Assembly: GCA_937891045.1 (NCBI GenBank) | Contig: CALBEV010000187.1 | Location: forward strand, 81,519 to 145,518 | DNA length: 64,000 nucleotides | Origin: an uncultured Burkholderiales bacterium | GTDB taxonomy: Bacteria; Pseudomonadota; Gammaproteobacteria; Burkholderiales; Burkholderiaceae | Reading direction: 5' to 3' | Part shown: in pieces, positions 1 to 64,000 of the stretch | How positions within the stretch are numbered: the stretch's first letter is position 1 | Layout of the letters: every line of letters begins with the position of its first letter | The notes under the pieces: model-generated | What the model was told of the DNA's origin: nothing | The model's input: only the letters and a program-made list of their open reading frames with translations | Databases searched by the model: none | Program-made: the position numbers and the translations under genes

Positions 1-1
1 C

Positions 2-322
2 GAGGAAATCGTGGCCAGCATCAAAAAAGGCCTGTACGCCACCAACTTTGGTGGTGGTCAAGTGGACATCACCTCGGGCAAGTTTGTGTTCTCGGCCAGT
101 CAAGCCTATTGGGTTGAAAACGGCAAGATCCAATACCCCGTCAAAGGCGGTACCTTGGTCGGCAATGGTCCGGATGCCTTGACACGCGTGAGCATGATTG
201 GCAATGACATGGCGCTGGACCCGGGTGTGGGCACCTGCGGCAAAGAAGGCCAAAGCGTGCCGGTGGGTGTGGGTCAACCCACGCTGCGCATCGATGGTCT
301 GACCGTGGGCGGTACCGCTTAA
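2..322 (+). CDS. tldD: Metalloprotease TldD, C-terminal part
   Basis: The window opens inside this gene; the last 106 codons are present and the first complete codon begins at position 2. The segment carries the highly conserved TldD tail: [16 protein letters not shown], then VGNDL-like [24 protein letters not shown] and the terminal LTVGGTA. TldD pairs with TldE (PmbA) to form a zinc metalloprotease that unfolds and degrades peptides, for example in antitoxin and microcin processing. The partner is not in view. The stop is followed directly by the promoter and leader region of the DAHP synthase gene. The identification rests on family motifs; the metal-binding part lies outside the window. 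Confidence 0.93.
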
Positions 323-328
323 AGACCA

Positions 329-360
329 TTGAAATTCACCAAAACAGCCTGTGGTACAGT
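329..360 (+). promoter_or_regulatory. Candidate promoter of the aroG leader transcript
   Basis: TTGAAA (329-334) and a TG-n-TACAGT extended -10 (352-360) lie just after the tldD stop. The spacer of about 20 bases is long, so the extended -10 would carry most of the weight. Transcription would start near 367, almost at the ATG of the leader peptide at 368, which has no Shine-Dalgarno sequence. The assignment is by eye only; transcription from further upstream in tldD is equally possible. Confidence 0.35.
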
Positions 361-367
361 CATCCTC

Positions 368-436
368 ATGATTTCAGTTAAATTTCACTTTGCCTATTTC
401 TGGTTCTCACGCCCCACCGGCGGTCGAGAGGTCTGA
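368..436 (+). CDS. Aromatic-rich leader peptide of the DAHP synthase gene
   Basis: This is a 22-codon ORF starting with ATG and ending in TGA. Residues 5-14 read KFHFAYFWFS, so four Phe, one Tyr and one Trp fall within eight codons. This is the pattern of attenuation leader peptides, and all three end products of the aromatic pathway are represented. The next gene is DAHP synthase, the first enzyme of that pathway. The stop codon lies in a hairpin, and a Rho-independent terminator follows at 466-493. No Shine-Dalgarno sequence precedes the ATG, so translation may be leaderless. Leader-peptide attenuation is established for pheA, trp and his operons; its use here is inference from sequence. 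Confidence 0.75.
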   Translation: MISVKFHFAYFWFSRPTGGREV

Positions 437-493
437 CCGCAAACAACGCGCTGAACTCCAAAACCAACCGCCGAAGCCCGGCGGTTTTTTTTT
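418..493 (+). promoter_or_regulatory. Transcription attenuator with alternative pairings
   Basis: Three mutually exclusive hairpins can be drawn. GCGGTC (420-425) pairs with GACCGC (435-440), around the leader stop codon. CGGCGGT (418-424) can instead pair with ACCGCCG (467-473), forming an antiterminator. ACCGCCG (467-473) can also pair with CGGCGGT (479-485), forming the terminator stem. The heptamer at 418-424 is identical to the distal terminator arm, exactly what an antiterminator needs. A ribosome stalled on the aromatic codons (383-406) leaves 418-424 free. One that reaches the stop covers it, so the terminator forms. Confidence 0.7.
466..493 (+). terminator. Rho-independent terminator in the aroG leader
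   Basis: An 8-bp stem (AACCGCCG, 466-473, with CGGCGGTT, 479-486) encloses a five-base loop and is followed by an unbroken T run through 493. It lies between the leader peptide and the aroG start, so it would act as a conditional terminator rather than as the end of tldD alone. Confidence 0.8.
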
Positions 494-538
494 GCCACTT
501 TCACTTTGTGCCTCGTTAAACGCCTTCAAGGAACTGCC

Positions 539-1654
539 ATGAAAACCCCCAAGCATGATGCTTATGCGCCGACCAACGATCAGACCAGCCAAACCGACAA
601 CCAACGCATCAAGGACATCACCGTGCTGCCGCCCCCAGAACACCTGATTCGCTTTTTCCCGATTGCTGGGACTGCGGTTGAAACCCTGATCGCCAAAACC
701 CGTCAGCGCATCCACAAAATCATGGCGGGCAAAGACGACCGCTTGCTGGTGGTCATCGGTCCGTGCTCCATCCATGACCCGGCCGCCGCACTCGACTATG
801 CCCGTCGATTGAAAGCCGAGCGTGAGAAGTACGCCGACACCTTGGAAATCGTGATGCGTGTTTATTTTGAAAAGCCCCGCACCACGGTGGGCTGGAAGGG
901 CTTGATCAACGACCCCTACTTGGACGAAAGTTTCCGCATCGACGAAGGCCTGCGCATTGCCCGTCAGTTGCTGATTGAAATCAACCGCCAAGGCGTGCCT
1001 GCAGGCAGCGAATTTTTGGATGTGATTTCCCCGCAATACATCGGTGACCTGATCAGCTGGGGCGCCATTGGCGCACGCACGACGGAGAGCCAGGTGCACC
1101 GTGAATTGGCTTCTGGTTTGTCAGCGCCGATTGGCTTCAAAAATGGGACGGACGGCAACATCAAAATCGCTACCGACGCCATCCAAGCTGCGGCCCGTGG
1201 GCATCATTTTTTGTCAGTGCACAAAAATGGCCAAGTGGCGATTGTGCAAACCAAGGGCAACCCGGATTGCCACGTCATCTTGCGCGGCGGCAAAGCACCC
1301 AACTATGACGCTGACAGCGTTGCAACTGCTTGCCAAGAGTTGGAAGCCGCCAAACTGCCCGCCAGCTTGATGGTTGATTGCAGCCATGCCAACAGCAGCA
1401 AACAACACGAGCGCCAATTGGTGGTGGCCAAAGACATAGCGACGCAAATCGCCAGTGGATCAAACCGTGTGTTTGGCGTGATGGTGGAAAGCCACTTGAA
1501 GCCTGGCGCCCAAAAATTCACACCTGGCAAAGACAAGGTAGAAGCTTTGGAATATGGTCAAAGCATCACAGATGCATGCTTGTCTTGGGATGACTCTTTG
1601 CAAGCTTTGGAGGCTTTGTCGCAAGGCGTCAGAACACGCCGCAACATCAAGTAA
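539..1654 (+). CDS. aroG: Class I 3-deoxy-7-phosphoheptulonate (DAHP) synthase
   Basis: The 371-residue enzyme condenses phosphoenolpyruvate and erythrose 4-phosphate, the first step of the shikimate pathway to Phe, Tyr and Trp. Visible family motifs are GPCSIHD (residues 74-80), the EKPRTTVGWKG segment (111-121), GFKNGTDGN in the middle and VDCSHANSSK near the C-terminus. Length matches the E. coli AroF/G/H type. The ATG at 539 was chosen because AAGGA (528-532) sits seven bases upstream and homologues start near here; an upstream in-frame TTG has no such signal. Which end product inhibits this isoenzyme cannot be read from sequence alone. Expression is probably set by the leader peptide and attenuator just upstream. 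Confidence 0.95.
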   Translation: MKTPKHDAYAPTNDQTSQTDNQRIKDITVLPPPEHLIRFFPIAGTAVETLIAKTRQRIHKIMAGKDDRLLVVIGPCSIHDPAAALDYARRLKAEREKYADTLEIVMRVYFEKPRTTVGWKGLINDPYLDESFRIDEGLRIARQLLIEINRQGVPAGSEFLDVISPQYIGDLISWGAIGARTTESQVHRELASGLSAPIGFKNGTDGNIKIATDAIQAAARGHHFLSVHKNGQVAIVQTKGNPDCHVILRGGKAPNYDADSVATACQELEAAKLPASLMVDCSHANSSKQHERQLVVAKDIATQIASGSNRVFGVMVESHLKPGAQKFTPGKDKVEALEYGQSITDACLSWDDSLQALEALSQGVRTRRNIK

Positions 1655-1665
1655 TCTGCTCAGGT

Positions 1666-3072
1666 TTAGAGGGTTTGCAACAGTTTGGCGTGAACCCCGC
1701 CAAAACCGCCGTTGCTCATGCACAGCACATGGTCGCCTGGCTGGGCGGCAGCCTTGACTTGTGCCACCAGTGCGTCGATGTTGTCAGCGGTATGTGCCCG
1801 CGCACCCATGCTGGCCAAAGCCTCAGCGGCATCCCAGTCCAAACCAGCGGTGTGGCAAAACGCCAAGTCGGCTTGCTCCAAACTCCAAGGCAGTTGCGCT
1901 TTCATGGCGCCCAGTTTCATGGTGTTGCTGCGGGGTTCGAACACTGCCAAGATGCGGGCTTGACCCACTTGGCGGCGCAAACCATCCACGGTGGTGCGGA
2001 TGGCGGTCGGGTGGTGGGCGAAGTCGTCATACACCGTGATGGCCTGCGTGCCGGTGCCGATGGTGCCGCGCACTTCCATTCGGCGACGCACATTTTCAAA
2101 CGTAGACAAGGCCTGGCAGGCCTGCGCCACGCCCACACCCACATGTTGCGCAGCGATGATGGCGGCCAAGGCATTCATTTGGTTGTGCACCCCACCCAAA
2201 CGCCATTGCACCCGCCCTTTCACTGCGCCTTGGCGCAACACCTCAAAGTCAGAAGGCTCGCCGCGCACCTGCCAATCGGCTTGGGCTGTTTCACCAAAAC
2301 CTGCCACTTCGCTCCATTGGCCCATGGCTAAAACCCGTTGCAAGCTGTCTTGGTCCGCGTTCACCACCAAGCGCCCGCCAGACGGCACGGTGCGCACCAG
2401 GTGGTGAAACTGTCGTTCAATGGCGGCCAGGTCTGGGAAGATGTCGGCGTGGTCGAATTCCAGGTTGTTCAAAATGGCCGTGCGTGGTCGGTAATGCACA
2501 AACTTGCTGCGCTTGTCAAAGAATGCCGTGTCGTACTCATCGGCTTCAATCACAAACAGTGGGCGACTTTGCCCCTTGGCCAAGCCGCCCAAGCGGGCGG
2601 ACACGCCAAAGTTCAGGGGTACACCGCCAATCAAAAACCCCGGTGTCAAACCGGCTTGTTCCAAGACCCAACTGAGCATGGCGGTGGTGGTGGTTTTGCC
2701 GTGGGTACCCGCCACAGCCAGCACGTGCCGCGCTTGGCCAGGGGCATGCAGCACATGATCGCTCAGCCATTGCGGGCCACTGGTGTAGGGCAGACCGGTT
2801 TCTAGGATGGCTTCCATCAAGGGGTAGCGGGGGGTGCCATCGGGCAAACGCGCACGGGACACCACGTTGCCCACCACAAACATATCGGGTTTCAAGCCCA
2901 GTTGGCCGGCGCTGTAGCCCTCGATCAACTCGATGCCCAAGGCCCGTAATTGGTCGCTCATGGGCGGGTAAACGCCGGTATCGCAACCGGTGACCCGGTG
3001 ACCGGCTTCGCGGGCGAGGGCGGCCAAGCCGCCCATGAAGGTGCCGCAGACACCTAATATATGAATGTGCAT
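1666..3072 (-). CDS. mpl: UDP-N-acetylmuramate:L-Ala-gamma-D-Glu-mDAP ligase
   Basis: The 468-residue Mur-ligase family member reattaches recycled murein tripeptide to UDP-MurNAc in the cytoplasm. It starts MHIHILGVCGTFMGG, has the ATP-binding loop GTHGKTTTT (residues 122-130), the EADEYD motif, HxxNxxNxLAA-like HNQMNALAA and a C-terminal FEPRSNTMK and CMSNGGFGG. Length is that of Mpl (about 455-470). The ATG at 3072 fits the family N-terminus; an in-frame extension upstream would translate a tandem repeat and is rejected. It converges on aroG with only 11 bases between stops. AmpD, another murein-recycling enzyme, lies about 11 kb away. Confidence 0.93.
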   Translation of the reverse strand: MHIHILGVCGTFMGGLAALAREAGHRVTGCDTGVYPPMSDQLRALGIELIEGYSAGQLGLKPDMFVVGNVVSRARLPDGTPRYPLMEAILETGLPYTSGPQWLSDHVLHAPGQARHVLAVAGTHGKTTTTAMLSWVLEQAGLTPGFLIGGVPLNFGVSARLGGLAKGQSRPLFVIEADEYDTAFFDKRSKFVHYRPRTAILNNLEFDHADIFPDLAAIERQFHHLVRTVPSGGRLVVNADQDSLQRVLAMGQWSEVAGFGETAQADWQVRGEPSDFEVLRQGAVKGRVQWRLGGVHNQMNALAAIIAAQHVGVGVAQACQALSTFENVRRRMEVRGTIGTGTQAITVYDDFAHHPTAIRTTVDGLRRQVGQARILAVFEPRSNTMKLGAMKAQLPWSLEQADLAFCHTAGLDWDAAEALASMGARAHTADNIDALVAQVKAAAQPGDHVLCMSNGGFGGVHAKLLQTL

Positions 3073-3090
3073 GGGATGGGATTGTAGAAG

Positions 3091-3160
3091 CGGCACATAG
3101 CCTGGCCGAGACGGCACATAGCCTGGTCGAGGCGGCACATAGCCTGGCCGAGACGGCACA
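3091..3160. repeat. 21-bp tandem repeat in the mpl divergent gap
   Basis: Three head-to-tail 21-bp units start at 3091, 3112 and 3133, with a 7-bp partial fourth unit at 3154. Each begins CGGCACATAGCCTGG. Units 1 and 3 are identical and unit 2 differs at two positions. The array fills almost the whole gap between the mpl start and the start of the divergent gene. The unit length is a multiple of three, so copy-number changes would not shift any reading frame running through it. Confidence 0.9.
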
Positions 3161-3760
3161 ATGGCGGCCATGTCTCAGGAAGTCAAAGCAGCCATTGCCG
3201 CCACCGCCGCTCGCTTGGTGGTGGAAGAAGGCCTGGAATACGGACCCGCCAAACGCAGAGCCTTGCGTGAATTGGCTTTGCCCAGCCGCAGCCCACTGCC
3301 CGGCAACGACATGTTGGAAGACGAGGTGTTTGATTACCTGAAGCTGTTTTGCGCAGACACCCAGCCGCAAGAGTTGCGGGCGCTTCGGGAGCTGGCGCTG
3401 ACTTGGATGGAGCGCTTGCAAGTTTTTCGCCCGCACCTGAGTGGTGCGGTGTGGCGTGGCAGCGCCACCCGACTGTCCGATATTTACATCCAATTGTTTT
3501 GTGACGATGCCAAGTCGGCCGAGTTGATGTTGATCGACCAAGGCATGCGCTACGATGTCCAAGCCATCAAGGGTTTCAAAGGTGAAGAGGTGGACGCTTT
3601 GAGCATCCACAGCCTTTGCACGGCACTGAATGAAGACATTGGTGTGCATTTGATAGTCTATGACTATGACGACTTGCGCGGGGCCTTGCAACCTGATGAG
3701 CGTGGGCTTGCGGTTCGTGGGGATTTGGCCAGCTTGCGCCAGTTGTTGGACAATGCCTGA
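3161..3760 (+). CDS. Conserved protein of unknown function next to mpl
   Basis: I do not recognise a characterised family for this 199-residue soluble, acidic protein. A central segment, GSATRLSDIYIQLF (about residues 103-116), faintly resembles the G-S...D-h-D-h core of nucleotidyltransferase-fold proteins. The second acidic position is Tyr, however, so catalysis of that kind would be doubtful. The start is uncertain: ATG at 3161 (end of the tandem repeat) or ATG at 3170; neither has a clear ribosome site. Its TGA overlaps the ATG of the TlpA-like gene by one base, so the two are probably translated together. It is divergent from mpl. A name copied from the neighbouring ligase would be unsupported. 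Confidence 0.8.
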   Translation: MAAMSQEVKAAIAATAARLVVEEGLEYGPAKRRALRELALPSRSPLPGNDMLEDEVFDYLKLFCADTQPQELRALRELALTWMERLQVFRPHLSGAVWRGSATRLSDIYIQLFCDDAKSAELMLIDQGMRYDVQAIKGFKGEEVDALSIHSLCTALNEDIGVHLIVYDYDDLRGALQPDERGLAVRGDLASLRQLLDNA

Positions 3761-4296
3761 TGGACTCCAATCAGACTGACTCACCATCCTCTTCCAAACG
3801 TAACTTGTTGGTGGTGGCTGCCGCCGCCTTGGCCGCGGGCATCGGCGTCAACTGGTGGCGTCACAGCCCAAAAACACTGGCGGACCCGAGTTTGCAAGCC
3901 CTCTGGCTGGCCAGTTTTGAACAAGCTGACGGCACCCCTTTGAAGCTGGCCGACTTCCAGGGGAAGCCATTGGTGTTGAATTTTTGGGCCACTTGGTGCA
4001 CCCCTTGTGTTGAAGAAATGCCGCTATTGAACGCCTTCTTCCTTGAAAACAAGTCTAAAAGCTGGCAAATGATTGGATTGGCAATAGACCAGCCCAGTGC
4101 GGTGAAGCGGTTTTTGGGGCAATATCCGGTAGAATACGCCATCGGCATGGCCGGCTTGGAAGGCACCGAGTTGATGAAAAACTTGGGCAATGCCACGGGT
4201 GGTTTGCCCTTCACCTTGGTGTTGAATGCGCAAGGCGAGGTGCAGATGCGAAAGTTGGGCAAGCTCACTGAAAGTGACATACGGTCTTGGGTTTGA
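3760..4296 (+). CDS. TlpA/ResA-like membrane-anchored thioredoxin
   Basis: The 178-residue protein has a single N-terminal membrane segment (about residues 15-33) followed by a thioredoxin fold facing the periplasm. The redox motif WATWCTPC has cysteines at 80 and 83. The downstream GGLPFTLVLNAQG contains the cis-proline typical of the fold. Such proteins reduce disulfides in apocytochrome c or other periplasmic targets using electrons from a DsbD-type donor; no target is indicated here. It overlaps the preceding unknown gene by one base. TlpA-like is a safer label than CcmG or ResA, because no cytochrome c maturation operon adjoins it. Confidence 0.87.
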   Translation: MDSNQTDSPSSSKRNLLVVAAAALAAGIGVNWWRHSPKTLADPSLQALWLASFEQADGTPLKLADFQGKPLVLNFWATWCTPCVEEMPLLNAFFLENKSKSWQMIGLAIDQPSAVKRFLGQYPVEYAIGMAGLEGTELMKNLGNATGGLPFTLVLNAQGEVQMRKLGKLTESDIRSWV

Positions 4297-4306
4297 CCGA
4301 GGCGCG

Positions 4307-4333
4307 CCGATCCAGCTGTCAGGTCGGTTTTTT
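4307..4333 (+). terminator. Weak Rho-independent terminator after the TlpA-like gene
   Basis: CCGA-T-CC (4307-4313) pairs with GGTCGG (4322-4327), with one bulged base and an 8-base loop, followed by six T residues (4328-4333). It separates the TlpA-like gene from accB. The stem is short, so confidence is moderate. Confidence 0.5.
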
Positions 4334-4338
4334 GAAAT

Positions 4339-4353
4339 GGTGTAAATTACACC
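4339..4353. promoter_or_regulatory. Palindromic operator-like site upstream of accB
   Basis: GGTGTAAATTACACC is a perfect inverted repeat of seven-base arms around one central A. It lies 29 bases before the accB start, downstream of a TTGAAA (4332-4337). That is where a dimeric regulator or a -10 region would be expected. The assignment of -35 and -10 elements is ambiguous. I do not know which regulator would bind. Confidence 0.5.
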
Positions 4354-4382
4354 CTCTTTAACAGCAGAAGACTGCCAGGTCC

Positions 4383-4847
4383 ATGGATTTAAGAAAACTC
4401 AAAACCCTGATCGACCTGGTGTCGGAGTCCAATGTCTCCGAACTTGAGATCACAGAAGCCGAAGGCAAGGTCCGCATCGTCAAAGGCCCAGTTGGCGCAC
4501 CAGTGGTGATGGCGGCGCCTGTGTCTGTCGCACCACCCGTCGCCTCAGCCCCCGCCACGGCTGCCCCAGCAGCGCCCGCACTGTCTGCAGTGGCAGAAGC
4601 TGCGGTGGAAACCGGGCACACGGTCAAGTCCCCCATGGTTGGCACCTATTACAGTGCATCTGGCCCGGAGGCCAAACCTTTCGTCCAAGTGGGCAGCGTG
4701 GTCCAGGCGGGTGACACCATTTGCATCATTGAGGCCATGAAGATCCTCAATGAAATCGAAGCCGATCACAGCGGCACCGTCAGCAAAATTCTGGTCAGTA
4801 ACGGCCAAGCCGTGGAATACGGCCAGCCCATGTTCATCATCGACTGA
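4383..4847 (+). CDS. accB: Biotin carboxyl carrier protein of acetyl-CoA carboxylase
   Basis: The 154-residue carrier holds the biotin that accepts CO2 from AccC and passes it to AccAD to make malonyl-CoA for fatty acid synthesis. The biotinylation motif EAMKILNEIEAD places the modified lysine at residue 120. An Ala/Pro-rich flexible linker occupies roughly residues 39-75, and the biotinyl domain begins around KSPMVGTYY. Length matches E. coli AccB (156). It is followed after nine bases by accC, the usual pairing. A near-perfect palindrome at 4339-4353 may be its operator. Confidence 0.96.
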   Translation: MDLRKLKTLIDLVSESNVSELEITEAEGKVRIVKGPVGAPVVMAAPVSVAPPVASAPATAAPAAPALSAVAEAAVETGHTVKSPMVGTYYSASGPEAKPFVQVGSVVQAGDTICIIEAMKILNEIEADHSGTVSKILVSNGQAVEYGQPMFIID

Positions 4848-4856
4848 GCGGGCTGC

Positions 4857-6209
4857 ATGTTTAAAAAGATTCTGATCGCCAACCGAGGCGAAATCGCGCT
4901 GCGCATCCAGCGGGCCTGTAAAGAGCTCGGGGTCGAAGCTGTGGTGGTTTATTCTGAGGCTGACCGTGAGGCCAAATATGTCAAATTGGCAGAAGAGGCG
5001 GTTTGCATTGGCCCAGCCGCTTCTTCGCTGAGTTACTTGAACATGCCTGCCATCATTTCGGCGGCCGAAGTCACCGATGCACAGGCGATCCATCCAGGCT
5101 ATGGTTTCTTGAGCGAAAACGCCGACTTTGCTGAACGGGTTGAGAAAAGCGGTTTTGTGTTCATAGGCCCCACGCCCGAGTCCATCCGCATGATGGGCGA
5201 CAAGGTGTCGGCCAAGCAAGCCATGATCAAGGCCGGTGTGCCTTGTGTGCCAGGCTCTGAAGGCGAACTGCCAGATGACCCCGCACAAATTCGCCGTATC
5301 GCCAAAGCGGTGGGCTACCCGGTCATCATCAAAGCGGCGGGCGGCGGCGGCGGTCGGGGCATGCGCGTGGTGCACAACGAAGCCGCGCTCATCCATGCTG
5401 TGCAAACCACCAAGACCGAAGCAGGCTCAGCCTTTGGCAATCCAGCGGTGTACATGGAAAAGTTTTTGCAAAACCCGCGCCATATTGAAATTCAAATCTT
5501 GGCGGACAACTACAAAAATGCCATTTACCTGGGTGAGCGTGATTGTTCGATGCAACGTCGGCACCAAAAGGTGATCGAAGAGGCACCGGCACCAGGCATT
5601 GCTCGCAAGCTGATCGAGCGCATTGGCGAGCGATGCGTGACGGCCTGTAAAAAGATGGGCTACCGGGGCGCTGGCACCTTTGAGTTCTTGTATGAAAACG
5701 GCGAGTTTTACTTCATTGAAATGAACACCCGGGTGCAAGTGGAGCATCCTGTCACCGAGTTCATCACCGGTGTGGATATCGTCAAAACTCAAATCATGAC
5801 CGCAGCTGGTCAAAAACTGCCCTACACCCAGCGCCAAATCGAAATCAAAGGGCATGCGATTGAATGCCGCATCAATGCAGAAGATCCATTCAAGTTCACA
5901 CCATCCCCGGGTCGCGTCACCATGTGGCATCCGCCTGGGGGGCCAGGTGTGCGGGTCGACTCGCATATTTATACCAACTACTTCGTGCCCTCTCACTACG
6001 ACTCCATGATTGGGAAAATCATTGTGCATGGGGACAACCGTGAACATGCTTTGGCTCGAATGCGAACCGCTTTAGGTGAAACCGTGGTTGAAGGAATTCA
6101 AACCAACATCGCCTTGCATCGTGTGTTGATGAGCGATCCGGGTTTCATGGCAGGTGGCACCAACATCCACTATTTGGAAGAGTGGCTGGCAGTTAGACAA
6201 GCCTCCTGA
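4857..6209 (+). CDS. accC: Biotin carboxylase subunit of acetyl-CoA carboxylase
   Basis: The 450-residue ATP-grasp enzyme carboxylates biotin on AccB using bicarbonate and ATP. It starts [16 protein letters not shown], carries the glycine-rich ATP lid GGGGGRGM (about residues 162-169), then [23 protein letters not shown] and [13 protein letters not shown]. All are characteristic of AccC. It is cotranscribed with accB, and its TGA overlaps the prmA ATG by one base, indicating translational coupling to prmA. Confidence 0.97.
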
Positions 6210-7093
6210 TGGTTGAACTTCGGCTGCATTGTCCGCAAGATCAGGTGGAATTGATCAGCGATGCCTTGATGGCATTGGATGCTCTGAGCGTGTCGGTGGA
6301 AGACGCCGATGCACACACTGATCAAGAGCAAGCTTTGTTTGGCGAACCCAACATGCCAGCGCCTGCAGCTGGTTGGCTGCGCTCGCACCTGATTGCCTTG
6401 TTTGTCGATGAAGCCCTCGCCAGAGACGCGGCCAAACTCTTGGCCTTGCAACCCTTTTTTGAAAACTGCGCTTTGCTAGGCATCAATCTTGTGCCTGAGC
6501 AAGATTGGGTGCGATTGACCCAATCGCAGTTCGAGCCCGTGCCCATCACACCCACTTTTTGGGTGGTGCCAAGCTGGCATGAACCGCCTGCTGGTGCGCA
6601 ATGGGTATTGCGTCTAGATCCTGGTTTGGCCTTTGGCACAGGCACCCATCCCACCACGCGCATGTGTTTGAAATGGATTGCCCAGCACCCGCCCAAAGGT
6701 CAGCGGGTGTTGGATTACGGTTGTGGTTCAGGCATTTTGGCCATTGGTGCAGCCATGTTGGGTGCGGCATCTGTAGATGCAGTGGACATTGACCCCGATG
6801 CAGTGACTGCTGCACAAGCCAATGCGCTGGCCAATCAGGTTGACTTGAATTTAGGATTGCCCGAAGTCGCGGTGGGTGTTTATCCTTTGGTGGTGGCCAA
6901 TATCTTGGCGGCTCCCTTGAAAGTACTGGCACCCTTGTTGTGCAGTCATGTTGAGACGGGCGGTAGTTTGTTGTTGGCGGGTATCTTGGAGCGTCAAACC
7001 ATGGACATTCAAGCGGCGTATCAACCATATATGAACTTACAAGTCGCCGATACCCAAGAGGGTTGGGTACTGATGCGTGGGCAGGCTGTTTGA
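6209..7093 (+). CDS. prmA: Ribosomal protein L11 methyltransferase
   Basis: The 294-residue protein matches the length of PrmA (293 in E. coli), which methylates ribosomal protein L11 with S-adenosylmethionine. The SAM-binding motif DYGCGSGILAIGA lies near residues 169-181, preceded by the family-typical DPGLAFGTGTHPTT. The motif VVANILAAPL near residue 226 matches the NILA.PL catalytic segment. Coupling to accC by a one-base overlap is common in Burkholderiales. The gene is followed by a zinc-ribbon membrane protein. Confidence 0.95.
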   Translation: MVELRLHCPQDQVELISDALMALDALSVSVEDADAHTDQEQALFGEPNMPAPAAGWLRSHLIALFVDEALARDAAKLLALQPFFENCALLGINLVPEQDWVRLTQSQFEPVPITPTFWVVPSWHEPPAGAQWVLRLDPGLAFGTGTHPTTRMCLKWIAQHPPKGQRVLDYGCGSGILAIGAAMLGAASVDAVDIDPDAVTAAQANALANQVDLNLGLPEVAVGVYPLVVANILAAPLKVLAPLLCSHVETGGSLLLAGILERQTMDIQAAYQPYMNLQVADTQEGWVLMRGQAV

Positions 7094-7127
7094 TAAGCTT
7101 TGGTTTTTCATAGACTCTCACTCGGCC

Positions 7128-7814
7128 ATGGCCATCGTCACCCTTTGCCCTCAGTGTCAAACCGCTTTTGCTATTCAAGCCGAGCATTACAGCGCGGCTG
7201 ATGCCTGGGTTCGATGCGGTCGTTGTGCGCATGTCTTTGAGGTGGACCAACATCTGTACGAGCTGGACGACAACAAACCTGCGAATCAACCGGTTGAATT
7301 GCCACTGGCTTTGCGTGTTGCACCCTCATTACCGGCTGCGCAAACCCTGATACAGCCTTGGCTTTGGTCCAGCTTGTCAATCCTGTTGGCGTTGCTGTTT
7401 TGCTTTCAAGCCATGTTGTTTCATCGCCATCAGTGGCGAGCCCAGGTGCCTGAATTAACCCCTGTCTTGCTCGCTGTGTGTCAAAGCCTTGGCTGTGAAC
7501 TGCAGTGGCCGATGGAGCCCAATCAAGTATCCATTGAAACGGGCGGCTTCAAAGCTTTGGGCAACCATGAATATGTCTTTAGCGGCAGTATCAAAAACCA
7601 ATCCGATTGGGCTTTGGCCACGCCCATGTTGGAGCTGAGTTTGATGGATGACGTTGATGCGGCCGTGGTGCGCAAAGTGTTTGCGCCACAAGCACTTGGG
7701 CTGAATGATGTTTTGCGATCCCGTCGGGCACAATCGTTCGAATTGCGGTTTAGCTTGGATCCAAGCTTCAGCCCTTTGGTTCAAGGCTACCGAGCTTTTC
7801 TTTTTTATCCCTGA
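7128..7814 (+). CDS. Zinc-ribbon, DUF3426-type membrane protein
   Basis: The 228-residue protein begins with an MJ0042-type zinc ribbon: cysteines at 7, 10, 30 and 33 in CPQC...CGRC. A single transmembrane helix follows at about residues 80-97 and then a periplasmic domain of the DUF3426 type. The start at 7128 was chosen because the zinc ribbon begins there; a longer in-frame ORF would extend back into prmA. In this order such proteins commonly follow prmA, but their function is not established. The last domain may contact envelope partners; this is a guess from topology. Confidence 0.85.
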   Translation: MAIVTLCPQCQTAFAIQAEHYSAADAWVRCGRCAHVFEVDQHLYELDDNKPANQPVELPLALRVAPSLPAAQTLIQPWLWSSLSILLALLFCFQAMLFHRHQWRAQVPELTPVLLAVCQSLGCELQWPMEPNQVSIETGGFKALGNHEYVFSGSIKNQSDWALATPMLELSLMDDVDAAVVRKVFAPQALGLNDVLRSRRAQSFELRFSLDPSFSPLVQGYRAFLFYP

Positions 7815-7836
7815 CTTTTTTTAAATAGGACTCACC

Positions 7837-8721
7837 ATGGCTGTGCTGATTTGCGGATCATTGGCGTTTGACACCATCATGCATTTCGAGGGGCGCTTCA
7901 AAGAGCAAATCCTCCCAGAACAACTGCATATTTTGAATGTGTCTTTTTTGGTGCCGCAATTACAGCGCGACTACGGAGGATGTGCTGGCAACGTGGCCTA
8001 CGGCTTGAAATTACTGGGTGGTGCGCCACTGCCCATGGCCACCTTGGGCAATGATGGTGAAAGCTACATGAACCGCTTGAAGCATTTGGGCATTGCCACA
8101 GACTTCGTCAAGATGGTCAGTGACAACTACACCGCGCAAGCCATGATCATGACCGACTTGGACAACAACCAAATCACGGCGTTCCACCCAGGCGCCATGA
8201 TGCAAGCGCACACCACTCAAGTTCAGAAGCGATCCGACATCAGCTTAGGAATCGTCTCCCCTGACGGGCGTGACGCCATGATTCAACATGCCGAACAATT
8301 TGCGGCGGCAGGCATTCCATTCGTATTCGATCCTGGTCAAGGTTTGCCCATGTTTGATGGCGACAGCTTGCGCCACTTCATCACCCAAGCCACATGGGTG
8401 ACAGTGAACGACTATGAAGGCAAGATGTTGACCGAGCGCACCGGCTGGGATGCAGCAGAGATCTCCAGCAAAGTCAAAGGCTTGGTCATCACTTTGGGAG
8501 CCCATGGTTGTGAAGTCTGGCAAGACCGCCAGAAAATTTTGGTCGCACCAGTCAAACCGACTGCTGTTGTCGATCCCACAGGCTGCGGTGATGCATGGCG
8601 CAGCGCCTTGCTGTTTGGTTTGGATCAAGGTTGGGACTTGGTGCGGTGCGCAGAGCTGGGTAACAAAATGGGCGCGTTGAAAATCGCCAGCCGCGGCCCG
8701 CAAAACTATGTGTTGGCATGA
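7837..8721 (+). CDS. PfkB-family carbohydrate/nucleoside kinase
   Basis: The 294-residue protein has a typical ribokinase/adenosine kinase layout. The N-terminal GSLAFDTIM is followed by a GGCAGNVAYGL segment that forms the substrate pocket. The C-terminal signature DPTGCGDAWR (residues 246-255) contains the catalytic aspartate and the anion hole. Proteins of this kind phosphorylate sugars or nucleosides with ATP; several close relatives are labelled adenosine kinase, but the substrate cannot be fixed from sequence. An AGGA ribosome site precedes the ATG. The gene ends at a strong hairpin shared with the convergent histone-like gene. Confidence 0.88.
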   Translation: MAVLICGSLAFDTIMHFEGRFKEQILPEQLHILNVSFLVPQLQRDYGGCAGNVAYGLKLLGGAPLPMATLGNDGESYMNRLKHLGIATDFVKMVSDNYTAQAMIMTDLDNNQITAFHPGAMMQAHTTQVQKRSDISLGIVSPDGRDAMIQHAEQFAAAGIPFVFDPGQGLPMFDGDSLRHFITQATWVTVNDYEGKMLTERTGWDAAEISSKVKGLVITLGAHGCEVWQDRQKILVAPVKPTAVVDPTGCGDAWRSALLFGLDQGWDLVRCAELGNKMGALKIASRGPQNYVLA

Positions 8722-8750
8722 AAAAACCCGGTGTGGTTAAACACCGGGTT
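8721..8750. terminator. Hairpin terminator between convergent genes
   Basis: A perfect 10-bp stem (AACCCGGTGT, 8725-8734, with ACACCGGGTT, 8741-8750) has a six-base loop. On the minus strand it is followed by a run of six T (complement of 8721-8726), so it should terminate the histone-like gene efficiently. On the plus strand there is no T run, though the hairpin still protects the kinase mRNA end. Confidence 0.8.
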
Positions 8751-8772
8751 GTAGGCAAATACCGTTTGAAGC

Positions 8773-9276
8773 TCAGGGCTTGCTGGCTGTTGGAAACGGC
8801 CAAGCAGCTTGAGGATTCAATGTGGTTTGCGCCACATGGTGAACTGCCGGAGCAGCCGCCTTGTGGGGTTTGGCTGCTGGTTTTTTAGCGGCTACTGGCT
8901 TTTTTTTTACAGCTGGTTTTTTGGCCGCAGCTTTTTTAGCTGCCGGCTTTTTAGCTGCAACCTTTTTCTTGGCTGCAGGCTTTTTAGCTGCTGCTTTTTT
9001 GGCGGCGGGCTTCTTAGCTGCAACCTTTTTCTTGGCTACGGGCTTTTTAGCTGCTGCTTTTTTAGCGGCGGGCTTCTTGGCTGCAACCTTTTTCTTGGCT
9101 ACAGGCTTTTTAGCTGCTGCTTTTTTAGCGGCGGGCTTCTTAGCTGCAACCTTTTTCTTGGCTACGGGCTTTTTAGCTGCTGCTTTTTTAGCGACAGGTT
9201 TCTTAGCAGCAGCTTTTTTTGCTGCTGGTTTTTTTGCTGCTGGTTTTTTTGCAGCGGATTTTTTTGCAGTTGCCAT
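8773..9276 (-). CDS. Histone H1-like Lys/Ala/Pro-rich DNA-binding protein
   Basis: The 167-residue protein is built almost entirely of [13 protein letters not shown] repeats up to about residue 138, followed by a short non-repetitive tail ending FPTASKP. Such proteins resemble the C-terminal tail of eukaryotic histone H1 and the AlgP/BpH1 proteins of proteobacteria, and bind DNA nonspecifically. The ORF starts ATGGCAACTGC after a good AGGAG (9282-9286 on the plus strand, read as the reverse complement). It encodes a 21-residue unit repeated four times, matching four 63-bp DNA repeats. Copy number probably differs between strains. Opposite-strand ORFs over this gene are composition artefacts. 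Confidence 0.9.
8940..9191. repeat. 63-bp tandem repeats inside the histone-like gene
   Basis: Four 63-bp units, recognised by GCAACCTTTTTCTTGGCT recurring at 8957, 9020, 9083 and 9146, encode the 21-residue unit of the histone-like protein. The units differ by a few synonymous or Ala/Val changes. Their regularity favours slippage or unequal recombination in frame. Confidence 0.85.
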
Positions 9277-9310
9277 TAGATACTCCTAGATCAAGATCTT
9301 AGATCGTTGG

Positions 9311-9346
9311 TTCAAAACACTTGGCCCCTTCTCCTGCAGCCAAGTG
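9311..9346 (-). terminator. Candidate terminator downstream of nrdB
   Basis: CACTTGGC (9318-9325) pairs with GCCAAGTG (9339-9346) around a 13-base loop. Read on the minus strand the stem is followed by TTTTG. It is the second of two hairpins after the nrdB stop. Confidence 0.5.
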
Positions 9347-9347
9347 A

Positions 9348-9381
9348 TTCATGGTGCTGAACCGAGGTTCAACACCATGAA
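9348..9381. other. Long imperfect hairpin 3' of nrdB
   Basis: TTCATGGTG (9348-9356) pairs with CACCATGAA (9373-9381). After one C-A mismatch, TGAAC (9358-9362) pairs with GTTCA (9367-9371) over a four-base loop. The result is a 14-bp stem without an adjacent T run. It may stabilise the 3' end of the nrdAB transcript. Confidence 0.6.
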
Positions 9382-9460
9382 CAGGGGTTGTTGTTGACAG
9401 ACTCAATGCCGAATGACTCAGCGTTTGTGTTTGCCAAAAACAGAATGTTTCCATGCTCGT

Positions 9461-10666
9461 TCAGTCCCAGGACAGAGCGCCACCAGTTTGGTACTCGATG
9501 ACGCGGGTTTCAAAGAAATTGCGTTCTTTTTTCAGGTCGATCATCTCGCTCATCCAAGGGAAGGGGTTCTCTTCGTTGGGGAACAAGGCGTCCAATCCAA
9601 TTTGTGTGGCACGGCGGTTGGCGATGTAACGCAGATAGCCTTTGAACATAGAGGCATTCATGCCCAGAACGCCGCGCGGCATGGTGTCCTCGGCATAACG
9701 GTACTCGAGCTCAACCGCTTTGTGGAACAGTTCGTTGATGTCGGTCTTGAATTCGGATGTCCACAAATGGGGGTTTTCTAACTTGATTTGGTTGATGAGG
9801 TCGATGCCGAAATTGCAGTGCATCGACTCATCTCGCAGGATGTATTGGTATTGCTCAGCAGCACCTGTCATTTTGTTTTGACGTCCCAAAGCCAAAATTT
9901 GGGTGAAGCCCACATAGAAGAACAAACCTTCCATGAGGCACGCAAACACGATCAAAGATTTCAAAAGTGTTTGGTCAGTTTCGGGTGTGCCTGTGTGGAA
10001 ATGGGGATTCATGATCGCGTCGATGAACGGGATCAAAAACTCGTCCTTGTCGCGGATGGACTGAACTTCTTGGTAGGCATTGAAAATTTCAGCTTCGTCC
10101 AAGCCCAATGATTCGACGATGTACTGGTAGGCGTGGGTGTGAATGGCTTCTTCAAAGGCTTGGCGCAGCAAGAACTGGCGGCATTCGGGCGCCGTGATAT
10201 GACGGTAAGTGCCCAACACGATGTTGTTGGCGGCCAAAGAATCGGCTGTGACAAAAAAGCCCAGATTGCGTTTGATGATGCGCCGCTCGTCTTCGGTCAG
10301 ACCATTGGGGTCTTTCCACAAAGCGATGTCACGGGTCATGTTCACTTCTTGCGGCATCCAATGGTTGGCGCAGGTGGCCAGGTATTTCTCCCAGGCCCAC
10401 TTGTATTTGAAAGGCACCAACTGGTTGACATCGGTTCGACCATTGATGATGCGCTTGTCTGCGGCATTGACACGGCGAGCTGAAGCATTGGAAACAATGG
10501 AGGGCGCATCTACAACGGGCGTGTTCACAACAGCGCCGTCATTGAGCACACGGGGTGCTACAGGCAAGGAGGATTCAGTGAGGGGTGACTGATTCGGGTG
10601 ACTGTGAAAGCCACCTTGGGTTGCGCTTGGCGCTTGGGGGATTGCTTCTTCTTCCCAGGTCAACAT
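9461..10666 (-). CDS. nrdB: Ribonucleotide reductase class Ia, beta subunit
   Basis: The 401-residue radical-bearing subunit carries the di-iron/tyrosyl cofactor that starts deoxyribonucleotide synthesis in NrdA. Metal ligands and the radical tyrosine are recognisable in EEAIHTHAY (equivalent to E115, H118 and Y122 of E. coli). The remaining ligands lie in [10 protein letters not shown] and [10 protein letters not shown]. An N-terminal extension of about 70 residues, low in complexity and rich in Ser/Pro/Val, precedes the conserved core. It follows nrdA after 125 bases on the same strand and is presumably transcribed from the nrdA promoter. Two hairpins follow the stop. Confidence 0.95.
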
Positions 10667-10791
10667 GACGATGATTCCATTCTTCTGATTATGGTTGCTT
10701 AAAGCTAAAACGCAAAGTGTTCATTCACATCAATGGCTTAGCGTGTTGCTGATTTGCATCGAATACACCAGGGGCTGGGCCCCTGATGTTC

Positions 10792-13707
10792 TCATTGGCA
10801 AGCTTCGCAGGTCGGATCGTCAACGCCACAGAACTTCACATCGGTGGCCGGCGTGCTGGCCATTTGTGCCCGTGCTGCGGCAGCGGCCATTTCCATAGCG
10901 CTCAGGTTGGCTGTTCCACCGGAAGACACTGCATTGTGAGAGCCGGATTGAACCGTGGACTTCTCCACTTGGGTGGCACTGGTGGTGCGCAGGTAGTAAG
11001 TGGTTTTCAAGCCGCGCAACCAAGCCAGTTTGTAGGTGTCGTCGAGTTTTTTACCAGAGGCGCCAGCCATGTAAATGTTCAGGGACTGGGCTTGGTCGAT
11101 CCATTTCTGGCGACGAGCGGCTGCTTCAACCAACCATTTGGTTTCCACCTCAAAAGCTGTGGCGTACATGTCTTTCAGGGCCTGCGGTACCCGATCAATA
11201 GGACGCAGGGAACCATCGAAGTGTTTCAGGTCCATGACCATCACATCGTCCCACAGACCCAGACGTTTCAAGTCGCGCACCAAGTAGGAGTTGATGATGG
11301 TGAATTCGCCCGACAAGTTGGACTTGACAGAGAGATTGCCAAAGCAGGGCTCGATCGAGGCGTCCACACCCACAATATTGGAGATGGTGGCGGTTGGTGC
11401 AATGGCCACGCAGTTGGAGTTGCGCATGCCGTCAGCAGCGATTTTTTGACGAAGGGCTTGCCAGTCCAAGGTGGCACTGCGGTCGACTTCGATGTAGCCG
11501 CCTCGCGCTTTTTCCAGCAGGTTCAAGGTGTCCAAAGGCAAGATGCCTTGGTCCCACAAAGAACCTTTGTAAGTGGAGTAGCGGCCACGCTCACGCGCGA
11601 GTTCGGTGGATGCCCAGTAGGCGTAATAGCAAATCGCTTCCATGGAGCGGTCGGCAAATTCAACAGCCGCTTTCGAAGCGTAAGGAATTTGCTGCTCATA
11701 CAAACTGTCTTGGAAGGCCATGATGCCCATGCCCACAGGGCGGTGCGCCAGGTTGGAGTCGCGTGCTTTTTTGACCGCGTAGTAGTTGATGTCGATCACG
11801 TTATCCAACATGCGCATAGCCGTGTTGATGGTGCGCTTGAGTTTGTCGTGGTCGAGTTCGGGACCATTGGCGCCGGTTTTCAGATGGCGTACAAGGTTGA
11901 TTGAACCCAAGTTACACACTGCTGTCTCTGTGTCGCTGGTGTTGAGCGTGATTTCAGTGCACAGATTGGAGGAGTGCACTACGCCGACGTGTTGTTGGGG
12001 GGAACGCACATTGCAGGCGTCTTTGAATGTGATCCAAGGATGACCGGTTTCAAACAGCATGGTCAACATCTTGCGCCACAGGTCAGTGGCCTGCAAAGTT
12101 TTGGCTGGCTTGATCAGGCCTTGTTTGGCTTGTGCTTCGTATGCGGTGTAAGCTTTTTCGAATTCAGCACCAAATTTGTCATGCAAGTCGGGGGTGTTGG
12201 AGGGCGAGAACAAGGTCCACTCACCGTTTTCCATGACGCGTCGCATGAACAGGTCTGGAATCCAATTCGCAGTGTTCATGTCATGGGTGCGGCGGCGGTC
12301 GTCACCCGTGTTTTTGCGCAGTTCGAGGAATTCTTCGATGTCCAAGTGCCATGTTTCAAGGTAAGTGCAAACCGCACCCTTGCGTTTACCGCCTTGATTC
12401 ACCGCCACAGCGGTGTCATTCACCACCTTGAGGAAGGGCACCACGCCTTGTGATTCGCCATTGGTACCTTTGATGTGGCTGCCCAAAGCGCGTACACGGG
12501 TCCAGTCATTGCCCAAGCCACCAGCAAATTTGGACAACAAAGCGTTTTCTTTGATGGATTCGTAGATGCCGTCTAAGTCGTCGGGCACGGTGGTCAAGTA
12601 GCAGCTGGACAGCTGTGGACGTGTTGTGCCGCTGTTGAACAAAGTGGGCGTGCTTGACATGAAGTCGAATGAAGACAGAACTTCATAGAACTCGATGGCA
12701 CGTTCTTCGCGGTTGACTTCGTTGAGGGACAAGCCCATGGCCACGCGCATGAAGAAAGATTGGGGCAACTCGATGCGTTGCTTGCGCACGTGCAAGAAGT
12801 AGCGGTCGTACAGCGTTTGCAGGCCCAAATAGTCGAATTGGAAGTCGCGTTCGGGCTTGAGGGCCTTGGCCAAGCGAGGCAGGTCAAACTGCAACAAACG
12901 GGGATCGAGCAGCTCGTTATCCACGCCTTTTTTCAGGAAAGAGGCGAAGGTTTCTTGATAGTGGTTGCCCATTTCTGCCTGGGTTGCTTCCTTGCCCAAC
13001 ACTTCTTTGGCGATGGAGTACATCAGCAAGCGGGCGGTGGCATAGGTATAGGAAGGTTCTTTTTCAATCAAAGTACGAGCAGCGAGCACGGACGCTTTGT
13101 GGACCTCTTCCATGGGGATGCCGTCGTACAGATTGCGCATGGTTTCGGTGAGGATCGGTGCGGCTTGCACGTCTTGACCCAAACCGGCGCAAGCAGCTTC
13201 GACCAAGAATTTCAAACGCGCCGTGTCCAAGGCCACACGCTGCCCTTGGTCAATAACGTGCAACACAGGCTCGTTGGTGACTTGTTGCTCTTTGTGAGTG
13301 GCACGTTCTTGGGTGCGGCGTTCGCGGTAGAGCACATAGGCACGGGCCACCTCGTGATGGCTGCCACGCATGAGACCCAACTCCACTTGGTCTTGCACAT
13401 CTTCAATGTGGAAAGTGCCGCCGCCTGGACGTGAGCGCAACAAAGCGCGCACCACGGCTTGGGTCAGTTGATCGACGGTTTCACGGACACTGGCTGAAGC
13501 CGCGCCCTGTGTACCGTGCACAGCCAAAAAGGCTTTCATCATGGCCACAGCAATTTTGGCGGGCTCAAAAGGCACGACCGCGCCGTTGCGGCGGATGATT
13601 TGATAATGACTGAGACTGGCATTCAAAACCGCAGTCTTGGCAGGATCGTTGGCGTAAGAGGGGTCGGCGTAGGTCGTGGAGACGGAAGAGGGGGTGGCGA
13701 TTTGCAT
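10792..13707 (-). CDS. nrdA: Ribonucleotide reductase class Ia, alpha subunit
   Basis: The 971-residue catalytic subunit reduces ribonucleoside diphosphates. The N-terminal ATP cone (around IIRRNGAVVPFEPAKI) provides the dATP/ATP activity switch. Active-site cysteines are recognisable in QLSSCYLTT, SSNLCTEITL (with the catalytic Glu) and AVCNLGSINL. The C-terminal CEAC is the redox relay pair that receives electrons from thioredoxin or glutaredoxin. It is somewhat longer than the 761-residue E. coli form, as usual in Burkholderiales. A promoter with two NrdR boxes lies upstream at 13804-13851. trxB elsewhere in the window could supply reducing power. Confidence 0.96.
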   Translation of the reverse strand: MQIATPSSVSTTYADPSYANDPAKTAVLNASLSHYQIIRRNGAVVPFEPAKIAVAMMKAFLAVHGTQGAASASVRETVDQLTQAVVRALLRSRPGGGTFHIEDVQDQVELGLMRGSHHEVARAYVLYRERRTQERATHKEQQVTNEPVLHVIDQGQRVALDTARLKFLVEAACAGLGQDVQAAPILTETMRNLYDGIPMEEVHKASVLAARTLIEKEPSYTYATARLLMYSIAKEVLGKEATQAEMGNHYQETFASFLKKGVDNELLDPRLLQFDLPRLAKALKPERDFQFDYLGLQTLYDRYFLHVRKQRIELPQSFFMRVAMGLSLNEVNREERAIEFYEVLSSFDFMSSTPTLFNSGTTRPQLSSCYLTTVPDDLDGIYESIKENALLSKFAGGLGNDWTRVRALGSHIKGTNGESQGVVPFLKVVNDTAVAVNQGGKRKGAVCTYLETWHLDIEEFLELRKNTGDDRRRTHDMNTANWIPDLFMRRVMENGEWTLFSPSNTPDLHDKFGAEFEKAYTAYEAQAKQGLIKPAKTLQATDLWRKMLTMLFETGHPWITFKDACNVRSPQQHVGVVHSSNLCTEITLNTSDTETAVCNLGSINLVRHLKTGANGPELDHDKLKRTINTAMRMLDNVIDINYYAVKKARDSNLAHRPVGMGIMAFQDSLYEQQIPYASKAAVEFADRSMEAICYYAYWASTELARERGRYSTYKGSLWDQGILPLDTLNLLEKARGGYIEVDRSATLDWQALRQKIAADGMRNSNCVAIAPTATISNIVGVDASIEPCFGNLSVKSNLSGEFTIINSYLVRDLKRLGLWDDVMVMDLKHFDGSLRPIDRVPQALKDMYATAFEVETKWLVEAAARRQKWIDQAQSLNIYMAGASGKKLDDTYKLAWLRGLKTTYYLRTTSATQVEKSTVQSGSHNAVSSGGTANLSAMEMAAAAARAQMASTPATDVKFCGVDDPTCEACQ

Positions 13708-13803
13708 CTTTTTATAGGTCCTGTTGGGCTTGAATGCTTTTGTTAACTTCTTTTTGACCGAGGTCCATCTTCAATGTTTGACCGCGGGCAATGTGCAAGG
13801 GTC

Positions 13804-13819
13804 ACACTATATATGGGGT
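13804..13819 (-). promoter_or_regulatory. NrdR box overlapping the nrdA -10 element
   Basis: ACACTATATATGGGGT matches 14 of 16 positions of the NrdR box consensus ACACWATATATWGTGT as I know it. It covers the predicted -10 of nrdA, so NrdR binding would block RNA polymerase. NrdR represses ribonucleotide reductase genes when dATP is plentiful. Confidence 0.8.
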
Positions 13820-13834
13820 CTAAACTCTTTTCAA
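13806..13834 (-). promoter_or_regulatory. Predicted sigma-70 promoter of nrdAB
   Basis: On the minus strand, TTGAAA (13834-13829) and TATAGT (13811-13806) are separated by exactly 17 bases. This places the transcription start near 13799 and leaves an untranslated leader of about 90 bases before nrdA. Both elements are close to consensus, and the two NrdR boxes bracket them. Confidence 0.75.
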
Positions 13835-13835
13835 C

Positions 13836-13851
13836 ACACTAGCCGTAGTGT
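13836..13851 (-). promoter_or_regulatory. Second NrdR box upstream of the nrdA -35
   Basis: ACACTAGCCGTAGTGT has perfect six-base palindromic arms matching the ends of the NrdR consensus. Its start lies 32 bases from the first box, about three helical turns. NrdR boxes typically occur as such pairs on one face of the helix. Confidence 0.8.
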
Positions 13852-13942
13852 TTGGCAATTTTTTTACAAAATCGGCTTCAAAGGCAAACAGTTGGTGAAG
13901 ACTGTCTGATTTGATGAGATTTGACGCGCCTATTTCGGATGC

Positions 13943-13951
13943 TGTGGATAA
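13943..13951 (-). promoter_or_regulatory. Consensus DnaA box between ampD and nrdA
   Basis: The minus strand reads TTATCCACA, a perfect match to the strict DnaA-binding consensus. It lies immediately after the ampD stop and roughly 110 bases upstream of the nrdA -35. In E. coli DnaA regulates nrdAB; a single box by chance cannot be excluded. Confidence 0.5.
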
Positions 13952-13952
13952 C

Positions 13953-14519
13953 TCATTCGGGAAAATCAGGATGATCCCAACCCAGTCCATGTTGCAAAAA
14001 ACCCCACGAAAAACCCGGCCCCGGGTCTTTTTTACGATCAGGTGCGATGTGCTCATGGCCAACTGTGTGTTTCAGTGGGTAATGCATGGCCAAAACAGGC
14101 AGCAACGAAATCAAACTTTCGTACTGTTCTGGCGTGAAAGTATCGCCATCCAATCCCTCAAGCTCTATACCGATTGAAAAGTCATTGCAATTAGATCGTC
14201 CGGCGTGCTGAGATTCGCCTGCATGCCATGCACGTTGATCGCAACTCACGAATTGAATCAATTCACCACCGCGGCGAATGAAAAAATGCGCAGACACTTG
14301 AACGCCGCGCAAGTGATTGAAATAAGGGTGCCGATCAAAAGCCAATTGATTGGTGAAAAAATCTTGCACATCATGGCCGCCGTAGACACCTGGCGGCAGG
14401 CTGATGGCATGAATTACCACCAAATCAATGGTTGTATCGACTGGGCGCGGGCCAAAGTTGGGTGATTCCAAACGGTGTGCGAAACGGTACCAACCCTGAT
14501 GCCAGAACGGGGTCTTCAA
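13953..14519 (-). CDS. ampD: 1,6-anhydro-N-acetylmuramyl-L-alanine amidase
   Basis: The 188-residue cytoplasmic zinc amidase removes peptide from anhydro-muropeptides during murein recycling, which also keeps AmpR-type beta-lactamase signalling low. The N-terminal SPNFGPRP, the VVIHAISLPPG zinc-ligand segment and the C-terminal VGHEHIAPDRKKDPGPGF with the other ligands (His and Asp) are typical of AmpD. The start is a TTG that overlaps the TGA of the preceding small gene and has AGGGA upstream; no suitable ATG exists near the family N-terminus. Mpl in this window acts later in the same pathway. Confidence 0.93.
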   Translation of the reverse strand: MKTPFWHQGWYRFAHRLESPNFGPRPVDTTIDLVVIHAISLPPGVYGGHDVQDFFTNQLAFDRHPYFNHLRGVQVSAHFFIRRGGELIQFVSCDQRAWHAGESQHAGRSNCNDFSIGIELEGLDGDTFTPEQYESLISLLPVLAMHYPLKHTVGHEHIAPDRKKDPGPGFSWGFLQHGLGWDHPDFPE

Positions 14520-14740
14520 GCGTCCCTGCTTTCTTGCAAGTCACGATGTTCCAAGCTGCAGTAGGCGCCTTTCTCGGTGTGAACTGCATCAGGGCTGGGC
14601 AGATGCAGATCACAATGCAAGCAACGCACCATGGGTTCGGGTTCAGGCTTCGTGGCGTTGGGCGTGTTGTCGATGCGGCGGCCACGCTTGAACCACCATA
14701 TCAGCCCGATCACGATGCCCAATATCAGCAGGTATTTCAT
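14516..14740 (-). CDS. PP0621-type small membrane protein
   Basis: This 74-residue protein has an N-terminal hydrophobic segment (MKYLLILGIVIGLIWWF), a basic RGRR stretch, then a small domain with the motif MVRCLHCDLHLPSPDAV and a second cysteine in YCSLEH. The C-x-x-C plus later Cys/His suggests metal binding. It resembles the conserved PP0621 family; function unknown. Its ATG overlaps the stop of the upstream CcsA-like gene by four bases (ATGA) and its stop overlaps the ampD start, so all three are translationally linked. A longer in-frame ORF reading back into the upstream gene was rejected. Confidence 0.85.
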   Translation of the reverse strand: MKYLLILGIVIGLIWWFKRGRRIDNTPNATKPEPEPMVRCLHCDLHLPSPDAVHTEKGAYCSLEHRDLQESRDA

Positions 14741-15549
14741 AAGGTTCGTTGCAAAAGAACTTCCATCACGAAGCGAGATCCTGCATAGGCCAGTAACAAC
14801 AAGGCTGAGCCCAAGTAGAGTGTGCGCACAGCCAAGGTGCCGCGCCAACCACGTGCATGTCGGCCCCAAATCAAGAGCAAAAACACCACCCAAGCCATGA
14901 CCGACAAAATGGTTTTATGGTCCCAACGCATGGTTTTGTCAGACCCATAGAGTTGTTCCCCAAACCACCAACCAGCGATCAAGGTGGCAGACAACAAAAG
15001 GAAGCCCAAATGCACAAAACGAAATGTCAGCCGTTCCAGTGTCAACAAGGGCAATCCAGTTGGATCTGTGGCGGCCAGACGCATTTGTCGTTCAGCCCGG
15101 CTCATCAAACTCGCATGCACCACGGCCGCGGCAAACATCGCGTAGCAGGCCAAACCCAGCAACCAGTGCAAGGGCAACCAAGCCGAAGCCGAGCTGTGTA
15201 GCACTTGTCCGGGAAAGACCAAGGGCACAAGCACAGTCACCAAGCCAATCGATGACAGCATCCAGCGGGTGCGCATTTGCGGGAACCAATGGTGTTCAGC
15301 GGTGTACACCAACAGGACCAGCCAGGTCGTGGCGGACAGCGCGGGGCCGAAACCGAAGCGGGCGGCTTCGTCAGGGGCTGGTACCAAGGTGGCCACGACA
15401 CTCAACCCATGGAACAGGGAGATGACCCACAAGTAATGGCGACTTTGCTGCAGAGACAGTCGGCCGCCAAACAACGCACCCAAGGTGTAGGCGATCGCAG
15501 CGATGAAGCCCCAAAGCAAACTGAAGGAAGATGCGGCCAATACAATCAT
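14737..15549 (-). CDS. CcsA/YpjD-like inner membrane protein
   Basis: The 270-residue protein is almost entirely hydrophobic with about eight predicted membrane helices and belongs to the cytochrome c assembly (CcsA/CcmC) superfamily. The segment GWWFGEQLYGSDKTMRWDHKT contains the tryptophan-rich region and histidine typical of the family. It is divergent from ffh, as ypjD (corE) is next to ffh in E. coli. There the protein was linked to cobalt/magnesium phenotypes rather than cytochrome assembly. The true role is therefore open; a heme-handling function is only inferred from the fold. Confidence 0.85.
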   Translation of the reverse strand: MIVLAASSFSLLWGFIAAIAYTLGALFGGRLSLQQSRHYLWVISLFHGLSVVATLVPAPDEAARFGFGPALSATTWLVLLVYTAEHHWFPQMRTRWMLSSIGLVTVLVPLVFPGQVLHSSASAWLPLHWLLGLACYAMFAAAVVHASLMSRAERQMRLAATDPTGLPLLTLERLTFRFVHLGFLLLSATLIAGWWFGEQLYGSDKTMRWDHKTILSVMAWVVFLLLIWGRHARGWRGTLAVRTLYLGSALLLLAYAGSRFVMEVLLQRTL

Positions 15550-15620
15550 GCTGTCAGTTTAGCGTCTTGCACAAGAAGCTGACGTCTATTCCTCGCAACA
15601 TCCAAACCCTCAGGGAAACC

Positions 15621-17006
15621 ATGGCAACCACCCTCGGCGACAAACTCTCCAAGTTGGTCAAGCAAATCAGTGGCCAAGCCCGCATCACCGAAGCGAATGT
15701 GGCCGACATGCTGCGCGAAGTCCGCATGGCTTTGCTCGAAGCAGACGTGGCACTGCCGGTGGTGCGCGATTTCATCGTCCGCGTGAAAGACAAAGCCCTG
15801 GGCCAAGAAGTCATCAACTCGCTCACGCCTGGCCAAGTCTTGGTCAGCATCGTGCAAAAAGAGTTGGCCGCCACCATGGGCGAGGGCGTTTCGGACATCA
15901 ACCTGGCCGCCCAACCGCCGGCTGTCATCCTGATGGCGGGTTTGCAAGGCGCGGGCAAGACCACCACCACCGCCAAACTCGCCAAGCACCTGATCACCAA
16001 GCGAAAGAAAAAAGTCCTGACGGTGTCGGCTGACGTGTACCGCCCCGCTGCCATTGAGCAACTGAAGTCGGTGACGGCCCAGGCTGGCGCGGAATGGTTC
16101 CCCAGCAACCCGAGTCAAAAGCCAGTGGACATCGTGTTGGCCGCGCTGGACTATGCCCGCAAACATTACATCGATGTGCTGTTGGTGGACACCGCCGGTC
16201 GTTTGGCGATTGATGAAGCGCTGATGCAAGAGATCAAGGCTTTGCATGCCGCGGTGAACCCCGTGGAAACCTTGTTCGTGGTGGACGCCATGCTGGGTCA
16301 AGACGCGGTGAACACGGCCAAGGCCTTCAAAGAAGCCTTGCCTCTCACCGGCATTGTGCTGACCAAGATCGATGGCGATTCACGCGGTGGCGCGGCCTTG
16401 TCGGTGCGGCAGGTCACCGGCGCACCCATCAAATTCGCGGGCACCAGCGAAAAAATCGATGGCTTGGAAGCCTTTGATGCCGATCGCCATGCGGGTCGGA
16501 TTTTGGGCATGGGCGACATCTTGGCTTTGGTGGAGCAAGTCACTGCCAATGTGGACATGGACGCGGCGCAAAAAATGGCGGCCAAGTTCAAAAGCGGCGA
16601 TGGTTTTGATCTGAATGATTTCTTGGCGCAAATCCAGCAGATGAAGCAAATGGGTGGTTTGTCCAGCCTGATGGACAAGATGCCCTCGCAGTTGGCGTCC
16701 AAGGCCAAAGACGTGGACTTGAACCGCGCTGAAAAAGACATGATGAAAAAGCAGGGCATCATCCACAGCATGACGCCCCTGGAGCGGGCCAAGCCCGACT
16801 TGATCAAGGCCACCCGCAAACGCCGCATCGCAGCAGGCGCCGGTGTGCAAGTTCAAGAGGTCAACCGCATGCTCAAAGAGTTTGAGCAGATGCAAGACAT
16901 GATGAAAAAAATGCGCGGCGGCGGCTTGATGAAGATGATGAAAAAGCTCGGCGGCATGAAAGGCATGCCTGGCATGGGCGGCGGTTTTCCGGGCCTGCCG
17001 CGCTGA
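15621..17006 (+). CDS. ffh: Signal recognition particle GTPase Ffh
   Basis: The 461-residue protein binds 4.5S RNA and signal sequences and delivers ribosomes to FtsY at the membrane. It has an N domain (residues 1-85), a G domain with GLQGAGKTTTTAKL, DTAGR and TKIDGDSRGG, and a Met-rich M domain. It ends in methionine/glycine-rich repeats (GGMKGMPGMGGGFPG). The ATG at 15621 has CAGGGAAACC just upstream and matches the family N-terminus; an earlier in-frame start would read through the divergent promoter. The gene converges on the polyamine operon; an 8-bp inverted repeat (17018-17025 with 17044-17051) lies after the stop but lacks a T run. Confidence 0.96.
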   Translation: MATTLGDKLSKLVKQISGQARITEANVADMLREVRMALLEADVALPVVRDFIVRVKDKALGQEVINSLTPGQVLVSIVQKELAATMGEGVSDINLAAQPPAVILMAGLQGAGKTTTTAKLAKHLITKRKKKVLTVSADVYRPAAIEQLKSVTAQAGAEWFPSNPSQKPVDIVLAALDYARKHYIDVLLVDTAGRLAIDEALMQEIKALHAAVNPVETLFVVDAMLGQDAVNTAKAFKEALPLTGIVLTKIDGDSRGGAALSVRQVTGAPIKFAGTSEKIDGLEAFDADRHAGRILGMGDILALVEQVTANVDMDAAQKMAAKFKSGDGFDLNDFLAQIQQMKQMGGLSSLMDKMPSQLASKAKDVDLNRAEKDMMKKQGIIHSMTPLERAKPDLIKATRKRRIAAGAGVQVQEVNRMLKEFEQMQDMMKKMRGGGLMKMMKKLGGMKGMPGMGGGFPGLPR

Positions 17007-17048
17007 GCCGCGCTTTCTGAAGCTGACACCCCCAACACTGCGACAGCT

Positions 17049-18533
17049 TCAAACTGGGCTGTCGATGCGAATCCAGGTGGTTTTGAGTTCGGTGTATTTG
17101 TCGAAAGCGTGCAAAGATTTGTCGCGCCCCACACCGCTTTGCTTGTAGCCGCCAAAAGGCACCGTGATGTCATCCTCGTCGTATTGATTGACATGCACCG
17201 TGCCCGCCCGCAATGCGCGGGCCACGCCATGGGCGCAGTTGATGTCCCGTGTCCAAATGGACGCTTGCAAACCATAGACATGGTCGTTGGCCAATTGCAC
17301 GGCCTCTTGCACATCATTGAAGGCCATCACACTCAGCACCGGCCCAAAAATCTCTTCGCGGGCAATTGTCATGTGCGGGTTGACGCCATCGAAGATGGCC
17401 GGTTGCACATAAAAACCTCCGCTGTCCACACGCGCTACCTCGCCACCGGCGAGCAAAGCCGCACCTTCTTGGCGGCCCTTGGCGATGTAGCCCAACACGG
17501 TGTCAAGTTGGGTGCGGTCAACGATGGCGCCCATCACCGTGTCGTGCTGCAACGGGTCGGCCGGTTGGTACTGGGGCAGCAATTGCAAGGCACGCTCGAC
17601 AAACGCGTCTTTGATGTGGCGGTGAAGCAGCAAGCGTGAAGGCGCATTGCAGCTTTCACCTTGGTTGAAAAAAATGCTGCCCACAGCGGTTTGCACGGCG
17701 CGTTCCAAGTCGGGACAGTCGTCCATCACGATGAAGGGGGACTTGCCACCCAATTCGGTCCACGCGCGTTTCAGATTGCTTTGGCCGGCCATGACGTGGA
17801 CCTGTTTGCCCACACGGGTCGAGCCGGTGAAGCCAATGCAGTCGACGTCCATGTGCATCGCCAGGGGTGTGCCCGCTTCGGTCCCAAAACCGGGCACCAC
17901 GTTCAACACACCGGCTGGCAAGCCCGCTTCCATGGCCAACTCCGCCAAACGCAAAGCGGTGAGTGGGGATTTTTCGCTGGGCTTGAGCACCACCGAGTTG
18001 CCGCAGGCCAAAGCAGGCGCGATCTTCCATGCCGCCATGATCATCGGGTAATTCCAAGGGACGATGGCACCCACCACGCCCATGGGTTCGCGGGTGATCA
18101 AGGCCAGCGCTTTCGCCGGTGTAGGGGCGATTTCATCGTAAACCTTGTCGATCGCTTCGCCATACCAGCTGATGCAGTTGGCGGTGCTGTTGACATCCAC
18201 TTGGGTGGCGTATTGGATGGGCTTGCCCATGTCCAAGGTTTCCAGGAGGGCCAACTCAGAGGCGTTCGCCAAGATCAGATCGGCCCACTTGATCAGCACC
18301 CGTTTGCGCACAGCTGGGGCCAAACCGCTCCACCGTTTGTCTGCAAAGGCACGTCGGGCTGCTTGCACCGCCAGATCGATGTCGGCTGCATCTGCCCGCG
18401 CCACCTCGCACAGCACTTGTCCGTGGACGGGTGAGATGTTGTCAAAGCGGGCACCCGCTTGAGCCCAGCAACGCTGGCCGTTGATGAAGGCACTGCCATC
18501 CGGGGTGGGCGGGTAGGGTGTGGTGGGATTCAT
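17049..18533 (-). CDS. puuC: Gamma-glutamyl-aminobutyraldehyde dehydrogenase-like enzyme
   Basis: The 494-residue NAD(P)-dependent aldehyde dehydrogenase has the catalytic glutamate in ELGGKS (residue 260), the nucleophilic cysteine in GESCNAPSR (residue 295) and the cofactor-binding GFTGSTRVGK. In the gamma-glutamylated putrescine route PuuC oxidises gamma-glutamyl-gamma-aminobutyraldehyde to gamma-glutamyl-GABA; the family is broad, so substrate is inferred from the operon. It is the last gene of puuD-puuA-aminotransferase-puuC, 22 bases after the aminotransferase. It could also oxidise 4-aminobutyraldehyde produced by that aminotransferase. Confidence 0.85.
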   Translation of the reverse strand: MNPTTPYPPTPDGSAFINGQRCWAQAGARFDNISPVHGQVLCEVARADAADIDLAVQAARRAFADKRWSGLAPAVRKRVLIKWADLILANASELALLETLDMGKPIQYATQVDVNSTANCISWYGEAIDKVYDEIAPTPAKALALITREPMGVVGAIVPWNYPMIMAAWKIAPALACGNSVVLKPSEKSPLTALRLAELAMEAGLPAGVLNVVPGFGTEAGTPLAMHMDVDCIGFTGSTRVGKQVHVMAGQSNLKRAWTELGGKSPFIVMDDCPDLERAVQTAVGSIFFNQGESCNAPSRLLLHRHIKDAFVERALQLLPQYQPADPLQHDTVMGAIVDRTQLDTVLGYIAKGRQEGAALLAGGEVARVDSGGFYVQPAIFDGVNPHMTIAREEIFGPVLSVMAFNDVQEAVQLANDHVYGLQASIWTRDINCAHGVARALRAGTVHVNQYDEDDITVPFGGYKQSGVGRDKSLHAFDKYTELKTTWIRIDSPV

Positions 18534-18555
18534 GGTTTCAAACAGTGTTGTGTAT

Positions 18556-19986
18556 TCAACACCATCCCTTGTGTTGAGCTTCTTTCAAGGTCAGGTCCAG
18601 GCAACGCAGAATCAACGCCATCATGGTGTCGATGTCTTGGCGGGTCATCACCAAGGGTGGCGCGATGATCATGCGGTCGCCAACAGCACGCATGATCAAG
18701 CCGTTGCCAAAACAATGGGCGCGGCAGGCCATGCCCACGCTCAGCTCGGATGGAAACATTTCCCGCGTGGTTTTGTTTTTCATCAGCACCAAGCCAGCCA
18801 TCATGCCGTGGGTGCGGGCTTCGCCAACCAAAGGATGAGACATCAAGGCGGTAAAACGCTCGGCCAAATAGGGCGCAATGTCATCGCGCACCCGCTCGAC
18901 CACCCGCTGTTTTTCCATCCATTCCAAATTCGCCAAGGCGACTTGGCAGGCCACGGGGTGACCACTGTAGGTATAGCCATGGTTGAATTCACCACCTTGG
19001 TTGACGATGACCTCGGCCACCCGGTTGCCCACCAGCACTCCACCCAAGGGCATGTAGCCACTGGTGACGCCTTTGGCAAAGGTCACCAAATCGGGCTTGT
19101 AGCCCATTTGCTCGTAGGCGAACCATGCGCCCAAACGGCCAAAGGCGCAAATCACCTCGTCGCTGATCAGCAAGATGCCGTATTGGTCGACGATGCGTTG
19201 AATCTCGGGCCAATAGCTGGCTGGCGGGATGATGACGCCGCCCGCGCCTTGCACCGGTTCACCAATGAAGGCGGCCACTTTGTCGGCGCCAATGTCGAGA
19301 ATTTTGGCCTCAAGTTGCCGCGCCATGCGGATGCCGAAATCATGCTCAGACTCGTTCGGCAAGGCATTGGCCAGGTGGTAGGGCTGGTCGATGTGCACGA
19401 TGCCGGGGATGGGCAGGTCGCCTTGCTCGTGCATCCCTTTCATGCCACCTAAAGAGGCGCCGCCAATGGTTGAGCCGTGGTAGCCGTTGTGACGGGAGAT
19501 GATGACTTTGCGCTGCGGTTGGCCCAAGCTGGCCCAGTAGTGGCGCACCATGCGGATGTTGGTGTCGTTGCTTTCCGAGCCCGAACTGGAAAAGAACACG
19601 TGCGTGAAACTGCGGTCCGCCACCTTGGGGGCCAAGGCACACAGTTTGGTGGCCAGTTTCACGGCCGGCAAGTTGGTGGTGTTGAAAAAGCTGTTGTAGT
19701 AGGGCAGCTCCATCATTTGCAGATAGGCCGCTTGGGCCAGCTCTTGCCGACCGTAGCCAATGTTGACGCACCACAAGCCACTCATGGCGTCGAGGATTTT
19801 CTGGCCCTCCGAGTCCCAGATGTAAATGCCCTCGCCGCGGGTGATGACACGGGCACCGCGCTGCGCCAGCGCGTGGGTGTCGGTGAAGGGGTGCAGGTAG
19901 TGGGCGCTGTCGAGTTGCTGAATCTGGGCGGTATGGACTTGGCGCCGCTCCATTTGGGCCACGTTGATCAGAGGTTTGAATGTCAT
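18556..19986 (-). CDS. Class III aminotransferase, putrescine-pyruvate type
   Basis: The 476-residue PLP enzyme resembles SpuC and other polyamine:pyruvate transaminases. Landmarks are SGSESNDTNIRMVRHYW, the HNGYHGSTIGGASLGG loop, the ISDEVICAFGR motif binding the PLP pyridine, and the lysine in FAKGVTSGYMPLGG. AAGGA precedes the ATG. It sits between puuA and puuC and could transaminate putrescine to 4-aminobutyraldehyde, giving a branch parallel to PuuA/PuuB, or act on GABA as PuuE does. The N-terminal residues argue for SpuC-like rather than GABA aminotransferase, but substrate is not proven. Confidence 0.85.
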   Translation of the reverse strand: MTFKPLINVAQMERRQVHTAQIQQLDSAHYLHPFTDTHALAQRGARVITRGEGIYIWDSEGQKILDAMSGLWCVNIGYGRQELAQAAYLQMMELPYYNSFFNTTNLPAVKLATKLCALAPKVADRSFTHVFFSSSGSESNDTNIRMVRHYWASLGQPQRKVIISRHNGYHGSTIGGASLGGMKGMHEQGDLPIPGIVHIDQPYHLANALPNESEHDFGIRMARQLEAKILDIGADKVAAFIGEPVQGAGGVIIPPASYWPEIQRIVDQYGILLISDEVICAFGRLGAWFAYEQMGYKPDLVTFAKGVTSGYMPLGGVLVGNRVAEVIVNQGGEFNHGYTYSGHPVACQVALANLEWMEKQRVVERVRDDIAPYLAERFTALMSHPLVGEARTHGMMAGLVLMKNKTTREMFPSELSVGMACRAHCFGNGLIMRAVGDRMIIAPPLVMTRQDIDTMMALILRCLDLTLKEAQHKGWC

Positions 19987-20013
19987 GTTGTGAGGTCCTT
20001 TTGCCAGCTCAGA

Positions 20014-21393
20014 TCAAACGTGCAGCAGCAAATGCTCACGTTCCCATGGAGAAATCACTTCCATGAATTCTTCAAACTCGGTTTCTTTGATCTCGGTGTA
20101 GACGGTGACGAACTCATCGCCCAGCACCTCGCGCAAGGCGTCGTCCCGGCGCAACCACTCGAGGGCCTCGCCCAAGCTGCGTGGCAAGGCGTAGGGGGCC
20201 AAATAGGCATCGCCTTTCATTTCCGCTTTGGCGGGCAATTTGTTTTTCAAGCCAAGGTAGCCGCATGCCAAGGTCATCGCCAAGGCCACATAGGGGTTGG
20301 CATCGGCGCCAATGACGCGGTTTTCAATGCGCCGCGCTTCGGGCGAGGACAAGGGTGAGCGAAAACCCACCGAGCGGTTGTCTTCGCCCCATTCAATGTT
20401 GATGGGTGCGGCCGTGTGGCGGGCCAGACGGCGGTAACTGTTGACGTAAGGGGCGACCAAGGCCATGGCCGAGGGCACATGTTTTTGCAAACCACCGATG
20501 TAGTTGTAGAAAGCCTCGGAGGGCGAGCCATCGGTGTTGCTGAAAATATTGCGCCTAGTTTGTTTGTCCACAATGCTTTGGTGGATGTGCATGGCGCTGC
20601 CCGGTTCACCAGCAATCGGTTTGGCCATGAAGGTGGCGTACATGTTGTGCCGCATGGCGGCTTCGCGCACCGTGCGTTTGAAGAAAAACACTTCGTCGGC
20701 CAAACCCAGCGGGTGGTCGTGGAAGAAATTGATTTCCATTTGGCCAGCACCCACTTCGTGGATCAAGGTGTCCACGTTCAGGCCCATTTTTTCGCAGTAG
20801 TCGTAAATTTCTTCGAACAAAGGGTCGAATTCGTTCACCGCGTCAATGCTGTAGGCCTGCCTGGAGGTCTCGGCGCGGCCACTGCGGCCAATGGGGGGAT
20901 GCAGCAAAGAATTGGGGTCGGGGTTGCGAGCTACCAAATAGAACTCGAGTTCCGGGGCGACCACGGGCTCCAGGCCCATCTCGGTGTACAGATCGCAAAC
21001 CCGGCGCAACACGCTGCGTGGCGCGAAGGGGATCAATTTACCGTAGCGGTCATAACAGTCGTGAATGACTTGGGCCGTTGGGTCCGAGGCCCAGGGCACG
21101 ATGCGCACCGTGCTGGGGTCGGGCTGCAAATGCATGTCACGGTCGTTGGGGTTGATGACGTCGTAGTAGGGGCCGGATTTTGGAAATTCACCGGTCACCC
21201 CCAGTGCCACCACCAGCTCGGGCAGGCGCATGCCCCGGTCTTCGGTGAATTTGACGCGCGGCAGGATTTTTCCGCGGGCCACGCCGGTCAAGTCGGGGGC
21301 CAGACACTCGACTTCGGTGACGCGGTGGACATTCAGCCAATTTTCCAATTCGCTGAAGTTGGTGGGTGTGGGCATGGAATTGTTGTCAGACAT
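20014..21393 (-). CDS. puuA: Gamma-glutamylputrescine synthetase (glutamine synthetase family)
   Basis: The 459-residue protein belongs to the glutamine synthetase superfamily. Visible motifs are GVARGKILPRVKF near the N-terminus, EVGAGQMEINF and MAKPIAGEPGSAMHIHQS, corresponding to the metal and ATP sites, and NIEWGEDNRSVGFR. Such GS-like enzymes next to PuuB/C/D homologues ligate glutamate to putrescine with ATP. A housekeeping GlnA would normally sit with ntrBC and be adenylylated near its C-terminus; neither is seen. It is the second gene of the operon, 28 bases after puuD. Confidence 0.9.
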   Translation of the reverse strand: MSDNNSMPTPTNFSELENWLNVHRVTEVECLAPDLTGVARGKILPRVKFTEDRGMRLPELVVALGVTGEFPKSGPYYDVINPNDRDMHLQPDPSTVRIVPWASDPTAQVIHDCYDRYGKLIPFAPRSVLRRVCDLYTEMGLEPVVAPELEFYLVARNPDPNSLLHPPIGRSGRAETSRQAYSIDAVNEFDPLFEEIYDYCEKMGLNVDTLIHEVGAGQMEINFFHDHPLGLADEVFFFKRTVREAAMRHNMYATFMAKPIAGEPGSAMHIHQSIVDKQTRRNIFSNTDGSPSEAFYNYIGGLQKHVPSAMALVAPYVNSYRRLARHTAAPINIEWGEDNRSVGFRSPLSSPEARRIENRVIGADANPYVALAMTLACGYLGLKNKLPAKAEMKGDAYLAPYALPRSLGEALEWLRRDDALREVLGDEFVTVYTEIKETEFEEFMEVISPWEREHLLLHV

Positions 21394-21421
21394 GGGAAAA
21401 GCTTTGTGGTTTGAAAGGGGT

Positions 21422-22213
21422 TCAGGCCAGGGCAGGGGCGGGCGTCAGCGCCAAGCGCTGGGCCAAACGTTCCTGGCACGCTTGGCCAAAGGCTTGAAAA
21501 ATGCGCATGTAAAAAGGGTTGTCTTGGCAGCGCCATTCAGGGTGCCACTGAACCGCATACGCAAAAGCGGTGGCAGAGCGCACTTGAACCGCTTCCACCA
21601 AACCATCGGGGGCGAAAGCCATGGGGACCAAGTCGTCGGCCAAGCGGTCAATGCCCTGGCCGTGCAAGGAATTCACCATGGCGGTGTCGCCGCCAGCCCA
21701 TTCTGCCAAGACCGTGTTGGGCAAGATGCGGATCGGGTGACGCGGGGCGTACTGGTCGGCGTAAGAGGCCTCAGCGGGTTCGCGGTGGTCTTGCATGCCT
21801 GCAACTTCTTGCACCTGTTGGTGCAAGCTGCCGCCCAAGGCGACATTGATTTCTTGAAAGCCGCGGCAAATACCCAGCATCGGCACGCCTTGGGCCATGC
21901 AGGCGCGAATCAATGGCAGGGTGAGGGCGTCGCGCTGCGGGTCCAGTGGCAATTCGGGACGCAGCACCTCTTGTTGGAAATGGCTGGGATGCACATTGGA
22001 GGGCGAGCCGGTGAACAGCACCCCATCGCAGTGGGCCAGCAAAGCAGGGATTTGAGATGCGCTGGCCGTGGGCAGGGTGAAGGGTTCGGCTTGCGCCCCC
22101 AGCTTGATGGCCGTGGCGTATTTGTCACCCAGCACCGTGAAGGGCGAGCGGTGGTCACCGTGGCCAAGCAGACGGTGATCGTGTGTGACCCAAACCCAAG
22201 GCTGCATGTTCAT
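21422..22213 (-). CDS. puuD: Gamma-glutamyl-GABA hydrolase
   Basis: The 263-residue protein is a class I glutamine amidotransferase-like hydrolase. The nucleophile elbow LGICRGFQEIN contains the catalytic cysteine and QWHPEW the catalytic histidine. PuuD cleaves gamma-glutamyl-GABA to GABA and glutamate, the last step of the gamma-glutamylated putrescine route. It is the first gene of the minus-strand operon and is divergent from the MocR-type regulator, with only 69 bases between starts. A second ATG two codons downstream is an alternative start. Confidence 0.9.
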   Translation of the reverse strand: MNMQPWVWVTHDHRLLGHGDHRSPFTVLGDKYATAIKLGAQAEPFTLPTASASQIPALLAHCDGVLFTGSPSNVHPSHFQQEVLRPELPLDPQRDALTLPLIRACMAQGVPMLGICRGFQEINVALGGSLHQQVQEVAGMQDHREPAEASYADQYAPRHPIRILPNTVLAEWAGGDTAMVNSLHGQGIDRLADDLVPMAFAPDGLVEAVQVRSATAFAYAVQWHPEWRCQDNPFYMRIFQAFGQACQERLAQRLALTPAPALA

Positions 22214-22231
22214 TTCCTTTTGTCAGTTAAA

Positions 22232-22249
22232 CCATTCTGGTACATTCTG
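22232..22249. promoter_or_regulatory. Direct repeat in the divergent regulator/puuD gap
   Basis: CCATTCTGG (22232-22240) and ACATTCTGT (22242-22250) give the hexamer ATTCTG at 22234-22239 and 22244-22249, ten bases apart, so on one face of the helix. The repeat lies midway in the 69-bp divergent gap and overlaps TG-n-TACATT (22238-22246), a possible extended -10 for the regulator. MocR/GabR-type regulators often recognise direct repeats. Candidate only. Confidence 0.45.
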
Positions 22250-22282
22250 TTGCCAATCAAAGGTGCCAGTTTGGCTTTTCCA

Positions 22283-23848
22283 ATGGTGCCAATTCAGACC
22301 TCAGCATACATGCCTGAGGCCACCACGACGATGCTTGGAAGCCCCTTTGCCATGCTCACTGAATTCTTGGGTCAACAACTGCAGAACAAGCCTGCTGAGG
22401 CAGGACAACCTGCCTTGGCCTTGAACCGCCAACTTTATCTGTTGTTGAAAAAAGCCATGCTTGACCAGGTTTTGCGGCATGGTGAGCGCTTGCCCTCCAG
22501 CCGCGTCATGGCCGCATCCCTGCATGTGGCCCGCAACACCGTCATGAGCGCCTTGTCCCAATTGGAAGCCGAAGGTTTTTTAGAAACCCGACAAGGCAGT
22601 GGCACCTTTGTGCGGTTCAAGCGTCCGGCGATGAGCAGCCCATCAGCCAGCCCCAAACTGACGGGAGTCCAGCGTGGGCGTGCCCAGCAGGTGTCCGCAC
22701 GCGGGCAAAGGCTGCTCAAACAAGACACGGCCAACGAATTGGAAGTGCAGCCGTTCACCCAAGGGTTTCCGGATTTTTCACCTTTCCCGGTGGGCGTGTG
22801 GCAAAAACTATTGGCCAAACACTGGCGCTTGTCGTATGCCAGCATGCTTGATTACAACGACACCGGTGGCTTCAAACCCCTCAAGCGGGCGATTGCCCAG
22901 TACCTGCGCTTGTTTCGCGGCATGCGTTTGGAGGAGGAGCAGGTGTTGGTGACCACAGGCACCCAACAATCCTTGGGCTTGTGCGCCATCTTGCTGGCCG
23001 ACCCGGGCGACACGGTGTGGGTGGAAGACCCTTTGTATTGGGGTGCGGCACAAATGTTTCGAGCCAGTGGGCTGCGCATGCATGGCATACCCACCGATGC
23101 CCAAGGCCTGAACTTGGCGTTGTCGGACCAAGCGCCAGCTGCACGCATGGTCTACATCACGCCTTCGCACCAATACCCCACGGGCGGTGTGCTGACCCCA
23201 GAGCGGCGCTTGGATTTGCTGCGACGTTGTCGCGACATGAACGCCTGGGCCTTGGAAGACGACTATGACAGCGAGTTCCGTTTTGCCGGACCACAGCAGC
23301 CTTCTTTGCATGCGCTGGACTTGCAAGACCGCGTGTTTTACATGGGGACTTTTTCCAAAACCTTGTACCCCGGCATCAAGATGGCGTATGTGGTGGTGCC
23401 CCCAGACTGGGTGTCGGCGTTCAAACGCACCCATTACGACTTGAACCGTCCTGGCTTGCTGCATCAACAAGTGGCGATGGCTGAATTCATCGAGCTCGGT
23501 CATTTCCAAAGCACCATCCGTCAAGCCCGCGCCACGTATGCACAGCGCCGACAGGCATTGCTGCAAGCCTTGGCCCCATGTCTGGGTTTGCAAGCCCATA
23601 TCAGTGGAACAGAACAAGGCTTGCATTTGTGTTTACATTTGCCGCACAACCTGGATGATGTGGCGCTGGCACAGCAAGCACAAGACCATGGTTTGACGGT
23701 GCGGGCGTTGTCGCGCTACGCCATCGCTCGCAAAGACTTGCGCGGCTTGGTGATTGGCTATGGTTATGCGCCCTTGGAGGCGATTCAGAAAGACGGACCG
23801 GTGTTGGCGCAATTGGTGTTGCGTGCCTTGCGGCATCGCCACGCTTGA
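22283..23848 (+). CDS. MocR/GabR-type transcriptional regulator
   Basis: The protein of up to 521 residues joins an N-terminal GntR-type winged helix (RLPSSRVMAASLHVARNTVMSALSQLEAEGF) to a class I aminotransferase-like domain. The latter carries ITPSHQYPTG, LEDDYDSEFRF and the PLP lysine in TFSKTLYPGIK. Such regulators sense PLP-linked amines such as GABA. Being divergent from puuD and flanked by the rest of the pathway, it probably controls putrescine use. Start is uncertain: ATG at 22283, 22310, 22332 or 22353 are all possible and none has a strong ribosome site. A much longer in-frame ORF running back over puuA is rejected. Confidence 0.88.
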   Translation: MVPIQTSAYMPEATTTMLGSPFAMLTEFLGQQLQNKPAEAGQPALALNRQLYLLLKKAMLDQVLRHGERLPSSRVMAASLHVARNTVMSALSQLEAEGFLETRQGSGTFVRFKRPAMSSPSASPKLTGVQRGRAQQVSARGQRLLKQDTANELEVQPFTQGFPDFSPFPVGVWQKLLAKHWRLSYASMLDYNDTGGFKPLKRAIAQYLRLFRGMRLEEEQVLVTTGTQQSLGLCAILLADPGDTVWVEDPLYWGAAQMFRASGLRMHGIPTDAQGLNLALSDQAPAARMVYITPSHQYPTGGVLTPERRLDLLRRCRDMNAWALEDDYDSEFRFAGPQQPSLHALDLQDRVFYMGTFSKTLYPGIKMAYVVVPPDWVSAFKRTHYDLNRPGLLHQQVAMAEFIELGHFQSTIRQARATYAQRRQALLQALAPCLGLQAHISGTEQGLHLCLHLPHNLDDVALAQQAQDHGLTVRALSRYAIARKDLRGLVIGYGYAPLEAIQKDGPVLAQLVLRALRHRHA

Positions 23849-23857
23849 GCCGGGCAC

Positions 23858-25165
23858 TCAGCCCAGCCAATCGCGCAAACGGTAATAGCTTGTGCCCAAC
23901 AACAGCAAGGGAATGCGCAAAGCCGCGCCACCGGGAAACCGGCTTTGCCGAATGCGTTCGAACAAACCCAAGGCATGGCGATCACCCAACAGGGCTTGGC
24001 GAATGACACGGCCTGCCAAGGTGGTGGCCGCCAGGCCGTGGCCGCTGAAGCCTTGCATGAAAAACACACCAGGCGCCAACTGCCCCCAGTCGGGTGCGCG
24101 TTCGCGTGAAATATCGACAAAACCGCCCCAGGTGTGGTCGATGCGGGTGTGTTGCAAGCTTGGAAAAACACGCACCATGCGCTTTTGCATGGTGTGCGTG
24201 AGCTGCGAAGGTGTGGCGGCGGTGTAGCTGACCCGACCGCCAAACAACATGCGCCGCTCGCCGCTCAAGCGAAAGTAATCGAGCACAAAATTGTTATCAC
24301 ACACGGCAGCGTTGCTGGGCAACAGCGTGTCGGCTTGGAAGGGGGGCAAGGCTTCGGTGGCGATGATGTAGGTGCCCACCGGCATGGTTCGGGCATGCAA
24401 GCGGGTGGCCAATCTGGGGGACTGCCAACGCAAACCGCTGTTGCCGGCCAGCACCACTTGCCGCGCCCGCACTTGGGCCTGTGCTGTGCGCACAAGCCAA
24501 TCGCTGCCCACTTTGTCCATGGACAGCGCCGGGCTGTGTTCATGCAAACGCGCACCTGCCGCTTGCGCGGCTTGGGCAATGCCCAGGCCATAGCGCAGCG
24601 GGTTGAGGTGCCCCGATGCGGGGTCGCGCAAACCGGCCACATACTGGTCGCTTGCAATGTGCTGGCGCAGTTCAGCACCTTCAACCCAATGCATCTGGTG
24701 GCCATGGTGTTGCTGCATGTACGCCTGATCGTCGCGCAGTGCCCGGGCTTTGCGCGGGCGGTCGGCAACGGTCAGGTAAGACCACACCGGTTGGCAATCG
24801 ATGTTGAAGCGCTGGATGCGTTCTTGCATCAACTGCACACTGGCCAAGGAGAGTTGCCACAGTTGCTGGCCCGCAGCCAAACCCAAGTGGGCATCCAACC
24901 AAGCTTGGCCACAGGCATAGCCACTGATGGCTTGCCCGCCATTGCGCCCCGAGGCGTGTCCACACAAACGTTCGGCCTCGAGGAGGATGACGCTTTGGCC
25001 ACTTTCAGCCAGTTCGAGTGCCGTGGACAAACCCGCCAAGCCACCGCCGACCACCACCACATCAGCCTCGCTGTCTTGTTGCAGACTCGGCCAAGCAGGC
25101 CGGTTCACGGTGGTCTCATAAAAGCAGTCTTGTCCCAAATCAAGGTTGACGGCGGCGAGATTCAT
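23858..25165 (-). CDS. puuB: Gamma-glutamylputrescine oxidase-like FAD oxidoreductase
   Basis: The 435-residue DAO-family flavoprotein has the FAD-binding VVVVGGGLAGLSTALEL (about residues 36-52) and the ERLCGHASGRNGGQ segment typical of PuuB. The C-terminal region, with DHTWGGFVDISRERAPDWG and GFSGHGLAATTLAG, closes the FAD site. PuuB oxidises gamma-glutamylputrescine to gamma-glutamyl-gamma-aminobutyraldehyde with release of hydrogen peroxide and ammonia. It follows speB after 10 bases on the same strand and converges on the regulator with nine bases between stops. Confidence 0.9.
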   Translation of the reverse strand: MNLAAVNLDLGQDCFYETTVNRPAWPSLQQDSEADVVVVGGGLAGLSTALELAESGQSVILLEAERLCGHASGRNGGQAISGYACGQAWLDAHLGLAAGQQLWQLSLASVQLMQERIQRFNIDCQPVWSYLTVADRPRKARALRDDQAYMQQHHGHQMHWVEGAELRQHIASDQYVAGLRDPASGHLNPLRYGLGIAQAAQAAGARLHEHSPALSMDKVGSDWLVRTAQAQVRARQVVLAGNSGLRWQSPRLATRLHARTMPVGTYIIATEALPPFQADTLLPSNAAVCDNNFVLDYFRLSGERRMLFGGRVSYTAATPSQLTHTMQKRMVRVFPSLQHTRIDHTWGGFVDISRERAPDWGQLAPGVFFMQGFSGHGLAATTLAGRVIRQALLGDRHALGLFERIRQSRFPGGAALRIPLLLLGTSYYRLRDWLG

Positions 25166-25175
25166 GGCGAGTCTT

Positions 25176-26102
25176 TCAAGCTGCAGTTTGCAAGCGCTGT
25201 GCTTGACCGCTCAAGTAGGCCCAGACCAAGGTGCAAGCCGCCAAGCTGCTGAGTTCGGCGTGGTCAAAAGGCGGGCAGACCTCGACACAGTCCATGCCCA
25301 CCCAATTCAAATCGGCCAAACCTTCCACCCAATACAGCACTTGGCTCATGCTCAGGCCACCGGCTTCGGGCGTGCCGGTGCCGGGCGCGAAGGCCGGGTC
25401 CAAGCAGTCAATGTCCAAGCTCAGGTAGATGGGACGTTGACCGATGCGCTCTCGCACGGTTTGCAACAAGGGTGCAAGTTGGGGGCCTTCGCAGCCCCAC
25501 AGATCGCGGGCGTGATAGATGAGGCCGCCGCGGTCACGCACGTATTCACGCGCCGACCGTTTGGCCGCCGAGCGCAGACCCACTTGCACCGTGTGGTGCG
25601 CACTCACCAAGCCCTCTTCAATCGCTTCGCGGGTCCAAGTGCCATGCCCCGAGGGTTCGCCAAAATGGTCTGCCCAGGTGTCGCAATGGGCGTCGAAATG
25701 CAGCAGGGCCAGCGGGCCGTGTTGTTTTGTCAGGGCCCGCAACAAGGGCAGGGTGATGGCATGGTCGCCGCCTAAAAACACGCAGTGGTGTCCTTGCATC
25801 AAGGGGGCGGCTTGGGCTTGAATCGCCGAACGTGCAGCCTCCAAACCACTGGCGTTGGGCAGGCGCAGATTGCCGCCATCGCCCAACCACGGCAGCGGGC
25901 TGATGTCAAAGACCGGATGCGTGGCATCACACAAGCTTTGGCTGACCGCGCGGATGCTTTGCGGGGCCATGCGTGCACCTGGGCGGTTGGTGACACTGCC
26001 GTCCCACGGCACCCCGATCAACGCCAAGGGTTGGTCTTGCAAGGCAGCGCAATTGGCAAAGCGGCCACTGCTTTGGGCGTAAGGAAAATCGTCAAGGCTC
26101 AT
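25176..26102 (-). CDS. speB: Agmatinase-like ureohydrolase
   Basis: The 308-residue manganese enzyme has the ureohydrolase motifs FLGGDHAIT, LHFDAHCDTW and SLDIDCLDPAFAPGTGTPE in order, with the metal-binding His and Asp residues intact. Agmatinase cleaves agmatine to putrescine and urea, which would feed the adjacent puu genes. Guanidinobutyrase or another guanidino-acid hydrolase is a possible alternative within this family. The ATG at 26102 matches the family start; a longer in-frame ORF upstream crosses the divergent promoter. It is the first gene of speB-puuB and is divergent from a class III aminotransferase; the 135-bp gap shows no clear promoter to my eye. Confidence 0.87.
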   Translation of the reverse strand: MSLDDFPYAQSSGRFANCAALQDQPLALIGVPWDGSVTNRPGARMAPQSIRAVSQSLCDATHPVFDISPLPWLGDGGNLRLPNASGLEAARSAIQAQAAPLMQGHHCVFLGGDHAITLPLLRALTKQHGPLALLHFDAHCDTWADHFGEPSGHGTWTREAIEEGLVSAHHTVQVGLRSAAKRSAREYVRDRGGLIYHARDLWGCEGPQLAPLLQTVRERIGQRPIYLSLDIDCLDPAFAPGTGTPEAGGLSMSQVLYWVEGLADLNWVGMDCVEVCPPFDHAELSSLAACTLVWAYLSGQAQRLQTAA

Positions 26103-26237
26103 GCGGGTGATCCTGGTTGAAACGGCCACAAGTTGCTTAGAGCTTAAGCGGCCAACTGGGGATAAATGGAGCCACTTTAACCAATTGAATGCAACCACTT
26201 GCGTCCAAACAAGAACAGCTGGCTTAGCATTTGACCC

Positions 26238-27653
26238 ATGTTGACGCTCGATCCCTCCGACACGCCAGCGCTGCAAGCTTGGCTGACCCAAGAGCAAGCG
26301 CTGTTTGCCAGCCAGCACCCGCAATCGGCCCAGTTGCAAAGCCTCAGCAACCGGCATTTTTTATTTGGCGTGCCCATGCATTGGATGCGCGATTGGCCCA
26401 TGCCCCATGCTTTGTTTGTGCAACAGGCGCAAGGCGCTGAACTGCGCTGCGCCGATGGGCATGTCTTCGCCGACTTTTGTTTGGGTGACACCGGGGCCAT
26501 GTTTGGACACAGCCCACCCGCCGTCGCTCAAGCTTTGACCGATCAAGCCTTGCAAGGCTGGACCTGCATGTTGCCCAGCCAAGCTGCCGCGGATGTGGGT
26601 GAACGCTTGAGCCAGGTGTTCGGATTGCCACAATGGCAATTGGCCTTGAGCGCCAGTGATGCCAACCGTTTCGTGCTGCGCTGGGTGCGCGCCATCACCG
26701 CTCGCTCGGTGGTCTTGGTGTTTGATGGTTGTTACCACGGCGCGGTTGACGACACCTTGGTGGACCGCTTGGACGATGGCCGGGTCGTTGATCGTCCTTC
26801 GGTGTTGGGGCAGGTGCACAGCCATGCCCTCTCCACGCGCGTGGTGCCGTTCAATGATTTACCGGCTTTGGCGGCGGCCTTGGCCGACGATCAGGTGGCG
26901 GCTGTGTTGGCCGAGCCCGCCTTGACCAATTGCGGTTTGGTCCTGCCCGACCCTGGTTTTTGGCCACAAGCCCAAGCTTTGTGCCAACGCCACCAGACCT
27001 TGTTGGTTTTGGACGAAACCCATACCCTTTCGACAGCTTGTGGCGGTTGGGCCCGACAACATGGTCTGGTGCCTGACATGATGGTGCTGGGCAAAGCGGT
27101 CGCAGCGGGTCTGCCTTGTGCGGTCTATGGCTTCAGCGACACCGTGGCGCAACGCATGGTGAACGCCAAGCAACAAGCGCCAGAGGGGCACAGCGGCATT
27201 GGCACCACCTTGTCGGCCAACATGCTGACGATGTCGGTGTTGCAAGCCAGCTTGCAGCATTTGCACACGCCACAAACCTATGCCTCCATGTTGTGGGGGG
27301 CCGAGCGTTTGGCGCAAGGATTGGTCGAGGGCTTCAGACGCTACGGGCTGCCGTGGAGCCTGACGCGCTTGGGGGCGCGGATGGAGTTGCAGTTCATGGC
27401 CGCGCCGCCGCGCAACGCGCAAGACGTTCGTGCTGCAGACCCCAACTTGCTGCAATCGCTGTTGCATTTGTTCATGCTGAACCGAGGCGTGGTGCTGACG
27501 CCTTTTCATTGCATGATGCTGGTGTCACCCGCCACATCCGCTCAGCAGATTGATCAATTGCTGGATGTGTTTGAACAGTTCTTGGCAACACTGGCCCGGC
27601 AGCTCAAACCACCACCACCTCACCCCGCAAAGAATGCGGCAGGGCCTGCGTGA
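26238..27653 (+). CDS. Class III aminotransferase, glutamate-1-semialdehyde aminomutase-like
   Basis: The 471-residue PLP-dependent protein resembles the glutamate-1-semialdehyde aminomutase branch of class III enzymes. Visible segments are [40 protein letters not shown] and the PLP lysine in [11 protein letters not shown]. It is not the biosynthetic HemL, which lacks this N-terminal region and would sit in heme contexts. Being divergent from speB it may act on a polyamine-derived or related amino compound, but substrate is unknown. Its 3' end overlaps the end of miaB on the other strand by 50 bases; the Pro-rich C-terminus ([15 protein letters not shown]) is encoded there. Confidence 0.82.
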
Positions 27654-28938
27654 TGCGCACATCGATCATCTGCCCCACCAAGCGCTGACCCATCGGACCA
27701 GCGTCGAAATTGACGATGCGGTTGCATTCGGTGCGGCCCATCAACTCGGCCGCGCTTTTGCGTGAAGCACCTTCAACCAAAATGCGTTGCACCGTGCCCA
27801 AGCGGCTTTCACCGATGCGACGTACGTTGTCCTCCACCGTGGCTTGCAGGTGCTGCAAGCGACGCAGTTTTACCTCATGCGGTGTGTCGTCGGGCAAATT
27901 GGCGGCTGGCGTGCCCGGGCGCGGGCTGAAGATGAAACTGAAGGACGCATCAAACCCAATGTCGGTGATCAGCTTCATCAGTTTGTCAAAGTCTTCTTCG
28001 GTTTCACCGGGGAAACCGACGATGAAGTCGGAACTCATGGCGATGTCCGGACGCACCGCACGCAGTTTGCGGATCGTGCTCTTGTATTCCATGGCGGTGT
28101 AGCCGCGCTTCATGGCCATCAAGATGCGGTCACTGCCATGTTGCACGGGCAGGTGCAAATGGCTCACCAACTGCGGCACCTTGGCATACACGTCAATCAG
28201 GCGTTGTGTGAACTCGTTCGGATGACTGGTGGTGTAACGGATGCGTTCCACGCCCGGAATTTCCGCGATGTACTCGATCAACAAAGCGAAATCGGCAATT
28301 TCTGAGGTGTTGCCCATGCTGCCGCGGTAGGCATTGACGTTTTGCCCGAGCAGTGTGATTTCTTTCACGCCTTGGGCGGTCAGGCCTGCCACCTCGGTCA
28401 GCACATCGTCCAAGGGGCGGTTGATTTCTTCGCCGCGCGTGTAGGGCACGACGCAATAGCTGCAGTACTTCGAGCAGCCTTCCATGATGGACACAAACGC
28501 TGAAGCACCATCAACCCGCGCTGGTGGCAGGTGGTCGAATTTTTCAATCTCGGGAAAGCTGATGTCGACCTGCGGTTTTTTCAGGTCGCGCCGTTGGTTC
28601 AAGAGTTCAGGCAGCCGGTGCAAGGTTTGCGGGCCGAACACCACGTCCACATAAGGCGCACGGGCGATGATGGCTTCGCCTTCTTGGCTGGCGACACAGC
28701 CGCCCACCGCGATTTGCACGCCTTTTTGTTTCAGGTGTTTCACCCGACCCAAATCGGAGAAGACTTTTTCTTGGGCTTTTTCGCGCACCGAGCAGGTGTT
28801 GAACACCACCAGGTCGGCTTCGTCAATGTCTTGGGTTTGTTCGTAACCTTGGGCGGCGTTCAGCACATCAGCCATCTTGTCCGAGTCGTACTCGTTCATT
28901 TGGCAGCCAAAGGTTTTGATGAAGACTTTGCGGCTCAT
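27604..28938 (-). CDS. miaB: tRNA-2-methylthio-N6-dimethylallyladenosine synthase
   Basis: The 444-residue radical-SAM methylthiotransferase modifies A37 of tRNAs reading codons starting with U. Its three N-terminal iron-sulfur cysteines are at 12, 49 and 81, and the radical-SAM cluster CSKYCSYC has cysteines at 155, 159 and 162. A TRAM domain forms the C-terminus. The start [15 protein letters not shown] is diagnostic. It overlaps the class III aminotransferase gene tail to tail by 50 bases. The 98-bp gap to the divergent cupin gene presumably holds both promoters. Confidence 0.96.
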
Positions 28939-29036
28939 GGCAAAGTCCTTGCGGTGATGCAGCGGGTCATGGTGTAGATCCAGAGGCTGTGAAAGGAGGG
29001 CAGATTGTAGCCAGCACGCTCTTTATGATGCAGTCC

Positions 29037-29420
29037 ATGAACCAGTTCACCCGCACCGTGCTTTTCACCGACACCGATGGCCGCGCACGTTTTCGCGAAG
29101 AAGCCATTCCCTTGGACCAAGGCACCCCCCAAGCTTTGTTGAGTGCACTCATGCCCAGCCAAGGCTTGCAACTGCGGCGCAGCCCGCTGGGCTTTCGCAG
29201 CCAGTTCCATGTGAGCAGCCACTGCCAGTGGGTGTTCATCTTGCAAGGGCAGATGGAAATTGGCTTGCAAGACGGTTCGTCCAAGGTGTTTGGCCCGGGA
29301 CAGCATTTTTATTCCGCCGATCTGTTGCCCGCAGGGGCGGCGTTTGACTCCCAAGTGCATGGACATTGGAGTCGCCAAGTGGGCCCTGATGAACTGGTCA
29401 CTTTGTTTGTGCGGGCATGA
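29037..29420 (+). CDS. Small cupin-fold protein
   Basis: This 127-residue protein of unknown function looks like a single cupin barrel. The segment SHCQWVFILQGQMEIGLQDGSSKVFGPGQHFYSADLLP has the alternation and glycines of the two cupin motifs, although the usual metal-binding His-x-His is incomplete. The start at 29037 (MNQFTRTVLF) was chosen on homology-like composition; earlier in-frame ATGs at 29025 and 29028 are possible and no ribosome site decides. It is divergent from miaB. The following 203 bases to the carbonic anhydrase show no convincing signal. Confidence 0.7.
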   Translation: MNQFTRTVLFTDTDGRARFREEAIPLDQGTPQALLSALMPSQGLQLRRSPLGFRSQFHVSSHCQWVFILQGQMEIGLQDGSSKVFGPGQHFYSADLLPAGAAFDSQVHGHWSRQVGPDELVTLFVRA

Positions 29421-29623
29421 ATCAAGGCCTTGCGTGGCAAGAACCGCCAGTCTGTCCACCCGTTTCACACGCATAAACACGGAAATGCCCTTCAAATGAA
29501 GTGAAAAGAATTCTTAATTTCGGCGTGGATTAAAGAGTTCGGCCTGTCAAGCCGATACCATCTCACACACCGGTGCGCTTTGGGCCGCCGCTTTGCATTC
29601 GCAATCAATCTTTTTGAGCAGCC

Positions 29624-30829
29624 ATGAAAACATACCTGAGATTAATTTTGGAAGTCTTGCTGGGCATTTGCCTGCTGGCCACCGCCACCTTGGCCTACAT
29701 GAACTACTCGGCCAAAAAGCAGTTGACCAATGAAGTCGTCGAGCTGACCGAGCAACTCGAAGAGGCCCAAGCGGCGTTGGAAAAACCCAGCGAAGAAACC
29801 CCGCTTGCAGACGAGAAACCACCCGAAGTGGCCAACACGGTGGTCCAGGAGTTGGACGCGTTGAAAGCGGCCTTCACCAATGGCGTGGTGCTGCAAGACA
29901 TGGAAACACTTTACAAAGCGCAAAAATCAATGACCGCAGAGCGTCAAGTGGGCTTGGCCTCTTTGCGCTTGCTGACCAAGGGTGCGCAAGACGAATCCAC
30001 TATCGCTGCCTTCCAAAAAGCCTTGGAAATGGCTGAATGGAGCAACCGTTTGCAAACCGTGTGTGCGGCGCAAAACGCCTTGGCAGCCGCTGGTCAAAAT
30101 GTGAAGGTTTTGTCGGATTGCAAAAAATCCACCGACAAGCCAGAGCCTGCAGCAGACAAAGCCCATGATGTGCATTGGGGCTATGAAGGCGACAAAGGAC
30201 CTGAGCACTGGGGTGACAACTTCCCGATTTGCGGCAAAGGCAAAAAACAATCGCCTTTGAACATCATTGGACCGTTTGAAAAATCCAAAGACACCCTGAC
30301 CGTGGATTACAAGGAAGGCCCGCTGAAAATGCTGAACAACGGCCACACCATTCAGGTGAATGTGGAGCCCGGCAGCACCCTGACCATTGGCAAAGAGAGC
30401 TTTGATTTGCTGCAATTCCACTTCCACCGCCCCTCCGAGGAGCAAGTGGATGGCAAAAACGCCGCCATGGTGGCGCACTTTGTGCACAAAAGCAAAGAAG
30501 GCAAGTTGGCCGTCATCGGTGTGATGTTGAACGAAGGCAAAGACAGCGCCGCCATCAAAACCTTGTGGGCGAATTTGCCACCCAAGGAGATGGAAGAATT
30601 CTTGCCCCCCAAGGTGATGTTCAACCCGGGCAGCATGTTGCCCAAGGAATTGGGTTTCTACAACTACGAAGGCTCGCTCACCACCCCGCCTTGCACCGAG
30701 GGCGTTCAGTTCTACATCCTGAAAACCCCCGCTGAATTGTCCAAACAACAACTGGCCAAGTTCCCCTTCAAGCTCAATGCCCGCCCGGTGCAAAGCCTGA
30801 ACGGTCGCAAGATCACTGCGGGTGGTTGA
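29624..30829 (+). CDS. Membrane-anchored alpha-carbonic anhydrase with coiled-coil extension
   Basis: This 401-residue protein has an N-terminal membrane helix (residues 5-25) and a Glu/Gln-rich predicted coiled coil (about 31-65). A helical linker follows to about 175, then an alpha-class carbonic anhydrase domain. Catalytic features are HWGYEG, KKQSPLNI, zinc-binding histidines at 266, 268 and 285 (LQFHFHRPSE and VAHFVHK), and GSLTTPPCTEGV. The enzyme would interconvert CO2 and bicarbonate in the periplasm while tethered to the inner membrane. Most bacterial alpha enzymes are secreted and about 250 residues long, so the 170-residue N-terminal part is unusual. A strong terminator follows. 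Confidence 0.9.
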   Translation: MKTYLRLILEVLLGICLLATATLAYMNYSAKKQLTNEVVELTEQLEEAQAALEKPSEETPLADEKPPEVANTVVQELDALKAAFTNGVVLQDMETLYKAQKSMTAERQVGLASLRLLTKGAQDESTIAAFQKALEMAEWSNRLQTVCAAQNALAAAGQNVKVLSDCKKSTDKPEPAADKAHDVHWGYEGDKGPEHWGDNFPICGKGKKQSPLNIIGPFEKSKDTLTVDYKEGPLKMLNNGHTIQVNVEPGSTLTIGKESFDLLQFHFHRPSEEQVDGKNAAMVAHFVHKSKEGKLAVIGVMLNEGKDSAAIKTLWANLPPKEMEEFLPPKVMFNPGSMLPKELGFYNYEGSLTTPPCTEGVQFYILKTPAELSKQQLAKFPFKLNARPVQSLNGRKITAGG

Positions 30830-30847
30830 TCAGCTGATCAAGCTCAC

Positions 30848-30875
30848 AAAAAAACCCGCCTCGGCGGGTTTTTTT
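30848..30875. terminator. Bidirectional terminator
   Basis: CCCGC and GCGGG form a stem around CTCG, extended by seven A on the left and seven T on the right. It lies between the convergent carbonic anhydrase and response-regulator genes and can stop both transcripts. Confidence 0.9.
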
Positions 30876-30945
30876 GCGGCCTGAGCAAACAGGCTGAAGG
30901 TGTTGCTGATGGGCCCCGAAACAGGCTGCCCATCGAGACAGGGGT

Positions 30946-31548
30946 TCAGCCCATCAACAAACCATGGGTGCGCGCAAAGTGCAGGGTTTGCGTGCGGCTC
31001 TTCACGCCCAGACGGCGGAACAGGCGCCACAAGTGAACCTTGACGGTGTGCTCGCTGATGTTGAGTTCGGCCGCGATGTCGCGGTTGGACAAACCCCGGT
31101 CGAGCATCAGAATGAGTTGTTTTTGGCGCTTGGACAACTTGATGTCACCCACCACCACGGCATCGGCGTCGGCTTCATCGTCATCTGACTTCATGATGTC
31201 GTGGATGGCTTGGGAAATCTCGGCCGTGTCGGTGGACTTTTCGATGTAGAGGTCGGCACCGGCTTCCAAGCAAGCATCGCGGGCTTCGCCTGAGGGCATG
31301 GCCGACAACACCACCAAAGGAATCTCGGGGTACATTTTTTTCACGTCAGAGATGGCGGTGGCACCCTTGACGCCGGGCAGCAGCAAGTCGAGGACAAACA
31401 ACTCGGGCTCACCATTTTTGATGAGTGCCGCTTGCAACTCGCTGAATTTTTCCAATTCAACCACTTTGGATGCTGGGCGCAGGCGGCGCAGCAGCATGCC
31501 AATCATTTGTCGAACCATGGGGTGGTCATCAATCACATACAAGCTCAT
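30946..31548 (-). CDS. LuxR/NarL-type response regulator
   Basis: The 200-residue protein has a receiver domain with acidic pocket DD at residues 7-8, phosphorylatable Asp54 in FVLDLLLPG and a conserved lysine in YIEKST. Its LuxR-type helix-turn-helix contains LSKRQKQLILMLDRGLSNRDIAAELNISEHTVKVH, split here only by function. No sensor kinase adjoins it, so its partner is encoded elsewhere. It follows trpS by 15 bases on the same strand and has a GGAG ribosome site. Whether it is cotranscribed with trpS or has its own promoter inside trpS cannot be seen. Confidence 0.9.
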   Translation of the reverse strand: MSLYVIDDHPMVRQMIGMLLRRLRPASKVVELEKFSELQAALIKNGEPELFVLDLLLPGVKGATAISDVKKMYPEIPLVVLSAMPSGEARDACLEAGADLYIEKSTDTAEISQAIHDIMKSDDDEADADAVVVGDIKLSKRQKQLILMLDRGLSNRDIAAELNISEHTVKVHLWRLFRRLGVKSRTQTLHFARTHGLLMG

Positions 31549-31563
31549 CGTTTTTCTCCGGTG

Positions 31564-32760
31564 TCAATAATTCAGGCCCATGGCCTCGCGCACGTCGCGC
31601 ATGGTTTCTTGTGCCGAGATGCGTGCACGCTGTGTGCCAGCGTCAACGATATCACGAACAAGTCGAGGATTGGAAACAAAAGGCTCAGCACGGGCCAACA
31701 TGGGCGCTTGCTCAGACAAGATGGCATCGATGATGGGTTGTTTGCATTCCAAACAGCCGATACCAGCACGGGTGCATTCAGTTTTCACCCATGTTTTGGT
31801 GGTCTCAGGGGAGTAGACCAAATGGAATTGCCAGACCGGGCAGCGCTCGGGGTTGCCCGCATCGGTGCGCTTGACCCGGGCCGGGTCGGTGGGCATGCGC
31901 CGCACCTTGGTCTCGATGCTGGCTTTGTCTTCACGCATGGCGATGGCATTGTTGTAGCTTTTGCTCATCTTGGCGCCGTCCAAGCCGGGCAATTTGCTGG
32001 CCTCGGTGAGCAAGGCGTGGGGTTCGGTCAGCACCGCTTTGCCGGTGCCTTTGAAATAGCCTTCCAAGCGCTCACGGTCTTTGTCGTTCAGCTCGGGCGC
32101 AGACTGCACATAGCCTAGGGCGCCTTCCAAGGCCTTGGCGTCACCGGTTTCCTGAAACTGTTTGCGGGATTTTTCAAAGCGTTTGACGCTGTCCTTGGGC
32201 AACTTGGCCAAGCAGTCTTGCACCAGCGCATCAAAGTTGGCTTCGCGGCCATACAAATGGTTGAAGCGACGCGCGGTTTCGCGGGTCAATTCGACATGGC
32301 TGGCCTGGTCCTCTCCCACCGGCACATGTTTGGCTTTGTAAATCAGGATGTCGGCGGCTTGCAGCAGCGGGTAGCCCAAGAACCCATAGGTGGTCAGGTC
32401 CTTGTCCTTGAGCTTTTCCATCTGGTCTTTGTAGGTGGGGACGCGCTCGAGCCAACTGAGCGGCGTGCCCATGCTGAGGAGGGTGAACAATTCGGCGTGT
32501 TCGGGGATGCGGCTTTGCAGAAAAATGGTGCATTGGTTCGGGTCCAGGCCGGCGGCCAACCAATCGATCACCATTTCATAGACGTTTTTCTCGATGACCT
32601 CGCGGCTTTCGTAATGCGTGGTGAGCGCATGCCAATCGGCGACGAAATAAAAGCATGCCATCTGGGACTGCAAACGCACCCAATTTTTCAGGGCACCGTG
32701 GTAGTGGCCCAGATGCAGCGCGCCGGTGGGGCGCATGCCGGAGAGAACGCGATCAGTCAT
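31564..32760 (-). CDS. trpS: Tryptophanyl-tRNA synthetase
   Basis: The 398-residue class I synthetase charges tRNA-Trp. The signature motifs are HLGH (residues 16-19, the HIGH motif) and GAKMSKS (KMSKS). It is about 60 residues longer than the 334-residue E. coli enzyme, because of an insertion between the FNHLYG region and the KMSKS loop; this insert seems common in Burkholderiales. The start at 32760 overlaps the stop of the upstream protease gene by four bases (ATGA). The first longer in-frame ORF upstream is rejected on homology. Confidence 0.94.
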   Translation of the reverse strand: MTDRVLSGMRPTGALHLGHYHGALKNWVRLQSQMACFYFVADWHALTTHYESREVIEKNVYEMVIDWLAAGLDPNQCTIFLQSRIPEHAELFTLLSMGTPLSWLERVPTYKDQMEKLKDKDLTTYGFLGYPLLQAADILIYKAKHVPVGEDQASHVELTRETARRFNHLYGREANFDALVQDCLAKLPKDSVKRFEKSRKQFQETGDAKALEGALGYVQSAPELNDKDRERLEGYFKGTGKAVLTEPHALLTEASKLPGLDGAKMSKSYNNAIAMREDKASIETKVRRMPTDPARVKRTDAGNPERCPVWQFHLVYSPETTKTWVKTECTRAGIGCLECKQPIIDAILSEQAPMLARAEPFVSNPRLVRDIVDAGTQRARISAQETMRDVREAMGLNY

Positions 32761-33437
32761 GAGGCAGACAGTTGTAGAAGACCCGCCAATGGCAACAACA
32801 ACCATTGGATAGCCTGCATGGAAGAAGACATGATGGGTTGCATCCAGACGGCATTGACAACACCCAACAGGACCAGGCCCATGACGATGAAAAAACCAAA
32901 GCGCTCAACCTGTGCGAACTGCACCGCCATGCGCCAAGGCAACAAACCGACCACCACCCGACCGCCATCCAAGGGCGGCAAGGGGAACAAATTAAATGCA
33001 AACATCACCAAATTCACCAAAACACCGGCTTGCGCCATGTCGATGAAAAAACGCTCTTGCACACCCCAACTGGCCATGACGTAGAGCGCGATGGCCCAAC
33101 ACAAGGCCTGAAAAAAATTGCTGCCCGGTCCGGCCAAGGCCACCCAAATCATGTCGCGTTTGGGGTGGCGCAGTCGGCCAAAGTCCACCGGTACCGGTTT
33201 GGCATAGCCAAACAAAAACTGACCGCTGGTTGCAAGGTAGAGCAACAAAGGCATGGCGATGGTGCCGACCAGGTCGATGTGGGGGATGGGATTGAGGGTG
33301 ACGCGGCCCAAACTCCAGGCCGTGTTGTCGCCAAAAAGCCGCGCCACATAACCGTGGGCGGCCTCGTGCATGGTGATCGCCAGTAGTACTGGCAGCGCAT
33401 GCGTCGTAATCGTTTGAACTAATTCATTGAAATTCAC
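32757..33437 (-). CDS. Site-2 protease family (M50) membrane metalloprotease
   Basis: The 226-residue protein has the zinc motif HEAAH (residues 24-28) in the first membrane segment and the second conserved motif NLFPLPPLDGGRV, with Asp as third ligand. Several hydrophobic segments fit a minimal S2P-type fold without PDZ or CBS domains. Substrates are unknown; related proteins cleave membrane-bound regulators. The start codon is GTG, and an inverted repeat ACAAGTT-N13-AACTTGT (33436-33462) overlaps it. It overlaps trpS by four bases. The same pairing occurs in other proteobacteria, so the order is conserved rather than accidental. Confidence 0.9.
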   Translation of the reverse strand: MNFNELVQTITTHALPVLLAITMHEAAHGYVARLFGDNTAWSLGRVTLNPIPHIDLVGTIAMPLLLYLATSGQFLFGYAKPVPVDFGRLRHPKRDMIWVALAGPGSNFFQALCWAIALYVMASWGVQERFFIDMAQAGVLVNLVMFAFNLFPLPPLDGGRVVVGLLPWRMAVQFAQVERFGFFIVMGLVLLGVVNAVWMQPIMSSSMQAIQWLLLPLAGLLQLSAS

Positions 33438-33551
33438 AAGTTCATTGTCTCACCAAACTTGTTAAATTTGCGGGGACTTTGGAAAGACTTTGTAAGCATT
33501 TTCCAGAGGATTCCACTGTTTCTGTCCCCATCCAGGGGCTAAAAATGGGTT

Positions 33552-34187
33552 TTATAAGCCTAAAAGTGTTATATCGCCCGCGCCATGGCGCAGCAGGGCG
33601 GGTTCGCCGCCGGTGCCCATTGGGGTCAGGTCCACCACGGTGGTGGCTTTCATGCGGCAGGCCCCGGCATCCAACACCGCCGCAATCTGATGTTCAAACC
33701 GCTCGCGGATCTCTTGGGCATCGTTCAACGGCTCGGTTTCGTCCGGCGGGATCAGGCTGGTCGACAACAGCGGCGTGCCATGCAGAGCCAGCAGTTGCAG
33801 CAAGGCATGGTGCTCGGGCACCCGCAGGCCGATGGTTTTGCGCTGCGGATGCGACACCCGGCGCGGCACTTCCTTGGTGGCTTCCAAAATGAAGGTGTAG
33901 GCCCCGGGGGTGCAGGCTTTGAGCAAACGGTATTGGCGGTTGTCGACTTTGGCGTAGACGCTCAACTCGCTCAGGTCGCGGCACAGCAAGGTGAGGTGGT
34001 GCCGTTCGTCCACAGCACGGATGCGGCGCATCTTGTCCACGGCGGCTTTGTCATCCAAGTGGCAGGCCAGGGCATAACTGGAGTCGGTGGGCACGGCCAA
34101 CACCTGGCCTTGCGCCAACAGGGCCACCGCTTGCTTGAGGAGACGCGCTTGTGGGTTGTCGGGGTGAACTTGCAGCCACTGGGCCAT
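33552..34187 (-). CDS. yciO: YciO/Sua5-family protein
   Basis: The 211-residue protein belongs to the Sua5/YciO/YrdC fold. PTDSSYALACHLDDK near the N-terminus and the KRxR-like region around HHLTLLCRDLSEL are the nucleotide-binding parts, and TSLIPPDETEPLND follows the family. YciO proteins are related to TsaC, which makes threonylcarbamoyl-AMP for tRNA modification, but YciO itself is much less active. Gene order PHP phosphatase then yciO matches the yciV-yciO pair in E. coli. The 114-bp gap before the M50 gene holds no recognised element. Confidence 0.88.
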   Translation of the reverse strand: MAQWLQVHPDNPQARLLKQAVALLAQGQVLAVPTDSSYALACHLDDKAAVDKMRRIRAVDERHHLTLLCRDLSELSVYAKVDNRQYRLLKACTPGAYTFILEATKEVPRRVSHPQRKTIGLRVPEHHALLQLLALHGTPLLSTSLIPPDETEPLNDAQEIRERFEHQIAAVLDAGACRMKATTVVDLTPMGTGGEPALLRHGAGDITLLGL

Positions 34188-34194
34188 GCGCGGC

Positions 34195-35046
34195 TTATTG
34201 AATGCGGTCTTGCAGCAGTTCCCACACGGGGGTCAAGTCGCCGGGCAACCAGGGCAGGGCACCCAGGTCGGTGTGGCTTTCATCCGGGCTGTGGAAATCG
34301 CTGCCGCGCGAAGCGGCCAAGCCAAACTCACGCGCCATGCCTGCGTATTCCAAGGCTTCGGCTGCCGAGTGGCTGCCGGTGACCACCTCCACGGCTTGAC
34401 CGCCGTGCGCCTTGAACTCGGTGAACAGCGCAAATTCTTCATTGGGCGTGAAGTCATAGCGGGCCGGGTGGGCGATGACCGCCATGCCGCCCGCGTCGCG
34501 GATCCAGGCGAGGGCGTCTTTCAAGCTGGCCCAACGGTGCGGCACAAAACCCGGCTTGCCTTCGGTGAGGAAACGTCGGAACACCTCGTAGGTGTCTTTG
34601 CACACACCGGTTTCAACCAAATAACGGGCGAAGTGGGTGCGGGAAATCAAATCGGGGTTGCCCGCGTAGGTGAGGGCGCCTTCAAAGCTGCCGTGGATGC
34701 CGACCTTGGCCAAACCGGCGGCCATGTCTTGGGCCCGGGCATGGCGACCGCCGCGTGTGCTTTGCAAACCGTCCACCACCCGTGGGTCGTGGATGTCAAA
34801 ACCCAAACCGACGATGTGCACCGTGTGGCCAGCAAACGAGACCGAAATTTCGGTGCCACTCAGGTACTGCAGGCCCACCTCTTTGGCGGCGCTGGCGGCG
34901 CGTTGTTGGCCGCCGATTTCGTCGTGGTCGGTGAGTGACCAGAGTTGCACGCCGTTGCTGTGGGCACGTTGGGCCAGCGCTTCAGGCGTGAGCGTGCCGT
35001 CGGAGACGACAGAGTGGCAGTGCAGATCGGCGTTGAGGATGGACAC
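34195..35046 (-). CDS. PHP-domain 3',5'-nucleotide phosphatase/RNase AM-like
   Basis: The 283-residue metallohydrolase starts with the PHP motif DLHCHSVVSDG (metal histidines 9 and 11). It continues with LTDHDEIGG, EISVSF and VIAHPARYDF, ending with the metal-binding GSDFHSP. Relatives (E. coli YciV/Rnm) trim 5' ends of rRNA and hydrolyse 3',5'-bisphosphate nucleotides. The start is GTG (35046), in line with family N-termini. It sits between recJ and yciO in one operon, nine bases after recJ. Confidence 0.92.
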   Translation of the reverse strand: MSILNADLHCHSVVSDGTLTPEALAQRAHSNGVQLWSLTDHDEIGGQQRAASAAKEVGLQYLSGTEISVSFAGHTVHIVGLGFDIHDPRVVDGLQSTRGGRHARAQDMAAGLAKVGIHGSFEGALTYAGNPDLISRTHFARYLVETGVCKDTYEVFRRFLTEGKPGFVPHRWASLKDALAWIRDAGGMAVIAHPARYDFTPNEEFALFTEFKAHGGQAVEVVTGSHSAAEALEYAGMAREFGLAASRGSDFHSPDESHTDLGALPWLPGDLTPVWELLQDRIQ

Positions 35047-35055
35047 GTTTTGATT

Positions 35056-36765
35056 CTAGGCCGCTTGCATGGTTTCGATCTGCAGTTGCAACTTTTCCCG
35101 GCCTTGCCAGGTGTTGATGTCCAGCCGGTAGGCCAACAAGGCTTGCGCGGGCAAGGGCTCGGTGCGGCCAAACCAAATGCCGTCGATGTCTTGGCCGTGC
35201 AATTTCAGCTTCAATGACAAATGCTTGTCACCCACGATGCGCTGCCCCAGCACCTGCACCTGGTCTTGAAACACCGGCGGCGCAAAGCCTTGGCCCCACA
35301 CTTGGTTTTGCAATTCGAGCACCACATCGGGGCGCATGTAGCTGGCTTCCAAGGAGCCGTCGGTTTCCAAGGATTGCGCCAGCGTGGCCGGTGACAACCA
35401 TTGCTCGGCAATCTGTTGCAAGGCGATTTCAAACGTGGCCAAGTCGTCTTCGAGCAAGGTGCAACCGGCGGCCATGGCATGACCGCCAAAGCGCAACAAC
35501 AAACCTGGGTGTAACTTGACCACGGCGTCCAAAGCATCGCGCAAATGAAAGCCGGGGATGGAGCGGCCCGAGCCTTTGAGCACCGCTTGGCCTTCGGACT
35601 CGCTGGCGGCAAACACAAAGCAGGGGCGGTAATGCAGGTCTTTCAAACGCGCGGCAACGATGCCGACCACGCCTTCGTGAAATTCTTCATCGAACACGCA
35701 CAGCGCAGCAGGGGGTTCGTCGTCCGTGTCCATCAAGGACTCGGCGATCAGCAAAGCTTGCTCACGCATCTCGCCTTCCAAACTGCGGCGTTCGCGGTTG
35801 ATGGCGTCGAGTTGTTCGGCCAAGCGCAGCGCCACACCGTTGTCGTCGGTGCGCAAACATTCAATGCCTAGAGTCATGTCGGACAAACGACCAGCGGCGT
35901 TGATGCGCGGACCGATGGCAAAGCCCATGTCTTGGCTGCTGGCGCGGGCTGCATCGCGCCCGGCCACTTTGAACAAGGCGGCCAAACCGGGCGGCAGTTG
36001 GCCGCGCTGCATGCGCTGCAAACCTTGCGCCACCAAGCGGCGGTTGTTGGCGTCCAGCTTCACCACATCGGCCACCGTGCCCAAGGCCACCAGCGGCAAC
36101 AAACCATCTAGTTTGGGCTCGGTGTCTTTGCTGAACACGCCACGGGTGCGCAACGCGGCACGCAGCGCCAGCAACACATAAAACATCACGCCCACGCCAG
36201 CCATGCTTTTGCTCTCGAAGCTGCAACCGGGTTGGTTCGGGTTCACCAGGGCATCAGCCTGCGGCAGTTCGGGTCCTGGCAAATGGTGGTCGGTCACCAA
36301 GACTTTCAGGCCCAGCGCTTGCGCCGCCGCCACGCCTTCAACACTGGCGATGCCGTTGTCCACCGTGATCAAGACTTGTGCGCCCGTGGCATGCACCCGC
36401 TTGGAAATGCTGGGCGTCAAGCCATAGCCATCGACCACGCGGTCTGGGACGATGAAGCCCACATGCTGCGCACCCAGCAAAGCCAAACCGCGCAAGGCCA
36501 CGGCGCAAGCGGTGGCACCGTCGCAGTCGTAATCGGCGACGATACAGATGCGTTCTTGCTGCGCGATGGCATCAGCCAACAACTGCGCGGCTTGGTCCAT
36601 TCCTTTCATGCCACTGGGCGGCAACAAGTGTTTCAACTGGTTGTCGAGTTCTTGTGGGTCTTGCACACCCCGCCCGGCATACAAACGGGCCAGCAGTGGA
36701 TGGACACCGGTTTGTTCCAAGGCCCAGACCGTGCGGGGTGGGGCGTCGCGGGGCAAGAGTTTCAT
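35056..36765 (-). CDS. recJ: Single-stranded-DNA-specific exonuclease RecJ
   Basis: The 569-residue 5'-3' exonuclease acts in recombination and mismatch repair. The DHH-family metal motifs are visible: IVADYDCDGATA (motif I), TVDNG (motif II), VTDHHLPG (motif III) and NPNQPGC. The DHHA1 domain lies at GRSIPGFHLRDAL and RFGGHAMAAGCTL. Length and domain order match RecJ. It is the first of recJ-PHP-yciO; the next gene upstream on the same strand is 46 bases away and may share the transcript. Confidence 0.95.
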   Translation of the reverse strand: MKLLPRDAPPRTVWALEQTGVHPLLARLYAGRGVQDPQELDNQLKHLLPPSGMKGMDQAAQLLADAIAQQERICIVADYDCDGATACAVALRGLALLGAQHVGFIVPDRVVDGYGLTPSISKRVHATGAQVLITVDNGIASVEGVAAAQALGLKVLVTDHHLPGPELPQADALVNPNQPGCSFESKSMAGVGVMFYVLLALRAALRTRGVFSKDTEPKLDGLLPLVALGTVADVVKLDANNRRLVAQGLQRMQRGQLPPGLAALFKVAGRDAARASSQDMGFAIGPRINAAGRLSDMTLGIECLRTDDNGVALRLAEQLDAINRERRSLEGEMREQALLIAESLMDTDDEPPAALCVFDEEFHEGVVGIVAARLKDLHYRPCFVFAASESEGQAVLKGSGRSIPGFHLRDALDAVVKLHPGLLLRFGGHAMAAGCTLLEDDLATFEIALQQIAEQWLSPATLAQSLETDGSLEASYMRPDVVLELQNQVWGQGFAPPVFQDQVQVLGQRIVGDKHLSLKLKLHGQDIDGIWFGRTEPLPAQALLAYRLDINTWQGREKLQLQIETMQAA

Positions 36766-36811
36766 GGCAAGGCCTTGGGAGATGTGAAGCTGCCCAGCAA
36801 GCAGGCGGGGT

Positions 36812-37753
36812 TCATGACAAGACCTCGTGCAAAGCGGCTTGGGGCCACAGGTTTTTCAACCCTTGAAGCAGACCAGGCGGCGGTGTTTGCAATTGCACGA
36901 TGGCTTGCTCACCGCACAACAACAAGCGATGCCCGTTTTGCAGCGCAGGCAACATCACCTCATGGGCCAAGGCCTGCCACTGTGCGCCCCAAGCTGCGGG
37001 GTCTTGCGCTAAATACGCATCCCGCAATTCGGGGTGCAATGACACGGTGTGAAAACTGGCAGGCGGCGCTTCGCCCGTGCCACTCCACCAAAACGAGTTC
37101 AGGCTGATGGCGCGTTGCTCGTTCACCGCGTGGGTGTAGAGCAGCATTTGCATTTCGTTTTGCAATCGGCGCAGCAGGCGTTGCGTGTCGCTTTGTTGCG
37201 CCAAGTCGTCGGTGTTGAGCCATGCGGCCATGCTGCGCCCCATCACTTGGTCGAGGGACGCACTGGGCAGGTGTTTGAAGTGCACTGAATGCGCCAACCA
37301 ACGGCCAGTTTGAAACGCGTGCAAGTGGATGCCGTCTTCCAAAAAGTAGGGCGACATGCTCTGCAACAAAGCCTGGTCTTCTGCTGCGCTGATGCTGCCC
37401 GGGTGGTGCAAATGCACCTGGCCTTGATCGACACGCCAATGCACCAAATCGATGAAAGCCCAGCCCTGCTCGGGCGGACACGACAAGCCGTGGTGCGCAG
37501 CGCTTTGTGCGGCCCAGCCCAACAAACCGGGCATCAATGGCCAGCCCATGGCTTGCGCTTGGGCCCATTCATACGGTGCATCCAGGTGTTGGGGGTCATG
37601 TGGTTGGCGTTGCTTCAAAGCTTGGCGCAAAGCAGGGTGGGTGGGCAAAGCGGCCTGCCATGCTTGGCGCTCGAGGCTGTGGGCTTGGGCCAAGTCGGGC
37701 GGCAACAACGCGTGTGAAACAACGGTGACAGGAGCGGCATGGCGAGCGGACAT
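36812..37753 (-). CDS. Conserved protein of unknown function upstream of recJ
   Basis: I do not recognise a characterised family in this 313-residue soluble protein. It is rich in Leu, His and Trp with no membrane segments; conserved-looking stretches are WPLMPGLLGWAAQ, HLHAFQTGRWLAH and LNSFWWSGTGEAP. The FWWSG-type motif occurs in a conserved betaproteobacterial family sometimes labelled phosphoglycerate mutase-like, but no such active site is visible here. ATG at 37753 was preferred to GTG at 37783 because it follows the divergent lolC gap by 35 bases. It leads into recJ 46 bases later. Confidence 0.75.
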   Translation of the reverse strand: MSARHAAPVTVVSHALLPPDLAQAHSLERQAWQAALPTHPALRQALKQRQPHDPQHLDAPYEWAQAQAMGWPLMPGLLGWAAQSAAHHGLSCPPEQGWAFIDLVHWRVDQGQVHLHHPGSISAAEDQALLQSMSPYFLEDGIHLHAFQTGRWLAHSVHFKHLPSASLDQVMGRSMAAWLNTDDLAQQSDTQRLLRRLQNEMQMLLYTHAVNEQRAISLNSFWWSGTGEAPPASFHTVSLHPELRDAYLAQDPAAWGAQWQALAHEVMLPALQNGHRLLLCGEQAIVQLQTPPPGLLQGLKNLWPQAALHEVLS

Positions 37754-37788
37754 GGCTGCATTGTGCAAGATGCCACAATCCACACCCG

Positions 37789-39054
37789 ATGAACACCTCT
37801 CGCCTTCCCTTCGAATTGCTGGTGGGCTGGCGCTACACCCGCGCTGGCCGTGCGGCTCGGCGCAACCGCTTTATTTCCTTCATTTCATCCGTGTCCATGG
37901 TGGGCATTGCACTGGGTGTGGCCGCGCTCATCATCGTCTTGAGTGTGATGAACGGCTTTCAAAAAGAAGTGCGTGACCGCATGTTGGGCGTGCTCTCGCA
38001 CATCGAGGTGTTGGCCTACACCGGCGCGGCCATCGACAACCCCACCGGTGTGCAAAACACATTGGCACTGCAACCGCAAGTGCTGGCGAGTGCGCCGTTT
38101 GTTTTGTCGCAGGTGTTGCTCGCGCAAGGCGAGGACATGCGCGGCGCATTGGTGCGCGGCATCGACCCGGCGCAAGAAGTGTTGGTGACCGACGCGGTGG
38201 CGCTGATGCCACCCGATGTGCTGGCCCAGTTGCAACCGGGCACGTTCGGTGTGGTGCTGGGCAACGAACTGGCACGTGCTTTGGGCGTCAAAACCGGCGA
38301 CAACATCACCTTGGTGGCCCCTGGTGGGCAAGTCACGCCTGCGGGTGTGGTGCCGCGCATGAAGCAACTCAACGTGGTGGGCTTGCTCGATTCGGGTCAC
38401 TATGAATACGACGCGTCCTTGGCTTTGCTGCACCTGGACGACGCGCAAAAGATTTTTCGCTTGGAAGGGCCCAACGGCATCCGCGTGAAATTGAAAGACG
38501 CGCAACAAGCACGCAGCGTGGCCAACGAGCTGACGCCGTTGTTGGGCGAAGACGTGGTGGTGCGCGACTGGACACGGGCCAACCGCACCTGGTTTGCTGC
38601 CGTGCAAATTGAAAAACGCATGATGTTCATCATCCTCACGCTGATCGTGGCGGTGGCCGCGTTCAATTTGGTCAGCACCTTGGTGATGACGGTGACCGAC
38701 AAGCAAGCCGATATCGCCATCCTGCGCACGCTGGGCGCGAGCCCGGGCAGCATCATGGGCATCTTCGTGGTGCAAGGGGCCTTGGTGGGTGTCATCGGCA
38801 CCTTGTCGGGTTTGCTGCTCGGCCTCTTGGTGGCCTTCAACATTGGCAGCATCGTCCCCGCCATTGAAAGCGCCTTGGGCGCGAGCTTTTTACCCAAAGA
38901 CATTTACCTGATCAGCCGCATGCCCAGCGACCCACAGTGGGCCGACATCGGGCCGGTGGTGATCATCGCGCTGGTGCTGGCCCTGGTGGCCACGCTCTAC
39001 CCGAGCTGGCGAGCCAGCCGCATCGACCCGGCGGAGGCGCTGCGCCATGAGTGA
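37789..39054 (+). CDS. lolC: Lipoprotein-releasing ABC transporter permease LolC/E
   Basis: The 421-residue permease has the FtsX/MacB layout. The N-terminal helix (around [27 protein letters not shown]) is followed by a large periplasmic domain, then three C-terminal helices ([20 protein letters not shown] onward) and a [17 protein letters not shown] tail. With LolD it extracts outer-membrane lipoproteins from the inner membrane and hands them to LolA. No second permease gene adjoins, so this is probably the single LolF-like permease acting as a homodimer. It overlaps lolD by eight bases. Confidence 0.94.
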
Positions 39055-39733
39055 GGCTGTGTTGTGGGCGCAAGGTTTGAGCCGCCGTTTTCACGAAGGC
39101 GTGATCGACGTCACCGTGTTGCAAGACATCGACTTGCAGGTGCGCCCCGGCGAAACCTTGGCGGTGGTGGGCACCTCGGGTTCGGGCAAAAGCACCTTGT
39201 TGCATTTGCTGGGCGGCCTCGACACCCCAACCAACGGCAGCGTGCGCTTGCTCGGCCAAAACTTGGCCGGTTTGGATGCCAGCGCCTTGGGGCGGTTGCG
39301 CAATCAACACCTGGGCTTTATTTACCAGTTTCATCATTTGCTTCCCGAATTCAGCGCTTTGGACAATGTCGCCATGCCTTTGTGGATTCGCCGTATGCCG
39401 CGCGAACAGGCGGCGGTGCAAGCGCAGGCGATGTTGACGGCAGTGGGTTTGGCCGACCGGGTGCATCACACGCCCAGCGAGCTGTCGGGCGGCGAGCGCC
39501 AACGCGTGGCGATTGCCCGCGCCTTGGTGACGCAACCGGCTTGTGTGCTGGCCGATGAGCCGACTGGCAACCTGGACCGCGCCACCGCAGACAGCGTGTT
39601 CGCGCTGATGTTGCAGCTGGCCAGGCAACAGGGCACGGCCTTCATCGTCGTCACCCACGATGAGCGCTTGGCGGCGCAGTGCGATCGGCAACTGCGCTTG
39701 GTGGCTGGGAAATTGGGGTCAGATTCCAATTAA
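39047..39733 (+). CDS. lolD: Lipoprotein-releasing ABC transporter ATPase LolD
   Basis: The 228-residue ATPase has Walker [10 protein letters not shown], the LolD-type [18 protein letters not shown], the signature [15 protein letters not shown], Walker B CVLADEP and the switch His in VTHDE. Its last residues, KLGSDSN, and the stop codon are encoded by a repeat element beginning at 39711. The natural C-terminus has therefore been replaced by the insertion. The catalytic core is unaffected. tatD, which normally follows, is separated from it by about 295 bases of repeats. Confidence 0.94.
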
Positions 39734-40010
39734 TTCAATAAATGGCCCCCAGGCCGTGCGGCTTTGAGCTGGATTTGTGGTCTTCATAAGATCTGTGGAC
39801 CGGGAATGGGTCTCAAAAGAGGCCTGTTTTGGGGGTGCTCCAAATACCCTTCTTTTGAGGGGGTGGTCATACTGGGCGGGGCTTGCAGGCGTTTTTATGA
39901 TACATAAATTCAAAATTTCACTGGTTTCCTGTATCACCAAACAATTGGAATCTGACCCCAATTACTGAATCTGACCCCAATTACCAAACAATTGGAATCT
40001 GACCCCAATT
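39711..40010. mobile_element. About 300-bp repeat element with inverted hairpin ends (REP/MITE-like)
   Basis: A 21-bp core, AATTGG-N9-CCAATT with GGTCAGATT in the loop, occurs forward at 39711-39731. It recurs in reverse orientation at 39943-39963 and 39990-40010, with a truncated copy at 39966-39982. The opposite-facing outer copies bound a 300-bp block with no credible ORF. A 28-bp motif AAATGGCCCCCAGGCCGTGC... (39740-39767) lies inside and recurs after tatD. GGGGTCAGA repeats of this kind are, from memory, associated with REP-type tyrosine transposases. The block separates lolD from tatD and forms the last residues of lolD. Confidence 0.75.
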
Positions 40011-40028
40011 ACCCAATTACCATGCCCC

Positions 40029-40841
40029 ATGACTTGGATCGACAGCCACTGCCACCTGGACGCCGCCGAATTCGCGCCTGACCGCGACGCGGTGCGCCAA
40101 GCCGCCCGCGCGGTGGGCGTGCACACTTGCGTCATCCCGGCGGTGCAGGCCGCGCACTTTGACGAGGTGCGGCAACTGGCGCACCAGCACGGCGACGTTT
40201 ACGCGCTGGGCATCCACCCCCTTTTCACGCCGCAGGCCCGCGAGGCCGATTTGCAAACCTTGGACCAAGCCCTGAAACACCACCGCGCCGACCCGCGCTT
40301 GGTGGCGGTGGGTGAAATCGGCCTGGACGGTTTTGTGCCCGGCCTGGACATGGCGCGTCAACAGCTGTTTTACACAGCGCAGCTGCAGCTGGCCCAGCAA
40401 CACGACCTGCCGGTGATCTTGCACGTGCGGCGCAGCGCCGATTTGCTGTTGAAGGGGCTGCGGCAAACGCCGGTGAAAGGCGGCATCGCCCACGCCTTCA
40501 ACGGCAGCGTGCAGCAGGCCGAGCAGTTCATCGCCATGGGTTTCAAGCTCGGTTTTGGCGGTGCGCTCACTTTCGAGCGGGCCTTGCAGTTGCGCCTGCT
40601 GGCCACGCTGTTGCCCTTGGACGCGCTGGTGCTGGAAACCGACGCGCCCGATATCCCGCCGCATTGGCTGTATGTGACCGCCGAGGAGCGGGCGCAAGGC
40701 GTGCCGCAGGGCCGCAACTCGCCGGACCAGATCCAGCGGATTGCGCAGGTGTTGGCGGATTTGCGCGGGGTGTCGCTTGAGACCGTTTGCTTGGCAACTC
40801 ATGCCAATGTTTGTTCGGTGTTGGCGATCGAAACGGTCTGA
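40029..40841 (+). CDS. tatD: TatD-family metal-dependent DNase
   Basis: The 270-residue TIM-barrel hydrolase has the metal motif HCHLD (His7, His9), VGEIGLD, ILHVR, HAFNGS and LETDAPD in the usual order. TatD enzymes show DNase/exonuclease activity and take part in DNA repair and quality control. It would normally be coupled to lolD, but a repeat element lies directly upstream, leaving the start at 40029 with no Shine-Dalgarno. A second related element follows its stop. The coding region looks more GC-rich at third positions than genes after 42 kb, though so does lolC. Confidence 0.92.
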   Translation: MTWIDSHCHLDAAEFAPDRDAVRQAARAVGVHTCVIPAVQAAHFDEVRQLAHQHGDVYALGIHPLFTPQAREADLQTLDQALKHHRADPRLVAVGEIGLDGFVPGLDMARQQLFYTAQLQLAQQHDLPVILHVRRSADLLLKGLRQTPVKGGIAHAFNGSVQQAEQFIAMGFKLGFGGALTFERALQLRLLATLLPLDALVLETDAPDIPPHWLYVTAEERAQGVPQGRNSPDQIQRIAQVLADLRGVSLETVCLATHANVCSVLAIETV

Positions 40842-40899
40842 ATTCATGGAAGCGTGCCTTCCCTGTCTTTCAAGAAGTCACGCTTGAGCCACCCGCCAC

Positions 40900-40987
40900 G
40901 GGGACGCATTTTTCTGGTCTTTCGCTCAAAAAATGGTCCCCATGCCGTGCGGCTTTGAAGTGAATTAATTGGAATCTGACCCCAATT
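40900..40987. repeat. Second, related repeat element after tatD
   Basis: GGGGAC (40900-40905) can pair with GTCCCC (40936-40941). The 28-bp motif AAATGGTCCCCATGCCGTGC... (40931-40958) matches 26 of 28 bases of the one inside the lolD-tatD element. The reverse-oriented 21-bp hairpin core AATTGG-N9-CCAATT ends the block at 40967-40987. No forward core is seen on the left side, so this copy is partial or differently organised. It ends eight bases before the next start codon. Confidence 0.7.
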
Positions 40988-40994
40988 AGCGCCA

Positions 40995-41771
40995 ATGAGC
41001 GACCAGCGACAATCCCGCATGGCCACCAAGCAGACCCATCCGCAAGTCAACATGTCCGAGCACGGCAAGGTGCGCTACCTGCACCTGGGCAGCGAGTGGG
41101 TGCAGGGCTCGATGGACATCGGCAAGCCGAACCAGATCGAGCTGGAATATGTGCAACGCATGCAAGCCTGGCTGCTCTTTGTGCCGTCCCAAGAAGTGCC
41201 CGATTTGCACGCCATGCAGCTGGGCCTGGGCGCTGCGGCCCTGACCAAAAACTGCCACAAGGTGCTGGGCATGCGCACCACCGCCATCGAACTCAACCCG
41301 CAGGTGGTAGCGGCCTGCCGCACTTGGTTCAAGCTGGGCCCAGACGACGAGCGCTTGTCGGTGGTGCTGGGCGACGCCGCCGAGGTGGCCGCGCACCCGC
41401 ATTGGCGCGGCCAAGTGGACGCCTTGCATGTGGACTTGTATGACCATGAAGCCGCCGCGCCAGTGCTGGACGACGCTGATTTCTACGCCCACTGCCGCCA
41501 GTTGCTGACCCCCAACGGCTGCATGCTGGTCAATTTGTTTGGCCGCGCCTCCAGCTACGAGCGCAGCCTGGGCCACATCAGCCAAGCCTTTGGTTTGGAC
41601 GCGCTGTGGGCATTCAAGCCAACCAAAGAAGGCAACACCGTGGTGCTGGCGCAGCGCAGCCCCAGCCGTCCCGAGCGCGAGCTGCTGCAAGCCCGCGCCG
41701 AGCAGATCGAAACCCAGTGGGGCCTGCCCGCCACGCTGTGGTTGAAGGTGATCAAGCCGGTGCAAGCCTAA
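40995..41771 (+). CDS. Spermidine synthase-like methyltransferase-fold protein
   Basis: The 258-residue protein has the polyamine synthase-like Rossmann fold: MQLGLGAAALTKNC for the nucleotide loop, TTAIELNPQVVAACRTWF with the acidic residue binding the ribose, and VDALHVDLYDHEA. It lacks the complete N-terminal beta-hairpin domain of SpeE, so spermidine synthase activity is uncertain and the common label is by fold only. The ATG follows the repeat element by seven bases and no clear ribosome site remains. An 18-bp segment covering its last codons is duplicated downstream. A role in polyamine biosynthesis would fit the puu genes, but this is inference. Confidence 0.8.
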   Translation: MSDQRQSRMATKQTHPQVNMSEHGKVRYLHLGSEWVQGSMDIGKPNQIELEYVQRMQAWLLFVPSQEVPDLHAMQLGLGAAALTKNCHKVLGMRTTAIELNPQVVAACRTWFKLGPDDERLSVVLGDAAEVAAHPHWRGQVDALHVDLYDHEAAAPVLDDADFYAHCRQLLTPNGCMLVNLFGRASSYERSLGHISQAFGLDALWAFKPTKEGNTVVLAQRSPSRPERELLQARAEQIETQWGLPATLWLKVIKPVQA

Positions 41772-41826
41772 CCCTCTTGCGCATCAGCCACCCGCAACAA
41801 CCAGGTGCTCAAGCCGGTGCAAGCCT
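41752..41826. repeat. 18-bp direct repeat at a gene end
   Basis: TCAAGCCGGTGCAAGCCT occurs at 41752-41769, spanning the last codons and the start of the stop of the spermidine synthase-like gene, and again at 41809-41826. The copies are 57 bases apart. The intervening bases are not repeated, so this looks like a local duplication rather than a tandem array. Confidence 0.8.
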
Positions 41827-41921
41827 GAAGCCAAGGCCGCGCGCCATCCGTTCAGGCCAGCTCAGCAAGCTTGTTTTGGCTTAGGTCACAATCGTCGAAG
41901 TTTTGTTTTGGGAGAACCGCC

Positions 41922-42419
41922 GTGTCGATCAAGAGTCAAAAGGACTTTGTCTCCGGTTTGATGTTCACTGCCATTGGCGCCGGTTTTGCCTGGAATTCAG
42001 CCTTGTCCTATGACATCGGCTCGGCCAGCCAAATGGGGCCGGGTTATTTCCCCTTGGTACTGGGTCTGGTGTTGGTGCTGCTGGGCGGCTTCATCATGTT
42101 TTTCTCGCTGGTGGTGGAAACGCCCGATGGCGGCGTGATCGGCGACATCGCATGGCGGCCGCTGGTGTGCATCTTGGGTGCCAATTTGCTGTTTGGCGCC
42201 TTGCTGGGTGGCCTGCCCAGCATCGGATTTCCTTCGTTTGGCTTGGTGGTGGCTATTTTTGCGCTGACCGGCGTGGCCTTGCTGGCAGACGCCACCAGTT
42301 TCAACCTGCGCCGCATGCTGGTGCTCTCCAGCATCTTGGCTGGCGGCAGCTATCTCGTGTTCATTTCTTTGCTGAATTTGCAGTTGCCAGTCTGGCCTGC
42401 TTTTATCAGCGGTCATTGA
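41922..42419 (+). CDS. tctB: Tripartite tricarboxylate transporter TctB subunit
   Basis: The 165-residue protein has four hydrophobic segments and the MGPGYFPLVLG motif found in small TctB subunits. TctB and TctA form the membrane part of a carboxylate importer that works with a periplasmic binding protein TctC. The GTG start at 41922 has GGGAG at 41910-41914, and the residues that follow fit the family. It precedes tctA by 10 bases. The 150 bases upstream hold an 18-bp duplication but no promoter I trust. Confidence 0.9.
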   Translation: MSIKSQKDFVSGLMFTAIGAGFAWNSALSYDIGSASQMGPGYFPLVLGLVLVLLGGFIMFFSLVVETPDGGVIGDIAWRPLVCILGANLLFGALLGGLPSIGFPSFGLVVAIFALTGVALLADATSFNLRRMLVLSSILAGGSYLVFISLLNLQLPVWPAFISGH

Positions 42420-42429
42420 TCGGAAACTC

Positions 42430-43941
42430 ATGGACTTGCTTGCCAATCTCGCCACCGGGTTTGCCGTTGCCGGTACGCCCATCAACCTGATGTATGCATT
42501 CATTGGTTGTTTGCTGGGCACGCTGATTGGCGTGTTGCCGGGCATCGGCTCGGTGGCCACCATCGCCATGCTGCTGCCCGCCACTTACGCCTTGCCCCCT
42601 GAATCGGCGCTCATCATGCTCGCTGGTATTTACTACGGGGCGCAATATGGCGGCTCTACCACCGCCATCTTGGTGAATCTACCCGGTGAATCCTCCTCGG
42701 TGGTGACCACCTTGGACGGCTACCAAATGGCGCGACAAGGCCGGGCTGGTCCCGCGCTGGCGGCTGCGGGCTTGGGCTCCTTGTTTGCCGGGTGTGTTGG
42801 CACCTTGTTGTTGGCTGGTTTTGCCGCACCCTTGTCTGAAATGGCCTTTGCCTTTGGCCCGGCCGAATACTGTGCCCTGATGGTGGTGGGCCTGATTGGC
42901 GCTGTGGTGCTGGCCTCGGGTTCTTTGCTCAAAGCGATTGCCATGATCATCTTGGGATTGCTGTTGGGTCTGGTCGGCACTGATGTGAACTCGGGCATGA
43001 CGCGCTTCAACATGGACATCCCCGAGTTGACGGATGGCATCGGATTTGTGGCGGTGGCCATGGGCTTGTTTGGGTATGCCGAGATCATCAATAACTTGGC
43101 CAAGAACGCCACCGAGCGCGAGGTGTTCACCGCCAAACTGCAAGGCTTGATGCCCACCGCCGAGGATTTTCGCCTGATGATGCCAGCGGTCTTGCGTGGC
43201 ACCGCCTTGGGCGCCGTGCTGGGCGTGTTGCCCGGCGGTGGTGCGGTGTTGGCTTCTTTTGCCGCCTACACCATCGAGAAAAAAATCAAGCTCAAAGCGG
43301 GTGAAGTGCCGCTGGGGCAGGGCAATATCCGAGGCGTGGCCGGGCCCGAATCGGCCAACAACGCCGGTGCGCAAACCTCCTTCATCCCCTTGCTCACCTT
43401 GGGCATCCCACCCAACGCCGTGATGGCCTTGATGGTGGGTGCCATGACCATCCACAACATCCAGCCCGGCCCCCAGGTGATGACGGTCAACCCCGAGTTG
43501 TTTTGGGGGCTGATCGTGTCGATGTGGATTGGCAACCTGATGCTGATTGTCTTGAACCTGCCCTTGATCAGCTTGTGGGTCAAGCTGCTGACCGTGCCCT
43601 ACCACTACATGTTCCCAGCCATTGTGTTGTTCTGCGCGATTGGCGTCTACACCACCAACAATTCCACCTTTGACATTGGCTTGGTGGCGGTGTTTGGCTT
43701 GGCCGGTTACTTGTTCAGCAAACTCGGTTGCGAACCGGCGCCCTTGTTGCTCGGTTTTATTTTGGGTCCGATGTTGGAAGAGTATTTGAAGCGGGCCTTG
43801 AAACTGGCACGCGGTGATTGGTCGGTGTTCGTCACGCGCCCCTTGTCGGCAGCCCTCTTGGCCATCGGCGTTTTGTTGTTGCTGATGGTGTTGTTGCCCG
43901 CCATCAAATCCAAACGCAAAGAAGCATTCGTAGAAGATTGA
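42430..43941 (+). CDS. tctA: Tripartite tricarboxylate transporter TctA subunit
   Basis: The 503-residue membrane protein has 10-12 hydrophobic segments and the TctA hallmark sequences GTLIGVLPGIGSVATIAML, GIYYGAQYGGSTTAIL, GVLPGGGAVLASF and PESANNAGAQTSFIPLLTLGIP. It forms the transport channel with TctB. No tctC binding protein is present in this window, so substrate recognition must be supplied from elsewhere, as is common in betaproteobacteria with many unlinked tctC genes. A DUF3422 gene follows after seven bases. Confidence 0.95.
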   Translation: MDLLANLATGFAVAGTPINLMYAFIGCLLGTLIGVLPGIGSVATIAMLLPATYALPPESALIMLAGIYYGAQYGGSTTAILVNLPGESSSVVTTLDGYQMARQGRAGPALAAAGLGSLFAGCVGTLLLAGFAAPLSEMAFAFGPAEYCALMVVGLIGAVVLASGSLLKAIAMIILGLLLGLVGTDVNSGMTRFNMDIPELTDGIGFVAVAMGLFGYAEIINNLAKNATEREVFTAKLQGLMPTAEDFRLMMPAVLRGTALGAVLGVLPGGGAVLASFAAYTIEKKIKLKAGEVPLGQGNIRGVAGPESANNAGAQTSFIPLLTLGIPPNAVMALMVGAMTIHNIQPGPQVMTVNPELFWGLIVSMWIGNLMLIVLNLPLISLWVKLLTVPYHYMFPAIVLFCAIGVYTTNNSTFDIGLVAVFGLAGYLFSKLGCEPAPLLLGFILGPMLEEYLKRALKLARGDWSVFVTRPLSAALLAIGVLLLLMVLLPAIKSKRKEAFVED

Positions 43942-43948
43942 GGGATTC

Positions 43949-45223
43949 ATGAAAGATCACACCCTGCGCTTGGCCTTGCACAACGAGGTGCATGCGCGAC
44001 CCCCCGAACCGATGACAGCGCCCTTGGCCATCAGCCATGTGGTGATGCTGACCGATGCCCAATCGCGAGAAGACAGCCGCGCCCATTTGATTCAATTGCT
44101 GCGCGACAACCACCTGCCGGTGCCCGATGACCGTGCCAACCATTTGCGGGTGGACGGTGGCAGTTGGCGCTTGCGCTGGGAGTTGCACACCGAGTTCGTT
44201 ACCTGGACCTTCATGGTTGACGCGCCCGAAGGCTTGCCTAAAACGGATGCCTATGGCTTGGCTTTGAGCAAGATGCCTCAAAAGTGGTTGAAAGCATTGC
44301 CGGGCGAATGCTTGTCTCGCATCAATTTGTGGGCCAAACGCACCGACAACTTGCAAGACCGGGATGAGCTGCACCAACAGTTTCGTGAAGACAGCATGGT
44401 GGCCTGTCAATTGGTGGATGGCGAAGCCACTTTGCACACCGATTTTCAAATTGGCCCGGATGCTTGCTCGCGCATGTTGCTGCGGGTAGGTCAACTGTCG
44501 CCGCGTCGCTTGGGCCGTTTGGTGCAGCGTTTGCTCGAGATCGAAACCTACCGCATGATGGCCTTGCTGGGCTTGCCAATTGCACGTGCCGCCGCTGCCG
44601 ATTTGGCCCTGGCCGAGCACGAGTTGGCCGATCTGGCCTTGGCGATTCGCAGTGCACAACATGATGAAGAGGCGGCTTTGCTGGACCGGCTCACGCGCTT
44701 GGCGGGTCAGGTTGAAAGTGCCTATGCCTCGCAGCATTCGCGTTTTTCAGCCAGCCGTGCTTACTTTGAATTGGTCGATCGGCGCATCCAAGACATTCGT
44801 GAAACCCGCATCCCAGGCTACCAGTCCATCGGTGAATTCATGGATCGTCGCTTGACACCAGCAAGAAGCACCTGTGATTGGGTGTCTCGTCGTCAAACCG
44901 CCTTGTCGCAACGCGTCTCACGCATGAGCAGCTTGTTGCGCACCCGTGTGGATTTCCAACAAGAGCAAAGCAGTCAAGCGCTGCTGACCGCGATGAACCG
45001 CCGCCAAGGCATGCAACTCAAGTTGCAGTCCACCGTGGAAGGCTTGTCGGTGGCGGCCATCACCTACTACATCACTGGTTTGATTCACTACATCACCGAG
45101 GGTCTGCAAGCCAGGGGGTGGATCCAAGATCCCACCTTGGCGACGGCCATGGCTGTGCCGGTCGTGGCTGGATTGGTATGGTGGTTCACACGTCGCTTGC
45201 ACAACAAAGTACTGAAGATTTGA
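43949..45223 (+). CDS. DUF3422 family protein
   Basis: This 424-residue protein of unknown function opens with HNEVHARPPEPM, diagnostic of the DUF3422 (COG4949) family. The C-terminal end carries two hydrophobic helices (VAAITYYITGLIHYI and ATAMAVPVVAGLVWWF), after a predicted helical region rich in Arg and Gln. This suggests a cytoplasmic domain anchored in the inner membrane. It is seven bases after tctA and 22 before the SDR gene, so these genes probably share a transcript. No catalytic motif could be identified. Confidence 0.88.
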   Translation: MKDHTLRLALHNEVHARPPEPMTAPLAISHVVMLTDAQSREDSRAHLIQLLRDNHLPVPDDRANHLRVDGGSWRLRWELHTEFVTWTFMVDAPEGLPKTDAYGLALSKMPQKWLKALPGECLSRINLWAKRTDNLQDRDELHQQFREDSMVACQLVDGEATLHTDFQIGPDACSRMLLRVGQLSPRRLGRLVQRLLEIETYRMMALLGLPIARAAAADLALAEHELADLALAIRSAQHDEEAALLDRLTRLAGQVESAYASQHSRFSASRAYFELVDRRIQDIRETRIPGYQSIGEFMDRRLTPARSTCDWVSRRQTALSQRVSRMSSLLRTRVDFQQEQSSQALLTAMNRRQGMQLKLQSTVEGLSVAAITYYITGLIHYITEGLQARGWIQDPTLATAMAVPVVAGLVWWFTRRLHNKVLKI

Positions 45224-45245
45224 CAGCACTCAACAGGAGATTTCA

Positions 45246-46040
45246 ATGGACTTAGGCATACAGGGCAAATGGGCCTTGGTGGGTGGTGCCAGCAAAGGCT
45301 TGGGCCTGGGTTGTGCCAAAGCCTTGGCACAAGCCGGTGTGAATCTGGTGATGGTGTCGCGCGGTGACGAAGCTTTGCAAGCCTCGGCCAAGTTGTTGCG
45401 TGAACACGGCGTCACGGTGCTCACGGTTGCGCAAGACATCACCACCACCGCTGGTCGTGAGGCGATTTTTTCGGTGCCAGGTGGCCCAGGCCAAGACTTC
45501 GACATCGTCATCACGAATGCGGGTGGTCCGCCCACCGGTGACTTTCGCGAATGGGGCCGGGATGAATGGATCAAGGCGATTGACGCCAACATGCTCACGC
45601 CCATCGAACTCATCAAGGCCACGGTGGACGGCATGGCCGCGCGTGGCTTTGGCCGCATCGTCAACATCACCTCCAGCGCCGTGAAAGCACCCATCGATAT
45701 TTTGGGTTTGTCCAACGGTGCACGCAGTGGCCTCACCGGTTTTGTGGCGGGTGCGGCCCGCAACAGCAACATCGCCTCACGCAACGTCACCATCAACAAC
45801 CTGTTGCCCGGGGCGTTTGAAACCGACCGATTGCGCGTCACCTTTGAAGGCCTGGCCAAAAAAACCGGACAGGCCATGGACTCATTGATTCAAGCGCGTA
45901 AAAAAGTCGCACCGGCCTTGCGCTTTGGCCACCCGGATGAATTTGGCCACACCTGCGCGTTTTTGTGCAGCCAACATGCGGGCTTCATCACCGGACAAAA
46001 TATTTTGATCGACGGCGGGGCCTATCCCGGCTCGTTTTAA
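45246..46040 (+). CDS. SDR-family oxidoreductase with atypical active site
   Basis: The 264-residue Rossmann protein has a cofactor loop GGASKGLG (residues 13-20), NAGGPPTG and VNITSSAVKAP, all short-chain dehydrogenase features. Where classical SDRs have Tyr-x-x-x-Lys, this reads LSNGARSGLTGF, so Ser and Arg occupy the catalytic positions. A known subgroup of beta-ketoacyl reductase-like SDRs also lacks a perfect catalytic tetrad. Activity and substrate are therefore open. The ribosome site AGGAG precedes the ATG, and it lies 22 bases after the DUF3422 gene. Confidence 0.87.
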   Translation: MDLGIQGKWALVGGASKGLGLGCAKALAQAGVNLVMVSRGDEALQASAKLLREHGVTVLTVAQDITTTAGREAIFSVPGGPGQDFDIVITNAGGPPTGDFREWGRDEWIKAIDANMLTPIELIKATVDGMAARGFGRIVNITSSAVKAPIDILGLSNGARSGLTGFVAGAARNSNIASRNVTINNLLPGAFETDRLRVTFEGLAKKTGQAMDSLIQARKKVAPALRFGHPDEFGHTCAFLCSQHAGFITGQNILIDGGAYPGSF

Positions 46041-46066
46041 AAAACAGGTTTTCAGAAGTCAAACAC

Positions 46067-46195
46067 ATGAAGCCGTTGGATTGGCCGCCGCACCACGCGG
46101 TGGCGCATGTGCTGCCCCCTGTCACCAAGGCGATGCGCACAGCACGTTGGCTGTTCGATTGTTTTAAGATGAAATCTCAAAGGAGAAACACATGA
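46067..46195 (+). CDS. Possible small ORF upstream of the quinone oxidoreductase
   Basis: A 42-codon ORF starts at ATG 46067 and ends in a TGA overlapping the ATG of the oxidoreductase. The peptide contains PLDWPPHHAVAHVLPP followed by a basic tail. No ribosome site precedes it and no family is recognised. The overlapping ATGA would suggest translational coupling if the ORF were real. It could equally be part of an untranslated leader. Confidence 0.3.
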   Translation: MKPLDWPPHHAVAHVLPPVTKAMRTARWLFDCFKMKSQRRNT

Positions 46196-47175
46196 GCAAA
46201 GCCATTCATTTCAACAAACCCGGTGGCCCCGACGAGCTGCATTTGGTGGACGTGAGCGTGGGCGACCCCGGTCCCGGTGAAATTCGCATTCGCCACAAAG
46301 CCGTGGGTTTGAATTTCATCGACGTCTACCACCGCACCGGTTTGTACCCGCTGCCCATGCCGCATGGTTTGGGCATGGAAGCCTCGGGCGTGGTGGAAGC
46401 TGTGGGTGAGGGCGTCACGCATTTGAAAGCCGGTGACCGCGCCGCCTATGCCAGCGCACCTCCCGGAAGTTATTGCGAAGCGCGTGTCATGCCCGCTAAA
46501 AACGTGTGTAAATTGCCCGACGCCATCGACTTCGACACAGGCGCGGCCATGATGCTCAAGGGCCTCACGGTGCAGTATTTGCTCAAGCGCACCTTGCCCC
46601 AAGGCGGCTTGCAGGCGGGCGACCACATCTTGTTCCATGCGGCAGCGGGTGGTGTGGGCCTGATCGCTTGCCAGTGGGCGAAGGCATTGGGCTTGCAACT
46701 GATTGGCACCGCAGGCTCGGACGAGAAATGCGCCTTGGCCAAAGCCCACGGCGCGGCCCACGTCATCAACTACGGCAAAGAAGATTTCGAAGCCCGCGTG
46801 AAAGAAATCACCGGTGGCAAAGGCGTGAAAGTCGTTTACGACTCGGTGGGCAAAGACACTTGGGACAAATCGCTCAATTGCATTTCACCCTTTGGGTTGA
46901 TGGCGAGTTTTGGCAATGCCTCGGGCCCGGTCGATCCGTTCTCGCCGGGCATCCTGGGCCCCAAAGGCTCGATTTACGTGACGCGCCAAACCTTGTTCAC
47001 CCACATCGCTTCGCGCGAAGTGAACCAACTCATGGCCGATGATTTGTTCGAGGTGGTCACCAGCGGCAAGGTGAAAATCCGCATCGACCAACGCTACCCC
47101 CTGGCCGAGGTGGCACAAGCCCACCGCGATTTGGAAGCGCGTAAAACCACCGGTTGCACTATCCTCACGGTTTGA
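46192..47175 (+). CDS. qorA: NADPH:quinone oxidoreductase, zinc-free MDR family
   Basis: The 327-residue protein is a medium-chain oxidoreductase without the catalytic zinc ligands. The segments PGEIRIRHKAVGLNFIDVYHRTGLY, GMEASGVVEAVG, the coenzyme loop HAAAGGVGLIACQWAK and the C-terminal YPLAEVAQAHRDLEARKTTGCTIL match quinone oxidoreductase 1 (QOR). It would reduce quinones by one electron with NADPH. A clear AAGGAG lies before the start, and a strong hairpin terminator follows. Confidence 0.93.
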   Translation: MSKAIHFNKPGGPDELHLVDVSVGDPGPGEIRIRHKAVGLNFIDVYHRTGLYPLPMPHGLGMEASGVVEAVGEGVTHLKAGDRAAYASAPPGSYCEARVMPAKNVCKLPDAIDFDTGAAMMLKGLTVQYLLKRTLPQGGLQAGDHILFHAAAGGVGLIACQWAKALGLQLIGTAGSDEKCALAKAHGAAHVINYGKEDFEARVKEITGGKGVKVVYDSVGKDTWDKSLNCISPFGLMASFGNASGPVDPFSPGILGPKGSIYVTRQTLFTHIASREVNQLMADDLFEVVTSGKVKIRIDQRYPLAEVAQAHRDLEARKTTGCTILTV

Positions 47176-47194
47176 AATGGGCGGTTTGAAGCGA

Positions 47195-47224
47195 AACCCT
47201 GCTGAGAAATCAGCAGGGTTTTTT
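47195..47224 (+). terminator. Rho-independent terminator after qorA
   Basis: An 11-bp perfect stem (AACCCTGCTGA, 47195-47205, with TCAGCAGGGTT, 47210-47220) closes on a GAAA tetraloop and is followed by T through 47224. It separates qorA from hicA. Confidence 0.92.
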
Positions 47225-47239
47225 CATGCTCATGGCATT

Positions 47240-47260
47240 CGTGTGTACCGTGTGTATAAT
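47240..47260 (+). promoter_or_regulatory. hicA promoter with direct repeat
   Basis: A perfect TATAAT occupies 47255-47260. CGTGTGTA is repeated directly at 47240-47247 and 47249-47256, running into this -10. The start would be near 47267, next to the hicA ATG at 47268, which lacks a ribosome site. HicB proteins repress their own promoter, so the repeat is a plausible operator. No good -35 was found. Confidence 0.5.
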
Positions 47261-47267
47261 TTTCTGC

Positions 47268-47465
47268 ATGAAGAGCAAAGACCTCATCTCCCGACTGAAA
47301 AAGGTTGGATGGGTTTTGCGTGGCGTCAAAGGCTCGCACCATGTGTTTGTGCACCCGCACAAACCAGGGCATTTGAGTGTGCCCCATCCTCAAAAAGACA
47401 TGGGCGTGGGCTTGGTGCAAAAGTTGCTCAAACAAGCAGGATTGGAAGAAGGCAAAACAACATGA
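47268..47465 (+). CDS. hicA: HicA family toxin (mRNA interferase)
   Basis: This 65-residue protein has the HicA double-stranded RNA-binding-like fold with the catalytic histidine in GSHHVFVHP (about residue 24). HicA toxins cut mRNA in a ribosome-independent way. The start at 47268 fits the family (MKSKDLISRLKKVGW) and is preferred to an earlier in-frame ATG. It overlaps the antitoxin gene hicB by four bases (ATGA), the classic toxin-first hicAB arrangement. No Shine-Dalgarno precedes it, so the mRNA may be leaderless. Confidence 0.93.
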   Translation: MKSKDLISRLKKVGWVLRGVKGSHHVFVHPHKPGHLSVPHPQKDMGVGLVQKLLKQAGLEEGKTT

Positions 47466-47854
47466 AGTACCCCATCGCGATTGAACCTGGAAACACCGCC
47501 ACAGCTTGGGGTGTGGTGGTGCCCGATTTGCCCGGCTGTTTTTCGGCCGCAGACTCAGGCATTGATGAAGCCATTGACAACGCCAAAGAGGCGATCGAGT
47601 TGTGGATTGAGACCGCGCTGGATTTGGGTCAAGCGATTCCTGCGCCAAGCGCCATCACCGAACTGCAAAAGAAACGTGAATTCAAGGGGTGGGTGTGGGC
47701 CGTGGCTTCCATCGACCCTGCTTTGCTGTCTGACGACATTGAGCGCATAAACATCACCTTGCCCAAGCGTGTGTTGGCGCGATTGGATGCCAAGGCCAAA
47801 GCCGTTGGTGAAACCCGATCAGGCTATATCGCGCACCTGGCTATCAGCGCTTGA
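47462..47854 (+). CDS. hicB: HicB family antitoxin
   Basis: The 130-residue antitoxin has an N-terminal RNase H-like HicB domain (AIEPGNTATAWGVVVPDLPGCFSAADSGIDEA) that binds HicA. Its C-terminal ribbon-helix-helix DNA-binding region lies around residues 97-128 (INITLPKRVLARLDAKAKAVGE...). It neutralises HicA and probably autoregulates the promoter upstream of hicA. It converges on lspA with seven bases between stops. Intact partners make this a candidate functional module. Confidence 0.93.
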   Translation: MKYPIAIEPGNTATAWGVVVPDLPGCFSAADSGIDEAIDNAKEAIELWIETALDLGQAIPAPSAITELQKKREFKGWVWAVASIDPALLSDDIERINITLPKRVLARLDAKAKAVGETRSGYIAHLAISA

Positions 47855-47861
47855 ACCAGAT

Positions 47862-48374
47862 TCAAGACCCACGTCGAACCCGACGCAACTCATCCACGAT
47901 CAAATACACCGTCCCCACGCTGATGGCGCTGTCAGCGATGTTGAAGGCCGGGAAATGGCCTTGATAAAACAAAGGGGCCAACCAGTCCCAATGAAAATCG
48001 AGGAAGTCGATCACGTGGCCATGGACCACCCGGTCAATCACGTTGCCGATGGCGCCACCCAGGACCAAAGAAAGCGCAAAGCAAAACAAGGTTTGATCGG
48101 CATGTCTTCGCAGTAAATAAAGGATGAAGCCAGCAGCAAAAATGCCAATGCCGATGAAGAACCAGCGCTGCCATCCAGAGGCCGAAGCCAAAAAAGAAAA
48201 GGCTGCACCGCTGTTGTGCACCCGCACCAAGTTGAAAAAAGAAGTCATGGTTTGACTGTCACCGTGCTGGAAGTAACCCACGATCAGCACCTTGGTGAAT
48301 TGATCGGCCAGCAAAATCACCAAGGCAATGCCCAGCCATAACTTCAAGGAGGCAGGATGGTTTGAATGAGCCAT
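47862..48374 (-). CDS. lspA: Lipoprotein signal peptidase
   Basis: The 170-residue membrane protease removes signal peptides from prolipoproteins after lipid modification. Four hydrophobic segments and the catalytic aspartates in [18 protein letters not shown] and [11 protein letters not shown] are present. ATG at 48374 gives the usual length; an in-frame TTG at 48386 overlapping the ileS stop is an alternative. The order ribF-ileS-lspA is standard. Its lipoprotein products are the cargo of LolCD/LolA encoded elsewhere in this window. Confidence 0.94.
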
Positions 48375-48382
48375 GAAGATTC

Positions 48383-51265
48383 TCAAGCGAAGTGGCGCGT
48401 TTCACCAGCGCCAAACAAATTGCTGTGGCAACGACCGCACAGTGTGGGATGGGCAGCATCTGTACCCACATCTTCGCTGTAATGCCAGCAGCGATCGCAC
48501 TTGCTGGCGCTGCTGGCCTTCACATCAATCTTCAAAGGCCCTTTGACAAGCTGCACTTTGGAAGTGATGAAGACAAACTTCAAGTCCTCGCCCAGAGAAG
48601 CCAAGGCCGCATAGGCATCGCCTTCGCATTGCACCAGCAACTCGGCTTGCAAAGAAGCGCCCACCTCACCTGCTGTACGCTTGGTTTCAATCTCTTTGTT
48701 GGCGGCGTCCCGCACGGCTTGAATGGCCTGCCATTTCTGCATCAGTGCGGCAGGGCTGTGGCCCAACTCGGTGAAGGTTTCCAAGAAGATGGATTCCGTC
48801 GTACCAAAGGTGCGCCAAGCTTCTTCGGCGGTGAAGCTCAAGAAGGGGGCCATCCAACGCAGCATGGCGTGGGTGATTTGGTGCAACGCGGTTTGTGCGC
48901 TGCGGCGAGCCAATGATTTGGGCGCGGTGGTGTAGAGACGGTCTTTCAACACGTCCAGGTAAAACGCACCCAGGTCTTCCGAGCAATACAGCTGCAATTT
49001 GGACACTACTGGGTGGAATTCATAGCGGCCAAAGTGGCCGCCTTCAAACACGCCTGCCGCGTTGCGGGTGCCCAAGATGTCGGCTTGCAATTGGGCGGCA
49101 CGTGACAAGGCGTACTGGTCGATTTCCAGCAAGTCCTCGAAGGCCACGCTGTCGGTGGCAGGGTTGAAGTCGCTCACATTGGCCAGCAAGAAACGCAAGG
49201 TGTTGCGAATGCGGCGGTAGGCATCGACCACACGGGCCAAGATTTTGTCGTCGATGTTCAGGTCGCCCGAGTAATCGGTGGAGGCGACCCACAAGCGCAC
49301 AATTTCCGCGCCCAGTTTGTTGCTCACCTCTTGCGGCGCCACGGTGTTGCCCAAGCTCTTGCTCATCTTGCGGCCTTGGCCGTCGGTGGCAAAGCCGTGG
49401 GTCAGCAAACCTTTGTAGGGTGCGCGGTCGTACAAGGCGCAGCCCAACAACAAAGAACTGTGGAACCAGCCTCGGTGTTGGTCATGGCCTTCCAAATACA
49501 AATCGGCTTCCGGGCCTTGGTCGTGATGCGGTGCACGGTCGTAAGCATCCTTGTGGCTGCCGCGCAGCACGTGCTCAAACGTTGAGCCCGAATCGAACCA
49601 GACCTCCAAAATATCCGTGCTCTTGGTGTAGTGCTCAGCGTCATCGCCTGCTTGATTCAAGATTTCTTCGGCGGTCACGCGGCTCCATGCTTCGATGCCG
49701 CCTTGCGTCACGATGTCCGCAGCTTGGTCCAAGATGGCCATGGTGCGCGGGTGCAATTCGCCGCTGTCTTTGTGCATGAAAAACGGCACTGGCACACCCC
49801 AGGACCGTTGGCGCGAAATGCACCAGTCGGGGCGGTTGGCAATCATGTCGCGCAAACGCGCTTTGCCGTTCTCGGGGTAGAACTGGGTCTGGTCAATCGC
49901 GTTCAAGGCCAGTTGTCGCAAGGTCTGCGGTGCTTTGTCTTTGGTGAACACGCCCGTGCCTTCGTCCATGCGGATGAACCACTGGGCTGCCGCGCGGTAG
50001 ATGACAGGTGTTTTGTGACGCCAGCAATGCGGGTAGCTGTGCGTGATGGTTTGTGTGGCCATCAAACGGCCTGCGTTTTTCAGCGTTTCCAAAATGAGGG
50101 GAACCGCTTTCCAAATGTGTTGGCCGCCAAACAGCGGGAAGTCGGCGGCATACGTGCCATGGCCTTGCACCGGGTTCAAGATGTCGGTGTACTTCATGCC
50201 ATGCGCCATACAGGAGTTGAAGTCATCCACACCATAAGCGGGGGCGCTGTGCACGATGCCCGTGCCGTCTGTTTCACCCACATAGTCGGCGATGTAAACA
50301 GGCGCGGTGCGTTTGAAGCCTGCATCCACATGCGACAGCGGATGGTGAAATTCAATGAAACCAAGTTTGTCGCCGGTGGCGGTGGCCAGCACCTGGCCTT
50401 CGAGTTGCCAACGCTCTAAACATTTCTCCACCAAGGAGGCGGCGCACAGGTACAAACCTTGTGCAGTGTCGACCAAGGCATAGGTGATATCGCCTTTGAC
50501 ATTCAGCGCTTGGTTGGCGGGAATGGTCCACGCGGTGGTGGTCCAAATCACGGCGAAGGCGTCTTTGCCAAGTGTTGGCAAACCAAAAGCAGCGGCCAAC
50601 TTTTCAGGCTGGGCACATTGAAACGCCACATCCAAGGTCTCGCTTTGTTTGTCGGCGTATTCAATTTCAAACTCGGCCAAAGATGAACCGCAATCGAAAC
50701 ACCAATACACCGGCTTCAAACCACGGTAGACAAAGCCACGTTCGATGACGCGTTTGAAAGCGCGGATTTGACCGGCTTCGTTGGCCGGGTCCATGGTGCG
50801 GTAAGGGCGCTCCCAGTCGCCCAAAACCCCTAAGCGTTTGAAGTCTTCGCGTTGTTGCGCAATTTGCTCGGTGGCAAAGGCGCGGCTCTTGGCTTGCATG
50901 TCGTCGCGGCTGAGTTTGCGGCCATGCAGTTTTTCAATCGCGTTTTCAATCGGCAAGCCGTGGCAGTCCCAGCCCGGAATGTATTGCGCGTCAAACCCCG
51001 CCAATTGCTTGGACTTGACGATCATGTCTTTCAACACTTTGTTCAAGGCATGGCCAATGTGCAACTGGCCATTGGCGTAGGGTGGACCATCGTGCAGCAC
51101 AAACAAGGGTGCACCACGCCGGGCCACGCGCAGTTTTTTGTACAGGCCTTGGCTGTTCCAATCTTGCGCCCACTGGGGTTCACGCTTGGGCAAGTCGCCG
51201 CGCATTGGGAACGGCGTGTCCATCATGTTGATGCGGGTGTCGGGGTTGTTGGTTTTATCGGTCAT
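48383..51265 (-). CDS. ileS: Isoleucyl-tRNA synthetase
   Basis: The 960-residue class I synthetase charges tRNA-Ile and edits misactivated valine. The HIGH motif is in [15 protein letters not shown] and KMSKS in [10 protein letters not shown]; the CP1 editing domain lies between. The C-terminal zinc site is [12 protein letters not shown] followed by LCGRCHSN. It starts at 51265 within the end of ribF (11-base overlap), so translation is coupled. A longer in-frame reading is not supported. Confidence 0.97.
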
Positions 51266-52232
51266 TTTTCTCAAACCACTGACGTGCGTCAATGCAGTCT
51301 TGGGCGATGCCTTGCTGAAGTGCTTCAAGGCCGTTGTAAGTTAATTCGTCGTGCAATTTGTGGAGCAATTCCACCCGAATGAGTTTACCGTAGCCCCCAT
51401 CCAGGCCCAGCTGAGCGGGCCAATCCAGGCAATGGGTTTCCAGCAGCACACGACCACCATTCACATCGCTGGGGTCGAGTGACGGGCGGATGCCCAAATT
51501 CGCCACGCCGGGCAGCGGTTGGGCTGTCAGGCCATGCACTTGCACCACAAAGATGCCGCTGGCGGCGGGCTTCCAATGGGCAAAGCGCAAATTCAGTGTG
51601 CGGCAATTGAGTTCACGGCCCAACTTGCGGCCATGCACCACATGACCTGAGATGGCGTAGGGGCGGCCCAGCAACTGCGCCACTTCTTGCATCTGGCCGC
51701 GTTGCAAAGCGTTGCGCACCGCCGAGCTGGAGACACGCAAACCTTTCACTTCATAGCTGTTCATGCGTGCCACATCAAAGCCCAGTGTTGCACCGGCGGC
51801 GTCCAGCATGGCGTAGTCGCCAGCGCGTTTGGTGCCGAAGCGGAAATCGTCGCCCACCAACACATACTTCACGCCCAAGCCATTCACCAACACCTGTTGA
51901 ATGAAGGCGTCGGGTTGTTGTGCGGCAAAAGCTTGGTTGAAGGGCAACACCACGCATTGGTCCACACCGCAGTCTTGCAATTCGTGCAGCTTGTCGCGCA
52001 GCGTGGCAATGCGGGCCGGGGCGAGCTCGGGTTGTTGGTGTTGCTTTGCAAAAAAGTCGCGCGGGTGCGGCTCGAAGGTCATGACACAACTGGGCACACC
52101 ACGGTGCCGTGCTTCATTCTTCAGCAAGGCCAGCATGGCCTGGTGGCCACGGTGCACCCCGTCAAAGTTGCCGATGGTCAACGCACAAGATGCTGCGAGT
52201 TGGGGATGTTGAAAGCCTCGAAAAATACGCAT
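51255..52232 (-). CDS. ribF: Bifunctional riboflavin kinase/FAD synthetase
   Basis: The 325-residue enzyme phosphorylates riboflavin to FMN and adenylylates it to FAD. The N-terminal nucleotidylyltransferase domain shows [14 protein letters not shown], then [15 protein letters not shown] and the [15 protein letters not shown] loop. The C-terminal kinase domain carries [11 protein letters not shown] and LLETHCLDW. It heads ribF-ileS-lspA. The start [10 protein letters not shown] at 52232 matches homologues. It is divergent from the HNH gene. Confidence 0.95.
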
Positions 52233-52324
52233 GGACACAGAGGGGGTTATAGAGCTGTCATGGAAACAAGGTATATTGTCCAGCAATCGATGTCAGTGCT
52301 CGCTTATCTCTCTGGAGGTGCAAG

Positions 52325-52882
52325 TTGAAGGTCTTGAAGCTGTCTGCCCAAGGGCTCCCGCAGTCTTGGATTTCACTCGAACAAGCCGTGATCCACTATG
52401 CGGCTGACGAGGTGCGCTGGGAAGCCGGTGTGGAAATCGCCGTCTACCACGGCGGCCACAACGCTGTCACTGGCTTGCAATCGCTGATCACCGTCAACAG
52501 CATCATTGGCACCAAAGGCGTGCCGCGCATCAACCCCTTCGAACTCAAACCTGGCCTGACCAACAGCAAGTTGTTCGCCCGAGACCGCAACATCTGCGCT
52601 TATTGCGGCGACGATTTCCACGAAACCGAACTCACCCGCGAACACATCATTCCGTTTGGACAACACGGTGTGGACAGCTGGATGAACGTGGTCACCGCGT
52701 GCCGCGCTTGCAACCACCGCAAAGCCAACCGCACGCCCGAGCAAGCCAAGATGCCCTTGCTTTACACCCCGTATGTGCCCACCTTGTGGGAAGACTTCAT
52801 CTTGCGCAACCGCCGCATCTTGGCGGATCAGATGGAGTTTTTAAGAGCGCATGTGCCGAGAAATTCAAGGCTTGCGGCCTGA
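52325..52882 (+). CDS. HNH endonuclease family protein
   Basis: The 185-residue protein carries an HNH domain with zinc cysteines 91 and 94 (CAYC) and 126 and 129 (CRAC), catalytic EHIIPFGQHG (His107), Asn121 and His131. The N-terminal 80 residues are of unknown function. It starts at a TTG six bases after GGAGG (52314-52318), which decides the start. This stand-alone HNH family is widespread in proteobacterial chromosomes, and its biological target is unknown. No restriction or phage genes adjoin it. Confidence 0.9.
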   Translation: MKVLKLSAQGLPQSWISLEQAVIHYAADEVRWEAGVEIAVYHGGHNAVTGLQSLITVNSIIGTKGVPRINPFELKPGLTNSKLFARDRNICAYCGDDFHETELTREHIIPFGQHGVDSWMNVVTACRACNHRKANRTPEQAKMPLLYTPYVPTLWEDFILRNRRILADQMEFLRAHVPRNSRLAA

Positions 52883-52899
52883 CATTTTGTCGGTCTGAA

Positions 52900-53499
52900 T
52901 CAGCCTTTGATGGACGCCAACAACCGCGCCACCACCCTCGGATACATCTGATGCTCTTGCGTCAGCACCCTGGCCGCCAAGCTGTCGGCGGTATCACCAG
53001 ACAAGACAGGCACCACGGCTTGCGCCAAGATCTCACCATGGTCCAGCTCGGCGGTGACGCGGTGCACCGTGGCCCCGGCAAATTGACAACCTTCATCCAA
53101 AGCGCGTTGGTGCGTGTGCAAGCCGGTGAAGGCTGGCAGCAGTGAGGGGTGGATGTTGATCAAACGACCTGCGTAGTGCCCCACAAACCCCGGCGTCAAG
53201 ATGCGCATGAAACCGGCCAGCAGCACCAAGTAGGGCTCATGTTGATCAATCTCGGCCATCAAGGCCGCGTCAAAAGCCGCGCGTGGCTCGGCGTCGTGGG
53301 CAAAGGCTTGGTGGTTCACCACCGCTGTTTTCAAACCTTGCTCTTGGGCCAACACCAATCCCTTGGCATCGGGCTTGTTGCTGATGACGGCGGCCACTTG
53401 GGCTTGGTAGTGCGTGGCCCAGTCGTCGCGCTGTGCGGTGCGCACGATGGCGGCCATGTTGGAGCCGCCGCCCGAAATCAAAATCACCAAGTTTTTCAT
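52900..53499 (-). CDS. purN: Phosphoribosylglycinamide formyltransferase
   Basis: The 199-residue enzyme transfers a formyl group from 10-formyltetrahydrofolate in de novo purine synthesis. The N-terminal ILISGGGSNM, the catalytic triad region INIHPSLLPAF and HRVTAELDHG, and the substrate loop are typical. The start at 53499 was chosen on the MKNLVILISG N-terminus; a long in-frame reading upstream is spurious. It is convergent with the HNH gene and divergent from the acyl-CoA dehydrogenase pair. Confidence 0.94.
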   Translation of the reverse strand: MKNLVILISGGGSNMAAIVRTAQRDDWATHYQAQVAAVISNKPDAKGLVLAQEQGLKTAVVNHQAFAHDAEPRAAFDAALMAEIDQHEPYLVLLAGFMRILTPGFVGHYAGRLINIHPSLLPAFTGLHTHQRALDEGCQFAGATVHRVTAELDHGEILAQAVVPVLSGDTADSLAARVLTQEHQMYPRVVARLLASIKG

Positions 53500-53608
53500 G
53501 GGGCTGATTATCCCGATGCCACCCCCGTGTTCATGCGGGGGTGAAAAATAGAACGAGCGTGCTAAAACATGGTCTTTGCAAACCACAGACCCGCCGTCGG
53601 AGAACCCC

Positions 53609-54787
53609 ATGGATTTGGCTTTCACCCCTGAAGAACAGGCTTTTCGCGAGGAGGTGCGCACCTGGGTGCACGCCCATTTGCCCGCGCAGCTTTCGCACAA
53701 AGTGCACAACGCCTTGCGTTTGTCCCGTGAAGACATGCAGTCTTGGTCGAAAATTTTGGGCGCCAAAGGCTGGCTTGGCTATGGCTGGCCATCGCAGTTT
53801 GGCGGCCCCGGTTGGAACGCGGTGCAGAAACATTTGTTCGAAGAAGAATGCGCCTTGGCTGGTGCGCCGCGCATCGTGCCGTTTGGCCCGGTGATGGTGG
53901 CGCCGGTCATCATGGCCTTTGGCTCACCCGAACAACAACAACGTTTTTTGCCAGGCATTGCCAGTGGTGAGGTCTGGTGGAGCCAGGGTTACAGCGAGCC
54001 CGGCTCGGGCTCGGACTTGGCATCCTTGAAAACCCGCGCCGAACGTGTGGGCAACAAGTTCATCGTCAACGGCCAAAAAACCTGGACCACCTTGGGTCAG
54101 TTTGGCGATTGGATTTTTTGCTTGGTGCGCACCGACAGCAGCGGCAAACCGCAAACCGGCATTTCGTTTTTGCTCATCGACATGAAGTCGCCCGGCGTGT
54201 CGGTGCGCCCCATCAAATTGCTCGATGGTGAATGCGAGGTCAACGAAGTTTGGTTTGACAACGTGGAAGTGCCCGCCGAGAACCTGGTGGGCGAAGAAAA
54301 CAAAGGCTGGAATTACGCCAAGTATTTGCTGGCGCACGAGCGTACCAATATCGCCGACGTCAACCGCGCCAAGCGCGAACTCGAGCGATTGAAGCGCATT
54401 GCCAAGGCCGAAGGTGTCTGGGAGGACATGCGCTTTCGCGATGAAATCGCCAAGCTTGAAGTGGACGTGATGGCCCTGGAGATGATGGTGTTGCGCGTCT
54501 TGAGCGCCGAGAAATCGGGCAAGCAATCCTTGGACATCGCGGGCTTGCTGAAGATTCGCGGCTCTGAAATTCAACAGCGTTACAGCGAACTCATGATGCT
54601 GGCTGCAGGCCCGTTCAGCATGCCCTTCATTGAAGAAGCCATGGAAGCCGGTTGGCAGGGCGACCATGTGGGTGCGGCACATTGCGCCCCTTTGGCCTCC
54701 ACATATTTCAACTTGCGCAAGACCACGATTTACGGTGGTTCGAATGAAGTGCAACGCAACATCGTTGCGCAAACCGTTTTGGGGTGA
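53609..54787 (+). CDS. Acyl-CoA dehydrogenase, PimC-like large subunit
   Basis: The 392-residue flavoprotein has the acyl-CoA dehydrogenase layout with QGYSEPGSGSDLASL (FAD and substrate contacts), WTTLGQFGDWIF, and the C-terminal TTIYGGSNEVQRNIVAQ. The Glu near the end is the probable catalytic base. Length and sequence style match the large subunit of pimeloyl-CoA dehydrogenase of the PimC/PimD pair. GGAGA precedes the start. The small-subunit-like gene follows after three bases, so they probably form a heteromeric enzyme for dicarboxyl- or bulky acyl-CoA; the substrate is inferred. Confidence 0.88.
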   Translation: MDLAFTPEEQAFREEVRTWVHAHLPAQLSHKVHNALRLSREDMQSWSKILGAKGWLGYGWPSQFGGPGWNAVQKHLFEEECALAGAPRIVPFGPVMVAPVIMAFGSPEQQQRFLPGIASGEVWWSQGYSEPGSGSDLASLKTRAERVGNKFIVNGQKTWTTLGQFGDWIFCLVRTDSSGKPQTGISFLLIDMKSPGVSVRPIKLLDGECEVNEVWFDNVEVPAENLVGEENKGWNYAKYLLAHERTNIADVNRAKRELERLKRIAKAEGVWEDMRFRDEIAKLEVDVMALEMMVLRVLSAEKSGKQSLDIAGLLKIRGSEIQQRYSELMMLAAGPFSMPFIEEAMEAGWQGDHVGAAHCAPLASTYFNLRKTTIYGGSNEVQRNIVAQTVLG

Positions 54788-54790
54788 ACC

Positions 54791-55906
54791 ATGGACTTTG
54801 ATTTTTCTGACGACCAAACTCAATTGCGCGACGCTGTGCGCAAATGGGTGGACAAGGCCTACAACTTTGATGAGCGCCGCAGCGTGGTGGCCGCAGGTGG
54901 TTTTTCCGCCAGTGCCTACCAAGCCTTGGCCGAACTGGGACTCTGCGGTTTCTATGTGCAAGACGCTTATGGCGGCATGAACATGGGGCCTGTGGAGGGC
55001 ATGGTGGTGATGGAAGAACTCGGGCGCGGCATGGTGCTCGAACCCTTGGCCCACACTTGGATCAGCACCGCGGTGTTGCAAGCCTACGCGCCGGAAGATA
55101 TGAAAACCGAATGGCTGCCGCGCTTGGCCGGTGGCGAGGCTTTGTTGGTGTTGGCCCACCACGAAAAGGGTGCGCGTTACAACTTGCACACATGCCAAAC
55201 CACCGCGACGCAAGTGGGCAACGCCTGGCACCTCAGTGGCACCAAAAGCCTGGTGCCAGCCGGTGACCAAGCCCATGGCTTCTTGGTGCCTGCCAGCGTG
55301 AACGGACAACTGGCCTTGTTCTTGGTGCCACGCAGCGCGGGCACCATCACCAGCCACGCCTACCAAGCACAAGACGGCAGCCGCCTGAGCGAGTTGCAGT
55401 TGAAAGACGCCACAGCACAACGCATCAGCGCCGACGGTTTGGCCGCCTTGCAATTGGCCGTGGATGTGGGCGCCGCGTGTTTGTGTGCCGAAGCGGTGGG
55501 CTTGATGGAATCCACCTTGGCCATCACGGTCGATTACATGAACACCCGCAAACAGTTTGGCGTGAACATCGCCAGCTTTCAGGCACTGCGGCATCGCGTG
55601 GCCGACATGAAAATGCAACTTGAGTTGGGCCGCTCGATGAGCTATTACGCCTCACTTAAGCTGAACGCACCAGCTGAGGAGCGCAGCTTGGCGGTGTCGC
55701 GTGCCAAATACCAAATGGGCTGTTCAACCCGCTATGTGGGTCAGCAAGCCGTGCAATTGCATGGTGGTATTGGTGTCACCGATGAGTACATCGTCAGCCA
55801 CTGTTTCAAGCGCTTGACGCAAATGGAGCTCAGCTTTGGCGACAGCTTGCACCACCTTGGCGCGGTGTCGAATCAAATGCAAGAAACCGCAGGTGTATTT
55901 GCCTGA
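54791..55906 (+). CDS. Acyl-CoA dehydrogenase, PimD-like small subunit
   Basis: This 371-residue partner resembles acyl-CoA dehydrogenases in the core (YVQDAYGGMNMGPVEGMVVMEELGRGM) and at GGIGVTDEYIVSHCFKRL. It is divergent at positions that bind substrate, as seen for small subunits of heteromeric dehydrogenases such as PimD. The region STLAITVDYMNTRKQFGVNIASFQALRHRVADM binds FAD. It is immediately downstream of the large-subunit-like gene; electron acceptor (ETF) genes are not in this window. Confidence 0.86.
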   Translation: MDFDFSDDQTQLRDAVRKWVDKAYNFDERRSVVAAGGFSASAYQALAELGLCGFYVQDAYGGMNMGPVEGMVVMEELGRGMVLEPLAHTWISTAVLQAYAPEDMKTEWLPRLAGGEALLVLAHHEKGARYNLHTCQTTATQVGNAWHLSGTKSLVPAGDQAHGFLVPASVNGQLALFLVPRSAGTITSHAYQAQDGSRLSELQLKDATAQRISADGLAALQLAVDVGAACLCAEAVGLMESTLAITVDYMNTRKQFGVNIASFQALRHRVADMKMQLELGRSMSYYASLKLNAPAEERSLAVSRAKYQMGCSTRYVGQQAVQLHGGIGVTDEYIVSHCFKRLTQMELSFGDSLHHLGAVSNQMQETAGVFA

Positions 55907-55921
55907 GCCGATAATGGGAGG

Positions 55922-57241
55922 ATGCATCCAAAAGCCCTGTTAGACGCTTGCACCGAACTCACCCGTTTGCTGCTTCGCTTTGACCACCCTGCCGACAGTG
56001 TGGTTTCCAAATACTTCCGGGATCAACGCAAACAAATGGCCTTGGGCCCGCGCGAGCGCGGCGTCTTGGCCGAAACCGGCTACAACGTGTTGCGCCAAAA
56101 ACTGCGCTTTGAACACCTGGCCAAGTCTGGCAGCGGTGTGCGTGAACGCCGCTTGGCCATCTTGGGTTGGGCCACCTACCTGGATTCACAAGCCAAACTG
56201 CTCCAACCCCAAGCCACCCACGGTGACCGCGGCTTCATGAAAGCCGCCATGAGCGAGATGGAGTTCAAGTGGTTGGCTGATTGCGATGCCGCCACCGACG
56301 AAGCTTTCTTGGCCCCGCATCGCCACAATCTGCCGCCTTGGTTGGCCGAGGCCTTGGAAGCGCAGTTGGGCGAGGACTTCTGGCCCTTGGTCGACAGCTT
56401 GCAGCACACCGCTGGTTTGGATGTGCGGGTCAACACCTTGCAAGCCAAACGTGCCGATGTGCAAGCCGAGTTGGAGAAAAACGGCATCGCTGTGATGCCC
56501 ACACCGTTTTCACCTTGGGGCTTGCGCATGAACGCCAAGCCCAACTTGAGCAAGCTCACGCTGTTTGAAAAAGGCGTGATTGAAGTCCAAGACGAGGGCT
56601 CGCAATTGCTGGCCCTGTTGCTTGACGCCAAACGCGGCGAAATGGTGGCCGATTTTTGCGCCGGTGCTGGTGGCAAAACCTTGGCATTGGGTGCGGCCAT
56701 GCGCAACACCGGTCGCTTGTACGCCTTCGACACCTCAGCACTCCGCTTGGAGGCGATGAAACCACGCTTGGCCCGCAGTGGTTTGTCCAACATCCACCCG
56801 GTGGCGATTGCCCACGAACGCGACGACCGCATCAAGCGTTTGCGCGGCAAGATGGACCGGGTCTTGGTGGATGCGCCTTGCACGGGCTTGGGCACGTTGC
56901 GGCGCAACCCCGATTTGAAATGGCGACAAACCCCCGAGGCGGTGGCCGAGCTGACGGTGAAACAAGCGGCGATCTTGGCCAGTGCCGCCAGGTTGCTCAA
57001 GCCCGGTGGCCGCTTGGTCTACGCCACCTGCAGTTTGTTGCCGGCTGAAAACGAAGAGATCGCCCAAGCCTTCAGCGCGGCGCACCCGAATTTCAAACCT
57101 TTGTTGGTGAAAGACCTCCTCACCAATTTCGAGGTGTCAGAGCCCGAGGATTTGTGTACGCCGGATGGCTTGTATTTGCGCCTGTGGCCGCACCGCCATG
57201 GCACCGATGGCTTCTTTGCCGCCGCATGGGCGGCCGCTTAA
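55922..57241 (+). CDS. RsmB/NOP-family rRNA cytosine-C5 methyltransferase
   Basis: The 439-residue protein has a NusB-like N-terminal half and a C-terminal SAM methyltransferase. The latter carries ADFCAGAGGKTLALGA, the catalytic cysteine in VDAPCTGLGTLRRNPDLKW (residue 320) and the helper cysteine in YATCSLLP (residue 370). These two cysteines define RNA m5C methyltransferases. RsmB (16S rRNA C967) is the likeliest identity, but RsmF or another NOP member is not excluded. It starts 15 bases after the small acyl-CoA dehydrogenase gene. Confidence 0.9.
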   Translation: MHPKALLDACTELTRLLLRFDHPADSVVSKYFRDQRKQMALGPRERGVLAETGYNVLRQKLRFEHLAKSGSGVRERRLAILGWATYLDSQAKLLQPQATHGDRGFMKAAMSEMEFKWLADCDAATDEAFLAPHRHNLPPWLAEALEAQLGEDFWPLVDSLQHTAGLDVRVNTLQAKRADVQAELEKNGIAVMPTPFSPWGLRMNAKPNLSKLTLFEKGVIEVQDEGSQLLALLLDAKRGEMVADFCAGAGGKTLALGAAMRNTGRLYAFDTSALRLEAMKPRLARSGLSNIHPVAIAHERDDRIKRLRGKMDRVLVDAPCTGLGTLRRNPDLKWRQTPEAVAELTVKQAAILASAARLLKPGGRLVYATCSLLPAENEEIAQAFSAAHPNFKPLLVKDLLTNFEVSEPEDLCTPDGLYLRLWPHRHGTDGFFAAAWAAA

Positions 57242-57271
57242 AATTGGTTTTTGCTGTTTGGGAGGATTGAC

Positions 57272-58483
57272 ATGCTGTTGCCCGCTTGGCCTTGGTTGGA
57301 TGCGCTGCTGAATTGGTTGGCCTATGGGGTCTGGGATCTCAGTGCGTGGCAATTGCTGCTCATCACCCTGGGCATGACGCACATCACCATCGCCGCTGTC
57401 ACCATCTACCTGCATCGCCACCAAGCGCATCGCTCACTGGATTTGCATTGGTTGCCCGCGCATTTCTTTCGGTTTTGGTTGTGGTTGACCACCGGCATGA
57501 CCACCAAAGCCTGGGCCTCGATCCACCGCAAACACCATGCCAAATGCGAAACCGAAGAAGATCCGCACAGCCCGCAGGTGTTTGGTATCCGCAAAGTTTT
57601 TTGGCAGGGCGCAGAGCTTTATCGCCAAGAAGCGGCCAACAAAGAAACCTTGCGCAAATACGGCCACGGCACCCCCGACGATTGGATCGAACACAAGCTC
57701 TATTCGCGTTTTTCTTGGCAAGGCTTGGGCCTCATGCTCATCATCGACCTGGCCTTGTTTGGTGCCATTGGCCTGAGCATGTGGGCGGTGCAAATGCTGT
57801 GGATTCCAGTCACGGCCGCCGGTGTCATCAATGGCATTGGCCACTACTGGGGCTACCGCAACTTTGAAGCGCCAGACGCCAGCACCAATATTTCGCCTTG
57901 GGGCATCTTGATTGGTGGCGAAGAACTGCACAACAACCACCACACCTATCCCACGTCCGCCAAGTTGTCGGTCAAACCTTACGAGTTCGACATCGGTTGG
58001 CTCTACATCCGCATCTTGCAAAGTTTGGGCTTGGCCACGGTGAAAAAAACCCCGCCCAAACTGCATTACGCCAACACCAAGGCGGTGGCGGATGAACAAA
58101 CTTTGGAAGCCCTGATTGCCAATCGCTATGAAGTGATGGCGGGCTTTGCGCGTCAACTGCAACTGGCCTTGAAGCAAGAAGTGGCCAGCCTGCCCAAGCT
58201 GCCCACGGAGGCGGTGCTGCATGCTGCACGCCGTTGGATGCACCGCGATGAAGTGCAAGTGCCAGCGCAGTTCCATGCCTTGCTCAGCCAAGCCCGTGCC
58301 GCCTTGCCCAACGTGGACACCATGGTGAAGATGCGCGAAGAGCTGCGCCAGTTGTGGCTCAACACCCATGCCAACCAAGCGCAATTGGCAAAAGAGCTGC
58401 AAGCCTGGTGTCGCCGCGCTGAAAACAGTGGCGTGGCCGCATTGCGGGATTTTTCGATGCAGTTGCGTGCTGTGACGATTTAA
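57272..58483 (+). CDS. Membrane acyl-CoA/fatty acid desaturase
   Basis: The 403-residue di-iron desaturase has the three histidine boxes HRHQAH (48-53), HRKHH (85-89) and HNNHH (220-224) between hydrophobic segments, as in delta-9 stearoyl-CoA desaturases. The extra C-terminal 120 residues are helical and soluble. It would insert double bonds into membrane fatty acids. The ATG at 57272 follows GGAGG (57261-57265); a slightly earlier in-frame start is less likely. A shared terminator follows. Confidence 0.9.
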   Translation: MLLPAWPWLDALLNWLAYGVWDLSAWQLLLITLGMTHITIAAVTIYLHRHQAHRSLDLHWLPAHFFRFWLWLTTGMTTKAWASIHRKHHAKCETEEDPHSPQVFGIRKVFWQGAELYRQEAANKETLRKYGHGTPDDWIEHKLYSRFSWQGLGLMLIIDLALFGAIGLSMWAVQMLWIPVTAAGVINGIGHYWGYRNFEAPDASTNISPWGILIGGEELHNNHHTYPTSAKLSVKPYEFDIGWLYIRILQSLGLATVKKTPPKLHYANTKAVADEQTLEALIANRYEVMAGFARQLQLALKQEVASLPKLPTEAVLHAARRWMHRDEVQVPAQFHALLSQARAALPNVDTMVKMREELRQLWLNTHANQAQLAKELQAWCRRAENSGVAALRDFSMQLRAVTI

Positions 58484-58570
58484 CGCACCCGTCCATCCAA
58501 CACCGCAGCCCAAACATTCAATCGCTTGGTTAAAGTACCGACTGTGTTGAACGCGAAATGAATGGACAAC

Positions 58571-58597
58571 AAAAAACCCGCCGAGGCGGGTTTTTTT
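58571..58597. terminator. Bidirectional terminator
   Basis: CCCGC and GCGGG form a stem around CGAG with six A before and seven T after. It lies between the convergent desaturase and rpmG genes and is near-symmetric, so it can end both transcripts. Confidence 0.9.
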
Positions 58598-58612
58598 GTG
58601 GGCAAGTGCAGA

Positions 58613-58783
58613 TTACTTGAGTTTGATCTCTTTGTATTCCACGTGCTTGCGTGCCTTGGGGTCGAATTTCATGATCGACATTTTTTCGGGCATGGTTTTC
58701 TTGTTTTTGCTGGTGGTGTAGAAGTGGCCGGTGCCAGCAGTTGATTCCAGCTTGATTTTTTCGCGTCCGCCTTTGGAAGCCAT
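58613..58783 (-). CDS. rpmG: 50S ribosomal protein L33
   Basis: The 56-residue protein reads [19 protein letters not shown] at its start, then [15 protein letters not shown] and ends [11 protein letters not shown], which is diagnostic of L33. The zinc-binding cysteines of C+ L33 are absent, so this is the zinc-free (C-) form. It follows rpmB by 27 bases on the same strand, the usual rpmB-rpmG operon. Confidence 0.97.
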
Positions 58784-58810
58784 GGTGAAGTCCTTTCGAA
58801 GTCGGTGGGT

Positions 58811-59044
58811 TTAAGCTTGGCCGCGAGCACGCATGTCTGCGAGCACAACGTCAATGCCTTTTTTGTCGATCAAGCGCAGAGCAGCGCTGGAAACGCGCAA
58901 ACGCACCCAACGGTTCTCGGTTTCCACCCAGAAACGGCGGTACTGCAAATTGGGCAGAAAACGACGCTTGGTGCGGTTGTTGGCGTGGGAAACATTGTTT
59001 CCGCTCATCGGGCCTTTGCCCGTTACTTCACATACGCGTGCCAT
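58811..59044 (-). CDS. rpmB: 50S ribosomal protein L28
   Basis: The 77-residue protein starts [23 protein letters not shown] and continues [17 protein letters not shown], matching L28 (78 residues in E. coli). AAGGAG precedes the ATG. It is the first gene of rpmB-rpmG. The 153 bases upstream towards trxB include a 7-bp inverted repeat at 59153-59185 that may end trxB transcription. Confidence 0.97.
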
Positions 59045-59197
59045 CAGACACTCCTTCAATTAAACAGCCCAGCAACAAAACATGCTGAACTTGACCTCGC
59101 CGAAATGGGGGGCGGTATCCCCTGGACGGTTGCCCACAGAGCCCAAGATTCTAGCCTGAATCGCCGGGACGCCCTGAATCAGGCTCCCTCAACTGTT

Positions 59198-62594
<3,397 letters not shown>

Positions 62595-62596
62595 GC

Positions 62597-63244
62597 ATGA
62601 CAAAAGCAGCGACTCTTTGGCTGGGCATGATCATGGCCTTCGGCGCACAAGCCGACAGCCTCGACAGCTTGGCGCAATTCCTGAAGCAAACCCGCAGCAT
62701 GCGAGCCGACTTTGTGCAAGTGGTGGCCGCACCCGCCAAAGAAGGTCGCCCTTCCAAACCCAAGACCTCCAGTGGCAGTTTTGCCTTTGTGCGCCCCAGT
62801 GTGTTTCGCTTCGACTACAACAAACCCTTTGTGCAAAACATCGTGGCCGATGGCAAGAACCTGTGGTTGTTTGACGCCGACCTGAACCAAGTGACGGTGC
62901 GCAACCAAGCCCAAGCCTTGGGCAGCACACCGGCCAGCTTGATTGCGTCGGCCAGCGACTTGGCCACCTTGGGCAAAGAATTTGAGTTGCTTGCCGCGCC
63001 CAGCGAAGCAGGCGTGGACTGGGTGGTGGCCAAACCCAAAGTCAAGGACAGCAGTTTGCAGCAGGTGCGCATTGGTTTGCGTTCAGAAGATGGGCAAATG
63101 GTGTTGGCGCATTTGGACATTGTGGATGCGTTTGGCACCCGATCGCAAATGCGGTTTGACAAAGTGGACGTCAACCCCAGCCAATTGACGGCTTCGCAGT
63201 TCAACTTTGTGCCGCCCAAGGGCGCGGATGTGGTGCGGCCCTGA
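62597..63244 (+). CDS. lolA: Outer-membrane lipoprotein carrier protein LolA
   Basis: The 215-residue periplasmic chaperone receives lipoproteins from the LolCD complex and delivers them to LolB. A signal peptide (MTKAATLWLGMIMAFGAQA) ends near residue 19. The body shows the LolA-type FRFDYNKPFVQNIVADGKNLWLFD and PSQLTASQFNFVPPKGADV. GGAG lies before the ATG at 62597; GTG at 62591 is the alternative. The order ftsK-lolA-rarA is conserved in proteobacteria. Confidence 0.94.
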   Translation: MTKAATLWLGMIMAFGAQADSLDSLAQFLKQTRSMRADFVQVVAAPAKEGRPSKPKTSSGSFAFVRPSVFRFDYNKPFVQNIVADGKNLWLFDADLNQVTVRNQAQALGSTPASLIASASDLATLGKEFELLAAPSEAGVDWVVAKPKVKDSSLQQVRIGLRSEDGQMVLAHLDIVDAFGTRSQMRFDKVDVNPSQLTASQFNFVPPKGADVVRP

Positions 63245-63254
63245 GCATCGCACC

Positions 63255-64000
63255 ATGAACAAGCCCACTGGCAACCACACCCCTTTGGCCGAGAGGCTCA
63301 GACCCCGCACCCTGGCCGAGGTGATTGGCCAACAACACATCTTGGGCGAAGGCATGGCACTGCGCGTGGCCTTTGAATCAGGGCAGCCGCACAGTTGCTT
63401 GCTCTGGGGTCCGCCCGGCGTCGGCAAGACCACCATTGCGCGTTTGATGGCCGACGCTTTCGATGCGCAGTTCTTGGCCATCAGCGCGGTGTTGGGTGGT
63501 GTGAAAGAAATCCGCGAAGCCGTGGACTTGGCGCAAGCAGCGCGTGACGGACTGGAAAACCGCCGCACGATTGTGTTTGTGGACGAGGTGCACCGTTTCA
63601 ATAAAAGCCAGCAAGATGCGTTTTTACCGCATGTCGAATCGGGTCTGTTCACCTTCATTGGTGCCACCACCGAGAACCCTTCTTTCGAAGTCAATTCAGC
63701 GCTGTTGTCGCGGGCGGCGGTCTATGTGCTGCAACCCTTGTCTGAGGACGACTTGGCACAAATCATCGCCAAAGCACGGGCCATTCAAGCCGTGCCCGAG
63801 CTTGAAACCGCCGCACAAGCTCGCTTGATCGCTTATGCCGATGGCGACGCGCGTCGTTTGCTCAACACCTTGGAAACCTTGGCGGTGGCAGCGCAGCGCG
63901 AAAAGTTGGAAGTCGTGCGTGATGAATGGCTGATGAAAGTGTTGGGCGAGCGCATGCGCCGCTACGACAAAGGCGGTGAGCAGTTCTACGACACCATCAG
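63255..64000 (+). CDS. rarA: Replication-associated recombination protein RarA (MgsA), N-terminal part
   Basis: The gene runs off the window after 248 codons. The AAA+ ATPase starts LAERLRPRTLAEVIGQQHIL, has Walker A GPPGVGKTT (residues 52-60), Walker B IVFVDEVHRFNKSQQDAFLPHVE and sensor GATTENPSFEVNSALLSRA. RarA acts at stalled replication forks. Order lolA-rarA is as in E. coli. Confidence 0.95.
   Translation, partial: MNKPTGNHTPLAERLRPRTLAEVIGQQHILGEGMALRVAFESGQPHSCLLWGPPGVGKTTIARLMADAFDAQFLAISAVLGGVKEIREAVDLAQAARDGLENRRTIVFVDEVHRFNKSQQDAFLPHVESGLFTFIGATTENPSFEVNSALLSRAAVYVLQPLSEDDLAQIIAKARAIQAVPELETAAQARLIAYADGDARRLLNTLETLAVAAQREKLEVVRDEWLMKVLGERMRRYDKGGEQFYDTI

Follow-up and report, generated by a model that had tools for sequence, protein, structure and literature searches.

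We found that aroG in the window (the whole stretch of DNA analysed here, 64,000 nucleotides) is very probably preceded by a ribosome-mediated transcription attenuator, which couples expression of the gene to the charging of aromatic tRNAs. The window opens inside tldD, whose stop lies at 322 (the TldD profile matches over 2–319, and the upstream fragment scores 169.4 bits against NF008006 (TldD), a partial match since the window begins within the gene). The element lies on the plus strand and includes a leader ORF of 22 sense codons, MISVKFHFAYFWFSRPTGGREV (368–436; ATG at 368, TGA at 434–436), with the aromatic run F-H-F-A-Y-F-W-F read at 383–406, a terminator hairpin, AACCGCCG-AAGCC-CGGCGGUU (466–486; 8 pairs, 6 of them GC, in the terminator scan), and its run of nine T (485–493). 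The motif CGGCGGT occurs as an exact repeat, at 418–424 and again at 479–485. A distance of 45 nt, including the ribosome binding site AAGGAA (528–533, read from the sequence, with SD-like matches in relatives), separates the T-run from aroG (539–1654, plus strand), which encodes a class I 3-deoxy-7-phosphoheptulonate (DAHP) synthase (TIGR00034: 538.6 bits, cut-off 173.2). The ORF, the aromatic run, the repeat and the terminator ahead of a DAHP synthase had all been named in the original prediction and are correct to the base, and the profile match confirms the class I enzyme as the product of the downstream gene. The features that characterize an attenuator are found here together: a run of end-product codons in a short ORF, an intrinsic terminator between this ORF and the gene, an antiterminator that excludes the terminator and shares a segment with it, and control codons that, in silico, are placed so as to free segment 2 of the antiterminator.

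Anatomy, pairings, association with the gene and position of the aromatic codons are conserved. Relatives were chosen by AroG similarity alone, as the best 80 of at least 591 candidates with one genome per species; one of them (L004) has no upstream sequence and was left out, and the 79 relatives with the window gave 80 sequences. A short upstream ORF was scored as aromatic when it had at least five Phe, Trp or Tyr within nine residues. Among these best 80 of at least 591, an aromatic-run ORF and a terminator precede aroG in 61 of the 79 relatives, as they do in the window. The ORF is thus present in 62 of the 80 sequences, compared with 27 of 1600 dinucleotide shuffles, and accompanies the terminator in 62 of the 63 terminator-bearing sequences. 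The window leader by itself is only modestly stabler than its shuffles (z -1.71, with 8 of 200 shuffles equalling or exceeding its stability), and we judge the comparative test to be far stronger support than the fold stability of a single leader.

Among the carriers of the element are Variovorax, Polaromonas, Hydrogenophaga, Acidovorax, Comamonas, Burkholderia, Caballeronia, Paraburkholderia, Massilia and Rugamonas, as well as Xanthomonas and Dyella; its range is therefore wider than the Comamonadaceae and takes in other families of the order Burkholderiales. Of the 18 other relatives, one (L023) has a diluted leader alongside the terminator, and in 17 both parts are missing. The latter comprise three Polynucleobacter loci and the similar L065, two Cupriavidus loci (L031, L032), two loci on contigs labelled Planctomycetota/Gemmataceae, loci from Thauera, Rhodocyclus, Azoarcus, Enterovibrio, Chitinimonas and Thiomicrorhabdus, and those of an Ectothiorhodospiraceae bacterium, Thioalkalivibrio and Colwellia. 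The original prediction had staked itself on the aromatic run recurring in relatives, its absence there having been named beforehand as refuting; the run recurs in the 61 of 79, but conservation in close relatives is not complete, as some of them (Polynucleobacter) lack the element. In Polynucleobacter and similar loci (L026–L028, L065, L171) tldD almost abuts aroG, with no leader or terminator between them, which by its appearance in the sequence looks like a natural deletion of the attenuator; a tldD match lies upstream in L026–L028 and L065 even though the element is absent.

The association with aroG also emerges from searches that start from the RNA. We built a covariance model (R1; 118 positions, nine terminator pairs) from 54 of the 61 aligned sequences, seven near-duplicates having been dropped. 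It gave exactly one strong full-length match in 11 of 12 chosen genomes and none in the Polynucleobacter genome. Across 300 genomes of the order, at least 76 were matched at E up to 1e-5, each at one place, a lower bound since scoring was limited to 12 candidates per genome. Each of the 76 loci encodes a class I DAHP synthase with 59–88% identity to the AroG of the window; the aromatic ORF was recognized in 72, the CCGCC/GGCGG terminator in 74 and the GGCGG of segment 2 in 67. All 76 matches stop close to the predicted start of aroG, from 22 nt inside it to 100 nt short of it, and lie on the same strand as aroG in all 46 loci compared. Searches of the class and of the Xanthomonadales order matched 9 of 369 and 9 of 41 genomes, respectively, and yielded eight further strong loci that precede aroG (L157–L160 and L163–L166, with L163 being the place of the training locus L070). 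Six weak loci (L161, L162, L167–L170) were rejected, as no aroG is found there; by eye, L161, L162 and L167 are plain terminators. L168–L170, from Xanthomonadales-order genomes, show by eye Leu/Val/Ile-rich leader ORFs with terminators, and the L168 leader seems, on inspection, to precede ilvD. Within the window, a weak full-length match at 13927–14033 (E 0.15) has no leader-like run and was taken as chance.

Among 41 genomes of the first order, 23 encode an AroG of at least 60% identity, and the element stands beside it in nine. Reading the sequence ahead of aroG in the other 14 revealed no leader with terminator, which indicates that the absence is real and lineage-dependent. An aromatic ORF started by TTG occurs without a terminator in L175, and a terminator of this kind without a leader in L176. 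The chromosome 2 copy of aroG in Cupriavidus necator UYPR2.512 (L032) is without the element, and one strong R1 match was found on a longer contig of that genome; perhaps only one of its aroG copies is attenuated.

The antiterminator and the terminator compete for segment 3 (456–473, plus strand; CUC 456–458 and ACCGCCG 467–473), which can pair either with segment 2 (418–431, plus strand; CGGCGGU 418–424 and GAGAGG 426–431) or with segment 4 of the terminator; segments 2 and 3 were delimited by folds, alignment and permutation. The GGCGG core of segment 2 was found in 61 of the 63 terminator-bearing sequences, the exceptions being L023 and L069. The original prediction that both pairings are kept in relatives is borne out by the alignment (A1, 60 distinct rows), where 94.0% of the antiterminator-core cells and 97.2% of the terminator cells are standard pairs; slid controls peak at 64.4% and 63.0%, respectively, and the observed pairing percentage and covariation score were reached by none of 500 shuffles for either helix. 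Both sides have changed in 21 antiterminator and 28 terminator cells. Counted as double-change pairs, the antiterminator value (2) was reached by 354 of 500 shuffles and that of the terminator by 13 of 500, and five core pairs of each helix are invariant. RNAalifold run on A1 returned the terminator only, the expected outcome for two competing pairings.

When segment 4 was omitted from the fold, all 61 loci had the antiterminator core in their minimum-energy structure, extended by pairing of the sequence that follows the core (GAGAGG in many) with that preceding segment 3. For further tests we used 91 non-redundant loci drawn from 128 with all cores, which were thus selected for having the three cores. 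The antiterminator is stabler than the terminator in 83 of the 91. At all four contacts, own partners pair better than permuted ones (1:2, z -3.6; distal 2:3, z -5.5; core extensions, z 6.8 for 2:3 and 8.0 for 3:4), and none of 1000 or 2000 permutations reached the observed value, in a permutation that ignores kinship. The flanking bases of segments 2, 3 and 4 tend to change together (CC/GG/CC in 21 loci, CT/AG/CT in 13, many mixed), and one Oxalobacteraceae locus has the combination GA/TC/GA. On the AroG tree of the 91 loci, the flank base changed at least 7 times in segment 3, 7 times in segment 4 and 27 times in segment 2. Segment 4 follows segment 3 in four of five independent pairs and never opposes it (p 0.125, five pairs being underpowered), and segment 2 follows segment 3 in one to four of the five (median p 0.25). 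The covariation at the flank column is hence read as consistent with the two helices, but it is not independently significant. Behind the core of segment 2, further downstream than the GAGAGG of the window, L103, L121, L126 and L134 have GTAGAG, with CUACC in segment 1, and L144 has GGAGAG; by eye these are apparently shifted or compensated distal helices.

Upstream of segment 2 lies a candidate segment 1 (404–413, plus strand; UUCUC 404–408 and CGCC 410–413), whose potential to pair with segment 2 is suggested by folding of the sub-region alone and by permutation. In a short fold around segment 2, 60 of 61 loci show three or more pairs that link the last part of the aromatic run to segment 2 outside its core, but the 1:2 hairpin is only weakly better than in shuffles (mean z -0.83). 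As the main protector of segment 2 in the window this hairpin was rejected, as longer folds prefer a local hairpin of segment 2 with 434–439.

The aromatic codons keep to a characteristic position relative to segment 2. In the 91 leaders, codons that start 33 to 12 nt ahead of the GGCGG core are the most often aromatic, and from 6 nt onwards aromatic residues are all but missing. In 59 of 61 loci the core follows the last aromatic codon at a distance of 8–17 nt, with L006 (3 nt, a later Phe) and L056 (-2) falling outside. The core itself is read in different frames: of the 61 loci, 27 have it in frame 0 (Gly-Gly), 33 in frame 2 (with readings such as Leu-Ala, Ala-Ala or Lys-Ala-Val) and a single one in frame 1 (L056, for which the start may have been assigned wrongly); in a second set of 67 loci the corresponding numbers are 11, 51 and 5. 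Hence it is the RNA that is constrained and not the peptide, the end of the peptide being an image of the RNA.

We simulated a stalled ribosome as covering the 14 nt beyond its A-site, and folded the RNA left free downstream as far as segment 3. In the window the antiterminator core appeared only with the A-site at Tyr395, Phe398, Trp401 or Phe404, so that the predicted control codons are Tyr-Phe-Trp-Phe at 395–406 (plus strand). At the earlier A-sites printed (368, 383, 389 and 392) segment 2 is held by the local hairpin with 434–439 and by outer pairs; from 395 on, the outer pairs are lost and the antiterminator wins. An aromatic permissive codon is present in all 91 loci, which had been selected for the three cores. 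With the 14-nt footprint, aromatic residues account for 0.54 of the permissive codons, 0.18 of those upstream and 0.05 of those downstream; the corresponding shares are 0.53, 0.22 and 0.01 for a footprint of 11 nt and 0.50, 0.15 and 0.12 for 17 nt. With the ribosome placed at the stop codon, none of the 91 loci can form 2:3, a result largely by construction since the RNA behind the ribosome is omitted, and in ribosome-free RNA 2:3 is formed in 35 of 91. When the complete window leader including segment 4 is folded, the terminator forms at every stall position, and therefore relief would have to be kinetic; kinetic switching is accepted for the trp attenuator.

Inspection of the region upstream of the leader suggests that its translation is leaderless. 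An extended -10 element, TG-G-TACAGT, is predicted at 352–360 (plus strand) from the sequence and from the recurrence of the motif in relatives: TGnTAnnnT ends 6–9 nt before the leader start in 46 of 91 loci, compared with 7 matches at all other distances below 60 nt, and the best -10 hexamer ends 6–8 nt before the start in 34 of 61 loci. A different spacing, with a -10-like element about 25–40 nt upstream, is seen in several Burkholderia-type and Oxalobacteraceae leaders, and in some of the 61 loci scanned we found no such element. A consensus scan that requires a -35 element passed no promoter within 250–700 of the window. We predict that transcription starts at about 366–368, that is at the leader ATG. 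SD-like matches of at least four bases precede 2 of 91 leaders, as opposed to 47 of 61 aroG genes, and three-base matches precede 33 of 91 leaders.

Based on these features we propose the following mechanism. Transcription would begin at the leader ATG or immediately ahead of it, and the ribosome would initiate at the end of the mRNA without a Shine-Dalgarno sequence. With charged tRNAs for Phe, Tyr and, where it is coded, Trp, it would proceed to cover segment 2 and no antiterminator would form, leaving 3:4 to fold and RNA polymerase to stop near 493. If one aromatic tRNA were short, the ribosome would stall at 395–406, and the stall would break the sequestration of segment 2, be it by the 1:2 hairpin or, in the window, by the local hairpin and the outer pairs; segment 2 thus freed would pair with segment 3, and the polymerase would read through into aroG. 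From the start site and the leaderless initiation to termination, its relief on starvation and the response to each amino acid, we infer these steps from the conserved parts.

In its most far-reaching form this would be a multivalent, pan-aromatic attenuator, translated from the very 5' end of its mRNA, that reads the charging of tRNA-Phe, tRNA-Tyr and tRNA-Trp in about four codons and gates the committed enzyme of the shikimate pathway whenever any one aromatic amino acid runs short. It would act in this way in many Burkholderiales, which belong to the classes reported to lack the TyrR and TrpR repressors, and in some Xanthomonadales; we give this form an even chance of being right. All three aromatic amino acids, noted originally in the leader of the window, are coded in 59 of the 91 non-redundant leaders, with Phe and Tyr in 29 and Phe alone in three, so Trp, missing from 32 of 91, is frequent and not fixed. 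The same attenuator could then be in practice a sensor of Phe and Tyr, or of Phe only, with the Trp codons incidental, which we regard as possible, if somewhat doubtful. Such a restriction would suit the 32 leaders without Trp and the joint presence of Phe and Tyr in 88 of 91, and it has a precedent in the Corynebacterium aroR leader (F-Y-F), which according to a review responds to Phe and not to Tyr (PMC11802643); with a 17-nt footprint, moreover, Phe, Trp and Tyr all fall at permissive codons in just 40 of 91 loci. It accords less well with Trp being kept in 59 leaders, with all three being permissive in 55 of 91 loci at 14 nt and 53 of 91 at 11 nt, and with Trp401 being one of the four permissive codons of the window.

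We consider it very improbable that the locus chiefly serves to make the attenuated short RNA or the peptide for action in trans, a role proposed for rnTrpL and peTrpL of Sinorhizobium meliloti. The terminated leader would indeed be a short RNA that starts with its ORF, as reported for S. meliloti trpL (PMC7298713), but the peptide behind the aromatic run is not kept, the RNA core is read in different frames, and all 76 model matches in the order sit in cis before aroG. It is scarcely credible that the hairpin does no more than terminate tldD at its 3' end, with the short ORF open by chance and the aroG promoter located after 493: the tldD stop at 322 and the good terminator would fit, as would a tldD within 1200 nt upstream in 40 of 60 element-bearing relatives, but the other 20 (a few on short contigs) have no tldD match there, the aromatic ORF accompanies the terminator in 62 of 63 sequences, the T-run leaves just the 45 nt with the binding site before aroG, and in five loci that lack the element (L026–L028, L052, L065) tldD is nevertheless found upstream, so that tldD has no need of it.

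As a ribosome-mediated attenuator, the aroG element resembles the trpL, pheL and ilvL attenuators of E. coli, in which antiterminator and terminator share a segment and the leader ORF is sensitive to stalling, and among which ilvL-type leaders read several amino acids; it differs from the E. coli trp, phe and ilv attenuators in its target gene. Two systems, likened here by their descriptions, precede a DAHP synthase. The aroR-aroF locus of Corynebacterium glutamicum has a Phe-Tyr-Phe leader and stall-driven read-through (PMC11802643, PMC4046766), but it belongs to Actinobacteria, is described as responding to Phe and not Tyr, and its motif as given is without Trp (PMC11802643). The uORFC-13-1 motif of Acholeplasma aroF is a predicted uORF with Phe codons followed by a terminator, but it is reported from just Acholeplasma and environmental sequence, with 24 representatives, and has a ribosome binding site (PMC8632094). 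The trpL RNA of S. meliloti has its 5' end at the leader ATG, so that the ORF is leaderless, which is reported there and predicted here, whereas its codons are for Trp and its target is trpE(G) (PMC7298713). An attenuator before a class I-alpha DAHP synthase operon, aroA(I-alpha, Y)-tyrA of Vibrio, is listed in Table 7 of PMC1173090 as taken from a database prediction, in an entry whose description includes no leader peptide; the same source gives a database-predicted attenuator before the serC/aroQ-pheA/tyrA gene cluster of Bordetella parapertussis.

For the aroG leader of Betaproteobacteria or Xanthomonadales we found no description in the open-access literature, and one in a subscription journal is possible. 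Rfam 15 at the gathering score gave no match in the whole window nor in the 15 of 80 loci scanned; a U4 match in 1–3000 of the window, seen at E up to 1, scores 17.3 bits against a gathering score of 46 and was dismissed as chance. Pfam and NCBIfam scans of five representative leader peptides, very short as queries, gave no match at E up to 10. The mechanism is thus classical, and the widespread example before aroG appears to be undescribed; the points that set it apart from known attenuators are its pan-aromatic codon content and, probably, the leaderless start. TrpR and TyrR are reported to be conserved in many gammaproteobacterial groups and absent in other classes (PMC5343134). This raises the question of how entry to the shikimate pathway is controlled in Betaproteobacteria, to which the element offers a concrete, testable answer. 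Annotation could mark the aroG leader rather than skip it, and the leader would matter for engineering of aromatic production in Burkholderiales. Leaders with and without Trp form a natural series, from which it may be learned how one attenuator weighs three amino acids.

Elsewhere in the window we noted two repeats. A 21-bp tandem repeat (3091–3160; 3.3 copies, 91% matches) lies at the junction where a minus-strand ORF (1666–3171), whose N-terminus carries an RPGYVP repeat, meets a plus-strand ORF from 3161; the repeat-coded N-terminus suggests that the true start of the minus-strand ORF is further in. A long imperfect array of a 63-bp unit (8902–9264; 5.4 copies, 88% matches), of the TTTTTTAGCTGC type, could encode Ala/Lys repeats on the minus strand.
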